NCBI RefSeq assembly: GCF_013388945.1
Contig: NZ_JACAEH010000024.1
Span: 1-38,748, forward strand
Reading direction: 5' to 3'
Origin: Nitrososphaera sp.
GTDB lineage: Archaea; Thermoproteota; Nitrososphaeria; Nitrososphaerales; Nitrososphaeraceae
Length of the DNA: 38,748 bases
Shown: in pieces, positions 1 to 38,748 of the stretch
Numbering within the stretch: the stretch's first letter is position 1
Layout of the letters: each line of letters begins with the position of its first letter
Made by a program: the position numbers and the translations under genes
The notes under the pieces: generated by a model
Databases searched by the model: none
What the model saw: the letters and a program-made list of their open reading frames with translations, nothing else
Told to the model about the DNA's origin: nothing

Positions 1-21
1 CAGCCTGGTCAAAGGCGTGAG

Positions 22-41
22 ACCGGATAATCCGGCGCGAA
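22..41 (+). other. tRNA-Leu intron 1 (non-canonical, position 30/31)
   Basis: A 20-nt insertion within the anticodon stem. The core 4-bp helix is CGTG(16-19) with CGCG(36-39). The bulges are AGA(20-22) and AAG(40-42), each cut after its second base. The intron forms its own hairpin CCGGA(23-27)/TCCGG(31-35) with loop TAA. This fits the archaeal splicing endonuclease substrate, and removal restores a G31-C39 pair. The fold was drawn by eye. Confidence 0.75.
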
Positions 42-48
42 GCTCAGA

Positions 49-67
49 TGTCCGACCCGACTGGGAC
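49..67 (+). other. tRNA-Leu intron 2 (canonical, position 37/38)
   Basis: A 19-nt insertion directly 3' of the purine after the anticodon. Core helix CTCA(43-46) pairs with TGGG(62-65), including a T-G pair. The bulges are GAT(47-49) and ACA(66-68). The inner helix is GTC(50-52)/GAC(59-61). Cutting after the second base of each bulge gives exons ending at A48 and restarting at A68, the usual archaeal 37/38 site. Confidence 0.75.
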
Positions 68-112
68 ACCTCATTCCTCAGGGATTCGTGGGTTCAAATC
101 CCACCCCCCGCA

Positions 113-256
113 CCTTTCATCCATCTCATGTACCATTGATGAAAATTTGACCCCTGCTTGTTATCATCGGTAAATCAATTATGGCAGGGGTGATAAGACT
201 ATGGAATCTGTTGACCAAAAGCTCAAAAGCGAGAGATAATCCGAAAATATCGGATA
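113..256. other. Intergenic spacer with inverted repeat
   Basis: No convincing gene. It holds a perfect 8-bp inverted repeat ACCCCTGC (150-157) / GCAGGGGT (184-191). A second inverted pair, TTATCA (161-166) / TGATAA (191-196), is interleaved with it. A 12-codon ORF from ATG 201 ends at 239 and is out of frame with the next gene. The repeat could be a regulator site or a weak stem; its role is unknown. Confidence 0.4.
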
Positions 257-1204
257 GTGAAAACAGGTTCGGTCGCAGCAATTGCAACAGGCGCCGCTGC
301 TATTGGGATAGTAGCTGTTCTGGTCTTGGCGGTTCCTTTATTTTCAATTCCCGCCAAGGATGAAAATGGAAAAAGGTCTCCCCTCAATCCCGTCTCGTTA
401 TTGACGCAGAGACCTGAGCAGATTGCACCTCATATAGTTGAGGCTGCCGGCGACAAAATTGTGAGCCTTAGGCTGAATGATACAGACACATTGAGAGTAA
501 TTGCATATACAACAACTAAAGGAGATATCATATTACCAATTGATGGACTGGAAGACGGATATTCGCGCATAGAATACTGGCTGTGGGAGCCGATAGCACG
601 ACCTTTGTCGGACTCTGATGCAGCCGGGGATGGTTCGAGAATAGAGAAATCAAGCGCAATGAATTTTACCAAAGCATTCCTCCAGAGGATAGGCTACAAG
701 CTAGACGGAAGCGAATACTTTATCGCAGAACCCGGAGACATTTCGACCATTACGGTCTATCAGACCGTGTCTGGATGCGAAGGCTCCTTTCAAGTCTACG
801 GGCCACTTGACTACGGCTGCATAGTAGCAAATCAGCCCACTCTATTTCACTTCCAGGCAGACGGAGGATGGATCGAATTACGAAAGTGGTATGAAGACGT
901 ACATCAAAAAGAGATCAAGGTAGCAGGAAAGGAAGCCACATCAGTCGCCAAAAGCTTCATAGAAGAGGAAAGGAGGAAGGACCCAGAGAAGTTTGAAGCA
1001 TACGGCAATCTAACCTTCAGTGATGTTTGGCAGGCAGAACGCAAGGAAACGTACAAAGATAACCTTGTGTATGCCGTTATAGTCAGCTACCTTACTGACA
1101 AAAGTCCCGAAGAATATCATTGCGCTCCTAACATGAATTTCGATGTTTTGGTAAGTGTCGAAGACGGAAAAGCACTTGACTGGAGACCGTCCGCCTGCGT
1201 CTAG
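257..1204 (+). CDS. Membrane-anchored or secreted protein of unknown function
   Basis: This 315-aa protein has an N-terminal hydrophobic segment (about residues 5-30) preceded by one Lys, followed by a hydrophilic domain, so it is probably exported and either anchored or cleaved. Four cysteines outside the membrane segment (C174, C188, C289, C314) could form two disulfides, which suits an extracytoplasmic location. I recognise no family. Start chosen: GTG at 257, the only one that puts a short charged N-terminus before the hydrophobic stretch; an in-frame TGA at 212 limits extension. No clear Shine-Dalgarno or TATA box was seen, so the exact start is uncertain. It stands alone between the tRNA and the TRAM gene. 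Confidence 0.75.
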   Translation: MKTGSVAAIATGAAAIGIVAVLVLAVPLFSIPAKDENGKRSPLNPVSLLTQRPEQIAPHIVEAAGDKIVSLRLNDTDTLRVIAYTTTKGDIILPIDGLEDGYSRIEYWLWEPIARPLSDSDAAGDGSRIEKSSAMNFTKAFLQRIGYKLDGSEYFIAEPGDISTITVYQTVSGCEGSFQVYGPLDYGCIVANQPTLFHFQADGGWIELRKWYEDVHQKEIKVAGKEATSVAKSFIEEERRKDPEKFEAYGNLTFSDVWQAERKETYKDNLVYAVIVSYLTDKSPEEYHCAPNMNFDVLVSVEDGKALDWRPSACV

Positions 1205-1350
1205 TAGAGTCAGACAAAAGCTCAAAAGGTCCTTTTAGATTATCTGTATTGCAGCCAATAGTTCTGTAAAGCATCTGATAACAGGCCTTGCCAACGGTAT
1301 CGCGTTTTCCTTAACCCCTGCACCTTTTCCTCAAGCTCCCCTCGTCCACC

Positions 1351-1383
1351 GTTTATATGGCAATGAAGCACCATTGAAGGTGA
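1351..1383 (+). promoter_or_regulatory. TATA box and Shine-Dalgarno of TRAM gene
   Basis: A TATA-like box gtttatatgg lies at 1351-1360. GAAGGTGA at 1376-1383, three bases before the ATG at 1387, matches the archaeal 16S 3' end and supports that start. Confidence 0.5.
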
Positions 1384-1386
1384 CGT

Positions 1387-1617
1387 ATGTCATATGAAAG
1401 ACGTGGAAGTGGCGGCTTCGGCAGCTACGGTCCAAAACCTGTGGAAACAGGCAAAGAATACGACGTGCAGATAACTGAAACAAGCAGACAAGGTGACGGC
1501 ATCGCCCGGGTTCAGGGCTTTGTTATCTTTGTCAAGAACGGCAAAGTCGGCCAGAACACAAAGGTCAAGGTCACAAACGTGGGTAGCAGGTTCGCTACCG
1601 CCGAACTGGTTCAGTAG
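1387..1617 (+). CDS. TRAM domain protein (small RNA-binding)
   Basis: This 76-aa protein is essentially one TRAM domain (about residues 20-75) after a Gly/Arg/Ser-rich N-terminus. The OB-fold pattern is visible: a first strand after GKEYDVQI, the loop RQGDGIARVQGFVIFV, the GxVGQ turn (GKVGQNTKVKV) and a final strand. Stand-alone TRAM proteins are common in archaea, and some act as cold-shock-like RNA chaperones; that role is transferred from family knowledge. It converges with the DEAD-box helicase downstream, and both may act on RNA structure. A T-run at 1671-1676 may terminate it. Confidence 0.9.
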   Translation: MSYERRGSGGFGSYGPKPVETGKEYDVQITETSRQGDGIARVQGFVIFVKNGKVGQNTKVKVTNVGSRFATAELVQ

Positions 1618-1676
1618 GACGCAGATACAAAACCCCAAGTGGCAACTGCCTCACAAAGGAAAGTACCACGTTTTTT

Positions 1677-2984
1677 CTATTCAGGCCGTCTTTTGCGGAA
1701 ATCGCGCCCGCCCTTTCCGTGCCGGCGCGATTTTTTGTCCCAGAATTGCCTGCGCGGCCCGCCGTGCGCAACAGGGGCGTGCTTGCCCCACTTTTTGCTG
1801 CCGGCGCCCCTGCGGTGAAAGCCGTGGCCGCCCTGCCTTATCGCCGGGACCGCAAGGCCCATCGACTCGTTGAGCATCTTCACCGGCTGCTTTATCCTGC
1901 GCATTATCCTCTCAAAGTCTGAAAACCTGTCCGGCGTGACAAGCGTGACTGCACTCCCGCTGGCGCCTGCCCTCGCCGTCCTGCCTATCCTGTGGAAATA
2001 CGTGTCCTGCTCCCCGGGGACGTCGTAGTTTATCACGTGGCTGACTGCCGGGACGTCTATGCCCCTTGACGCGACGTCGGTCGCGACCAGGATGCTGTCG
2101 GCGCCTTTTCGGAACCTGCCCATGACTACGTCCCTTTCCCTCTGCGACAGGTCGCCGTGAATTGCGGCCGCTCTAAACCCGGAATTCTTTAGGTTTGCCG
2201 CTATCTTGCCCGCCCTCACCTTTGTGGCGGCAAACACTATCACTTGCTGCTCTGCGTGCGGCTTGATGATTGCAATAAGCTGGTTCAGCTTCTGGTTCTC
2301 TTCGACAAGCAGGTAAGACTGGTCGATGGTGGCAAGCGACGTTTCTTCCCTGTTGAGCCTGACCTCGCGCACGTCGCCTTTCATGTGCTCCCTTGCAAGC
2401 TTCAAGATCTCCGCCGGCATGGTCGCGGAAAACAGCATCGTCTGCCTTGCGCCCTTGCCTGCCTTTGAGAGGATGAACCTGATGTCGTCGATAAATCCCA
2501 TGTCAAGCATCCTGTCCGCCTCATCAAGCACCACGAACCTGACCCCGTCGAGCTTGGCAGTGCGCTGCTTCAGGTGGTCTATCAGCCTCCCCGGCGTCGC
2601 CACGACCACCTGCGCCCCCTTTCTCATCAGCCCTGCCTGCAGGCCAAAGCTCTGGCCGCCATAAACAGAGACGGCGCTGATGTTCGAATACCTGGAAAAC
2701 TTTTGCACTTCCTTTGTGACCTGAACAGCTAGCTCCCTGGTAGGAACCAGAACAAGCGCCTGTGCCTGCCTGGCGTCGGGTTTTATCTTTGTCAGGAGCG
2801 GGAGCACGAACGCCGCAGTCTTGCCGGTCCCCGTGTGCGCCTGCCCTATGACGTCTCTGCCTTCAAGTATCAGCGGTATTGCCGCTTCCTGTATCGGAAA
2901 GGGCTTTTCAAACCCGTTTTCTGCAAGCGCTCTCTGGACCTTCTCGTCAAGTCCCATTTCCCTGAACGTTTTTCCTTCTGTCAT
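1677..2984 (-). CDS. DEAD-box ATP-dependent RNA helicase (RhlE-like)
   Basis: A 435-aa two-RecA-domain helicase. Motifs in order: Q motif with FPIQEAAIP (about residue 29), motif I AHTGTGKT (49-56), PTRELA (Ia), TPGR (Ib), VLDEADRMLDMGF (II), SAT (III), then domain 2 with VATDVASRGIDVP (V) and HRIGRTARAG (VI). All catalytic motifs are intact. The last ~60 residues are a basic Gly/His/Arg/Lys-rich tail typical of RhlE-type enzymes and probably bind RNA non-specifically. It unwinds short RNA duplexes using ATP, most likely in ribosome assembly or RNA turnover. ATG start; a weak TATA-like element lies about 25 nt upstream on the minus strand (near 3000-3010). Confidence 0.95.
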   Translation of the reverse strand: MTEGKTFREMGLDEKVQRALAENGFEKPFPIQEAAIPLILEGRDVIGQAHTGTGKTAAFVLPLLTKIKPDARQAQALVLVPTRELAVQVTKEVQKFSRYSNISAVSVYGGQSFGLQAGLMRKGAQVVVATPGRLIDHLKQRTAKLDGVRFVVLDEADRMLDMGFIDDIRFILSKAGKGARQTMLFSATMPAEILKLAREHMKGDVREVRLNREETSLATIDQSYLLVEENQKLNQLIAIIKPHAEQQVIVFAATKVRAGKIAANLKNSGFRAAAIHGDLSQRERDVVMGRFRKGADSILVATDVASRGIDVPAVSHVINYDVPGEQDTYFHRIGRTARAGASGSAVTLVTPDRFSDFERIMRRIKQPVKMLNESMGLAVPAIRQGGHGFHRRGAGSKKWGKHAPVAHGGPRRQFWDKKSRRHGKGGRDFRKRRPE

Positions 2985-3126
2985 CTATGATTTTCTCGCA
3001 ATACAAAAGATACGGAAGTGCCGCAATCGCCTAACAAACCTGCCGCAAGTCTTGTTGTACGAGGCTATTGCGAGCAGCTGGAGATATAAACCGTAAGCCC
3101 CTAGCATACTGCGTAGACGCATCAAA

Positions 3127-3339
3127 ATGGTTGAAGACACTGAAGAGGAGAAGGCGTTCCGGGCTATCTATGCCAGCGAGCTACGGAAGATGAAGCAGGG
3201 CACGCAGCTGGAAGACGAGAGGAAAAAGGTGAACCAGCAGGCGATGAAGACTCCTGGCAGGCGTGGAGAGCAGATAAAGCACGAGGAGATAGACCGGGAG
3301 ATTGTCCGGCGCTACAGGCTTGCCAAGGGCTCAGTCTAG
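3127..3339 (+). CDS. Small charged protein of unknown function
   Basis: A 70-aa, highly charged and probably helical protein (many Glu/Lys/Arg) with no cysteines and no membrane segment. I recognise no domain. ATG start with a TATA-like element gatataaac near 3083-3091. Its last four bases overlap the end of the convergent gene on the minus strand. The good promoter and helical composition suggest a real gene. Confidence 0.6.
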   Translation: MVEDTEEEKAFRAIYASELRKMKQGTQLEDERKKVNQQAMKTPGRRGEQIKHEEIDREIVRRYRLAKGSV

Positions 3340-3590
3340 GGGCGCTCTTTTGAAGGATCGAGCATCTGGTCGGCTCTCTTTTCTTTTGTCCTTGTCTGCG
3401 TCATTTTCTGCAGCGCATAAAAGATGCCGTGGTCTATCTTCAGGTGGCTCAGAAACGCCACGCCGTCGTTCACGTTATCCCTGACTATGAGGTCACGCCC
3501 GCAATAGCTGCATTTTATCACGTGCTCGTCTGGCGCTATTCCCAACAGCCGCGTTACGCATCGCTGGTATAAAGTCTGTATCCAAAACAA
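3336..3590 (-). CDS. Small putative zinc-finger protein
   Basis: This 84-aa ORF contains KCSYCGRDLI followed by FLSHLKIDH, a Cys-x2-Cys ... His-x4-His arrangement resembling a C2H2 zinc finger (about residues 27-55). Such small fingers are frequent in Thaumarchaeota; a nucleic-acid or protein contact role is only inferred. The N-terminal ~20 residues before the finger may be over-predicted, since a GTG at the VTRLLG position is an alternative start. It lies head to head with eS6 and tail to tail with the preceding small gene. Confidence 0.6.
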   Translation of the reverse strand: MFWIQTLYQRCVTRLLGIAPDEHVIKCSYCGRDLIVRDNVNDGVAFLSHLKIDHGIFYALQKMTQTRTKEKRADQMLDPSKERP

Positions 3591-3593
3591 ACG

Positions 3594-3603
3594 TTAATTA
3601 AAT
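3594..3603 (+). promoter_or_regulatory. TATA box of eS6 cluster
   Basis: TTAATTAAAT lies about 25-30 nt upstream of the TTG at 3628, the usual archaeal spacing for a leaderless transcript. This favours 3628 over the TTG at 3616. Confidence 0.5.
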
Positions 3604-3627
3604 CCAAAATGCGCCTTGAATTCTGCA

Positions 3628-4050
3628 TTGGCGCAGTTCAAGCTCGTGGTTTCCGACGGGACCGGCAGGAGCATATCACAGGAGCTCAAGGACAGGGCAG
3701 CCCAGCCGCTTGTAGGCGTGAGGATAGGAAACGTCATCGACTCCTCTGTCATAGGCATAGAGGGCGGCAAGGTGAAGGTGACCGGCGGCTCTGACAAGTC
3801 GGGCGTGCCCATGCGCGCAGACGTTCACGGCGGCGTCAAAAAGTACGTCTTGATGTCAGAAGGCGTCGGCGCAAAGCACCTTGAAGGCGGCAGGATCCGC
3901 AAGCTTGTGCGCGGCAACATGGTGACTGAAGAAATTTATCAACTGAACCTCAGGCTCGTCGAGGGCAAGCTGCCGGAAAAGGCAAAGGAAGAGGCGCCGG
4001 CTGAAGCAGAGGCAAAGGCAGAGCCTGCGAAAGAGAAGAAGAAAAAGTAA
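3628..4050 (+). CDS. rps6e: Ribosomal protein eS6
   Basis: This small-subunit ribosomal protein (about 140 aa) shows the eS6 signature: FKLVVSDGTGRS at the N-terminus, the central GGSDKSGVPMR and HGGVKKYVL blocks, and LVRGNMVTEEIYQLN near the C-terminus. The Ala/Glu/Lys-rich tail (last ~30 residues) is typical of archaeal eS6 extensions. An in-frame TTG at 3616 would add four residues; I chose TTG 3628 because it gives the family-typical start (M)AQFKLVV and fits the TATA spacing. It is followed by aIF2 gamma, a recurrent archaeal neighbourhood for translation genes. Confidence 0.95.
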   Translation: MAQFKLVVSDGTGRSISQELKDRAAQPLVGVRIGNVIDSSVIGIEGGKVKVTGGSDKSGVPMRADVHGGVKKYVLMSEGVGAKHLEGGRIRKLVRGNMVTEEIYQLNLRLVEGKLPEKAKEEAPAEAEAKAEPAKEKKKK

Positions 4051-4058
4051 CTCTCTAC

Positions 4059-4070
4059 ATTAATATCCCC
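4059..4070 (+). promoter_or_regulatory. TATA box of aIF2 gamma
   Basis: cattaatatccc is centred about 26 nt before the TTG start at 4091, suggesting aIF2 gamma also has its own leaderless promoter besides read-through from eS6. Confidence 0.4.
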
Positions 4071-4090
4071 GAGAATTTTACGGTAACTAG

Positions 4091-5353
4091 TTGCACTGGA
4101 AAGAGACGCTGCCGGACTGGTACATCAAAGAGTACGGTTACCAGCCCTGCGTCAACATCGGCACGTCCGGCCACGTGGACCACGGCAAGACCACGCTTGT
4201 GGAAGCAATCACAGGCGTGTGGACCAGCGCGCACAGCGAGGAGCTGCGCCGCGGCATCACAATCAAGGTGGGCTATGCCGACGCGGCGTTTTACAAGTGC
4301 CCCGTGTGCCCGAGGCCCGAATGCTACGGCACCCAGCCAAAGTGCGCCAACTGCGGTGGCAAGAGCGAGCTTCTCCGCGTTGTCAGTTTCGTTGATTCGC
4401 CGGGCCACGAGTCGCTCATGGCAAACATGCTATCCGGCTCGGCGCTGATGGACGGCGCCATACTTGTCATGGCTGCAAACGAGAAGGTGCCCCAGCCGCA
4501 GACCCGCGAGCACCTCCTTGCGCTCTCCGTCCTTGGCATCCAGCAGCTGGTGCTGGTGCAGAACAAGGCCGACCTTGTAAACGCGGAAGAGGCGATGGAC
4601 AACTACAAGCAGATAAAGGACTTTGTCAAGGGGAGCGTCGCGGAAAAGGCGCCTATAATCCCGGTGTCTGCGCAGCACAAGCTCAACATCGACGCGCTAA
4701 TAGAATCTATTGAAAAGAACATCAAGACGCCAACGCGCGTCAAGGACGCGCCGCCCGTGATGCACGTGCTCAGGTCGTTTGACATAAACAGGCCCGGCAT
4801 CGCAATCAAGCAGGTCAAGGGCGGCATACTTGGGGGCGCGCTCGTACAGGGCGAGTTTTCGCTGGGCGACGAGGTCGAGATAAGGCCCGGCATTCTTGAT
4901 GAAAAGAAGGGCAGGTACGAGCCGATAGTGTCTGCCATATCGACTCTTGGGACGGGCGCCGGCCTCGTGGAAAACGTCAAGCCCGGCGGCCTCATCGCGA
5001 TTGGAACGAAACTTGACCCCGCGCTCACAAAGAGCGACTCGCTCATAGGATCTGTAATCGGCAAGCCCGGCACGCTTCCTCCGGACGTCGATACCGTTAC
5101 CGTCGAGACGCACCTGTTTGACACCGCTGTAGGCACGCAGGACCTTGTAAAGGTGGAGCCCATAAAGGCAAAGGAGCCCCTGCGCCTGAACATCGGAACG
5201 GCCGCGTCCGTCGGCACCGTGACCAGCGTCCGGGACGGCAAGATGGAGGTCAAGCTGAAAAAGCCGGTGTGCCTTTTGCCAAAGAGCAGGGTTGCCATCA
5301 GCCGCAGGATAGCCGAGAGGTGGCGCCTTATCGGGTCCGGAATAGCGGTCTGA
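4091..5353 (+). CDS. eif2g: Translation initiation factor aIF2 subunit gamma
   Basis: The GTPase subunit of aIF2, which delivers Met-tRNAi to the small ribosomal subunit. At 420 aa it is normal length. Visible: G1 GTSGHVDHGKTT (residues 24-35), switch region RRGITIKVGYA, a four-Cys zinc knuckle (CPVC...CANC) inserted in the G domain as in eIF2 gamma, G3 DSPGHE, G4 NKAD and G5 SAQH, then the two beta-barrel domains. The zinc knuckle and NIGTSGHVDHGKTT distinguish it from EF1A and SelB. TTG start. It abuts the PIN-domain gene, the next ATG following its stop codon immediately. Confidence 0.97.
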   Translation: MHWKETLPDWYIKEYGYQPCVNIGTSGHVDHGKTTLVEAITGVWTSAHSEELRRGITIKVGYADAAFYKCPVCPRPECYGTQPKCANCGGKSELLRVVSFVDSPGHESLMANMLSGSALMDGAILVMAANEKVPQPQTREHLLALSVLGIQQLVLVQNKADLVNAEEAMDNYKQIKDFVKGSVAEKAPIIPVSAQHKLNIDALIESIEKNIKTPTRVKDAPPVMHVLRSFDINRPGIAIKQVKGGILGGALVQGEFSLGDEVEIRPGILDEKKGRYEPIVSAISTLGTGAGLVENVKPGGLIAIGTKLDPALTKSDSLIGSVIGKPGTLPPDVDTVTVETHLFDTAVGTQDLVKVEPIKAKEPLRLNIGTAASVGTVTSVRDGKMEVKLKKPVCLLPKSRVAISRRIAERWRLIGSGIAV

Positions 5354-5752
5354 ATGAAGATCCTCTGCGACACGAGCTTTTTGATGGTCCTTGTCTCAAA
5401 GCCCATAAAGCACGTAGAGCGGATGGAGCACGAGTTTGGCCGGCTCGAGTTCGTGGTGCCCGATGTTGTTATCGACGAACTAAAGAGGCTTGAGGAAAAA
5501 GCCGGTCCAAAGCGCTCGACTCTTGCCAAGACCGCGCTTGCGGTGGCAAAGGCGCGCTTTACTGCAGTCAGGGTGCCAAAGGCCGCCCACGTCGACGACT
5601 CGATTGTCGAGTATGCGACAGAGAAAAAGTGCGCAGTGGCGACAATAGACACCGCGCTCCGGAGGCGGCTGATAGCAAACAACGTGCTCGTCTTGACGCT
5701 CAGCCGCGACAGGCTGACTGTTGCAAACCCGAACATCGACGACAAACTTTAA
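5354..5752 (+). CDS. PIN-domain ribonuclease-like protein
   Basis: A 132-aa single PIN domain. The acidic catalytic set is visible: D6 (ILCDTSFLM), E42 (VIDELKRL), D82 (VDDSIVEYA) and D99 (ATIDTALRRRL). The spacing resembles the Fcf1/VapC9-like group found next to aIF2 gamma in archaea. There is no adjacent antitoxin; the partner genes are translation factors, so rRNA processing or quality control is likelier than a toxin role (inference). It starts immediately after the aIF2 gamma stop codon (0-nt spacing), so translation is probably coupled. Confidence 0.85.
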   Translation: MKILCDTSFLMVLVSKPIKHVERMEHEFGRLEFVVPDVVIDELKRLEEKAGPKRSTLAKTALAVAKARFTAVRVPKAAHVDDSIVEYATEKKCAVATIDTALRRRLIANNVLVLTLSRDRLTVANPNIDDKL

Positions 5753-5777
5753 TTAATTTTTGAACCGCTCTATTCCC

Positions 5778-6431
5778 ATGCTAGATTACAGGGGAGTCAA
5801 GTTCAGCTGGCTCGGCCACGACGGATTCAGGATAGTAGCTGGCGACAAGACGATATACATCGACCCTTACAAGCTTTCCAAGAACCAGTACAACAGAAAC
5901 GACGCCGACATCGTGTTCATCTCGCACAACCACTTTGACCACCTGAGCCCGGACGACCTGAAGCACGTCGTGGGCCAGAAGACAACGATTGTGGCGGCGC
6001 GCGAGTGCGGCGCCCAGCTAAAGCAGCTCGGCCTTGACACAAAGCTGGTGTCCCCCGGCGACAGGCTGACTGTAAAGGACGTGGCGGTGGAAGTGCTGGC
6101 GGCGTACAACACCAACAAGGACTTTCACCCAAAGGCCGACGGCAAGGTCGGCTACGTCATGACGCTTGGCGGCCTGCGCATATACCACACAGGCGACACC
6201 GACATAATCCCCGAGATGGAGCACGCCCGGCCCGACGTGGCGCTAGTGCCCGTGTCCGGGACCTATGTCATGACTGCAGACGAGGCTGCGAAAGCGACTG
6301 ACGAGCGCATAAAGCCAAAGATGCTTGCGATCCCGATGCACTACGCGTCTATTGTCGGAACCGAGGACGACGCGAGGCGCTTCAAGGGGCTCGTCAAGGC
6401 CTGCCCCGTCGAGATATTGTCAAGAGAATGA
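5778..6431 (+). CDS. UlaG-like metallo-beta-lactamase-fold hydrolase
   Basis: A cytoplasmic metal-dependent hydrolase of about 217 aa. Metal ligands are visible: SHNHFDH (H-x-H-x-D-H), HTGDTD and the late MHYAS histidine. The opening FSWLGHDGFRI and the DPYKLS segment are typical of UPF0173/UlaG-like proteins (L-ascorbate-6-phosphate lactonase relatives). The substrate cannot be told from sequence. An in-frame TTG at 5760 adds six residues, but the A/T box at 5750-5760 is 25 nt before ATG 5778, so I chose the latter. Confidence 0.85.
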   Translation: MLDYRGVKFSWLGHDGFRIVAGDKTIYIDPYKLSKNQYNRNDADIVFISHNHFDHLSPDDLKHVVGQKTTIVAARECGAQLKQLGLDTKLVSPGDRLTVKDVAVEVLAAYNTNKDFHPKADGKVGYVMTLGGLRIYHTGDTDIIPEMEHARPDVALVPVSGTYVMTADEAAKATDERIKPKMLAIPMHYASIVGTEDDARRFKGLVKACPVEILSRE

Positions 6432-6440
6432 TGTCGGTAC

Positions 6441-6450
6441 CTTAAAAAAT
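6441..6450 (+). promoter_or_regulatory. TATA box of aglB fusion gene
   Basis: cttaaaaaat is centred ~27 nt before ATG 6473; a leaderless or nearly leaderless transcript is likely. Confidence 0.5.
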
Positions 6451-6472
6451 AGGGGACAACTCCACAACTGCG

Positions 6473-9205
6473 ATGTTTCAGAGCGGCAGGACCATGTTTC
6501 GAGCCGGCGGCTTCGAATTCACGACCCGCCACCTGCTCATAATAGCAGTCCTCGCTCTGGCGTTCTCGATTGCGGTGATAATGAGGTCGTACCCCATAAA
6601 GTACGGCTTTTACCTCAACGAGTTCGACCCGTACTTTGACTACAGGGCGACCAAGTTCATACTGGACAACGGGCTTGACGCCTACTGGCGCTGGCACGAC
6701 GACATGTCGTGGTACCCCGAAGGCCGCGACATCGCCGCGACCTCGCAGTCGGGCCTGCACGTGACTGCGGCCATCATGTACCAGATATTTGGGGCCGGCG
6801 CGCCCCTGATGGACTTTACCATCATGTTCCCCGTAGTGATAGGCTCGCTTACAGTCATAGTCGTGTTTGCGCTTGTGCGTGTGCTTGGAGGCACCACCGC
6901 AGGCCTGTTTGCGTCGCTCTTTTTCGCGTTCAGCCCCGCCATAATCCTGAGGGGCAACCTCGGCTGGTTCAAGTCCGAGCCCCTGGGGTTGTTCTTTGGC
7001 CTTATTGCGGCCTACCTCTTTATCTCGGCGATAAGGCACAAGGAGATAAAATACGCCATACCAAAGGCGGTCCTCGGCGGCCTGATACTCGGGCTTGCAA
7101 ACGCCTCGTGGGGCGGAATACAATACTTCAGCATCCCCATTGCGCTGTTCTTCCTTGCGCTCCCATTTTTCAGGCGCGACCTGACCATCCCCATGTACGT
7201 GGCAATCGCGTTCACGGTATTCACGCTCGTCGCCGCAGTCGGGTTCCCGAGGCCGGGCATGTCGTTTGTGACAGGCCTCCCGGGCATCGCCATGGTCGGA
7301 ACGACAGTCTACCTTGTGGCCGCAAACTTTGTCGGCCGGCTCGGCGGGGAAAAGGCCAGGACGCGCAACCTCTCGTTTCTGCTCATAGCCTTTGTCGCGG
7401 CAGGGATAGGGATGATAGCTGCAGGCGCGTACGACGCGCCCAGCTTTAGGTACCTGAACGCGGTCAACCCGTTCATCGGATCTGAAAACGCCCTCGTAGA
7501 GTCGGTGGCGGAGCACCTCACGCCGACCATTGTCGACTACTTCCTTGACTTTTCTCTGCTGCTCATGTTTGCAGGCCTCGGGATCTGGCTTGCGTTCCAG
7601 AAGCGCAGCGACGCGGCCGTGTTTGCCCTGATACTTGGCATAACCGGCGTCTACGTGAGCGCCACGTTTGCCAGGCTGCTCGTGTTTGCGTCAGTCGGCA
7701 TCATAGTTCTTGCAAGCATTGGCCTTGCCGAGATAACCCGGAACGTGATGGAGCGCAAGGAGGCCTCGGCCGCAAAGGGCAAGAAAAAGACAGACGAGGT
7801 CGTCGCAGGGACTTCAAGCACCAAGATGATCTACGTTGCGACGATAATCGCACTATTGCTCATCCCCGTGTTCTACCCGCCCTACTCCAGCTGGATAAGC
7901 GCAGTCGACGTCCCGACTGCGATAGCAAACGGCGGCAGCGTGTTCCGGACCCAGACGCAGGACTGGAACGAAGCCATGAACTGGATCTCTGAAAACACAG
8001 AGGAAGACGCCGTCATCGCGGCCTGGTGGGACTATGGATACTGGATTACCACGCTTGGCGAGCGCACGACTGTCGCCGACAACGCTACTTTGAACCAGAC
8101 GCGCATCGAGTCGCTTGCCAAGATGTTCATAGGCGACCAGGAGGCCGGCGCCAAGATAGCGCAGGACCTCGACGTCGACTACGTGCTTGTATATGTAGTC
8201 GGGCAGAAGGCGCTTACAGGGACTGCCGGCAACGAAACGAGCGCGCAGGTGCCTCTCTTCACGCTCGGGCAGGGAGGCGACGAGAGCAAGAAGACCTGGA
8301 TAATGAGAATAGCCGGCTACGACGAGACCAGGTACCTTGAAAGCGACGGCTTTACGCCCAAGAGCACTTTCTGGCAGTCCACGCTCCTTGGCAAGCTGAT
8401 ACCGTACGAGCCTCTCAACTACGTCCTGTTCGGCCCCAACGGCAACATCGTCAACGTGAGCGAGACGTACCAGCAGGGCTTTAGCCAGCTCTTTTCAAAG
8501 AACGCCAAGTATCCGCCAGGCGAGCAGGGCCTGCCGTTTAACTTGGTCTACTCTTCTTCAAGCTACATCGAGGACCATGACATTGTGACAGGCGTGCACA
8601 TCTACAAGGTGAACCACGACTACGAGCCCAAGCCGAAGGGCGACCCGTACACGCCAAATACCGGCACCCTTGCAGACACCACACCGGGGCCGCAGATTGC
8701 AGAGCTCGAGACTGCGCAGGGCACGATAAAGATAGAGTTCTACCCCAACGCGGCGCCAAGGCACGTGAACAACTTTATCACGCTTGCAAACGACGGGTTC
8801 TACAACGGCACCGTGTTCCACAGGATCTTCCCCGGCTTTGTGATACAGGGCGGCGACCCGCAGACGCGCAACGCGACCTCTGACAGGGACACCTGGGGAC
8901 AGGGCGGGCCGGACTACACCGTCCCGGCAGAATTTAGCGACATACCTCACGTCAGGGGCATAGTCTCGATGGCAAGGGCAAGCGACCCGAATAGTGCTGG
9001 CTCTCAGTTCTTCATAGTACTGGAGGACTCTAGGTTCCTTGACGGCCAGTACACAGTGTTTGGCAGGGTCATAGAGGGCATGGACGTCGTGGACAAGATA
9101 GCCGCCCTTGAGACCGTCGGGGGAGCTTCAGACAACCCGAGAAGGGAACAGCCAGTAAACCCCGACGACGCGAGGATAATCTCTGTAAGAATAGTCGATC
9201 GCTAG
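6473..9205 (+). CDS. aglB: AglB/STT3 oligosaccharyltransferase fused to cyclophilin
   Basis: This 910-aa protein combines two enzymes. Residues ~20-460 are a multi-pass membrane region (GT-C fold) with the first-loop acidic motif NEFDPYFDYR (D52, D56). Residues ~480-730 form the extracytoplasmic domain with the hallmark WWDYG (518-522). This part is the STT3/AglB catalytic subunit, transferring lipid-linked glycans to Asn of exported proteins. Residues ~737-910 are a full cyclophilin-type peptidyl-prolyl isomerase: IEFYPNAAPRHVNNF, VFHRIFPGFVIQGGDP (with the catalytic-type Arg), GSQFFI and VFGRVIEGMDVV. No stop or frameshift separates them. Topology puts the cyclophilin outside, next to the glycosylation site. 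It is convergent with the IMPase gene (4-nt overlap). Confidence 0.95.
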   Translation: MFQSGRTMFRAGGFEFTTRHLLIIAVLALAFSIAVIMRSYPIKYGFYLNEFDPYFDYRATKFILDNGLDAYWRWHDDMSWYPEGRDIAATSQSGLHVTAAIMYQIFGAGAPLMDFTIMFPVVIGSLTVIVVFALVRVLGGTTAGLFASLFFAFSPAIILRGNLGWFKSEPLGLFFGLIAAYLFISAIRHKEIKYAIPKAVLGGLILGLANASWGGIQYFSIPIALFFLALPFFRRDLTIPMYVAIAFTVFTLVAAVGFPRPGMSFVTGLPGIAMVGTTVYLVAANFVGRLGGEKARTRNLSFLLIAFVAAGIGMIAAGAYDAPSFRYLNAVNPFIGSENALVESVAEHLTPTIVDYFLDFSLLLMFAGLGIWLAFQKRSDAAVFALILGITGVYVSATFARLLVFASVGIIVLASIGLAEITRNVMERKEASAAKGKKKTDEVVAGTSSTKMIYVATIIALLLIPVFYPPYSSWISAVDVPTAIANGGSVFRTQTQDWNEAMNWISENTEEDAVIAAWWDYGYWITTLGERTTVADNATLNQTRIESLAKMFIGDQEAGAKIAQDLDVDYVLVYVVGQKALTGTAGNETSAQVPLFTLGQGGDESKKTWIMRIAGYDETRYLESDGFTPKSTFWQSTLLGKLIPYEPLNYVLFGPNGNIVNVSETYQQGFSQLFSKNAKYPPGEQGLPFNLVYSSSSYIEDHDIVTGVHIYKVNHDYEPKPKGDPYTPNTGTLADTTPGPQIAELETAQGTIKIEFYPNAAPRHVNNFITLANDGFYNGTVFHRIFPGFVIQGGDPQTRNATSDRDTWGQGGPDYTVPAEFSDIPHVRGIVSMARASDPNSAGSQFFIVLEDSRFLDGQYTVFGRVIEGMDVVDKIAALETVGGASDNPRREQPVNPDDARIISVRIVDR

Positions 9206-9996
9206 AGCGCGCTTAAAAGCCCGTCGTGCACGAGCCCGTTTGAAGCGACGATGTCCAGCTTGTCAAATACAGGGAACGCCGGCTTGCTCCCGTCAAGTAG
9301 CGACCACCGGCCGCCTGCCTCTTCCACTATCAGCCCGGCGGCTGCAATGTCCCACATGGAAAGGTCGTTGTTAATCGTGCCGTCAAGCCTGCCTGACGCC
9401 ACGTACGCGACTTCAAGGCACAGGCTTCCGAGCTTGTGGAATCGCTTTATCCTGCGCAGGATGTTCTCGTTTATCCTGGCAAAGCGCGCCCCGTCAAACT
9501 TGGTGTGGTTGACGTTGAGGTAGAGCTCCTCCATGCGCTGGCGCTTTGTGACAGCTATCCTGCTGCCGTTGAGGCGCGCTCCTTTGCCTTTTACGGCGGT
9601 AAACTCTTCGCTGTGGTTCGGGTCGACAAGCGCCCCGGTGAGCGTTTCAGGGCCCCTGCACAGTGCAATCGAGGTGCAGAAGAAAGGCAGGCCTATCACA
9701 AAGCTTGCCGTGCCGTCAAGCGGGTCGACGACAAAGTAGTACCCGTCGCGCTTGACGCCTGCGTTGACGCGCCGGTCCTGCTCCTCTGCTACAAACGGGA
9801 TGTCGGGAAACTGCTTTTTCAGGTGGGATATTATCAGCGCCTGCGCCTCGCCGTCGACGCGGGTGACAAGCGACCTGTCGTCCTTGACCGTGACGTTGTA
9901 GGTCTCGTTCTTGCCGAAATTTTCCTTGAGCAATCCGGCGGCCTCTCTGCCTGCGGCAAGCGAGTGTCTCAGGATGTCGTCAAGTTCCAAGCGCAA
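9202..9996 (-). CDS. Inositol-monophosphatase-family phosphatase
   Basis: A Mg-dependent, Li-sensitive-type phosphatase of about 264 aa. The family motifs are complete: an early acidic EEQD (first metal site), VVDPLDGTASF (DPLDGT), and the C-terminal WDIAAAGLIVEEAGG. Archaeal members hydrolyse inositol-1-phosphate, fructose-1,6-bisphosphate or NADP; sequence alone does not decide. The open frame extends upstream to 10191, but those residues are low-complexity Arg/Pro-rich and antisense-like and overlap the neighbouring gene. I chose TTG 9996, with an A/T-rich box about 25 nt upstream (10013-10022). Confidence 0.9.
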   Translation of the reverse strand: MRLELDDILRHSLAAGREAAGLLKENFGKNETYNVTVKDDRSLVTRVDGEAQALIISHLKKQFPDIPFVAEEQDRRVNAGVKRDGYYFVVDPLDGTASFVIGLPFFCTSIALCRGPETLTGALVDPNHSEEFTAVKGKGARLNGSRIAVTKRQRMEELYLNVNHTKFDGARFARINENILRRIKRFHKLGSLCLEVAYVASGRLDGTINNDLSMWDIAAAGLIVEEAGGRWSLLDGSKPAFPVFDKLDIVASNGLVHDGLLSAL

Positions 9997-10021
9997 CTGC
10001 CTTACAGGCGGCGGGGCAATA

Positions 10022-10972
10022 TTACCGTTTGAGGAGCGCGGCGTAGATGAAGGGAAGGAGCGTCGACGCCTCGCCGTGTATCGTGGTCTGCCTCGCCTTG
10101 GTGGTGACCTTGCCCCACGATATTGCCTCGGCCACCAGCGCGCCTGACAGGCTGCCGTCCCACTCGGGCGCTGTCGTGATGTATACTGCATAGTCCAGCC
10201 CTCCGCGGTACTGGTTCCACCAAAGCGTGTGGTGCTTTGATATTCCGCCTCCTACCATGAACGCGCCGGACTTCTTGGCGTCAAAGACTAGGCTTGACAG
10301 CAGGTTCTGGTCCTTCAGGATGTCGAGCTTGAAGTCGCGGTGCTGCTGGTGGAACAACCACACCTGGCTTCCTACCGCGCCGTCGACTATGCCTGGGACG
10401 ACGACTGGAATCTTGTTCTTGTGCGCCCAGTAGAGGAACGACGACTCGCCCAGGCTGCTTCCAATCTTATCTGTGATTTCATACGTAGCGACGTCGCGCT
10501 TGCCCTCCCTGTACATGTCTGCAAGGATTGCCTGCATCTTTTCTTCTATCAGCGGGCCGTAGGCTGACATCGGCACGAGCACGTTTCCAAGCCGGTGCAC
10601 GTCTTTGTCGAGAAGTTCCCGGTCGTCCATGCGAAAGTCGCCGGCGTAGTACTTGTCATAGTATCTTGCGATGTCGTGGTCAAGCGCGCCGCACGTCGTG
10701 ATGACGACGTCAAACATCTTGTTCTTGAGCATGTCCCGGACTATGCCGCGGGCTCCGGTGGACATCAGCGCGGCCACAAATGAGAGGAACTTGGTGCACT
10801 TTGGTTCGTCCATCATCCTCTTCAAAATGTCGACGCCGTCGGCAAGGTTGCGCGACTCAAAGCCGCCTGACTGCTCCATGCTTTTCAGGATGGCGTTTAT
10901 GTCGGTGTTCTTGTCAATCGCGTGGTCTTTGACTGCGCTGTGCAAAAGGTCGTCCTTTTTCCTGCCGGCCAT
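10022..10972 (-). CDS. dys: Deoxyhypusine synthase
   Basis: At 316 aa this is normal archaeal length. The enzyme uses NAD and spermidine (or an agmatine route in some archaea) to modify the aIF5A lysine. Visible: FVAALMSTGARGIVRDML and TTCGALDHDIAR (NAD-site region), VVVPGIVDGAVGSQVW, FMVGGGISKHH, then DYAVYITTAPEWDGSLSGA and SWGK with the catalytic-intermediate Lys at K288. All expected features are intact, so this copy is the best candidate for the true DHS. It is divergent from a second family member. Confidence 0.95.
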   Translation of the reverse strand: MAGRKKDDLLHSAVKDHAIDKNTDINAILKSMEQSGGFESRNLADGVDILKRMMDEPKCTKFLSFVAALMSTGARGIVRDMLKNKMFDVVITTCGALDHDIARYYDKYYAGDFRMDDRELLDKDVHRLGNVLVPMSAYGPLIEEKMQAILADMYREGKRDVATYEITDKIGSSLGESSFLYWAHKNKIPVVVPGIVDGAVGSQVWLFHQQHRDFKLDILKDQNLLSSLVFDAKKSGAFMVGGGISKHHTLWWNQYRGGLDYAVYITTAPEWDGSLSGALVAEAISWGKVTTKARQTTIHGEASTLLPFIYAALLKR

Positions 10973-11044
10973 GCAAGCGTATTGCCCGACCTATAATAAA
11001 AGTCTCATCCGACAGAATTTAAAAGCAAGTGGATTTCTAACAAG
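10973..11044. promoter_or_regulatory. Divergent promoter between two DHS paralogues
   Basis: In 72 nt there is a TATA-like box for each gene: TTTTATTATAG on the minus strand (about 10991-11001, ~25 nt from 10972) and AATTTAAAAG on the plus strand (about 11017-11026, ~24 nt from 11045). The close packing suggests joint regulation. Confidence 0.5.
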
Positions 11045-12139
11045 ATGGTGCACGACCATCACCACCACGACGACCCGAGGCACACATTTTCCGGTCGCAA
11101 GATAGACCCGCCGCAGGTCTCTCCAAACATGACAGTTCCCGAACTTATCAAGTTCTACGGCGCGACAGGCTACAACGCCCGGCGCCTTGCAGAGGCGGCA
11201 GAAATCCTCGAGGACATGATAAACACCAACTCTACTGTCTGCCTCACGCTTGCCGGCGCCATGACTCCGATAGGCATGGGCAGGACGATATCTGCCATGA
11301 TAGAGGCAGGATTCATCGACTGGATAGTGGCGACGGGCGCAAACGTGTACCACGACCTGCACTTTGCATACGGCCTCCCGGTCAAGCAGGGGCACTTTGA
11401 CGTTGACGACGACATCTTGTATGCCAAGCAAATCGTGCGCATCTATGACGTCTACATCAAGGAGTTAGAAACATTGCAGGCGCAGGACCTCCTTGTCCAG
11501 AAGGACATGAAGGAAAGGTCTGCCGAGATCCCGGCAAACGCCTCGACTGCCGACATCTCGTACGCGCTTGGCAAGGCTGCAAAGGAAAACGCCAAGTACC
11601 CGGAAAAGTCGTTCCTTGTAAAGGCGTACGAAAACAAGGTTCCAGTGTACATGCCGGCCATAGGCGACTCGTCGATTGGCCTCAACATGCTGCCGCTATT
11701 GCTTGAAGGCAAGGGCGTCTTCCCGAACACCATCCTTGACGTCGCCGAGTCTGCGGCCATACTGTGGAAGAGCAAGAGATCCGGCGGGCTCGAGCTTGGA
11801 GGCGGCGTCCCGAAGAACTTTTTCCAGCAGACGGGGCCGGCGCTCTACCAGATACTGAAGATAAAGGAAGGCGGCCAGGACTATTTGATACAGATGACAG
11901 ACGCAAGGCCGGACACCGGCGGTCTGTCAGGCGCCACATTGCAGGAAGGCAAGAGCTGGGGCAAAATAAAGACCTCGCACAAGGGAAACGTCATAGTGTA
12001 CGGCGACTCGTCGGTGTATTTCCCGCTGCTCTGCAGCTACGCGCTGTCGGTGTGCAGGCCGCGCAAGCACAAGGAGATATACGGCAAGAAGGACGCGTGG
12101 GTCAGGGACATGAAAAAGATGTACCTGGCTCAGAAATAG
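11045..12139 (+). CDS. Deoxyhypusine synthase paralogue (DHS-like)
   Basis: This 364-aa protein has the DHS fold: LTLAGAMTPIGMG (the counterpart of the STGARG region), IVATGANVYHDLH, PAIGDSSIGLNM, LGGGVPKNFFQQ, and an SWGKIK motif whose Lys (K307) matches the DHS active-site Lys. It differs by a His-rich N-terminus (four His in a row) and a longer middle. Family knowledge: such paralogues include homospermidine-synthase-like and agmatine-using enzymes, so the substrate may be another polyamine. With a canonical DHS beside it, duplication followed by divergence is likely. The 3' end overlaps the next gene by 10 nt (convergent). Confidence 0.85.
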   Translation: MVHDHHHHDDPRHTFSGRKIDPPQVSPNMTVPELIKFYGATGYNARRLAEAAEILEDMINTNSTVCLTLAGAMTPIGMGRTISAMIEAGFIDWIVATGANVYHDLHFAYGLPVKQGHFDVDDDILYAKQIVRIYDVYIKELETLQAQDLLVQKDMKERSAEIPANASTADISYALGKAAKENAKYPEKSFLVKAYENKVPVYMPAIGDSSIGLNMLPLLLEGKGVFPNTILDVAESAAILWKSKRSGGLELGGGVPKNFFQQTGPALYQILKIKEGGQDYLIQMTDARPDTGGLSGATLQEGKSWGKIKTSHKGNVIVYGDSSVYFPLLCSYALSVCRPRKHKEIYGKKDAWVRDMKKMYLAQK

Positions 12140-12513
12140 GACTCGGCCTTGACCGTCCACCTGCCGCCCTTTGATGTCAATTCAATCTGCCCGATTAGAT
12201 TTCCGCCAGAGTAGACCTTGCCAAACTCGGCGCTGCCAAACATCGACGACAGAAGATCTTTCTTTTCGTGGTAGCCCGACTCGACTGCCTTTATGCGCAT
12301 CTTTGCAGAGACTTTTTTTATGATGTTTCTTGCAGCCGACCAGTCGCCCTTCCACGACACAAGCTCAAACGAGCCGAACCTGACAGAATCCATCGAGTAG
12401 CCTGAAAGCCTCGCCTCGAACTTTAGCCTGTTCTTTTTTGCGTACTCGTTCATCCAGCCGACGGCCTCGGCCCCCTTGCCATTCTCTACTGCAAAGCTGT
12501 CGGCCCCTGCCAC
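12130..12513 (-). CDS. Conserved-looking protein of unknown function
   Basis: A 127-aa soluble alpha/beta-like protein without cysteines, signal peptide or membrane segment. I do not recognise a family. The C-terminal part alternates hydrophobic residues in short strands (GKVYSGGNLIGQIELTS), so a small beta sheet is likely. A TATA-like gttaaataac at about 12533-12543 precedes the ATG, supporting expression. It converges with and slightly overlaps the DHS paralogue. Confidence 0.65.
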   Translation of the reverse strand: MAGADSFAVENGKGAEAVGWMNEYAKKNRLKFEARLSGYSMDSVRFGSFELVSWKGDWSAARNIIKKVSAKMRIKAVESGYHEKKDLLSSMFGSAEFGKVYSGGNLIGQIELTSKGGRWTVKAESYF

Positions 12514-12599
12514 GGCGTGAAATCTGCACGTCAGTTATTTAACGCAGCCGCCGCCTGCGGCAATACGCATATCTATTTCCACATTCAATAGTTCAGTGC

Positions 12600-13148
12600 T
12601 TGCCCGCCGAGAAAAAGCCCACCACGGTGCCGGTCGGAAGCCTGCGCCTTGACAGCGAGGTATACCGCGCAGTCACGCAGATGGCGTATTCCCAGCAGAT
12701 GCCGGTAGAGCAGATGATAAACCAGATGCTCAAAAAACAGCTGGTGTCGCAGGAGCTTTTCAGGCACGGCTTTACGATAACGCACAGGGAGACGATGAAG
12801 ACGCTGACAGGCATGCTTTCAGACGAGCTGATAGTAGAGGCGGCGCAAAGCATGAAGTCCTCGCTCAAGGAGATGGTCGTCTCGCGTACCGGAAGTGCCA
12901 GCCCGACCATCCAGCAGTTCTTTTCATCCCTTGCGTCGTTCATGGACCTCAACGGCTTCCCTGCAAGCATCCAGACCGACCCGGAGGACGGCACCGTGAC
13001 TGTCAACGTCAGGCCCAACATCTCGCGCAAGTTCTCGCTTTTCCTCGGCGAGTCGCTGAGGGTGTCGCTTGAAGGCATGGCAGACGTTATAGCCGTCGAC
13101 GCGACCGACACCTCTGTCCACGTAAAGTGCACACCGAAGGCCGGCTGA
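12600..13148 (+). CDS. Putative ribbon-helix-helix regulator with C-terminal domain
   Basis: A 182-aa protein. Residues ~11-50 (GSLRLDSEVYRAVTQMA, then a second helix MPVEQMINQML) look like a ribbon-helix-helix DNA-binding module: a short strand then two helices. The rest (~60-180) is an unassigned alpha/beta domain ending in strands (VTVNVRPNISRKFS), perhaps a sensing or dimerising domain. TTG start at 12600 with an A/T-rich box near 12567-12577. If a regulator, its targets are not visible. Domain assignment is by pattern only. Confidence 0.6.
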   Translation: MPAEKKPTTVPVGSLRLDSEVYRAVTQMAYSQQMPVEQMINQMLKKQLVSQELFRHGFTITHRETMKTLTGMLSDELIVEAAQSMKSSLKEMVVSRTGSASPTIQQFFSSLASFMDLNGFPASIQTDPEDGTVTVNVRPNISRKFSLFLGESLRVSLEGMADVIAVDATDTSVHVKCTPKAG

Positions 13149-13190
13149 GCAGTGGCAAATAATATAAACAAACATTTTCCACACTGAAAT

Positions 13191-13742
13191 GTGCGGGCTT
13201 TCGTTGCAGTCGACGCGACCAGCAGCGCGCTGGGCGAGCTGCAGAAGGATATGATGGGCGCCTGGAGCCCGAGGGATGTAAAACCGGTCGAGGCGCACAA
13301 TTTCCATTTTACCCTGATATTCCTGGGCGAGATTTCAGAGCAGCAGGCCCTTGCGGTCAGAGAGGCGCTGTCGGCGATCTCGTTTGAGCCGTTCTCGCTG
13401 ACGTACACCGGCGTCGGCGCGTTCCCGAGGCCCGGAAACGCAAGGGTGGTCTGGGTGGGAGTCGACAGGGAAGGCGGCAAAAAGCTGGAGGCGCTTGCGC
13501 AGCAGGTGGTCGTAGGCTTGGAGAAATTAGGATTCAAGCCCGACAGGCCGTTTTCGCCCCACCTCACGATATTTCGGGCAAAGAACAGGCACGTGCAGGT
13601 CGGCGTGGAAAAATACGCCGGCAGGACGTTTGGCACCGAGGTCGTAGACAGGGTGCACCTGAAAAAGAGCGACCTTGCGCCTTCCGGCCCCACATACTCG
13701 AACGTTTATACCGTGAGCGCTGTAAAGGAGGAAGGGAAATGA
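13191..13742 (+). CDS. thpR: RNA 2',3'-cyclic phosphodiesterase / 2'-5' RNA ligase-like
   Basis: This 183-aa 2H phosphoesterase has both catalytic H-x-T motifs: HFTLIFLG (His at about 39) and HLTIFRAK (about 124). The opening RAFVAVD is typical of ThpR/LigT. It opens 2',3'-cyclic phosphates in RNA and is often placed next to the archaeal CCA-adding enzyme, as here. GTG start at 13191, with a TATA-like aatataaac box (about 13160-13168) at leaderless distance. Its 3' end overlaps cca by 4 nt (ATGA), so the two are translationally coupled. Confidence 0.93.
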   Translation: MRAFVAVDATSSALGELQKDMMGAWSPRDVKPVEAHNFHFTLIFLGEISEQQALAVREALSAISFEPFSLTYTGVGAFPRPGNARVVWVGVDREGGKKLEALAQQVVVGLEKLGFKPDRPFSPHLTIFRAKNRHVQVGVEKYAGRTFGTEVVDRVHLKKSDLAPSGPTYSNVYTVSAVKEEGK

Positions 13743-15064
13743 CAGACGTGCTGGCAAGGGCGCTTGCGGCGTGCGAGCCCACTCCTGCTGAAGCGACAAA
13801 GCTGGATGGCATCGCCAAACTGGCAAAAGACCTGGTCGAGCAGGCAAAGACGCCGGAAGTGAAAGAAGTGGTGTTCGGCGGTTCTTACGCCAAGGGCACG
13901 TGGCTGCGCGGCGACGCCGACATCGACATCTTTGTGAAAATAGACCCTGCAGTCGACGAGCAGACATTTGAAAAGATAGGCGTGGAGATGGGCAAGAAGG
14001 CCCTCGCCAAGTTCAGGCCGACTCTGCGCTACTCCGACCACCCCTACGTCGAGGCGTTTGTCAGAGGCGTCAGGATAAACGTCGTGCCGTGCTACGACGT
14101 CGAGCGGGGCAAGTGGAAGAGCGCGGCCGACAGGTCGACGTTCCACACAGAGTACGTGACGCGCACGCTGGGCGCGGAAAAGCGCGCGCACGTGCGACTC
14201 TTGAAAAAGTTCCTGAAAAGCGCCGGCATCTACGGCGCCGAGATATCCACCGGGGGTTTCTCCGGCTACGTGTCGGAAGTTCTTGTCGCAAAGTACGGCT
14301 CGCTTGAAGGCGTGCTTGCAGCCGCGTCTGAATTCCGGCAGGGGCAGGTGATCGCAGTCGGCGACTACGACCCGGACTTCGTCAAGGGGTTCTCTAGCCC
14401 GCTTGTGATAATCGACCCCGTGGATCCGAGGCGCAACCTCGGGACTGCGGTATCGCCCGAGTGCGCCGGCAGGCTCGTGCTTGCAGCAAGGGCGTTTCTG
14501 AACAAGCCCTCAGTCCGGTTCTTTTCAAGGCAAAAGCCGAGGGTCAACAAAAAGCTGTACCCACACGTTCTGGTCGCCGAGTTTTCGCACCGCAGGCGCA
14601 GCCCCGACACGATATGGGGCCAGATGAAGAGGAGCCAGAACGCGGTAGCCAAGCAGCTGGAGCTTGCAGGCTTTGCGGTGATAAGGTCGACGTGCACGAC
14701 AGACGAGGAGACGCGCGGCGCATTTGCGTTCCTGCTAGAGTCGCACACGCTTGCCCCGTACACTACAAGGAAGGGCCCCGAGATATTCAGGGCCAAAGAC
14801 GTAGCCAGCTTTGTCGCAAAGGCAAACGGCCCGCTTGTGATGTGGGCCGACAGAGAGATGCGCGTCTCTACCATAGTGAGAAGGAAGGAGACTGACGCCG
14901 GCAGGCTCGTCAGGGCGCTTCTCAACAACGACGGGAGCGGAGTGGCAAGGGGGATGATAACTGGAAATGTCAAGATTTATACTGGAAACCGCAGGTCAAG
15001 TCCTCTGGTGAAGCAGGCAGTTGACGAGCTTGCATCGACAGAGGGCCTCATTTTCGGGTCTTGA
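13739..15064 (+). CDS. cca: CCA-adding enzyme (archaeal class I tRNA nucleotidyltransferase)
   Basis: Adds CCA to tRNA 3' ends. At 441 aa it is normal for archaeal enzymes. The nucleotidyltransferase signature GGSYAKGTWLRGDADIDIFV (residues ~46-65) holds the two catalytic Asp; a third Asp is expected in the RINVVPCYDV region. The central domain contains the SGYVSEVL stretch, and the C-terminal body continues to the end. Both tRNA genes in this window lack a full encoded CCA and would need it. The ATG overlaps the thpR stop in ATGA; its 3' end overlaps the kinase gene by about 44 nt. Confidence 0.95.
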   Translation: MTDVLARALAACEPTPAEATKLDGIAKLAKDLVEQAKTPEVKEVVFGGSYAKGTWLRGDADIDIFVKIDPAVDEQTFEKIGVEMGKKALAKFRPTLRYSDHPYVEAFVRGVRINVVPCYDVERGKWKSAADRSTFHTEYVTRTLGAEKRAHVRLLKKFLKSAGIYGAEISTGGFSGYVSEVLVAKYGSLEGVLAAASEFRQGQVIAVGDYDPDFVKGFSSPLVIIDPVDPRRNLGTAVSPECAGRLVLAARAFLNKPSVRFFSRQKPRVNKKLYPHVLVAEFSHRRRSPDTIWGQMKRSQNAVAKQLELAGFAVIRSTCTTDEETRGAFAFLLESHTLAPYTTRKGPEIFRAKDVASFVAKANGPLVMWADREMRVSTIVRRKETDAGRLVRALLNNDGSGVARGMITGNVKIYTGNRRSSPLVKQAVDELASTEGLIFGS

Positions 15065-15782
15065 CGCGGGCGCGCCAGAGCTTGCCAAGATACTGACCTA
15101 CCCGCGCTTTGACGAGGGCGACTATGCGGCGCGCCTTGCAGAGCTCCGCACACTTGGAGTCTCGTCGATAATCCCCGGCGGCGACACGGTGGTGTCGGGC
15201 ATGAAAATAGCCGGCAAGGGCTGCGTGGGGCTGGTCGTCCGGGCGATGGTCGGCAAAAAAATGTGCGCGCTCAAGGTACGCCGCGTGGACGCCAACAGGG
15301 AGAGCATGGACGCCGAAGTGCGCCTGCACAAGATTGCAAACGACGCCGGCGTAGGGCCGCGCCTTTACGATCATTCAAGGAACTTTATGCTGATGGAGTT
15401 TGCAGAAGGCGCAAGCATAGCCGACTGGGCCAAAGATGCAGGAAAAGAGGAAGCCCGGGAAACTGCGAGGTCGGTGCTTGAGCAGTGCCACCTGCTTGAC
15501 TGCGCAGGGCTCGACCACGGCCAGCTCAGCAGGCTTGACAGGCACGTCATAGTCGGCAAAAAGCCAGTGATAATCGACTTCGAGACAGCAAGCACCGAGC
15601 GCAGGACAGCAAACGTCTCTGCCGCCGGCCAGTCGCTCTTTGTAGCCGGCGCAGTCGCGGAGGCGATGGCAAGGGCAATAGGCAAGACAGACAGAGAAAC
15701 TGCAATAGCCGCGCTCAGGGAATACAAGCGCGACCAGACCAGCAAAGGGCTCAGGACATTATTAGATACATTGGGCCTGTGA
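15021..15782 (+). CDS. Atypical Ser/Thr protein kinase (COG2112-like)
   Basis: A 253-aa small kinase fold. Visible: a Gly-rich nucleotide loop area (SGMKIAGKGCVGLVV), an ALKVRR Lys, an acidic helix (DAEVRLHKIAND), a hinge (FMLMEFAEGASI), a catalytic loop LDHGQLSRLDRH in place of the classic HRD, and IIDFETAS as the DFG counterpart. This matches predicted archaeal kinases of the Bud32/RIO-like margin; substrates are unknown. Start TTG 15021, with GGTGA about 10 nt upstream; TTG 15030 is an alternative. It overlaps cca, giving a thpR-cca-kinase operon. Confidence 0.8.
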   Translation: MTSLHRQRASFSGLDAGAPELAKILTYPRFDEGDYAARLAELRTLGVSSIIPGGDTVVSGMKIAGKGCVGLVVRAMVGKKMCALKVRRVDANRESMDAEVRLHKIANDAGVGPRLYDHSRNFMLMEFAEGASIADWAKDAGKEEARETARSVLEQCHLLDCAGLDHGQLSRLDRHVIVGKKPVIIDFETASTERRTANVSAAGQSLFVAGAVAEAMARAIGKTDRETAIAALREYKRDQTSKGLRTLLDTLGL

Positions 15783-15815
15783 GCATCTTTTATAATCAGG
15801 CGCCGCCAAGCTTGT

Positions 15816-16559
15816 GTGTTGTCCGAACCTCCACTTGAAATACGCAAGCTAAAGAACGTGAACCTGAAAGGCGGGATCGTTGTGGACGGCTTTCCAAGCG
15901 TCGGGCTTGCAAACGCGATTGCATCAGAGTGCCTCATTCACTCGCTCAAGACCGAGTTCGTGGCGATGATAGACTCGCCGGCCTTCCCGCCCCTTTCGAT
16001 AATCAGAAACGCGATGCCAAACTTTCCTGCGCGCGTCTATGCAAATGAAGAGCTAAAACTTGCGATGTTCGTGTCGGAGCTGAACCTCGACGCGTCGCTT
16101 TTCAGGCCTGCGGCAAACCTCATGCTAGAGTGGGCGCTCAACAGCAACTGCGACCTCATCGTGAGCGCGGCAGGCATACCGTACGAGGAGGGCGAGGCGG
16201 CCAACGAGGCAAGCCCGCAGGTGTTTGCGGTGGCAAGCACGCCCCACGCGCTGAAAATCGCGGCCGAAGCCGGCATCCCGCCCGCGCTTTCCGGCTCGGT
16301 CTCTGGAATCCCCGCAATACTTTTGAACGAGGGCTCGTGGCGCAACTACGACGTCATCGTGCTCCTTGTAAAGGTGGTGCACGACGCGCCCGACTTTCGC
16401 GCCGGCGCGGCCGTCGCGGAGGCTCTGGCAAAGCTAGCACCCGGCGCAAAGTGCGACGTGCCGGCGCTCCTGAAGGAGGCAGAGGTGATGGAAAAGACCC
16501 TGAAAAAGCTGAGAAGCGAGCAGGTCCTGCCGCCAACAAAGGAGCAGATGTACGGCTGA
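15816..16559 (+). CDS. PAC2 family protein (proteasome assembly chaperone-like)
   Basis: This 247-aa PAC2-fold protein has the family start GGIVVDGFPSVGLANAIAS, the FPPLSIIRNAMPNFPAR segment and the SAAGIPYEEGE loop. Archaeal PAC2 homologues (PbaA/PbaB) bind proteasome alpha rings through a C-terminal HbYX motif; here the C-terminus is EQMYG, which lacks a clean HbYX, so proteasome binding is uncertain. GTG at 15816 or TTG at 15819 are adjacent possible starts; the box cttttataatc (about 15786-15796) supports a leaderless start. An AlkA-like gene follows after about 11 nt. Confidence 0.9.
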   Translation: MLSEPPLEIRKLKNVNLKGGIVVDGFPSVGLANAIASECLIHSLKTEFVAMIDSPAFPPLSIIRNAMPNFPARVYANEELKLAMFVSELNLDASLFRPAANLMLEWALNSNCDLIVSAAGIPYEEGEAANEASPQVFAVASTPHALKIAAEAGIPPALSGSVSGIPAILLNEGSWRNYDVIVLLVKVVHDAPDFRAGAAVAEALAKLAPGAKCDVPALLKEAEVMEKTLKKLRSEQVLPPTKEQMYG

Positions 16560-16570
16560 AAGAGGCCATT

Positions 16571-17164
16571 TTGCACCTCACAAGGGCCGACCCGAGGCTT
16601 GGCAGGATAATCCGGTCCGTCGGCGACTATACCATCGAGTCGGGAGGCGAGCCGTTCCAGTCGCTTGTTGAGGCCATAATGTACCAGCAGCTTGCAGGAA
16701 GCGCCGCCGACGCGATTCACGGCAGGTTCTTGAAGATATACAAAGGCAGTTTTCCCACGCCGGCGCGCCTGCTAAAGACGCCTGCAGAAAAGCTCCGGGC
16801 AGTCGGGCTTTCCGGCAGAAAGACAGAGTACATACGCGACCTTGCCGCCCGCGTGCACTCTGGCAGCATAGACCTTGCAGCGCTTGCCAGGATGGGCGAC
16901 GAGCAGGTCGTCGAAAAACTGACGGAGGTCAAGGGCATAGGCAGGTGGACTGCAGAGATGTTCCTCATTTTCTGCCTGGGAAGGCCCGACGTGCTCCCTG
17001 TGGGCGACCTGGGCCTGAGAAGGGCGATGCAGAAGGCCTACTTGCTGCGAAGCCTGCCTGAGCCTGACAAGATGGAAAAGATAGCCACGCCGTGGCGGCC
17101 CTACCGCTCGGTTGCGACGTGGTACCTCTGGAAGTCGCTTGACAGGTTCAAGACTATTGGTTAG
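16571..17164 (+). CDS. alkA: DNA-3-methyladenine glycosylase II (AlkA-type, HhH-GPD)
   Basis: A base-excision repair glycosylase of about 197 aa. Signature: a helix with FQSLVEAIMYQQLAG, then helix-hairpin-helix LTEVKGIGRWTAEMFLIF, and the catalytic Asp in LPVGDLGLRRAM. The final WRPYRSVATWYLW is typical of AlkA. It removes alkylated purines from DNA. The open frame extends to 16130 through PAC2 in another frame; that extension is a shadow. The first good start is TTG 16571, 11 nt after the PAC2 stop, implying an operon. The short N-terminus means the AlkA N-terminal beta domain is missing, as in many archaeal forms. Confidence 0.92.
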   Translation: MHLTRADPRLGRIIRSVGDYTIESGGEPFQSLVEAIMYQQLAGSAADAIHGRFLKIYKGSFPTPARLLKTPAEKLRAVGLSGRKTEYIRDLAARVHSGSIDLAALARMGDEQVVEKLTEVKGIGRWTAEMFLIFCLGRPDVLPVGDLGLRRAMQKAYLLRSLPEPDKMEKIATPWRPYRSVATWYLWKSLDRFKTIG

Positions 17165-17672
17165 TAAGTTCCTTTGCAAGCATCCTGACAAGCTCGACGT
17201 CAAGGTCGAGCTGCTCTGCGACAAGCTCCTCTGAAATTCCCGAGTCGAGCAGGTTGCGCATGGCCTCCCGCTTTTCGGCAGTCACCACGTTTGCGGGGGG
17301 CGAGAGCTGGAGCTCCTTTTCAACCGACTTGATGTAGTCCCTCACCGTGGCCGCCACCTGATCCGGCGCGGCCGACGACTCTGTCGACAGCACCACGATG
17401 TGGTCCTTTACCGGTATGCTCAGGATGTTGACCTTGTCGTAGGTGTAGACCACAGACTTTAGTTCGCCGAGCTCTTTTGTGAACATCTTGCGCAGGTCGA
17501 CGATGTACGCCGACTGCGCCAGGGATATCTCGGTGCTCTTGTCTGAAAGCTTGTTTGGAGCGTCCTCCCTGCGGACACCGGCGTACAGGTGGCCGGACTT
17601 TTCCACGACGCCGGCAAACCTTATCCGGGCGTCAAGCGCCAGGACGTTCCTTGAAAACTGCTCGGCTCTCAT
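17154..17672 (-). CDS. Conserved thaumarchaeal-type protein, possible profilin/roadblock-like fold
   Basis: A 172-aa soluble protein. Residues ~1-120 contain RIRFAGVVEKSGHLYAGV, a strand-turn-strand with a Gly pair, a helix near the middle (AYIVDLRKMFTKELGELKSVVY) and IPVKDHIVVLST, which recalls Roadblock/LC7-like or DUF6659-like sensor folds. Residues ~125-172 are a helical C-terminal extension (SGISEELVAEQLDLDVELVRMLAK) that looks like a small DNA- or protein-binding helix pair. Function unknown; the family name is tentative. It converges on alkA with an 11-nt overlap. A tatattc box near 17698-17704 suits its start. Confidence 0.65.
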   Translation of the reverse strand: MRAEQFSRNVLALDARIRFAGVVEKSGHLYAGVRREDAPNKLSDKSTEISLAQSAYIVDLRKMFTKELGELKSVVYTYDKVNILSIPVKDHIVVLSTESSAAPDQVAATVRDYIKSVEKELQLSPPANVVTAEKREAMRNLLDSGISEELVAEQLDLDVELVRMLAKELTNQ

Positions 17673-17720
17673 TTACACTTTTGCGTGGGGCAGAAGAATA
17701 TAGCCTTTATGCAACAAGGG

Positions 17721-17742
17721 AAAAAGGCCCCTCAGGCCTTTT
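17721..17742 (-). terminator. Hairpin terminator straddling the uL2 stop codon
   Basis: AAAAGGCC (17722-17729) and GGCCTTTT (17735-17742) form an 8-bp stem with a 5-nt loop; on the minus strand the stem ends in a U-run. The uL2 stop codon lies in the loop (17732-17734). Confidence 0.65.
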
Positions 17743-18472
17743 GCGGGGTTTCCTTGACCCTGCCGCGGCCGGTCTTGCGCGGTGCGATGTTGCCGACCTT
17801 GCGCCCTGGCGGGGTGTTCCTGCTGACAGACGACTGGCGCCCGATGTGCTGGTGCCTACCTCCTCCGTGCGGGTGGTAGACAGCCGCCTGGGCGATGCCC
17901 CTGACAGTCGGATACAGCCGGCCGTGCGCCTGCATGTATTTTGCGCGCACACCTGCCTTCAGGAAAGGCTTTTCCTTCCTGCCGGCGCCAGAGATTGCGC
18001 CGACCATGGCCCTGCACTTTTCGTTCAGCGTCAAAAACTTGCCTGACGGGAACTTTATCGTGACGCCCTCGGTGCCGTGCGCAAATACTATTGCAGACGA
18101 GCCGGCAGACTTTATCAGCTTGCCGCCGTCGCCGGCGTTCTTCTCGATGTTGCAGACGATTGTGCCGTCCGGAATAGATTCGAGTGCGAGAATGTTGCCC
18201 CGCGTCGCAGACGTGCCGGTGCCCACTTCCATGACGCTCCCGACAGTCGTTCCTTCCGGCGCAGGCACGTACGAGTACCTGCCGTCGTCAAAGAACACCT
18301 TTGCAAGTGGCGCGTCCCTGCCGCGCTCGTGCACGATGTCGACTACCGTACCTTTGTGATGCTCCTCTAGCTTGAAATTCGGGTATTTTGCCGGTGCTAT
18401 CTTGCCGACTGTAATTGCGCGGAACTGCTTGCCTCCGCGCCCACGCCGGCGAACCAGTGTCCTCTTGCCCAT
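17732..18472 (-). CDS. rpl2: Ribosomal protein uL2
   Basis: A large-subunit protein (246 aa) close to the peptidyl-transferase centre. The archaeal/eukaryal-type start GKRTLVRRRGRGG, KNAGDGGKLIKSAGSSA, and the conserved C-terminal VYHPHGGGRHQHIGR with the functionally important His are all present. The length is normal. It stands alone here, between a protein of unknown function and a VOC protein, rather than inside an S10-type operon. Its end coincides with a terminator hairpin. A TATA-like gcttaaaatc is at about 18508-18517. Confidence 0.97.
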   Translation of the reverse strand: MGKRTLVRRRGRGGKQFRAITVGKIAPAKYPNFKLEEHHKGTVVDIVHERGRDAPLAKVFFDDGRYSYVPAPEGTTVGSVMEVGTGTSATRGNILALESIPDGTIVCNIEKNAGDGGKLIKSAGSSAIVFAHGTEGVTIKFPSGKFLTLNEKCRAMVGAISGAGRKEKPFLKAGVRAKYMQAHGRLYPTVRGIAQAAVYHPHGGGRHQHIGRQSSVSRNTPPGRKVGNIAPRKTGRGRVKETPQKA

Positions 18473-18519
18473 TTACCGTTCAGTGACAGAGCCTGCCGAT
18501 AGGTGATTTTAAGCTTGCT

Positions 18520-19035
18520 CTACTGCTTCTTCATGGACGCAAAGAACTCCTCTGCGGCCTTTTTCATCTGCGCAGGCGTCAGGTCACGCTTGTGGGTAGC
18601 AAGCCACCACTTGTGCCCATAGGGGTCGGTGACCATCCCCGCCCTGTCGCCCCAGAACTGGTCCATCATGGGCATCGCCACGCTGGCGCCTTCCTTTACC
18701 GCCTGGTTGAAGACCTTGTCGGCATCCTTGACATAGACGTAGAGGCTCACCGGGGACCCGTTGAGGGACAGCGGCGACGGGTTGCCCATCGCGACGTTCT
18801 CCTCGCCCATCATTATGTGCGAGTCGCCTATCACGATATTGGCGTGCATAAGCTTGCCGTCGGGGCCGGGCATGCGGCCCTTTTCCTTTGCGCCAAACGC
18901 CCTCTTGTAGAACTCTATTGCCTGCGCGGCGTCGCGGACTGCGAGGCCGGGTGTGACTGCGTGGAATGCCTTTGGAATCGGGGAGACTTTTTTTGCTGCC
19001 TTCTTCTTTTTCTGGCTTGATTTTCGCCTAGCCAT
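18520..19035 (-). CDS. VOC superfamily protein (PhnB/glyoxalase-like)
   Basis: This 171-aa vicinal-oxygen-chelate fold has TPGLAVRDAAQAIEFYKRAFGA, then HANIVIGDSHIMMGEE and a second half with VSLYVYVKDADKVFNQAV, DQFWGDRAGMVTDPYGHKWW. The last motif (FWGDR...DPxGHxW) is typical of PhnB-like members. The reaction cannot be assigned. A Lys-rich N-terminal tail (about 16 residues) and a helical C-terminus with PAQMKKAAEEF add to the core domain; the tail is unusual and may contact nucleic acid or be an artefact of start choice. Confidence 0.85.
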   Translation of the reverse strand: MARRKSSQKKKKAAKKVSPIPKAFHAVTPGLAVRDAAQAIEFYKRAFGAKEKGRMPGPDGKLMHANIVIGDSHIMMGEENVAMGNPSPLSLNGSPVSLYVYVKDADKVFNQAVKEGASVAMPMMDQFWGDRAGMVTDPYGHKWWLATHKRDLTPAQMKKAAEEFFASMKKQ

Positions 19036-19103
19036 GCCCCTGAAAGGTCCGCGATTTTATTAAGCATTCTGCACATAGATGCCGTTTATTGCCGCTTTCC
19101 TTA

Positions 19104-19127
19104 AGTGGCATTGCTGTAAATGCCACT
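19104..19127. promoter_or_regulatory. Perfect 9-bp inverted repeat, candidate operator
   Basis: AGTGGCATT (19104-19112) and AATGCCACT (19119-19127) are exact inverted copies with a 6-nt spacer. The repeat sits just upstream of the TATA region (19139-19147) of the sulfite/nitrite reductase gene, a usual place for an activator site. Confidence 0.65.
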
Positions 19128-19138
19128 ATCCACAAAAA

Positions 19139-19165
19139 ATATATGATTTAAAACGCCGTTTTAAA
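19139..19165 (+). promoter_or_regulatory. Core promoter plus 8-bp palindrome
   Basis: A TATA-like run atatatgattta lies about 30 nt before ATG 19173. TTTAAAAC (19147-19154) and GTTTTAAA (19158-19165) form an inverted repeat with a 3-nt spacer, placed between TATA and start like a repressor operator. Alternatively it is A/T-rich promoter composition. Confidence 0.5.
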
Positions 19166-19172
19166 GCAGTAG

Positions 19173-21020
19173 ATGACCAGAGCCAGAGCAGCCGCTGCAA
19201 GCCAGAAGCAAAGGGGCGTCTCGCCTCCAAAGCCCAACCCAAAATGGGGCAGGGAGGAAGAGACCGAGTATTTCGCCAAAAAGGTCAAGCTTTTCAGACA
19301 GGGCAAGATCTCCGAAGACGACTTTAGGCGCTTCCGCCTGCAGCACGGCGCATACGGCTCGCGGCTCCACGCCGACTATTCCATGGTCAGGATAAAGGTG
19401 CCTTCCGGCGAGATAACAGCAGACCAGATAGAAAAGATTGCAAGTTTGTCCGAAGCTTTCTCGATAGGCTCTGCCCACGTGTCGACGAGGCAGAACATAC
19501 AGCTGCACTGGGTCCAGCTCGAAGACGTGAGCGAGGTGATGCGCGGGCTCGTAGAATCCGGCCTGACTACCCGCGAGGCCTGCGGCAACACCGTCAGAAA
19601 CGTCATGTGCAGCCACTTTGCAGGCGTCTGCCCCAACGAGGCGTTTGACGCCACGCCGTACTCGATGGCAGTTGCAAGGTTCTTTTTGCGCAACCCGATG
19701 TGCCAGAACCTGCCCCGCAAGTTCAAGGTGAACTTTGGCTGCTGCGAAAAGCACGGCCTGGTAAAAGTGGCCGACATCGGCCTCGTGCCTGCTATCAAGG
19801 AAATAGACGGCAGGCAGGTAAAGGGCTTCAGGGTGTACCTGGGCGGCGGGCTTGGCGCGGCGTCGTTCATAGGCCACCCGCTTGAAGATTTCACTCCAGA
19901 AGACCGCGTACTGTCGACGTGCATGGCAACTGTCAGGCTGTTTGACAGGCACGGAAACCGCGAGAACATGGCGCGCAACAGGATGCGCTACCTCGTGCAC
20001 GAGACGGGATGGGAGAAATTCCAGAAGATGGTATTGAAGGAGCGCACCGCGGTGGAGATGACCACGTCGCTTGCGACTGCGGCAAGCTATGACGTCGAGT
20101 CGCAGGTCGACAAGCGTGCGCTGCCAAAGTCAAACGGCATCGTCAAGCTGCCGATGTTTGACAAGGTGACAAAGGACAGCCCGGCCTTTGAAAGGTGGCT
20201 CCATACAAACACCGTCCCGCAAAAGCAGCAAGGCATGTTTACGGTGTTCATCACGCTTGGCGCAGGCGACATCACCGCAAGCCAGCTGCGCGTCCTTGCC
20301 TCTGCAATCCGCGAGCTGTCTGCAGAAGGAGTTGCGCGCACGACTCCGCAGCAGAACTTTGCCGTGCGCTACGTGCGCGGCTCGGACCTGAAGGAGTTCT
20401 TTGACAGGCTCTCAACAGCAGGCCTTGCAAACCCGGGCGCGCTCACGGTCGCGTCCGCGGTCGGATGCTCCGGCACGACGTCGTGCAACCTTGCAATCAC
20501 AAACTCGCACAGGCTTGCCAAGGAGGTGCAGCGCAGGTTCCTGGAGCTCGGGCTTGACACCGACGACAGCCTCGCCGACGCGACGATAAAGATAAGCGGA
20601 TGCCCCAACTCGTGCGGCCAGCACGAGATAGCCACCATCGGCTTTTTTGGCGGCGCGACCAGGATAGGCAACACCATGTCGCCCACCTACACCATGCTGT
20701 TTGGCGGAAGCGCCGGCGAACAGGGCGAGCTTGGAAGGGCGATAATGCGCGTGCCGGCAAAGCGCGTGATTGACACCATTCTCAAGATAATAGAGACCTA
20801 CAGGACCGAGCGCTCGCAAGGCGAGACCCTGCACCAGTGGGTGGTCAGGATAGTGAAGGGCCAGGGCGCAGGGAACGTGAAGAACCTAGACGACATGAAA
20901 AAAGTGCTGGTTCCGGCAATACAGCTCCCGCCGGCCGAGAGCGACCCCGACGCGTACAGGGATTACGGAAGCGACTCCAAGTTTACCGCCAAGACTGCAA
21001 GGGGAGAATGCGCGGCTTGA
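19173..21020 (+). CDS. Siroheme sulfite/nitrite reductase (ferredoxin type)
   Basis: This 615-aa monomeric siroheme and [4Fe-4S] reductase of the NirA/Sir family has two ferredoxin-like halves. STRQNIQLHW (R106) is in the first siroheme contact region. Cluster ligands are C432-x5-C438 (GCSGTTSCNLAITNS) and C477-x3-C481 (KISGCPNSCGQHE). It catalyses six-electron reduction of sulfite to sulfide or nitrite to ammonia; sequence alone does not fix which. The rhodanese gene downstream (13-nt overlap) points to sulfur assimilation. The Ala/Arg-rich N-terminus precedes the core. ATG start with a strong promoter and two operator-like palindromes, so the gene is probably regulated. Confidence 0.9.
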   Translation: MTRARAAAASQKQRGVSPPKPNPKWGREEETEYFAKKVKLFRQGKISEDDFRRFRLQHGAYGSRLHADYSMVRIKVPSGEITADQIEKIASLSEAFSIGSAHVSTRQNIQLHWVQLEDVSEVMRGLVESGLTTREACGNTVRNVMCSHFAGVCPNEAFDATPYSMAVARFFLRNPMCQNLPRKFKVNFGCCEKHGLVKVADIGLVPAIKEIDGRQVKGFRVYLGGGLGAASFIGHPLEDFTPEDRVLSTCMATVRLFDRHGNRENMARNRMRYLVHETGWEKFQKMVLKERTAVEMTTSLATAASYDVESQVDKRALPKSNGIVKLPMFDKVTKDSPAFERWLHTNTVPQKQQGMFTVFITLGAGDITASQLRVLASAIRELSAEGVARTTPQQNFAVRYVRGSDLKEFFDRLSTAGLANPGALTVASAVGCSGTTSCNLAITNSHRLAKEVQRRFLELGLDTDDSLADATIKISGCPNSCGQHEIATIGFFGGATRIGNTMSPTYTMLFGGSAGEQGELGRAIMRVPAKRVIDTILKIIETYRTERSQGETLHQWVVRIVKGQGAGNVKNLDDMKKVLVPAIQLPPAESDPDAYRDYGSDSKFTAKTARGECAA

Positions 21021-21898
21021 AAAAGGCAGCCAAGGCAAAGGTCAAGCCCAAGATTAAGGCTAGAGCTGTCAAGGTAGCAAAGAAGGCAAAGGGCGCGCCC
21101 GGCTTTGTGCGGCTGCCAATAGTGTGCGACGCAGATCTTTTGCGCACGCTTGTCCGCAAAAAGTCCGTTCGCGTAGTGGACGTGCGCAGGGCGGAGGACT
21201 ACAAGGCAGGCCACATCCCAACAGCTGTTTCGCTCCCGCTTGCGCGGCTTTTGGAAAACGATAGCCCCGAGCGCGTCGTGCAGATTTTAGAAGAGCTTGG
21301 GATAACTGAAAAGATGCCGGTGGTGGTGTACGATGACACGTTTGGCGCCCTTGCCGCAAGGGTCGCCTGGACGTTCCAGTACGTCGGGCACACAAACACG
21401 GCGCTTTTGGAGATGACGTTCTCGCAGTGGAAGGGCCTAGGCCTCGAGGTCGAGGCAAAGGAAAACACGTTCAAGCGAGCCAAGCACCCGCTCAGCGTAA
21501 ACAAAGAGATGTACGCCGACGCGCCGTACGTGGAAGCTGCGCAGTCGCAGCAAGGAAAACTGCTTGTAGACTCGCGCGAGCGGCTCAATTTCCTGACAGA
21601 GCACATCCCCACCGCAAGGAACATCCCCTACACCATGCTTGGCTCAAACGGCAGCATACTGCGCAAGGCCGACGAGCTGAAGCGCATGATAGAAAACCGC
21701 GGCATCCCGCAGGACTCGGAGATAATCACCTACTGCGGAAGCGTCGGGACATTGTCGGGCCTTGCATACTATGCCCTGAAACTTGCAGGCTACAACAATG
21801 TGAAGCTGTATCCCAAGTCGTTCAAAGAGTGGAAGTCGCTTGGCAAGCCCAAGGACGAGTTCAAGGAAGCCAATTATTGGGACCTCTCGGCGGAATAA
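21008..21898 (+). CDS. Tandem rhodanese sulfurtransferase
   Basis: A 296-aa protein of the thiosulfate/3-mercaptopyruvate sulfurtransferase type. A Lys/Ala-rich N-terminus (1-30) precedes two rhodanese domains (~36-150 and ~165-290). The first lacks a Cys at the active-site position (VVYDDTFGA) and is structural; the second has ITYCGSVGTLSG with catalytic C243. It passes sulfur from thiosulfate or mercaptopyruvate to acceptors. Start ATG 21008 after GGGGAG, inside the end of the reductase gene; the frame open further upstream is a shadow. Overlap implies co-translation with the reductase. Confidence 0.92.
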   Translation: MRGLKKAAKAKVKPKIKARAVKVAKKAKGAPGFVRLPIVCDADLLRTLVRKKSVRVVDVRRAEDYKAGHIPTAVSLPLARLLENDSPERVVQILEELGITEKMPVVVYDDTFGALAARVAWTFQYVGHTNTALLEMTFSQWKGLGLEVEAKENTFKRAKHPLSVNKEMYADAPYVEAAQSQQGKLLVDSRERLNFLTEHIPTARNIPYTMLGSNGSILRKADELKRMIENRGIPQDSEIITYCGSVGTLSGLAYYALKLAGYNNVKLYPKSFKEWKSLGKPKDEFKEANYWDLSAE

Positions 21899-21935
21899 TG
21901 ATAAAGCTGCGCCGTAGCACAGACAGGCGTTGCCA

Positions 21936-22490
21936 ATGCTCATAGTCTGCCTGACGGGGATGCCCGGTGCGGGCAAGTCCACCGTCGCGTCTTTCCTCAA
22001 GGAGAAGGGTTTTTCAGTGATAACGATGGGCGACGCGGTGAGAGAGGAAGCAAAGAGGCAGGGCCTCGAGCCCACAGACTCAAACCTAGGGTCGATGATG
22101 ATAAAGCTCAGGCAAGATTTGGGCCAGGGCGCAGTAGCGCACCTTATCCTGAAAAAACTTGAACGCGACAGCAACAAAAGCAACTTGGTGATAGACGGCA
22201 TACGCAGCATACCTGAAGTTGAAGTATTGAAAAAAGTGGGCACGGTAAAACTGCTGGCGATACACGCGTCGCAGGACACGCGCTTTAAACATCTGGTAGA
22301 CCGGAAAAGGTCTGACGCGCCAACATCAAGCAACGAGTTTGCGGGCCGGGACAAGCGCGAACTGTCAGTCGGCATCAGCGAGGCGATAGCCCTTGCCGAC
22401 GAGACCATATCAAACAACGAGATAACGATTGACGAGCTGAAGGAAAAGGCGTGGGCGATTGTTAGCGAGTGGCTGGAGGAAGCAAGTTGA
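21936..22490 (+). CDS. UPF0200 family P-loop nucleotide kinase-like protein
   Basis: About 184 aa, with a Walker A at the N-terminus (GMPGAGKST), then VITMGDAVREEAK and an NMP-kinase-like middle including LVIDGIRSIPEVEVL. It belongs to the archaeal UPF0200 group related to dephospho-CoA and adenylate kinases; the substrate is not established. An in-frame TTG at 21930 adds two residues; ATG 21936 gives the usual MLIVCLTG start. It overlaps the next gene by 4 nt (TTGA). In Archaeoglobus the homologues of these two genes are one fused protein. Confidence 0.88.
   Translation: MLIVCLTGMPGAGKSTVASFLKEKGFSVITMGDAVREEAKRQGLEPTDSNLGSMMIKLRQDLGQGAVAHLILKKLERDSNKSNLVIDGIRSIPEVEVLKKVGTVKLLAIHASQDTRFKHLVDRKRSDAPTSSNEFAGRDKRELSVGISEAIALADETISNNEITIDELKEKAWAIVSEWLEEAS
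22475..22480 (+). promoter_or_regulatory. Shine-Dalgarno deciding the UPF0201 start
   Basis: GGAGGA lies 6 nt before the TTG at 22487. The TTG overlaps the upstream stop as TTGA, so reinitiation is likely. This favours 22487 over the GTG at 22469. Confidence 0.6.
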
Positions 22491-22891
22491 GAAAGCCGCC
22501 GGTACAGTCTCTGATAGAGGTAAAAGTGGAAGCCGCGGTCAACCCGTCCGAGGATCCAGAAAAGGTCATTGACGCCGTCAACCAGATGGTGAGCTGCTCG
22601 CCCGAGTTCCGGTACGGGAGCAGGGTGATAGGCAAGGCGACGGGCGCAGGGGCGCTTGAGAAGATATACGAGCAGGTGAGGTCGAGGTCTGCAATGGGTG
22701 TCCTGAGGCGGATGCTCCTTGACAACCGGGCAGGCACGAGCACCTGGTTCCTCCTCAACAAGCAGGCAGCGACTGCGGGGATTGCAGTGGTAATCGAGGA
22801 CGAGAGCGAGTCGGCGCTTGGGCCCATCAGAGTGACCATAGCCTGCGAGGAGCTGGACGCCCTCACGGACTGGCTGGTCCCCGAGCAGTGA
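22487..22891 (+). CDS. UPF0201 family protein (RNA-binding-like fold)
   Basis: A 134-aa protein with the UPF0201 pattern: LIEVKVEAAVNPSEDPEKVIDAVNQM, a helix with RRMLLDNRAGTSTWFLLNKQAA, and GPIRVTIACEEL near the end. Known structures of the family show an RNA-binding-like alpha/beta sandwich, but the function is not settled. The strict coupling with UPF0200 (4-nt overlap and a strong Shine-Dalgarno) suggests equimolar production and a shared process. Confidence 0.88.
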   Translation: MRKPPVQSLIEVKVEAAVNPSEDPEKVIDAVNQMVSCSPEFRYGSRVIGKATGAGALEKIYEQVRSRSAMGVLRRMLLDNRAGTSTWFLLNKQAATAGIAVVIEDESESALGPIRVTIACEELDALTDWLVPEQ

Positions 22892-22938
22892 GGCGCAATT
22901 TCAACATTTTTATATACTGTGTCAGGTTTAGGGGCACT

Positions 22939-23076
22939 ATGGAAGCATACTGCGTGAAGTGCAAAGCCAAGCGCGAAATGAAAGATGCCAAGAAGATTAC
23001 CATGAAAAACGGCAAGCCTGCCACACAGGGCGTCTGCCCCAAGTGCGGCACCAAGATGTTCAGGATAGGCGGTTAA
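22939..23076 (+). CDS. 45-aa zinc ribbon protein (DUF5679-like)
   Basis: A very small protein with two Cys-x2-Cys knuckles (YCVKCKAKR near residue 5 and VCPKCGTKMFR near the end), separated by a Lys-rich segment MKNGKPATQG. The pattern fits a single zinc ribbon as in DUF5679 or topoisomerase C-terminal ribbons. It probably binds nucleic acid or a protein partner. ATG 22939 follows a TATA-like tttttatatac at 22909-22919. The longer frame from 22888 starts inside the preceding gene and is not needed. Confidence 0.85.
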   Translation: MEAYCVKCKAKREMKDAKKITMKNGKPATQGVCPKCGTKMFRIGG

Positions 23077-23079
23077 ACC

Positions 23080-23101
23080 TCTTTCTTTTTTCACTTTTTT
23101 T
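23080..23101 (+). terminator. Poly-T terminator
   Basis: T-rich tracts (TTTCTTTTTT, then ACTTTTTTT) directly after the zinc ribbon gene, as usual for archaeal U-run termination. Confidence 0.5.
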
Positions 23102-23139
23102 CTCTAGATATATTAGCCCAAGGCGTCAAGTGATAATGC

Positions 23140-24090
23140 TTGATAAACATACGGAGCCTTGTCAAGCGCTACAACGGCCTGACCGCTGTAGACGGCCTGA
23201 CGCTTGACATCGGGGAGAACGAGGTCTTTGGGCTTCTGGGCGCAAACGGCGCGGGCAAGACCACGACCATCCACATGCTTGCGACTCTGCTAAAGCCGAC
23301 GTCGGGCACGGCGACTGTGAACGGCTTTGACATCGTCGCGCAGCCTTCAAAGGTGCGCGAAAGCATCGGCATCGTCTTCCAGGCTCCAAGCAGCGACGAC
23401 ATGCTGACAGGATATGAAAACCTGCACATACACTCATTGCTCTATAGCGTCCCGGGCAACATCCGGAAGAAGAGGATAGATGAAGTGCTGGAGCTGGTGG
23501 GGCTGTTTGACAGAAGGCACGACAGGGTCAAGACCTACTCTGGCGGGATGAGGCGCAGGCTCGAGATAGCCCGGGGGCTCCTGCACAAGCCAAAGGTGAT
23601 GTTCCTCGACGAGCCGACGCTGGGACTCGACCCGGCAAGCAGGGAGACGATGTGGAAGTACGTCCGGCGCCTTGTAAAAGAGGAGAAAGTGACCATCATA
23701 CTTACCACGCACTACATGGAAGAGGCGGACCTTTTGTGCGACAGGATTGGAGTGATAGACAAAGGAAGAATAGTCGCGCTCGACACGCCTGCGAACCTGA
23801 AGGCGTCGCTTGGAGGCGACATCATACGAATAAAGACGCATGACAAAAACGCCGGCGAAATTGCAAGAAAGTTTGACTTTGTGCAAAAGGCCGAGTTTGC
23901 CGACGGCTTTCTTGTCCTGTCGGTAAAGGACGCGAGGCGCAGCCTGCCGGCGCTCTTGCAGGTGATAGAGGCCGAGTCAGCCGAGTTCTCAAGCCCTACC
24001 CTCAACGACGTGTTCATCAGGCTGACGGGCAGGAACATCAAAGAGGAGGCCGAGGGCGGCTTTATGGAGAGGTTTGCCAAGTATGATTGA
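23140..24090 (+). CDS. ABC transporter ATP-binding protein (DrrA-type)
   Basis: This 316-aa ATPase has Walker A GANGAGKTT (34-42), a Q-loop FQAPSSDD, signature YSGGMRRRLEIARG, Walker B VMFLDEPTLGLDP and switch His TTHYMEEAD. The C-terminal ~80 residues (IIRIKTHDKNAGE onward, ending NDVFIRLTGR) are the extension seen in DrrA/antibiotic-export and ABC-2 ATPases. It energises export with the permease encoded by the overlapping next gene. TTG start with a tagatatatta box about 30 nt upstream. The substrate is unknown. Confidence 0.95.
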   Translation: MINIRSLVKRYNGLTAVDGLTLDIGENEVFGLLGANGAGKTTTIHMLATLLKPTSGTATVNGFDIVAQPSKVRESIGIVFQAPSSDDMLTGYENLHIHSLLYSVPGNIRKKRIDEVLELVGLFDRRHDRVKTYSGGMRRRLEIARGLLHKPKVMFLDEPTLGLDPASRETMWKYVRRLVKEEKVTIILTTHYMEEADLLCDRIGVIDKGRIVALDTPANLKASLGGDIIRIKTHDKNAGEIARKFDFVQKAEFADGFLVLSVKDARRSLPALLQVIEAESAEFSSPTLNDVFIRLTGRNIKEEAEGGFMERFAKYD

Positions 24091-24847
24091 GGCCCACCTT
24101 GCAAAGGTGTACGCGATATGGCTGCGCGAGTTCAAGGTTTTCCTGCGCGAAAAGAGCAGGCTCGTGGCGTCAACGTTTACGCCCATACTCTGGCTGTTTG
24201 TCATAGGCTCAGGCATCGGCTCTGCCGCAGGCTTTGACGCCGGAAACGTGGACTACCAGACCTTCATCTTCCCCGGCATAATCGCCATGTCTATAATATT
24301 CACGTCGGTGTTTTACGGCTCGTACATCATCTGGGACCGCAAGTTCGACTTTTTGAAAAGCGTGATGGTGGCCCCCGTGAGCCGCGGGACAGTATTTGTT
24401 GGAAAAACACTGGGCGGCATGACGACGTCGCTTGCGCAGGCCATGATCCTGCTTGCCATTGGAGCCGCGATAGGCATACCGTTCACAGCAGTCTCGGTGG
24501 CGCAGGCTGTCGCCGTAATACTGCTGATGTCGTTTGGGCTCACCTCGCTTGGGCTTGCGCTTGGCAGCTACATGTACAGCCTCGAGGGGTTCCAGATGAT
24601 GGTCAGTTTCGTGGTGTTCCCGCTCTTTTTCCTGTCAGGTGCGCTGTTCCCGCTTGACAACCTGCCGTCGTGGCTTGGGGCGCTGACGACTGTAGACCCG
24701 GCCACTTATGGCGTCAGCTCGCTGCGGGGCATGATGCTTGGCATTGGGAGCGCCGATCCGTTGATCGATTTTGGCATACTTGTCGCGTACACTGCCGCGC
24801 TAGGGACATTCGGCATACTTTCTTTCAGGCGTATGAAAGCGGTGTAG
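24083..24847 (+). CDS. ABC-2 type transporter permease
   Basis: A 254-aa membrane protein with six predicted hydrophobic segments and the ABC-2 region: the amphipathic N-terminus IWLREFKVFLREKSRLV, PGIIAMSIIFTSVFYG, the central KFDFLKSVMVAPVSR loop, and the PLFFLSGALFPLDNLP motif typical of DrrB-like permeases. It forms the membrane channel with the ATPase. ATG 24083 overlaps the ATPase stop by 8 nt; TTG 24074 is an upstream alternative. Confidence 0.93.
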   Translation: MIEAHLAKVYAIWLREFKVFLREKSRLVASTFTPILWLFVIGSGIGSAAGFDAGNVDYQTFIFPGIIAMSIIFTSVFYGSYIIWDRKFDFLKSVMVAPVSRGTVFVGKTLGGMTTSLAQAMILLAIGAAIGIPFTAVSVAQAVAVILLMSFGLTSLGLALGSYMYSLEGFQMMVSFVVFPLFFLSGALFPLDNLPSWLGALTTVDPATYGVSSLRGMMLGIGSADPLIDFGILVAYTAALGTFGILSFRRMKAV

Positions 24848-25205
24848 GTTGGTCATGTCGAATACTTGGTATTCTCCTTCTTGGCATCGACTGGGAGGAT
24901 TAGCGTCAGTCTCACGTTCCCCTTCATCGCTTCACCTGCCAAGCCTTTTGAACGGCAAGACACCGTGCCGCCCTTTGCCGCTATCACGGCTTGAGCTTGA
25001 CCATTGCCTTGGGTTTTGCGCCTTGTCACCGGCAACGCCCAACCCGCCCACATCAGACTGCTTGCGCAGTCCTCATCGACTGATGGCTCTGATTCCTGTA
25101 TTCTCTATCTATCATATAATTACAGGAGCACTTCGGGGAGAGGGAGGGGTAGGTGCCAGCCAAATATTCAAGGTTTAATAGAGGTCAGCTAATGTGTTTC
25201 CGCAA
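24848..25205. other. Gene-poor stretch, possible coding remnant
   Basis: 358 nt without a convincing gene. A minus-strand frame stays open from about 25110 down to 24854 (ends KYST-stop); its residues KGLAGEAMKGNVRLTLILPVD look protein-like but have no clear start or domain. It could be the tail of a degraded gene, perhaps mobile-element derived; I cannot confirm this. The end of the spacer holds the tRNA promoter. Confidence 0.35.
25171..25180 (+). promoter_or_regulatory. TATA box of tRNA-Pro
   Basis: aggtttaata ends 26 nt before the first tRNA base, standard archaeal spacing. Confidence 0.55.
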
Positions 25206-25279
25206 GGGGCCATAGTCTAGCTTGGCAGGATGTCAGCCCGGGGCGCTGGAGGTCGTGGGTTCAAATCCCACTGGCCCCA
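25206..25279 (+). tRNA. tRNA-Pro(GGG)
   Basis: 74 nt, no intron. Acceptor stem GGGGCCA(25206-25212)/TGGCCCC(25272-25278), discriminator A25279. D-arm with AGCTTGGCAGG, anticodon stem TCAGC/GCTGG with a T-G pair, loop CCGGGGC giving GGG, T-arm GTGGGTTCAAATCCCAC. Position 33 is C instead of the usual U. CCA is not encoded. The GC-rich core genome ends here and an accessory region begins on its 3' side. Confidence 0.93.
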
Positions 25280-25340
25280 CTTAACTTTACTATCGTTGCA
25301 GCTCGCTGCATGCCTAGAGTCGCTGCCAGCAAAGATACCG

Positions 25341-27716
25341 TCATGCGACCTCCCTGATGCTGAACATTTTGTACTGGACAGAGGAGACAGCGTCGTTCCT
25401 GATGAATGCAGAAACTCCCGACCAAAGGACCTTTGCATCTTCGGGAATGCCGCACGTCTTCTGCACATCCAGCCCAGATTCATATTGTCCCCAGCCTCCC
25501 TTATCGGTATACTCCATCAGCTTCTTCCAGTCTCCGCCATCCTTGCCATCTGTCAGATCCCTGTACAATTCCAGCTTTACGTTTTGTCCGCCGTCGACGG
25601 TCTTCAGGACAAACTTGTATCCTACCCATGTGTTTTTCGGCAGGGTCTTGTCAGGGGTACTCCACCATGTAGAAAGGTCTGGTCCTGGGCGCGTTTCGCT
25701 ATAGGCTCCATGATGCACTATCTCCTTCTGGAAGTTTATTCGTCCATCGTACAGCATCCTGCCATAATACCCTGCTCCAAGGCACGGGTCAATATGTGCG
25801 TCCTGATGGTTTGTCCTTGAGCCAGCAACGAATCCTTGGTAGCTGAGGGTCTTTGTTTCGCTTATGCGCTTTGCGTAGAATGTGAGTTCGGTGTTTGTCC
25901 AGGTTTTTGATTTCTGGACATCGTAGACGTACATTCTAGGGGAGTTGCCGCTCATCGTGGCGATGCCCAGACCGTCTATCTTCACCGTTCCGTCGCCTCG
26001 GGCGACAAGTTCAGAATTGTACGGGTCGCGCTCTCCAGATAGCAAGGTTCTGACCTTGCCATTATCCCAGTTGGAGTACCATTCTCTTCCACTGGGAATG
26101 GTCTTGTAAATCATTGCAATTCCAAACCTGTCCTTTGTGATAGCCGGGGCAATCACCGTCACATTTTGCGAAGCTGTAGATGTGTTGCCCGAAGCGTCCG
26201 TCACAGTCCAAGTTACAATGGTGGTACCTACGGGGAAGACCGGATCCGGGCTTGCTTCTGCACTTGTGCTCTCTGCAGCGTATCCGTGGGTTTGCTTCAG
26301 TACCATGTACATGTCATAATTCGGAAAACTTTGCCAGTATGTAGTGTAGTATTGCAGGTATGCATTTGCACCGTCGAATGTATCTTTGCTGTCCTGGTCC
26401 ACCGAAACTGCCACGTAGTTTCCATAGCTGCCTCCGCTGTACTTGATTCCGATCTTATCTCCAACTTCTATCCTGTACAGCTCGTCGCCGGAAAGTGCGA
26501 ATGTATAGTCTGTGTAGTCCTTTGCGATCTTGCTCACGTCCAGATTTCCAAAGAGCTTGTGAACACTTAGATCGACATTGAACACGCCTATCTGCGCCGT
26601 ACCTATAGGCGATCCCACCTTCTTCATTCTAAGAGTTATCTGGTCTATGCTCTTGCCCACCAGTTGGGATGGCTCCGTGACTACCTCTACGTGCGCTTGT
26701 CTGCCCGAGTGCATGCTTAATCCAAAGGAAGCCGTAGTATCAGACATGTGCGTTACTGGATATGTTTCATCGGGCGTAACAGTAGGAAGTCGGATAGGGG
26801 CGTCGTTTGCGATAACCGGCGACGGGTCGACGAGATCGGCTGCGGTAGCCATACCCAGTGCAACGGGGGTCAACGTTCCTGTTGACTCTATTGTAATATC
26901 GGGCGGCGCGATTATTGCAGGTGCAGTGGTATCCCTGACTGTTATGCTCTGGACGGCTGTCGAAATATTGCCCGAAGCGTCAGTCGCGGTCCAAATCACT
27001 GACGTCGTATCCATCGGAAATGCTGCAGGCGCGTCGTTTGTCACGACAGGTGAAGGATCCATATCATCTATCACTGTCGGAGTTCCAATGGACACTTCGG
27101 TCATAGGGCCGTTTGCTTCTACAGTCATGTCCGCTGGAGCCAAGATCAGGGGACCTGCGACGTCGGCCATCCCATAGACCCTGACCTCGTTAATCGAAGA
27201 CCAGTTGTTCTGCGTGTTTCCATAGACTGCGATCTTGACGTGCCTAGCTAAAGTATCCGGAAAGTCGGCAGTCTCGAAATTGGTGGTGCCGCCACTGGTA
27301 GTCCCGTAAAATATAGGTGTAAAATTATCGCCGTCAGTTGAAACGGATATCTCGAAAGTTGTCTTTCGTATGTCTCCCCTGAACCAAGCTATATCCAGGT
27401 AATTTACCATCTTGGCAGAGTCCATGTTCAGTGTTATCCATGAGCCTTTTCCCTCATTCGACCACCTTGTGACCAGATCACCGTCGATGATGTTCTCTGG
27501 CACGTTGGTAGAACCCGGCTCGTAGCCTATGGCAGTAACGCTTAGCGCAGGGAGGATTGTCGGGATCGCTTCCTCACCACTTGTCACCATGTATGAAAAG
27601 GGCATGGTGGCAAGCAGCGCCACAAAAGCCAAGGCAGACAGCCTCTTGGCAATTGAGGGTGTTCTGGACAGAGAGGTCGTGCTTGAGCTGTTTGATAGTC
27701 GTTTCCCAAATTTCAC
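25341..27716 (-). CDS. Secreted multidomain discoidin/HYR protein
   Basis: 791 aa. Signal peptide ~24-45 after a Ser-rich, basic N-terminus. Domains: F5/8 type C (discoidin) carbohydrate-binding fold ~55-182 (NIIDGDLVTRWSNEGKGSW, INEVRVYG); HYR module 1 ~185-260 (VIWTATDASGN); HYR module 2 split into ~263-307 and ~485-520 (VTWTVTDASGN) by a ~157-aa inserted domain (320-477, QLVGKSIDQITLRMKKVGSP); C-terminal ~267-aa domain (525-791), also found in the protein at 28440. No catalytic residues recognised in the last domain; a jelly-roll glycan-binding or lyase-like fold is possible. GTG start with a gatttatc box ~25 nt upstream. Probably extracellular and sugar-binding. Confidence 0.88.
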   Translation of the reverse strand: MKFGKRLSNSSSTTSLSRTPSIAKRLSALAFVALLATMPFSYMVTSGEEAIPTILPALSVTAIGYEPGSTNVPENIIDGDLVTRWSNEGKGSWITLNMDSAKMVNYLDIAWFRGDIRKTTFEISVSTDGDNFTPIFYGTTSGGTTNFETADFPDTLARHVKIAVYGNTQNNWSSINEVRVYGMADVAGPLILAPADMTVEANGPMTEVSIGTPTVIDDMDPSPVVTNDAPAAFPMDTTSVIWTATDASGNISTAVQSITVRDTTAPAIIAPPDITIESTGTLTPVALGMATAADLVDPSPVIANDAPIRLPTVTPDETYPVTHMSDTTASFGLSMHSGRQAHVEVVTEPSQLVGKSIDQITLRMKKVGSPIGTAQIGVFNVDLSVHKLFGNLDVSKIAKDYTDYTFALSGDELYRIEVGDKIGIKYSGGSYGNYVAVSVDQDSKDTFDGANAYLQYYTTYWQSFPNYDMYMVLKQTHGYAAESTSAEASPDPVFPVGTTIVTWTVTDASGNTSTASQNVTVIAPAITKDRFGIAMIYKTIPSGREWYSNWDNGKVRTLLSGERDPYNSELVARGDGTVKIDGLGIATMSGNSPRMYVYDVQKSKTWTNTELTFYAKRISETKTLSYQGFVAGSRTNHQDAHIDPCLGAGYYGRMLYDGRINFQKEIVHHGAYSETRPGPDLSTWWSTPDKTLPKNTWVGYKFVLKTVDGGQNVKLELYRDLTDGKDGGDWKKLMEYTDKGGWGQYESGLDVQKTCGIPEDAKVLWSGVSAFIRNDAVSSVQYKMFSIREVA

Positions 27717-27951
27717 GCACTTTAAGTTGAGTCAACTGGATAAATCCTGGCGCGTGTGACTGAGATCTACAACATGTAGTGCGCGTGTATGTTGTCAGAA
27801 CGCACAATAGAAAGATATTCCGGAAACAGAACGCGACAAGGCAGATCAGAAATCTCGTGTCCATTTACCTGTGGATTCTCGAAAAGAAAACCCGGAAATT
27901 CTTTTTGAAATGAGCTCTATCGATTAATCTGTCGCGACGTAGAAATCCTCG
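27717..27951. other. Divergent intergenic region
   Basis: Holds the promoter of the 791-aa protein (minus-strand box near 27740-27747) and that of the small plus-strand gene at 27952. No further gene or repeat seen. Confidence 0.4.
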
Positions 27952-28167
27952 ATGGAATCTTCGCGCAATACCATCAAACGCATGGTCTGGCTATGCCGTG
28001 CCGAAGATAATATAGACAAGAAAGTAGAGATTCTCAAATCTCTCAACTTGCTTCTGCCGATTTCAAAGAGAATCAAGCTGCAGTCGATGTTCACACGCGA
28101 CTACATCGAAAGCGTGCTTTCCCGCATGGAGGAATTGGAAGAAGAGAATGGTCAGGTGGCAAGGTGA
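27952..28167 (+). CDS. Small helical protein of unknown function
   Basis: A 71-aa charged protein, probably two or three helices (a Lys-rich middle and an acidic tail with RMEELEEENG). No cysteines apart from one, no membrane segment and no recognisable family. ATG start; no strong promoter signal. The following small zinc-binding ORF overlaps its end by 20 nt, so the two may be translated together. Confidence 0.5.
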   Translation: MESSRNTIKRMVWLCRAEDNIDKKVEILKSLNLLLPISKRIKLQSMFTRDYIESVLSRMEELEEENGQVAR

Positions 28168-28285
28168 CCATGCTCATTATTGCGACTACTGTCGCAAGGC
28201 ATACTCTTGCCCGCTGGACAAGAGGGAATGCAAGCTGCCCTGGAAGACTGGACATAACGACCATTTTCTTGCTCTCAAAAGCTAG
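28148..28285 (+). CDS. 45-aa Cys/His-rich small protein (putative zinc finger)
   Basis: A short frame, ATG 28148 to TAG 28283-28285. It encodes HYCDYC, KAYSC, REC and a C-terminal GHNDH: a dense Cys/His set (four Cys, several His) that is unlikely by chance and suits one zinc site. It overlaps the previous gene's 3' end in another frame. No homology is claimed. The basic/aromatic residues (KLPWKTGH) could contact nucleic acid. Confidence 0.55.
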   Translation: MVRWQGDHAHYCDYCRKAYSCPLDKRECKLPWKTGHNDHFLALKS

Positions 28286-28428
28286 AACAGATCGCAACGA
28301 GATTATACTAAATATTTCTGTGATGACTTTCCAGTATCGCCTTACATACCTCTTAAATAGTATCTTACAAGCCCAGTGAGAGAGAATAATTGCAACACAC
28401 AAAATCGCAACTCTCAAACAAACACGAC

Positions 28429-28434
28429 GGGTGA
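28429..28434 (+). promoter_or_regulatory. Shine-Dalgarno deciding the start at 28440
   Basis: GGGTGA ends 5 nt before ATG 28440, favouring it over GTG 28431, which is part of the motif itself. A TATA-like cttaaatag lies near 28350-28358, giving a leadered mRNA of about 60 nt. Confidence 0.45.
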
Positions 28435-28439
28435 ACAAG

Positions 28440-30053
28440 ATGAGCTCGAGACTTGCATTGTTATTCTTTCTTACAGGCTCGTTGCTCGCCGCGACCTTCG
28501 CGGCACTCCCGAACCCCCCAGCAGAAGCAGTCTGCTACACATCCAGCGCTGTTGCGCTATCTTCCAGCGGATACCAGTCAGGCAGTCCTCCGGAAAATAC
28601 CATGGACGGCAGCCTCGTCACAGGATGGGCCGATGAGGGCAAAGGCTCGTGGATCAAGTACAATATCGGAACACAGAAAAGCGTGTGCTATGTAGACATC
28701 GCTTGGTACAAAGGAACAGAACGCCAGTACACCTTCGCGGTATCAACATCAACGGATGGCATAAACTACACAGATGCCTACACTGGCAAGAGCAGTGGCT
28801 CGACGCTCTCTCTACAAAGGTACGACTTTCCAGATAGGCTAGCCAAGTACATCATGATCAAGGTCAATGGCAACACCGAGAACGACTGGGCGGCCATCAA
28901 CGAGGTGAAAATCCATTACTACTCGCCTTCTATCGACACAACCGTTCCGGCAGTTTCGATAACATCGCCATCTTCAGGTTCCAGCGTTGCGGGCCCTTCA
29001 TCGGGTGTAACAGTCAACATAACGGGTACCTCCTCAGACAGCGGAAGCGGTGTGAGGTTCGTAGAGGTGAGGACCCAGAACACGTCGTACCAGCCAGCGA
29101 TCCCCAAGGATGCGGGCGACTGGTCGACCTGGAAGCACACCCGGGTGCTCCCGCCCGGCACACACACGCTGATCGCAAGAGCCACAGACAACGCCGGAAA
29201 CGAAAGATGGTACACAACCAAGGTGGTAGTGACATCCACGGAAACAGACAAGTTTGGAATTACCAAGTTGCATGACACCAAGAGCGGCGGAAGAGAATGG
29301 CTTGCCAAGTGGAACTCAAACCCTCGAACCCTTGGATGGGGATGGGACCCTTACGACCCGGAATTTGACATTCACGGCCAGATCAACTACGTCAAGGTCA
29401 ATGGCGATGGGACAGCGAGGGTGAGCGGCGATGCTCCAAGGTTCTACATACATGACAAAACGAATTCAAAGAACTGGCAGAATGTCGAAATAACCTATTA
29501 CGTCAAACGGATAAGCGAGTCCAAATCGGCCACCTACCAGGCGTTCACTGCAGGAGCAAGGAATGGCTGGGCTGAAAGCAAGGACAACTGCGACGGCTTT
29601 GGGTACTACGGCATGATGAAGTTCAACGGTCAGGCAGTATTCCAGAAGGAGCTCATAAATCACGTCGCCTACAGTACGCTGGCACCATATCCGTGGCCTA
29701 CGCCATGGTCAGGGGACGGCCCATTCCCGAAAGACCAGTGGATAGGCGTAAAGTTCATAGTACAAAATATCAATGGTGGCAAGGGCGTCAAGCTACAGAT
29801 GTACTATGACACCACCGACGGAAAGAATGGTGGCAACTGGCAGAAGGCAGCCGAGTATGTGGATAATGGCAGCTGGTTTGCCTCAGGAGTACCGTGGGGC
29901 AGCAACGCCTACACGTGGATAGACTGCGGCAGCTGGAGAGCCCAGAACTGGGTGATCACCAATGGGTACCCTACGGTAATGCTGCGGAGCGACTACATCT
30001 CGGCGGCTGACTACAAGAAATTCTCCGTAAGAGAGATAAACCCACTGCCGTGA
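28440..30053 (+). CDS. Secreted discoidin/Ig-like protein
   Basis: About 537 aa (numbers below from GTG 28431). Signal peptide ~1-33 (hydrophobic LALLFFLTG..LLAATFAA). Discoidin/F5-8C domain ~36-165 (NTMDGSLVTGWADEGKGSW, INEVKIHYY), close to that of the 791-aa neighbour. Ig-like domain ~170-268 (SVAGPSSGVTVNITG; ARATDNAGNERW), also present at the C-terminus of the copper oxidase at 32672. C-terminal domain ~271-540 is homologous to the last domain of the 791-aa protein (FGITKLHDT..GREW; KFSVREI). An extracellular glycan-binding or modifying role is inferred; no catalytic site recognised. A strong terminator follows. Confidence 0.88.
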   Translation: MSSRLALLFFLTGSLLAATFAALPNPPAEAVCYTSSAVALSSSGYQSGSPPENTMDGSLVTGWADEGKGSWIKYNIGTQKSVCYVDIAWYKGTERQYTFAVSTSTDGINYTDAYTGKSSGSTLSLQRYDFPDRLAKYIMIKVNGNTENDWAAINEVKIHYYSPSIDTTVPAVSITSPSSGSSVAGPSSGVTVNITGTSSDSGSGVRFVEVRTQNTSYQPAIPKDAGDWSTWKHTRVLPPGTHTLIARATDNAGNERWYTTKVVVTSTETDKFGITKLHDTKSGGREWLAKWNSNPRTLGWGWDPYDPEFDIHGQINYVKVNGDGTARVSGDAPRFYIHDKTNSKNWQNVEITYYVKRISESKSATYQAFTAGARNGWAESKDNCDGFGYYGMMKFNGQAVFQKELINHVAYSTLAPYPWPTPWSGDGPFPKDQWIGVKFIVQNINGGKGVKLQMYYDTTDGKNGGNWQKAAEYVDNGSWFASGVPWGSNAYTWIDCGSWRAQNWVITNGYPTVMLRSDYISAADYKKFSVREINPLP

Positions 30054-30070
30054 CTGCCGAGGCTACCTGA

Positions 30071-30101
30071 CGCGGGGTCTTTTTAACCCGCGGTTTTTTT
30101 T
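30071..30101 (+). terminator. Hairpin plus T-run terminator
   Basis: CGCGGG (30071-30076) pairs with CCCGCG (30087-30092) around a 10-nt loop, followed by eight T (30094-30101), 18 nt after the secreted protein's stop codon. Confidence 0.7.
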
Positions 30102-30473
30102 ATAACACTCGAAACACAGGTCATTGTATGCTACATCTATTTTCGTATGGCAGAGCACGCACAACATCAAATCTTCCCCGCCCCCTGTATCTTCGGCATC
30201 AAGGGTTCAGACGATGTGGTCAAGCCTGCATTATCCATGAAGGGAATCATTTCTCTCCCAATAGATTTCCGCAAAAGTATATCTGACTTGCACCTACAAC
30301 ATAGCAACAACAAGGTTGCAAAGTGTCACAAAGGTCATGAATTATGGGAACCTGTTGCAAAAAGTGCATTTGGCGTCACCTCAAAAGTCGGTGAATGCCT
30401 AAGACAGATGTCTTTACTATGAGACTATTCTGGACTTTAAGCATTAATAGTTCCTGACGATTCATAAAGTGGG
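30102..30473. other. Spacer with a doubtful 91-codon ORF
   Basis: A frame 30147-30422 could encode 91 aa including KCHKGHELW, but it has no clear promoter, no recognised domain and mixed composition, so I do not call it a gene. The end of the stretch holds the A/T-rich promoter (gactttaagcattaatag, ~30433-30450) of the regulator at 30474. Confidence 0.35.
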
Positions 30474-31439
30474 GTGGGACGCGCAAAGGGTGGGTCTTTG
30501 AATGGCAGCATATCCATAGTACCGTTTAGGTGCATCGTGTTCGACGGCGATGGCATGGCCACTTTTTCGGTGCCGGAAAAAGCATTTGAGGAGCTGTCAA
30601 AAGACCCAGAAAGGTACTGCGCCGTGCTGATCAACACCAAGATGAACGTCCATCTTGCGCACGAACTGTTCAAAGCCAAAAAAGTGAACAGCCACCTCAA
30701 GGTTCTGCTGGCGGCAGGTGTAAAGGAAAGTGACGGAGACCTTCTGGGCATGGTGGATAAGGTCATACCTGCGGGAACGAAAAAGGAGCATGTATTTGAG
30801 ATAATTGCTGAACTGTACGGTTCAACAGAGTCCTCCAGAAAGAGGCTCTTGCTCGAGAAATTAGAGTTCCTGGGCGCCCAGCAGCAAGCATTCAAGAATT
30901 TTTCAGCCAGCCAGCTGGAAGGGATCGTGACTAGCCTTACAAACCTACTATCCAGGCACACAGCCAAGACGGGCGGCATCAAGCTTTCCACGGTGGACAA
31001 AAAAGTGCTCAAAAGCCTTATCACGTCGAAGGGGCACGTTTCTTCCCTTCTTCTTTCGAAGAAGCTGGGCATCCCGCTAACAACAGTCCAGCGGCACAGG
31101 AAGAGGCTCGAAAAGGAATTTCTGGAATACTCTTACAATCTGAAAGTCGCCAAATTCGGTCTACGTAACGCAGACATTCTGATTCACATCAAAAGCGGAA
31201 CCATGGAAAAAGTTGCAGAGCGTCTCCTTGAGTTGGACCGGGTTGTGAGTGTCAGCCGCGCCATAGGCACCAGTAACATTGACCTTCGAGCGAGGATAAT
31301 TTTTCAAGATAACCTCGAACTCTCAAAGTTCATCGAGAAGGTGAGGGCCATTGACGGAGTGGGTGAGGTGATGTGGATGGAGAGCATACAGCAGATGGGA
31401 AGCAACGATCTCCCGTTCCTGCGCATTCTCGAAGACTGA
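30474..31439 (+). CDS. Transcription regulator: receiver-like domain, HTH, AsnC-type domain
   Basis: A 321-aa protein. Residues ~15-105 (FRCIVFDGDG...AVLINTKM...HLKVLLAAGV...VDKVIPAG) follow the alternating strand/helix pattern of a response-regulator receiver; the usual phospho-acceptor Asp position reads LINTKMN, so it is probably a degenerate, non-phosphorylated receiver. Residues ~170-225 form a helix-turn-helix (LLSKKLGIPLTTVQRHRKRLEKE). Residues ~235-310 match an AsnC/Lrp-type ligand domain (ADILIHIKSGTMEKVAERLLELDRVVSVSRAIGTSNIDLRARI). The combination is unusual. GTG 30474 or TTG 30498 could be the start. Targets unknown; the neighbouring surface genes are candidates. Confidence 0.8.
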   Translation: MGRAKGGSLNGSISIVPFRCIVFDGDGMATFSVPEKAFEELSKDPERYCAVLINTKMNVHLAHELFKAKKVNSHLKVLLAAGVKESDGDLLGMVDKVIPAGTKKEHVFEIIAELYGSTESSRKRLLLEKLEFLGAQQQAFKNFSASQLEGIVTSLTNLLSRHTAKTGGIKLSTVDKKVLKSLITSKGHVSSLLLSKKLGIPLTTVQRHRKRLEKEFLEYSYNLKVAKFGLRNADILIHIKSGTMEKVAERLLELDRVVSVSRAIGTSNIDLRARIIFQDNLELSKFIEKVRAIDGVGEVMWMESIQQMGSNDLPFLRILED

Positions 31440-31440
31440 T

Positions 31441-31683
31441 TCAGTCGTCCCCCAGAATCTCGTTAGCAATTATGCAAGCCTTCAGGTAGGATCTCCCTTT
31501 TTCAGTCATGACCCACCTTTCACCCACCTGCTCTATCATCTTCTTTCTAACCAGCATGTTGTGATAGTACTTTAACTGACTATAACTCAGTCGTGCTCTG
31601 TACATAACATAAGTTCTTAGAACTGGTACATCCATCGACTTGAGCATTTCTACCATTATTTCCTGCTTGGTTCTGTTAGGCAT
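31441..31683 (-). CDS. Winged-helix transcription regulator (HTH_45-like)
   Basis: An 80-aa single winged helix: KQEIMVEMLKSMDVPVLRTYVMYRARLSYSQLKYYHNMLVRKKMIEQ then the wing ERWVMTEKGRSYL. The LSYSQLKYY recognition region and TEKG wing match small thaumarchaeal regulators. The frame extends to an ATG at 31731, but ATG 31683 gives the usual start and has an atattatttt box about 25-35 nt upstream on the minus strand. It converges with the receiver-like regulator (1-nt gap). Confidence 0.8.
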   Translation of the reverse strand: MPNRTKQEIMVEMLKSMDVPVLRTYVMYRARLSYSQLKYYHNMLVRKKMIEQVGERWVMTEKGRSYLKACIIANEILGDD

Positions 31684-31819
31684 TTCATTTGTTGATGGGG
31701 ACGTTTGTTCCCATGAAAATAATATGGTCAATTAGGTAAAGAATATCGACTAATGAAAACCAGTCAGGCGAAATTTCCGGTATTGTTGGATACAATGGGG
31801 CGCGAGAATGGCATGTGTG

Positions 31820-32524
31820 TCAGCTCCTCGTCTTTAGGGAGACGGGGTTCTTTGGAGGCTCGGTATCAAACACTATCTGCTTTAGGTAGAAAATGACTGG
31901 TTGCAGATCCTTGCCTTTCTTCACTTCAAACCCAAGGGGATCAGTTATGTTTCTGAGATCCTTGCCGCGCAGGTCAATTTCTACGACTTTCCATTCTTTG
32001 TCAAGTACGATGTTCTCTGTTTCCGACTCAAAACGCATGTTCTTGAAAAGCTTGTCGGCCACGCCGTTACCCTTCATGACTTTTCCTGCGACTTTGAATG
32101 AAATGGACTCGCCACCCTGTTCACCCATAATGAAGAACTTGGCCCTTTTTGCACCCGTGAGGTCGTAACCTGTATCATCTCTGAAAGAGAACGCAGAGAC
32201 ACCCTGCCCGCCCGGTATGTACATAACCCTTGTGCAGAATTCGCAGTGTTTCGTATCGTCGATGTAGTTTTCATAAATCTGTAGCTGGTACGAACCCGTC
32301 GCCCCGTCTCCAGCAATCCTTTTTGCGCGATAAAGCTCATTTATCTCGACAGGAAGTATCTTTGCGCTTGCTTCCGAGATAACAGGCTTATCGCCTTGAA
32401 GGAGGAAATCCAGAACATAGGAAGGACTGTAGGCCGCGGCTGCCAAGGCGGAAAGTACTGCCGCAGAGCCAACCGCAACAAGCAAGAATAGCGAGACTTT
32501 CACACTGTTGAACCTTTTTTCCAA
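31820..32524 (-). CDS. Exported protein with galactose-binding-like domain
   Basis: 234 aa. N-terminal hydrophobic segment ~10-32 serves as signal or anchor. The mature part contains FSFRDDTGYDLTGAKRAKFFIMGEQGGESISFKVAGK and a later KEWKVVEIDLRGKDL, the pattern of galactose-binding-like/CBM-type domains in which DLTGA and KFF..GE strands line a sugar site. One CEFC pair may form a disulfide. It is probably a surface-anchored glycan-binding protein, consistent with the neighbouring discoidin proteins. Divergent from the copper oxidase. Family assignment by pattern only. Confidence 0.7.
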   Translation of the reverse strand: MEKRFNSVKVSLFLLVAVGSAAVLSALAAAAYSPSYVLDFLLQGDKPVISEASAKILPVEINELYRAKRIAGDGATGSYQLQIYENYIDDTKHCEFCTRVMYIPGGQGVSAFSFRDDTGYDLTGAKRAKFFIMGEQGGESISFKVAGKVMKGNGVADKLFKNMRFESETENIVLDKEWKVVEIDLRGKDLRNITDPLGFEVKKGKDLQPVIFYLKQIVFDTEPPKNPVSLKTRS

Positions 32525-32631
32525 AATAAATTATTCGCTACCATTTACTTGCGCAGCTGTGGCAAGATTCTTCCAATCCTGTCACCAATGCGGCAAGTAT
32601 TTTCAGTATTTGCAACCCTCAGGGAAGTTTT

Positions 32632-32644
32632 TCTTTAATAATTG
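32632..32644 (+). promoter_or_regulatory. TATA box of copper-radical oxidase gene
   Basis: ctttaataattga lies about 28 nt before ATG 32672, supporting that start over TTG 32642. Confidence 0.45.
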
Positions 32645-32671
32645 AATGCAGTATCCCTTGCGAATCCGTGC

Positions 32672-34633
32672 ATGTCTGCAATAATTTCCAGAAGAGATTT
32701 TCTGAGATTTCTTGCAGCCGGAGCGTCTACCGTGGCATTTGGGAGCCTGTTTGCACTCGTTCCTTCTGGAAAGGGCGGCCGTACAATCGCGCCCACCTAT
32801 GCCCAATCCGCGGGTTCCTGGTCTATCGGTCCGAGCACCAGCATAGTTGCCATCCATGTATCTCTTTTGCATAACGGCAAGATGCTCATAGTCGCAGGAT
32901 CAGGCTACCATACGTCATTCCAGAACGGTCCTTTTTATGCAAAACTTGCAGATCCAAATACGGGCACGGATTCGAGTCTGGAGCTTTCAGAAGACTTGTT
33001 TTGTTGTGGTCACGCGCAATTGGATAACGGGAACATTCTCGTGGCAGGGGGCACGAAGGACTGGGACACGGTGGCAGGCGACGGAAAGTGGCACGGGCTC
33101 TCCTCGGCGTACGAGTTTGATGTAGCCACTGGCCTCCTAGTCAAGACAAAGGCCATGGCCCACGGAAGGTGGTATCCAACCTGCGTCACTATGGGTGACG
33201 GAAAAGTTGCGGTTGTTGCCGGTTATGACGAGTATGGTTCTGACAACAAGCTCACCGAAGTGTACGACGACAAAGTCAAGTCGTTTACCATAAAGTTCGA
33301 TACAGGGTCAAGCCTCACCTACTGCGTTGGAAACGGCAGCTCGCTTCCGGGCGCCGGCTCGCCCTGCTACGGAGGACCCGGCAACGGTGTCAACCCCTAC
33401 GTCTCACTTTATCCCCGCATGCATCTCATGCCAAGCGGCCTCTTGTTCCTTGGCGGGATGACTCGTAATATGTACACATGGGAGCCTTCCACCGGACGGT
33501 GGAGGTGGGCCGCCAACATGAGCTGGCCGGGTTGGAGGAGCTATGGCACTTCCGTCCTGCTTCCGCTGCAGAACAGTACCGGCGAAAAAGGCAAGGTGTT
33601 GGTGGCAGGAGGATCTCTGGCTTGGGATCAGCCGGCCACAAACCACTGCGAGATAGCAGACTTTAACGCTGCTCCAAACAACTTCAACCCAGTAATAAGG
33701 ACGGATATTTCCATGTACATGAACTATGCACGGAGGATGACTAACCCAGTCATTCTACCAAACGGCAAAGTGGGAGTATTCGGAGGGGCAGCCATCATGA
33801 ATACGGATCCCGTGATGCCCGCGGAACTGTTCGACCCTGTTACGGAGACATGGACTGTGCTGCCTTCAGCCACCGTACCCCGGGTATACCACTCAGTCGC
33901 ACTGCTCCTGCCCGACGGCCGGGTATGGACCGCAAGCAGCACAGCATCCCGACACGACTGGGAACTCAGGACAGAGCTTTTCAGTCCCGACTATGTTTTA
34001 AGCGGTTCAAGACCTGTCATCAATGGCACTCCAACCGTGGGGGGGTATGGTGGTTCCATCTCCATTCCCACACAAAATCCGCAATCGATATCGTCCGTTT
34101 CGATGGTGCGTATATCTAACACGACCCACCACTATAACACCGAGCAGAGACTCGTCTGGCTTGGTATAACTTCCAAGGGCGGGGGCAACGTCACAGTGTC
34201 TGCCCCGCTGAACGCCAACCTTGCGCCGCCGGGTTACTACCTGATCCACGTTTTGAATGGAAACACCGTGCCCTCAGAGGGAAAGATAATCAAGTTTCCA
34301 GGAACAGGAAGCATCATCAACGACAAGCTCCCGCCCCTTCTGAGGATTGCTTCCCCCTTTCCGGGCTCTGTCATCAAAGGTCCTTCCGGCAACGTCCCGG
34401 TCAACGTGAGCGGAACCGCTACGGATGCCGGAACGGGTGTCAACAATGTGATAGTGAAGGTGGGATCCAATCCGTACACTTTTGCTACTCCAAACGGACC
34501 AGGAGACTGGTCGGTGTGGTCTTTTTCAGATAAGGTGACGTCTGCCGGTCCCACAACTATAAAGGTCATTGCGACAGACAAGGCAGACAACAAGGTGTCG
34601 CTGTCGATACCCGTCACCATTGCCTTCAACTAG
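32672..34633 (+). CDS. Tat-exported copper-radical oxidase (galactose-oxidase family)
   Basis: 653 aa. Tat signal SRRDFLRFLAAGAS (6-19). A seven-bladed Kelch-type beta-propeller follows. Copper-radical centre residues align by motif to galactose oxidase: DLFCCG with C111 (Cys228), GRWYPT with Y168 (Tyr272, the Cys-crosslinked Tyr), VYHSVALLLPDGRV with Y406/H407 (Tyr495/His496), and TTHHYNTEQR with H486 (His581). The C-terminal part after 550 is an Ig-like domain like that of the protein at 28440. The enzyme would oxidise primary alcohols or aldehydes outside the cell with O2, making H2O2. Tat export suits folding before export. Substrate unknown: galactose oxidase and glyoxal oxidase share these ligands. 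Confidence 0.9.
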   Translation: MSAIISRRDFLRFLAAGASTVAFGSLFALVPSGKGGRTIAPTYAQSAGSWSIGPSTSIVAIHVSLLHNGKMLIVAGSGYHTSFQNGPFYAKLADPNTGTDSSLELSEDLFCCGHAQLDNGNILVAGGTKDWDTVAGDGKWHGLSSAYEFDVATGLLVKTKAMAHGRWYPTCVTMGDGKVAVVAGYDEYGSDNKLTEVYDDKVKSFTIKFDTGSSLTYCVGNGSSLPGAGSPCYGGPGNGVNPYVSLYPRMHLMPSGLLFLGGMTRNMYTWEPSTGRWRWAANMSWPGWRSYGTSVLLPLQNSTGEKGKVLVAGGSLAWDQPATNHCEIADFNAAPNNFNPVIRTDISMYMNYARRMTNPVILPNGKVGVFGGAAIMNTDPVMPAELFDPVTETWTVLPSATVPRVYHSVALLLPDGRVWTASSTASRHDWELRTELFSPDYVLSGSRPVINGTPTVGGYGGSISIPTQNPQSISSVSMVRISNTTHHYNTEQRLVWLGITSKGGGNVTVSAPLNANLAPPGYYLIHVLNGNTVPSEGKIIKFPGTGSIINDKLPPLLRIASPFPGSVIKGPSGNVPVNVSGTATDAGTGVNNVIVKVGSNPYTFATPNGPGDWSVWSFSDKVTSAGPTTIKVIATDKADNKVSLSIPVTIAFN

Positions 34634-34783
34634 CGTCCATGTCAGCCATCGCCTCAGTTCTGCACACAGCTTTGCGGCAATGGTGACAAATGTCATTATT
34701 TCATGTTCTACCGGATATTTTTTTTGTCGTAATCACCACAAGTGGTCACTAGTCTTTCATAACAAAGCCTGCTTCAAGCCCGC

Positions 34784-35671
34784 ATGCACCATACGAACGG
34801 CAATTCTAAAAATGAGAGGATACTGGTCATCGGACTGGGACAAATTGGATATAGCAACGCAGAGTACATGACATCGCTTGGATTGCATGTTGATGGGTTT
34901 GACATCAGCGAAAAGGCGATTCACAGAGCCTTGAGGAGCGGCGTTATCGAAAACGCAGCGAAGGACTTTTCAAATTATGACTATTACATAATATGCGTCT
35001 CCACGCACAACCCCGATGACATGTTTATCCCGCACCTGGACGGCCTTTTCGATGTAGCGTCAAGAATATCAAGGGAGGGCAAGACGGGCGCCCTGGTTGG
35101 GATAGATAGCACAATTACAAGAGGAACTACCCACAAGATAGCAGCGATTCTTAGGCACAGGCTGCATGTAGTTCATGTCCCGCACCGTTTCTACAGCAAG
35201 GAAAGGCAGGACCATGGGGTCAGGCAGACTCGCGTGGCAGGCGGATTTGACGCGTGCTGCCTGGAAAAGGCCGGACATTTTTACGGAGAGGTGCTTGGCA
35301 TTCCACTGCATCAAGTCAGATCGGCAGAGATCGCCGAACTTTGCAAGATAGTCGAAAATTCGTACAGGTTCATGGAAATAGCCTTTGCAGAGGAGCTGAA
35401 AATATTTTGTGATCGTTCCGGCTTGGACTTTAACATGCTCAAGGAGGCCATAAACACGAAGTGGAACGTGAAGATACTGGACGCCAAGGACGGTATTGGC
35501 GGACACTGCCTTCCCAAAGATAGCCAGATGTTCCTGAACCTGGAAAGAAGCTTGCTGTCTACCAGCATCATCGATGCCGCCAAGAAGGTTGACAGTGAGT
35601 ACAGGCTGCACTTGAGCAACTTGCCTTCCATCTCGCCGGTGCAGCTGGAGACGGATGTCAATGTCCACTAA
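34784..35671 (+). CDS. Short nucleotide-sugar dehydrogenase (UDP-sugar DH family)
   Basis: 295 aa. Rossmann start ILVIGLGQIGYSNA (13-26), then YIICVSTHNPDD, the linker helix AEIAELCKIVENSYRF (181-196) and the active-site GGHCLPKD with C242. These match the first two domains of UDP-glucose/UDP-ManNAc 6-dehydrogenases, which turn the C6 alcohol into a carboxylate with NAD. The usual C-terminal nucleotide-sugar-binding domain (~130 aa) is absent; the protein ends about 50 residues after the active site. It may be a reduced enzyme, or one with another partner. ATG start. First gene of a three-gene cassette. Confidence 0.85.
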   Translation: MHHTNGNSKNERILVIGLGQIGYSNAEYMTSLGLHVDGFDISEKAIHRALRSGVIENAAKDFSNYDYYIICVSTHNPDDMFIPHLDGLFDVASRISREGKTGALVGIDSTITRGTTHKIAAILRHRLHVVHVPHRFYSKERQDHGVRQTRVAGGFDACCLEKAGHFYGEVLGIPLHQVRSAEIAELCKIVENSYRFMEIAFAEELKIFCDRSGLDFNMLKEAINTKWNVKILDAKDGIGGHCLPKDSQMFLNLERSLLSTSIIDAAKKVDSEYRLHLSNLPSISPVQLETDVNVH

Positions 35672-35701
35672 CACGGGTGGACTTGCAGGTGGTTGCCTGA
35701 A

Positions 35702-36481
35702 ATGAATATCCTGGCAATAGGCGCCCATCCAGACGACATAGAGCTGGGTTGCGGAGGTTCCTTGCTCAAGGCGACCAGGGCGGGCCACAAGGTATTCATG
35801 TACGTAGCTACACGCGGAGGCGCGTCCGGAGACCCCGAGCAGCGATGCAAGGAGCTGATGACCTCCGCCAAGTACATTGGCGTTGAAGTGCTCTGGATAG
35901 ACGACTTTGAAGACACCAAGCTGACGGTAGGCAGCAAACTCATCAACCATGTGGAGTACTTTATCCACAAGGTATCGCCTGACATTATATTCACACATTC
36001 CCAGAGAGACTACCACCATGACCACCGCGCAGTGGCTGAATGCACGCTTGAAGCATCAAGGTTCAATCAAAACGTGCTTGCTTACGAGATACCTGTCACC
36101 AAGGATTTTAACCCGCAGGTATACTACAACATTTCAGATGTCATAGACGAAAAGGTCGAGCTTGTCAAGATCTTTTGGTCACAGAAAGACAAGATGTTCA
36201 CGAGGGCAAATGCGATCAAAGGTCTTGCTCAGTTCAGGGCGTTGCAGAGCAGGCTCAACGGAGCCATCACTGCCGTCGAGGGCTTTGAGGTCGAAAAGCT
36301 CTGCTTCTCTCAAGATTTCAGGCTCTTCAAGATGCCACAAAGTCCCCTGCCCGGCTCGGTGATAGGCGACGTGGATACGGGAAACGTCATCGAGTTTGTA
36401 CCAGAATTGCGTGACGCAACGCCAGTCCTTCAGGCAAGGGATGAAAACCGCGCTGTTCAGGCAGGTTCTCCGATGGAGTGA
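35702..36481 (+). CDS. PIG-L/LmbE family N-acetyl-sugar deacetylase
   Basis: 259 aa. The zinc-site motif AIGAHPDDIELGCGG near the N-terminus and HSQRDYHHDHRAV (about residue 100) are the family signatures. Such enzymes remove N-acetyl (or other N-acyl) groups from GlcNAc-type sugars bound to nucleotide, lipid or other carriers. The C-terminal ~60 residues after the fold are extra and low in known motifs. ATG 35702 is preferred; TTG 35693 adds three residues. About 30 nt after the dehydrogenase and 6 nt before the acyltransferase gene, so an operon is likely. Confidence 0.9.
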   Translation: MNILAIGAHPDDIELGCGGSLLKATRAGHKVFMYVATRGGASGDPEQRCKELMTSAKYIGVEVLWIDDFEDTKLTVGSKLINHVEYFIHKVSPDIIFTHSQRDYHHDHRAVAECTLEASRFNQNVLAYEIPVTKDFNPQVYYNISDVIDEKVELVKIFWSQKDKMFTRANAIKGLAQFRALQSRLNGAITAVEGFEVEKLCFSQDFRLFKMPQSPLPGSVIGDVDTGNVIEFVPELRDATPVLQARDENRAVQAGSPME

Positions 36482-36487
36482 CCTGCC

Positions 36488-37492
36488 ATGACCCTCAAGG
36501 ACGCCGCGCCTGCGATAAGGTTTGACCTTGGCAGGGAATGGCTGGCAGAGGAAATAGTAACAAGATTTGATGCAAACTACTTGGTAAACGGCGACGGCAG
36601 GTCTGTGACTGGAGCAAGGTCGCTTGAAAATGCAGGAGAAGACGACCTGGCGTTCTGTTCTTGGGAGGGAGAGAAGGGGAAAAAGCTGATTGCCGAGTCA
36701 AACGCTGGAATCATCCTTTGTCCGTTGAGCCTGCAGAATACGGTTCTGCCCAAAGGGAAAACGCAACTTGTTTTCGTCGAGAACCCTCGCAGGGTATTTG
36801 TCAAGTTCATTAATTCCATCAGGCGCAACAACCCGGCCGCATCTGAAGGATGGATTGCGCCGACGGCGGTAATACACAAAACAGCCAAGCTGGGCTCCCG
36901 CTGCCTGATAGGGAATTTTGTTACCGTGGGGGAGAACTGTGTGATAGGCGATGACACCTCAATCTCTGATGGAGTCCGCCTGTACGGGGAATGCCGCATA
37001 GGCAGCAGGTGCAACATACAAGGCGGCGTTGCCATAGGCTATGACGGCTTTGCATTTGAAAGAGATCGCGATGGAAAGCTCGAGAGATTCCCTCACTTGG
37101 GCGGTGTGATTCTGGAAGATGACGTCGAAGTCTGCGCAAACAGCTCGATAGCCGGTGGTTCGCTGGGCTACACCCTGATAGGACAGGGCACGAAGATAGA
37201 TGCGCTTGTGCACATAGCCCACAATGTGAAAATAGGGAAGGACTGCCAGCTTGCGGCAGGTACAATAATCGGGGGGAGTACGACGATTGGGGATTCGTGC
37301 TGGACCGGACTCAACTCGACACTTAAGAACCAGATAACTATAGGCAACAATGTCCTTGTTGCAGCAGGCGCGTGTGTCACATCCAATGTGCCTGACGGCG
37401 ACGTCGTCGCCGGCGTCCCGGCCAGGTCCATCAAGGACAAAGTAAAGACTCGCGAATTATTCATCATGGTCGGAAAGATGACTGTCAGATAA
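36488..37492 (+). CDS. LpxD-like sugar N-acyltransferase (hexapeptide repeats)
   Basis: 334 aa. N-terminal ~25-115 resembles the LpxD uridine-binding domain (LAFCSWE, NPRRVFVKF). Then a left-handed beta-helix with hexapeptide repeats (~120-315). The LpxD core IDALVHIAHNVKIG is present, with catalytic-type H245, as are YDGFAFERDRDGK and ILEDDVEVCANSSIAGGSL. Bacterial LpxD adds a hydroxyacyl chain to the amino group of UDP-glucosamine in lipid A synthesis; archaea lack lipid A, so another amino-sugar acylation is inferred. It follows a deacetylase, which could supply the free amine. ATG start. Confidence 0.9.
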   Translation: MTLKDAAPAIRFDLGREWLAEEIVTRFDANYLVNGDGRSVTGARSLENAGEDDLAFCSWEGEKGKKLIAESNAGIILCPLSLQNTVLPKGKTQLVFVENPRRVFVKFINSIRRNNPAASEGWIAPTAVIHKTAKLGSRCLIGNFVTVGENCVIGDDTSISDGVRLYGECRIGSRCNIQGGVAIGYDGFAFERDRDGKLERFPHLGGVILEDDVEVCANSSIAGGSLGYTLIGQGTKIDALVHIAHNVKIGKDCQLAAGTIIGGSTTIGDSCWTGLNSTLKNQITIGNNVLVAAGACVTSNVPDGDVVAGVPARSIKDKVKTRELFIMVGKMTVR

Positions 37493-37656
37493 TGTGTCTG
37501 AAGCGCTACGTCCATGCCATTTTTGTCATTAAAATTGAACATAGTTTCCTATTTACACACCTTTTCTTGGTTGCTCTACTTTTATCGCCATTCGTTCTAG
37601 TTTTTAAGACGTTGAAGCAGTTGCTTCCTAGCGACGGATATTGTTTATCGCGGATC
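37493..37656. other. Upstream region of the last gene
   Basis: An A/T-rich box tagtttttaag at 37598-37608 would put the transcript start near 37630. In-frame TTG codons at 37612 and 37621 could extend the next protein by up to 15 residues. Confidence 0.35.
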
Positions 37657-38748
37657 ATGATGGTACTGGCGGGTCTGTCCATGTTTTTGGCGTTTGCAGG
37701 ACAGTCTGCATTTGGCACCGGTTTTGATTTTGTGCTTTCAAACGTCCAGTTTTCAGGCACCAATTCTACGGGAGCTTTTGTAACCTTTGACGTAACGGCA
37801 TCGCACGATGTTGAGGGGATGCTGACTACCACATGCAGCCCAGAATCAGGCTCGTTCTTGCCGGTAGGGGAATCGGTAGTGAGCTGTTCTGCCACCGATC
37901 TTGAAGGTAATACAGCCACAGCCGAGTTCACAATCATGGTCCTGACAACTGATACCACCCCTCCCACGGTCACGGCATCTCCTCCAGGCGGCACGTACTC
38001 CTCCCAGCAGAGCGTCACCTTGAGCGCCGACGAGCCGGCGACCATCTACTATACCACTGACGGCAGCACACCTACCACGTCAAGCCCTGTGTACAGCTCG
38101 CCCATACCGATAAGTAGCACGAGGACGCTCCAGTTCTTCGCACAGGACTTCGCAGGCATCACCGGCAGCGTCGTCACGGAATCGTATGTCATCATTCAAG
38201 AATTTCCCGTGATACACATGTCTGACACAACTGCCACATTCGGTCTGAACTTATTCTCTTCAAGGCAGGCACACGCTGAGCTGGTCACGCCGTCATCGCA
38301 GCTTGTGGGCGATAGAATAGACAGGATGACGCTCAGCCTCAAAAGAGTAGGATCGCCTACCGGCATGGCTGAAGTCGGCATATTTAACCCGGACCTGTCG
38401 GTGAAAAAGCTGTTCGGCACCGTAGACGCCGCATCTCTTGCTACAAGCTACGTCGACCTTACCTTCGCCTTGCCAAGCGAGCTCTATGACATCGAGGCCG
38501 GTGACAGGATAGGGATAAAGTACGCAGGCGGCGACTCGTCCAACCTCATAGCCGTGATGACAGATCAAGACCCTGCAGACCCGTTTGACGGCACAAACTC
38601 GTACCACCAGTACTATACAACACAATGGATCAGCTTTACAAATGGCGACATGTACATGGTGCTTACACAGACGCACGATGGTGTAGACACCACCCCTCCC
38701 ACGGTCACGGCATCTCCTCCAGGCGGCACGTACTCCTCCCAGCAGAGC
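37657..38748 (+). CDS. Secreted repeat protein, 3' end beyond window
   Basis: At least 364 codons remain open to the window end. Signal peptide MMVLAGLSMFLAFAGQSAFG. Then a HYR-like module (SFLPVGESVVSCSATDLEGNTATAEF), a chitobiase-C-terminal-like module (SPPGGTYSSQQSVTLSADE, YYTTDGSTPTTSSPVYSSPI), and a ~155-aa domain (from about 38209 to 38676: HMSDTTATFGL, VGDRIDRMTLSLKRVGSP, IGIKYAGGDSSN) homologous to the one inserted in the HYR module of the 791-aa protein. A second chitobiase-like module begins at 38689 as an exact copy. Start chosen at ATG 37657; TTG 37612/37621 possible. Probably a surface or extracellular protein. Confidence 0.85.
   Translation, partial: MMVLAGLSMFLAFAGQSAFGTGFDFVLSNVQFSGTNSTGAFVTFDVTASHDVEGMLTTTCSPESGSFLPVGESVVSCSATDLEGNTATAEFTIMVLTTDTTPPTVTASPPGGTYSSQQSVTLSADEPATIYYTTDGSTPTTSSPVYSSPIPISSTRTLQFFAQDFAGITGSVVTESYVIIQEFPVIHMSDTTATFGLNLFSSRQAHAELVTPSSQLVGDRIDRMTLSLKRVGSPTGMAEVGIFNPDLSVKKLFGTVDAASLATSYVDLTFALPSELYDIEAGDRIGIKYAGGDSSNLIAVMTDQDPADPFDGTNSYHQYYTTQWISFTNGDMYMVLTQTHDGVDTTPPTVTASPPGGTYSSQQS
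37954..38013 (+). repeat. 60-bp direct repeat, copy 1
   Basis: Identical over 60 nt to 38689-38748; encodes the start of a chitobiase-C-terminal-like module (TTPPTVTASPPGGTYSSQQS). The spacing between copies is 735 nt. Confidence 0.95.
38689..38748 (+). repeat. 60-bp direct repeat, copy 2 (cut by window end)
   Basis: Exact copy of 37954-38013; the repeat may continue past the window. Same reading frame as copy 1. Confidence 0.95.

Follow-up and report, generated by a model that had tools for sequence, protein, structure and literature searches.

What is a homologue of LpxD, the N-acyltransferase of lipid A synthesis, doing in an archaeon, encoded directly behind a PIG-L-family deacetylase and a nucleotide-sugar-dehydrogenase-like protein? 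The three genes lie in a 38,748-nucleotide stretch of Nitrososphaera sp. DNA (hereafter the window, meaning the whole stretch analysed), which spans contig C8 entirely, in a genome of 1.99 Mb and 99.3% completeness. The host is archaeal: the ribosomal protein L2 of this genome matches archaeal/eukaryotic L2 chains, and thaumarchaeal markers (e.g. TackOD1) are present in its relatives.

Three intact genes in a co-directional cassette

The cassette occupies positions 34784-37492 of the window, with all open reading frames intact and co-directional and with intergenic gaps of 21 bp and then 6 bp, an operon-like layout. The first gene (34784..35671, + strand) encodes a short nucleotide-sugar-dehydrogenase-like protein of 295 aa with NAD-binding and central domains and the motifs GLGQIG and GGHCLPKD. 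The second (35693..36481, + strand; 262 aa), which starts at a TTG at 35693 with an alternative ATG at 35702, encodes a PIG-L/LmbE-family (BshB1-like) de-N-acetylase with the metal/catalytic motifs AHPDD and DYHHDH. The third (36488..37492, + strand; 334 aa) encodes an LpxD-superfamily N-acyltransferase comprising an LpxD-type N-domain, a left-handed beta-helix, catalytic His245, oxyanion Gly263 and a shortened C-terminal tail. These identities had been proposed by a sequence-only reading of the locus and hold, all three genes giving Pfam/NCBIfam matches far above chance. The trio is a real, intact cassette assembled from two conserved gene pairs.

Two further genes lie upstream on the same strand. 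An Lrp/AsnC-type regulator is encoded at 30474-31439 (+), and its relatives (40-44% identity) flank a dehydrogenase copy in another genome (G042, locus L133). At 32642-34633 (+) is a kelch protein with a TAT signal, related to galactose oxidase and to the radical copper oxidase GlxA; it scores 238 bits against the GlxA model, below the GlxA cut-off, and its RWYPT, RVYHS and THHYNTEQR motifs align with the copper and tyrosine ligand regions. We regard it as a candidate archaeal copper-radical oxidase.

The acyltransferase is an LpxD-superfamily enzyme distinct from lipid A LpxD

Pfam searches of the acyltransferase returned hexapeptide repeats (6.2e-31) and the LpxD N-domain (1.3e-9). The protein scored 247.2 bits against the LpxD subfamily model PRK00892 (cut-off 207) and 223.8 bits against the lipid A equivalog TIGR01853, below the cut-off of 242.5. 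A predicted model (pLDDT 78, from a shallow alignment) had LpxD as its nearest solved structure, with a modest or low TM-score; fold searches, here and for the dehydrogenase, served to name the nearest structure only and carry no weight for the substrate.

Residues with known roles in LpxD, namely the catalytic His, the oxyanion Gly and the UDP and ACP contacts (PMC6286764), were followed through an alignment of 42 archaeal rows that represent about 34 distinct proteins, some having been read from two overlapping loci. The E. coli LpxD reference used for numbering agrees with a partial stretch in the search output. Equivalents of His239 and of the oxyanion Gly257 are kept in all 42 rows, the window protein included, and His245, which had been named as catalytic before any alignment, does fall opposite E. 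coli His239. Among the UDP-recognition positions, Phe41 is kept in 39/42 rows, and since it belongs to the uracil-stacking pair some nucleotide binding is possible. Asn44 is found in 1/42, Tyr47 in 0/42 and His276 in 3/42, the first two with moderate confidence because the alignment is gapped in that region. Asn233 is mostly lost and Asp232 mostly kept. At the ACP/phosphopantetheine contacts, Asn310 is replaced by Ile in 42/42 rows and Arg314 mostly by Val or Ile, with no Arg among the commonest residues. The C-terminal tail has 20 residues in the window protein versus 32 in E. coli LpxD, and the archaeal proteins form a separate clade in the tree. On these comparisons the window protein belongs to the LpxD superfamily but is no lipid A LpxD. 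Elsewhere (L056, 7036-7563, - strand), a short LpxD-like protein has the beta-helix without the N-terminal domain; it also occurs in G026 and G042 and forms a clade of its own.

Profile searches of the genome for LpxC (PF03331) and for ACP (PF00550) returned no match, while the same searches were positive in control genomes. The earlier suggestion that the cassette parallels LpxC-LpxD logic, with an unrelated deacetylase and no lipid A, is supported, the missing LpxC match speaking for the last of these points. The lipid A pathway itself was rejected on the lack of LpxC and ACP and on the TIGR01853 score. A genuine lipid A-type LpxD, taken over from bacteria with its original activity intact, would agree with the score above the PRK00892 cut-off, but it conflicts with these same three points, with the lost ACP contacts and with the separate archaeal clade, and is extremely improbable. 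With both ACP and the contacts to it missing, we infer that the donor would be an acyl-CoA rather than an acyl-ACP, and a fatty acyl-ACP is unlikely. The genome encodes a PHA synthase, which makes 3-hydroxyacyl-CoA a possible donor.

Features of the deacetylase and the dehydrogenase

The PIG-L gene matches PF02585 at 1.1e-24 (87.8 bits, cut-off 28.2), and residues H12, D14, D15, H108, D110 and H111 are conserved in the alignment. Its best curated model is TIGR04001 (BshB1), but the score of 95.1 bits lies below the equivalog cut-off of 182.5. The characterised PIG-L relatives BshB, MshB and PIG-L act on glycosides.

In the dehydrogenase, the UDPG_MGDP_dh central domain (1.1e-18) and N domain (2.1e-9) are both above the Pfam cut-off, and a Pfam search found no match to the C-terminal UDP-binding domain (PF03720). 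Judged by length and alignment, this domain is missing from all nine subfamily members compared (9/9); the same nine share a PE-to-PH change in the active-site motif and keep the catalytic Cys motif. UDP-ManNAc dehydrogenases (WecC, NF040825; PDB 4r16, 3ojl) are the best matches in both sequence and fold, at 94 bits against an NF040825 cut-off of 750 and, for the predicted model (pLDDT 66, shallow alignment), with a modest or low TM-score. The enzyme may carry out an NAD-dependent C6 oxidation. The window genome has a second copy, about 71-72% identical, on contig C31 (L055, 8506-13368). Its neighbours there are two GT2 genes, which gave chitin-synthase-like matches, and a polysaccharide deacetylase gene (PF01522), with a DegT aminotransferase gene running divergently.

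Conservation of the gene pairs in related genomes

The sequence-only reading had treated the three genes as one unit, and comparison with other genomes upheld this in part. The pairing of PIG-L and LpxD-like genes is conserved well above chance, but the complete trio occurs only in the window genome, with no other instance among the matches listed and the regions inspected in 70 genomes of the family. An LpxD-like protein is encoded in 33/70 of these genomes; PIG-L matches are present in 52/70 and dehydrogenase matches in at least 52/70, paralogues included in both cases. PIG-L directly adjoins the LpxD-like gene in seven of the 33 full-length LpxD loci (the window, G041, G030, G036, G037, G039 and G008), in both tandem and convergent arrangements. 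At a generous chance of 0.6% per locus the binomial tail is about 1e-9, a figure that ignores kinship and whose true weight is lower, as related genomes are not independent and the loci amount to about three separate arrangements. The PIG-L proteins of the window and of G041 (contig C3) are sisters in the tree (support 97/95), as are their LpxD-like proteins (support 95/99), and gene order is identical in the two; these matching groupings point to co-inheritance of the pair. Elsewhere in the family, the partner of the dehydrogenase gene is a different PIG-L paralogue, with about 33% identity to that of the window, and by gene coordinates the two lie within about 130 bp of each other in at least 16 genomes. 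Beyond the family, 3 genomes from a second family of the same order had LpxD-like genes, and 2 other genomes of the phylum had more distant ones (398 drawn).

Several PIG-L/LpxD loci have genes for a secreted protein, a GT2 glycosyltransferase, a UDP-GlcNAc 2-epimerase and a GSDH protein nearby. The GT2 is closest to PgaC/IcaA, below cut-off, and the epimerase scores above the cut-off of the WecB model; together they make surface-polysaccharide chemistry likely at these loci. No GT2 or WecB partner is present in the window, and this island is also missing from its usual site in the window genome, where the GSDH and archaetidylinositol-phosphate-synthase-like genes are 35 bp apart. The window does encode a secreted protein with a CxxCTRV motif (31820..32524, - strand; function not assigned), relatives of which turned up in only three of the roughly 63 regions inspected, each of them an LpxD/PIG-L locus in another genome.

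The close PIG-L gene also has another type of partner. In eight genomes (L106-L108, L110-L113, L123) it adjoins a BshC-like gene, and L107, the one such locus annotated, additionally carries a PelF-type glycosyltransferase (above cut-off), an epimerase and an ATP-grasp gene. BshC represents another amine-acylating family. The distant PIG-L paralogue and its dehydrogenase are likewise found near BshC-like and ATP-grasp genes in G007, G008 and G009. At L064, L065 and L066 the dehydrogenase, the PIG-L paralogue, a BshC-like gene and two ATP-grasp genes stand beside an archaetidylinositol-phosphate-synthase-like gene, and these clusters possibly encode a sugar-thiol or cysteinylated glycolipid pathway.

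Proposed function and alternatives

We propose, with a probability of about 0.52, that the trio is an amino-sugar acyl-swap cassette for surface glycans, working more probably on a glycoside or lipid-linked sugar than on a free UDP-sugar and with an acyl-CoA donor. As its family suggests, the PIG-L enzyme would strip the acetyl group from a GlcNAc-type sugar; the LpxD-like enzyme would then re-acylate the freed amine from acyl-CoA, using His245 as the base and Gly263 as the oxyanion hole. The short dehydrogenase may convert this sugar, or a partner sugar, to a uronic acid by oxidation at C6. The cassette would yield an amino (uronic) sugar with an N-acyl group, destined for exopolysaccharide or a different surface glycan. 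Within this scheme the two-step exchange, deacetylation and then re-acylation, has the best support; the dehydrogenase step, the sugar, the acyl group and the destination are inferred.

The substrate is where the proposal departs from the sequence-only reading, in which the dehydrogenase product is a UDP-HexNAc uronic acid that PIG-L deacetylates while it is still a nucleotide sugar and to which the LpxD homologue adds a new acyl group ahead of polymerisation. The likeness of the dehydrogenase to UDP-ManNAc dehydrogenases, the retained Phe41 and the presence of WecB in PIG-L/LpxD loci all fit such a route. Against it, the missing UDP-binding domain of the dehydrogenase subfamily and the loss of most UDP contacts in the LpxD clade suggest that the substrate is not a free UDP-sugar, and the PIG-L relatives use glycosides. 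UDP-GlcNAc, the substrate first put forward, is thus doubtful and the route as a whole unlikely. We give a similarly low standing to a chance association of independent genes, with the dehydrogenase working on one glycan, the PIG-L/LpxD pair on another, and nothing but a promoter or a location in common. Since the trio is confined to one genome among the matches listed, the dehydrogenase may indeed serve another pathway, and its paralogue on C31 sits among polysaccharide genes; the tight same-strand spacing and the recurrence of dehydrogenase/PIG-L adjacency in another paralogue set across the family speak for a functional link.

A still less probable reading places PIG-L on a GlcNAc-inositol or an archaetidylinositol-type glycolipid, by analogy with the synthesis of GPI, mycothiol or bacillithiol, with an LpxD-like or BshC-like enzyme acylating the amine. 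Several genomes have a PIG-L or LpxD-like gene next to an archaetidylinositol-phosphate-synthase-like gene, the dehydrogenase/PIG-L paralogue pair has this same neighbour in four genomes, and both the BshC-like partners and the best PIG-L model (BshB1) lean the same way. However, the synthase-like gene is part of a conserved, housekeeping-like block that also contains CTP synthase and NAD kinase, for which reason the adjacency may be positional, and in the window genome it neighbours the GSDH gene while the cassette lies elsewhere. The BshB1 score falls well under its cut-off, and a query of the window genome for a BshC-like gene, run without a positive control, returned nothing.

The acyl-swap cassette may also be one instance of something broader, although we consider this rather doubtful: a general amine-acylation module of Nitrososphaeraceae-type archaea. 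Here a single PIG-L clade would expose the amine on a GlcNAc glycoside or a lipid-linked sugar, and that amine would receive different caps depending on the partner enzyme, either an acyltransferase derived from LpxD or a BshC-like ligase; the enzymes would have moved off UDP-sugars and ACP. Such a module would imply amino-sugar glycans, lipids or thiols, acylated or cysteinylated, of a kind not known from archaea.

The S-layer N-glycan of Nitrososphaera viennensis contains one diacetylated hexuronic acid and four residues proposed as diacetylated hexuronamides (PMC12153357), so acylated amino-uronic sugars exist in this archaeal group. N. viennensis may lack the close PIG-L and the full-length LpxD, and the glycan it is known to make does not bear directly on the cassette; G042 encodes dehydrogenase copies, has the LpxD-like protein in its short form alone and gave no match to PIG-L. 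A non-exhaustive literature search on LpxD in archaea and on PIG-L with N-acyltransferases found nothing on point, and the literature on ammonia-oxidising archaea that it covered made no mention of these genes. The cassette points to undescribed surface N-acyl sugars in these abundant organisms.

Comparison with known systems

The dehydrogenase shares its NAD and central domains and the catalytic GGHC motif with UDP-N-acetylmannosamine dehydrogenase, from which it differs by the missing C-terminal domain, a shorter N domain and PH in place of PE. With BshB1, the GlcNAc-malate deacetylase of bacillithiol synthesis (PDB 2ixd, 6p2t), the PIG-L protein has the HPDD and H-x-D-H motifs in common; its partner in the cassette is LpxD-like, in a genome with no BshC-like gene detected, whereas PIG-L proteins of the same clade adjoin BshC-like genes in relatives. 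Compared with LpxD, the UDP-3-O-acylglucosamine N-acyltransferase of lipid A synthesis (PDB 3eh0, 2iu8, 4ihf), the archaeal proteins retain the domain architecture, the LpxD-type insert loop and the His239/Gly257 equivalents and lack most UDP-pyrophosphate contacts, the aligned ACP contacts and part of the tail. The LpxD scaffold appears to have been repurposed in archaea without a lipid A pathway or detectable ACP and paired with a non-homologous deacetylase, and the cassette would be a case in which the lipid A scheme of deacetylating and then re-acylating had been arrived at independently.
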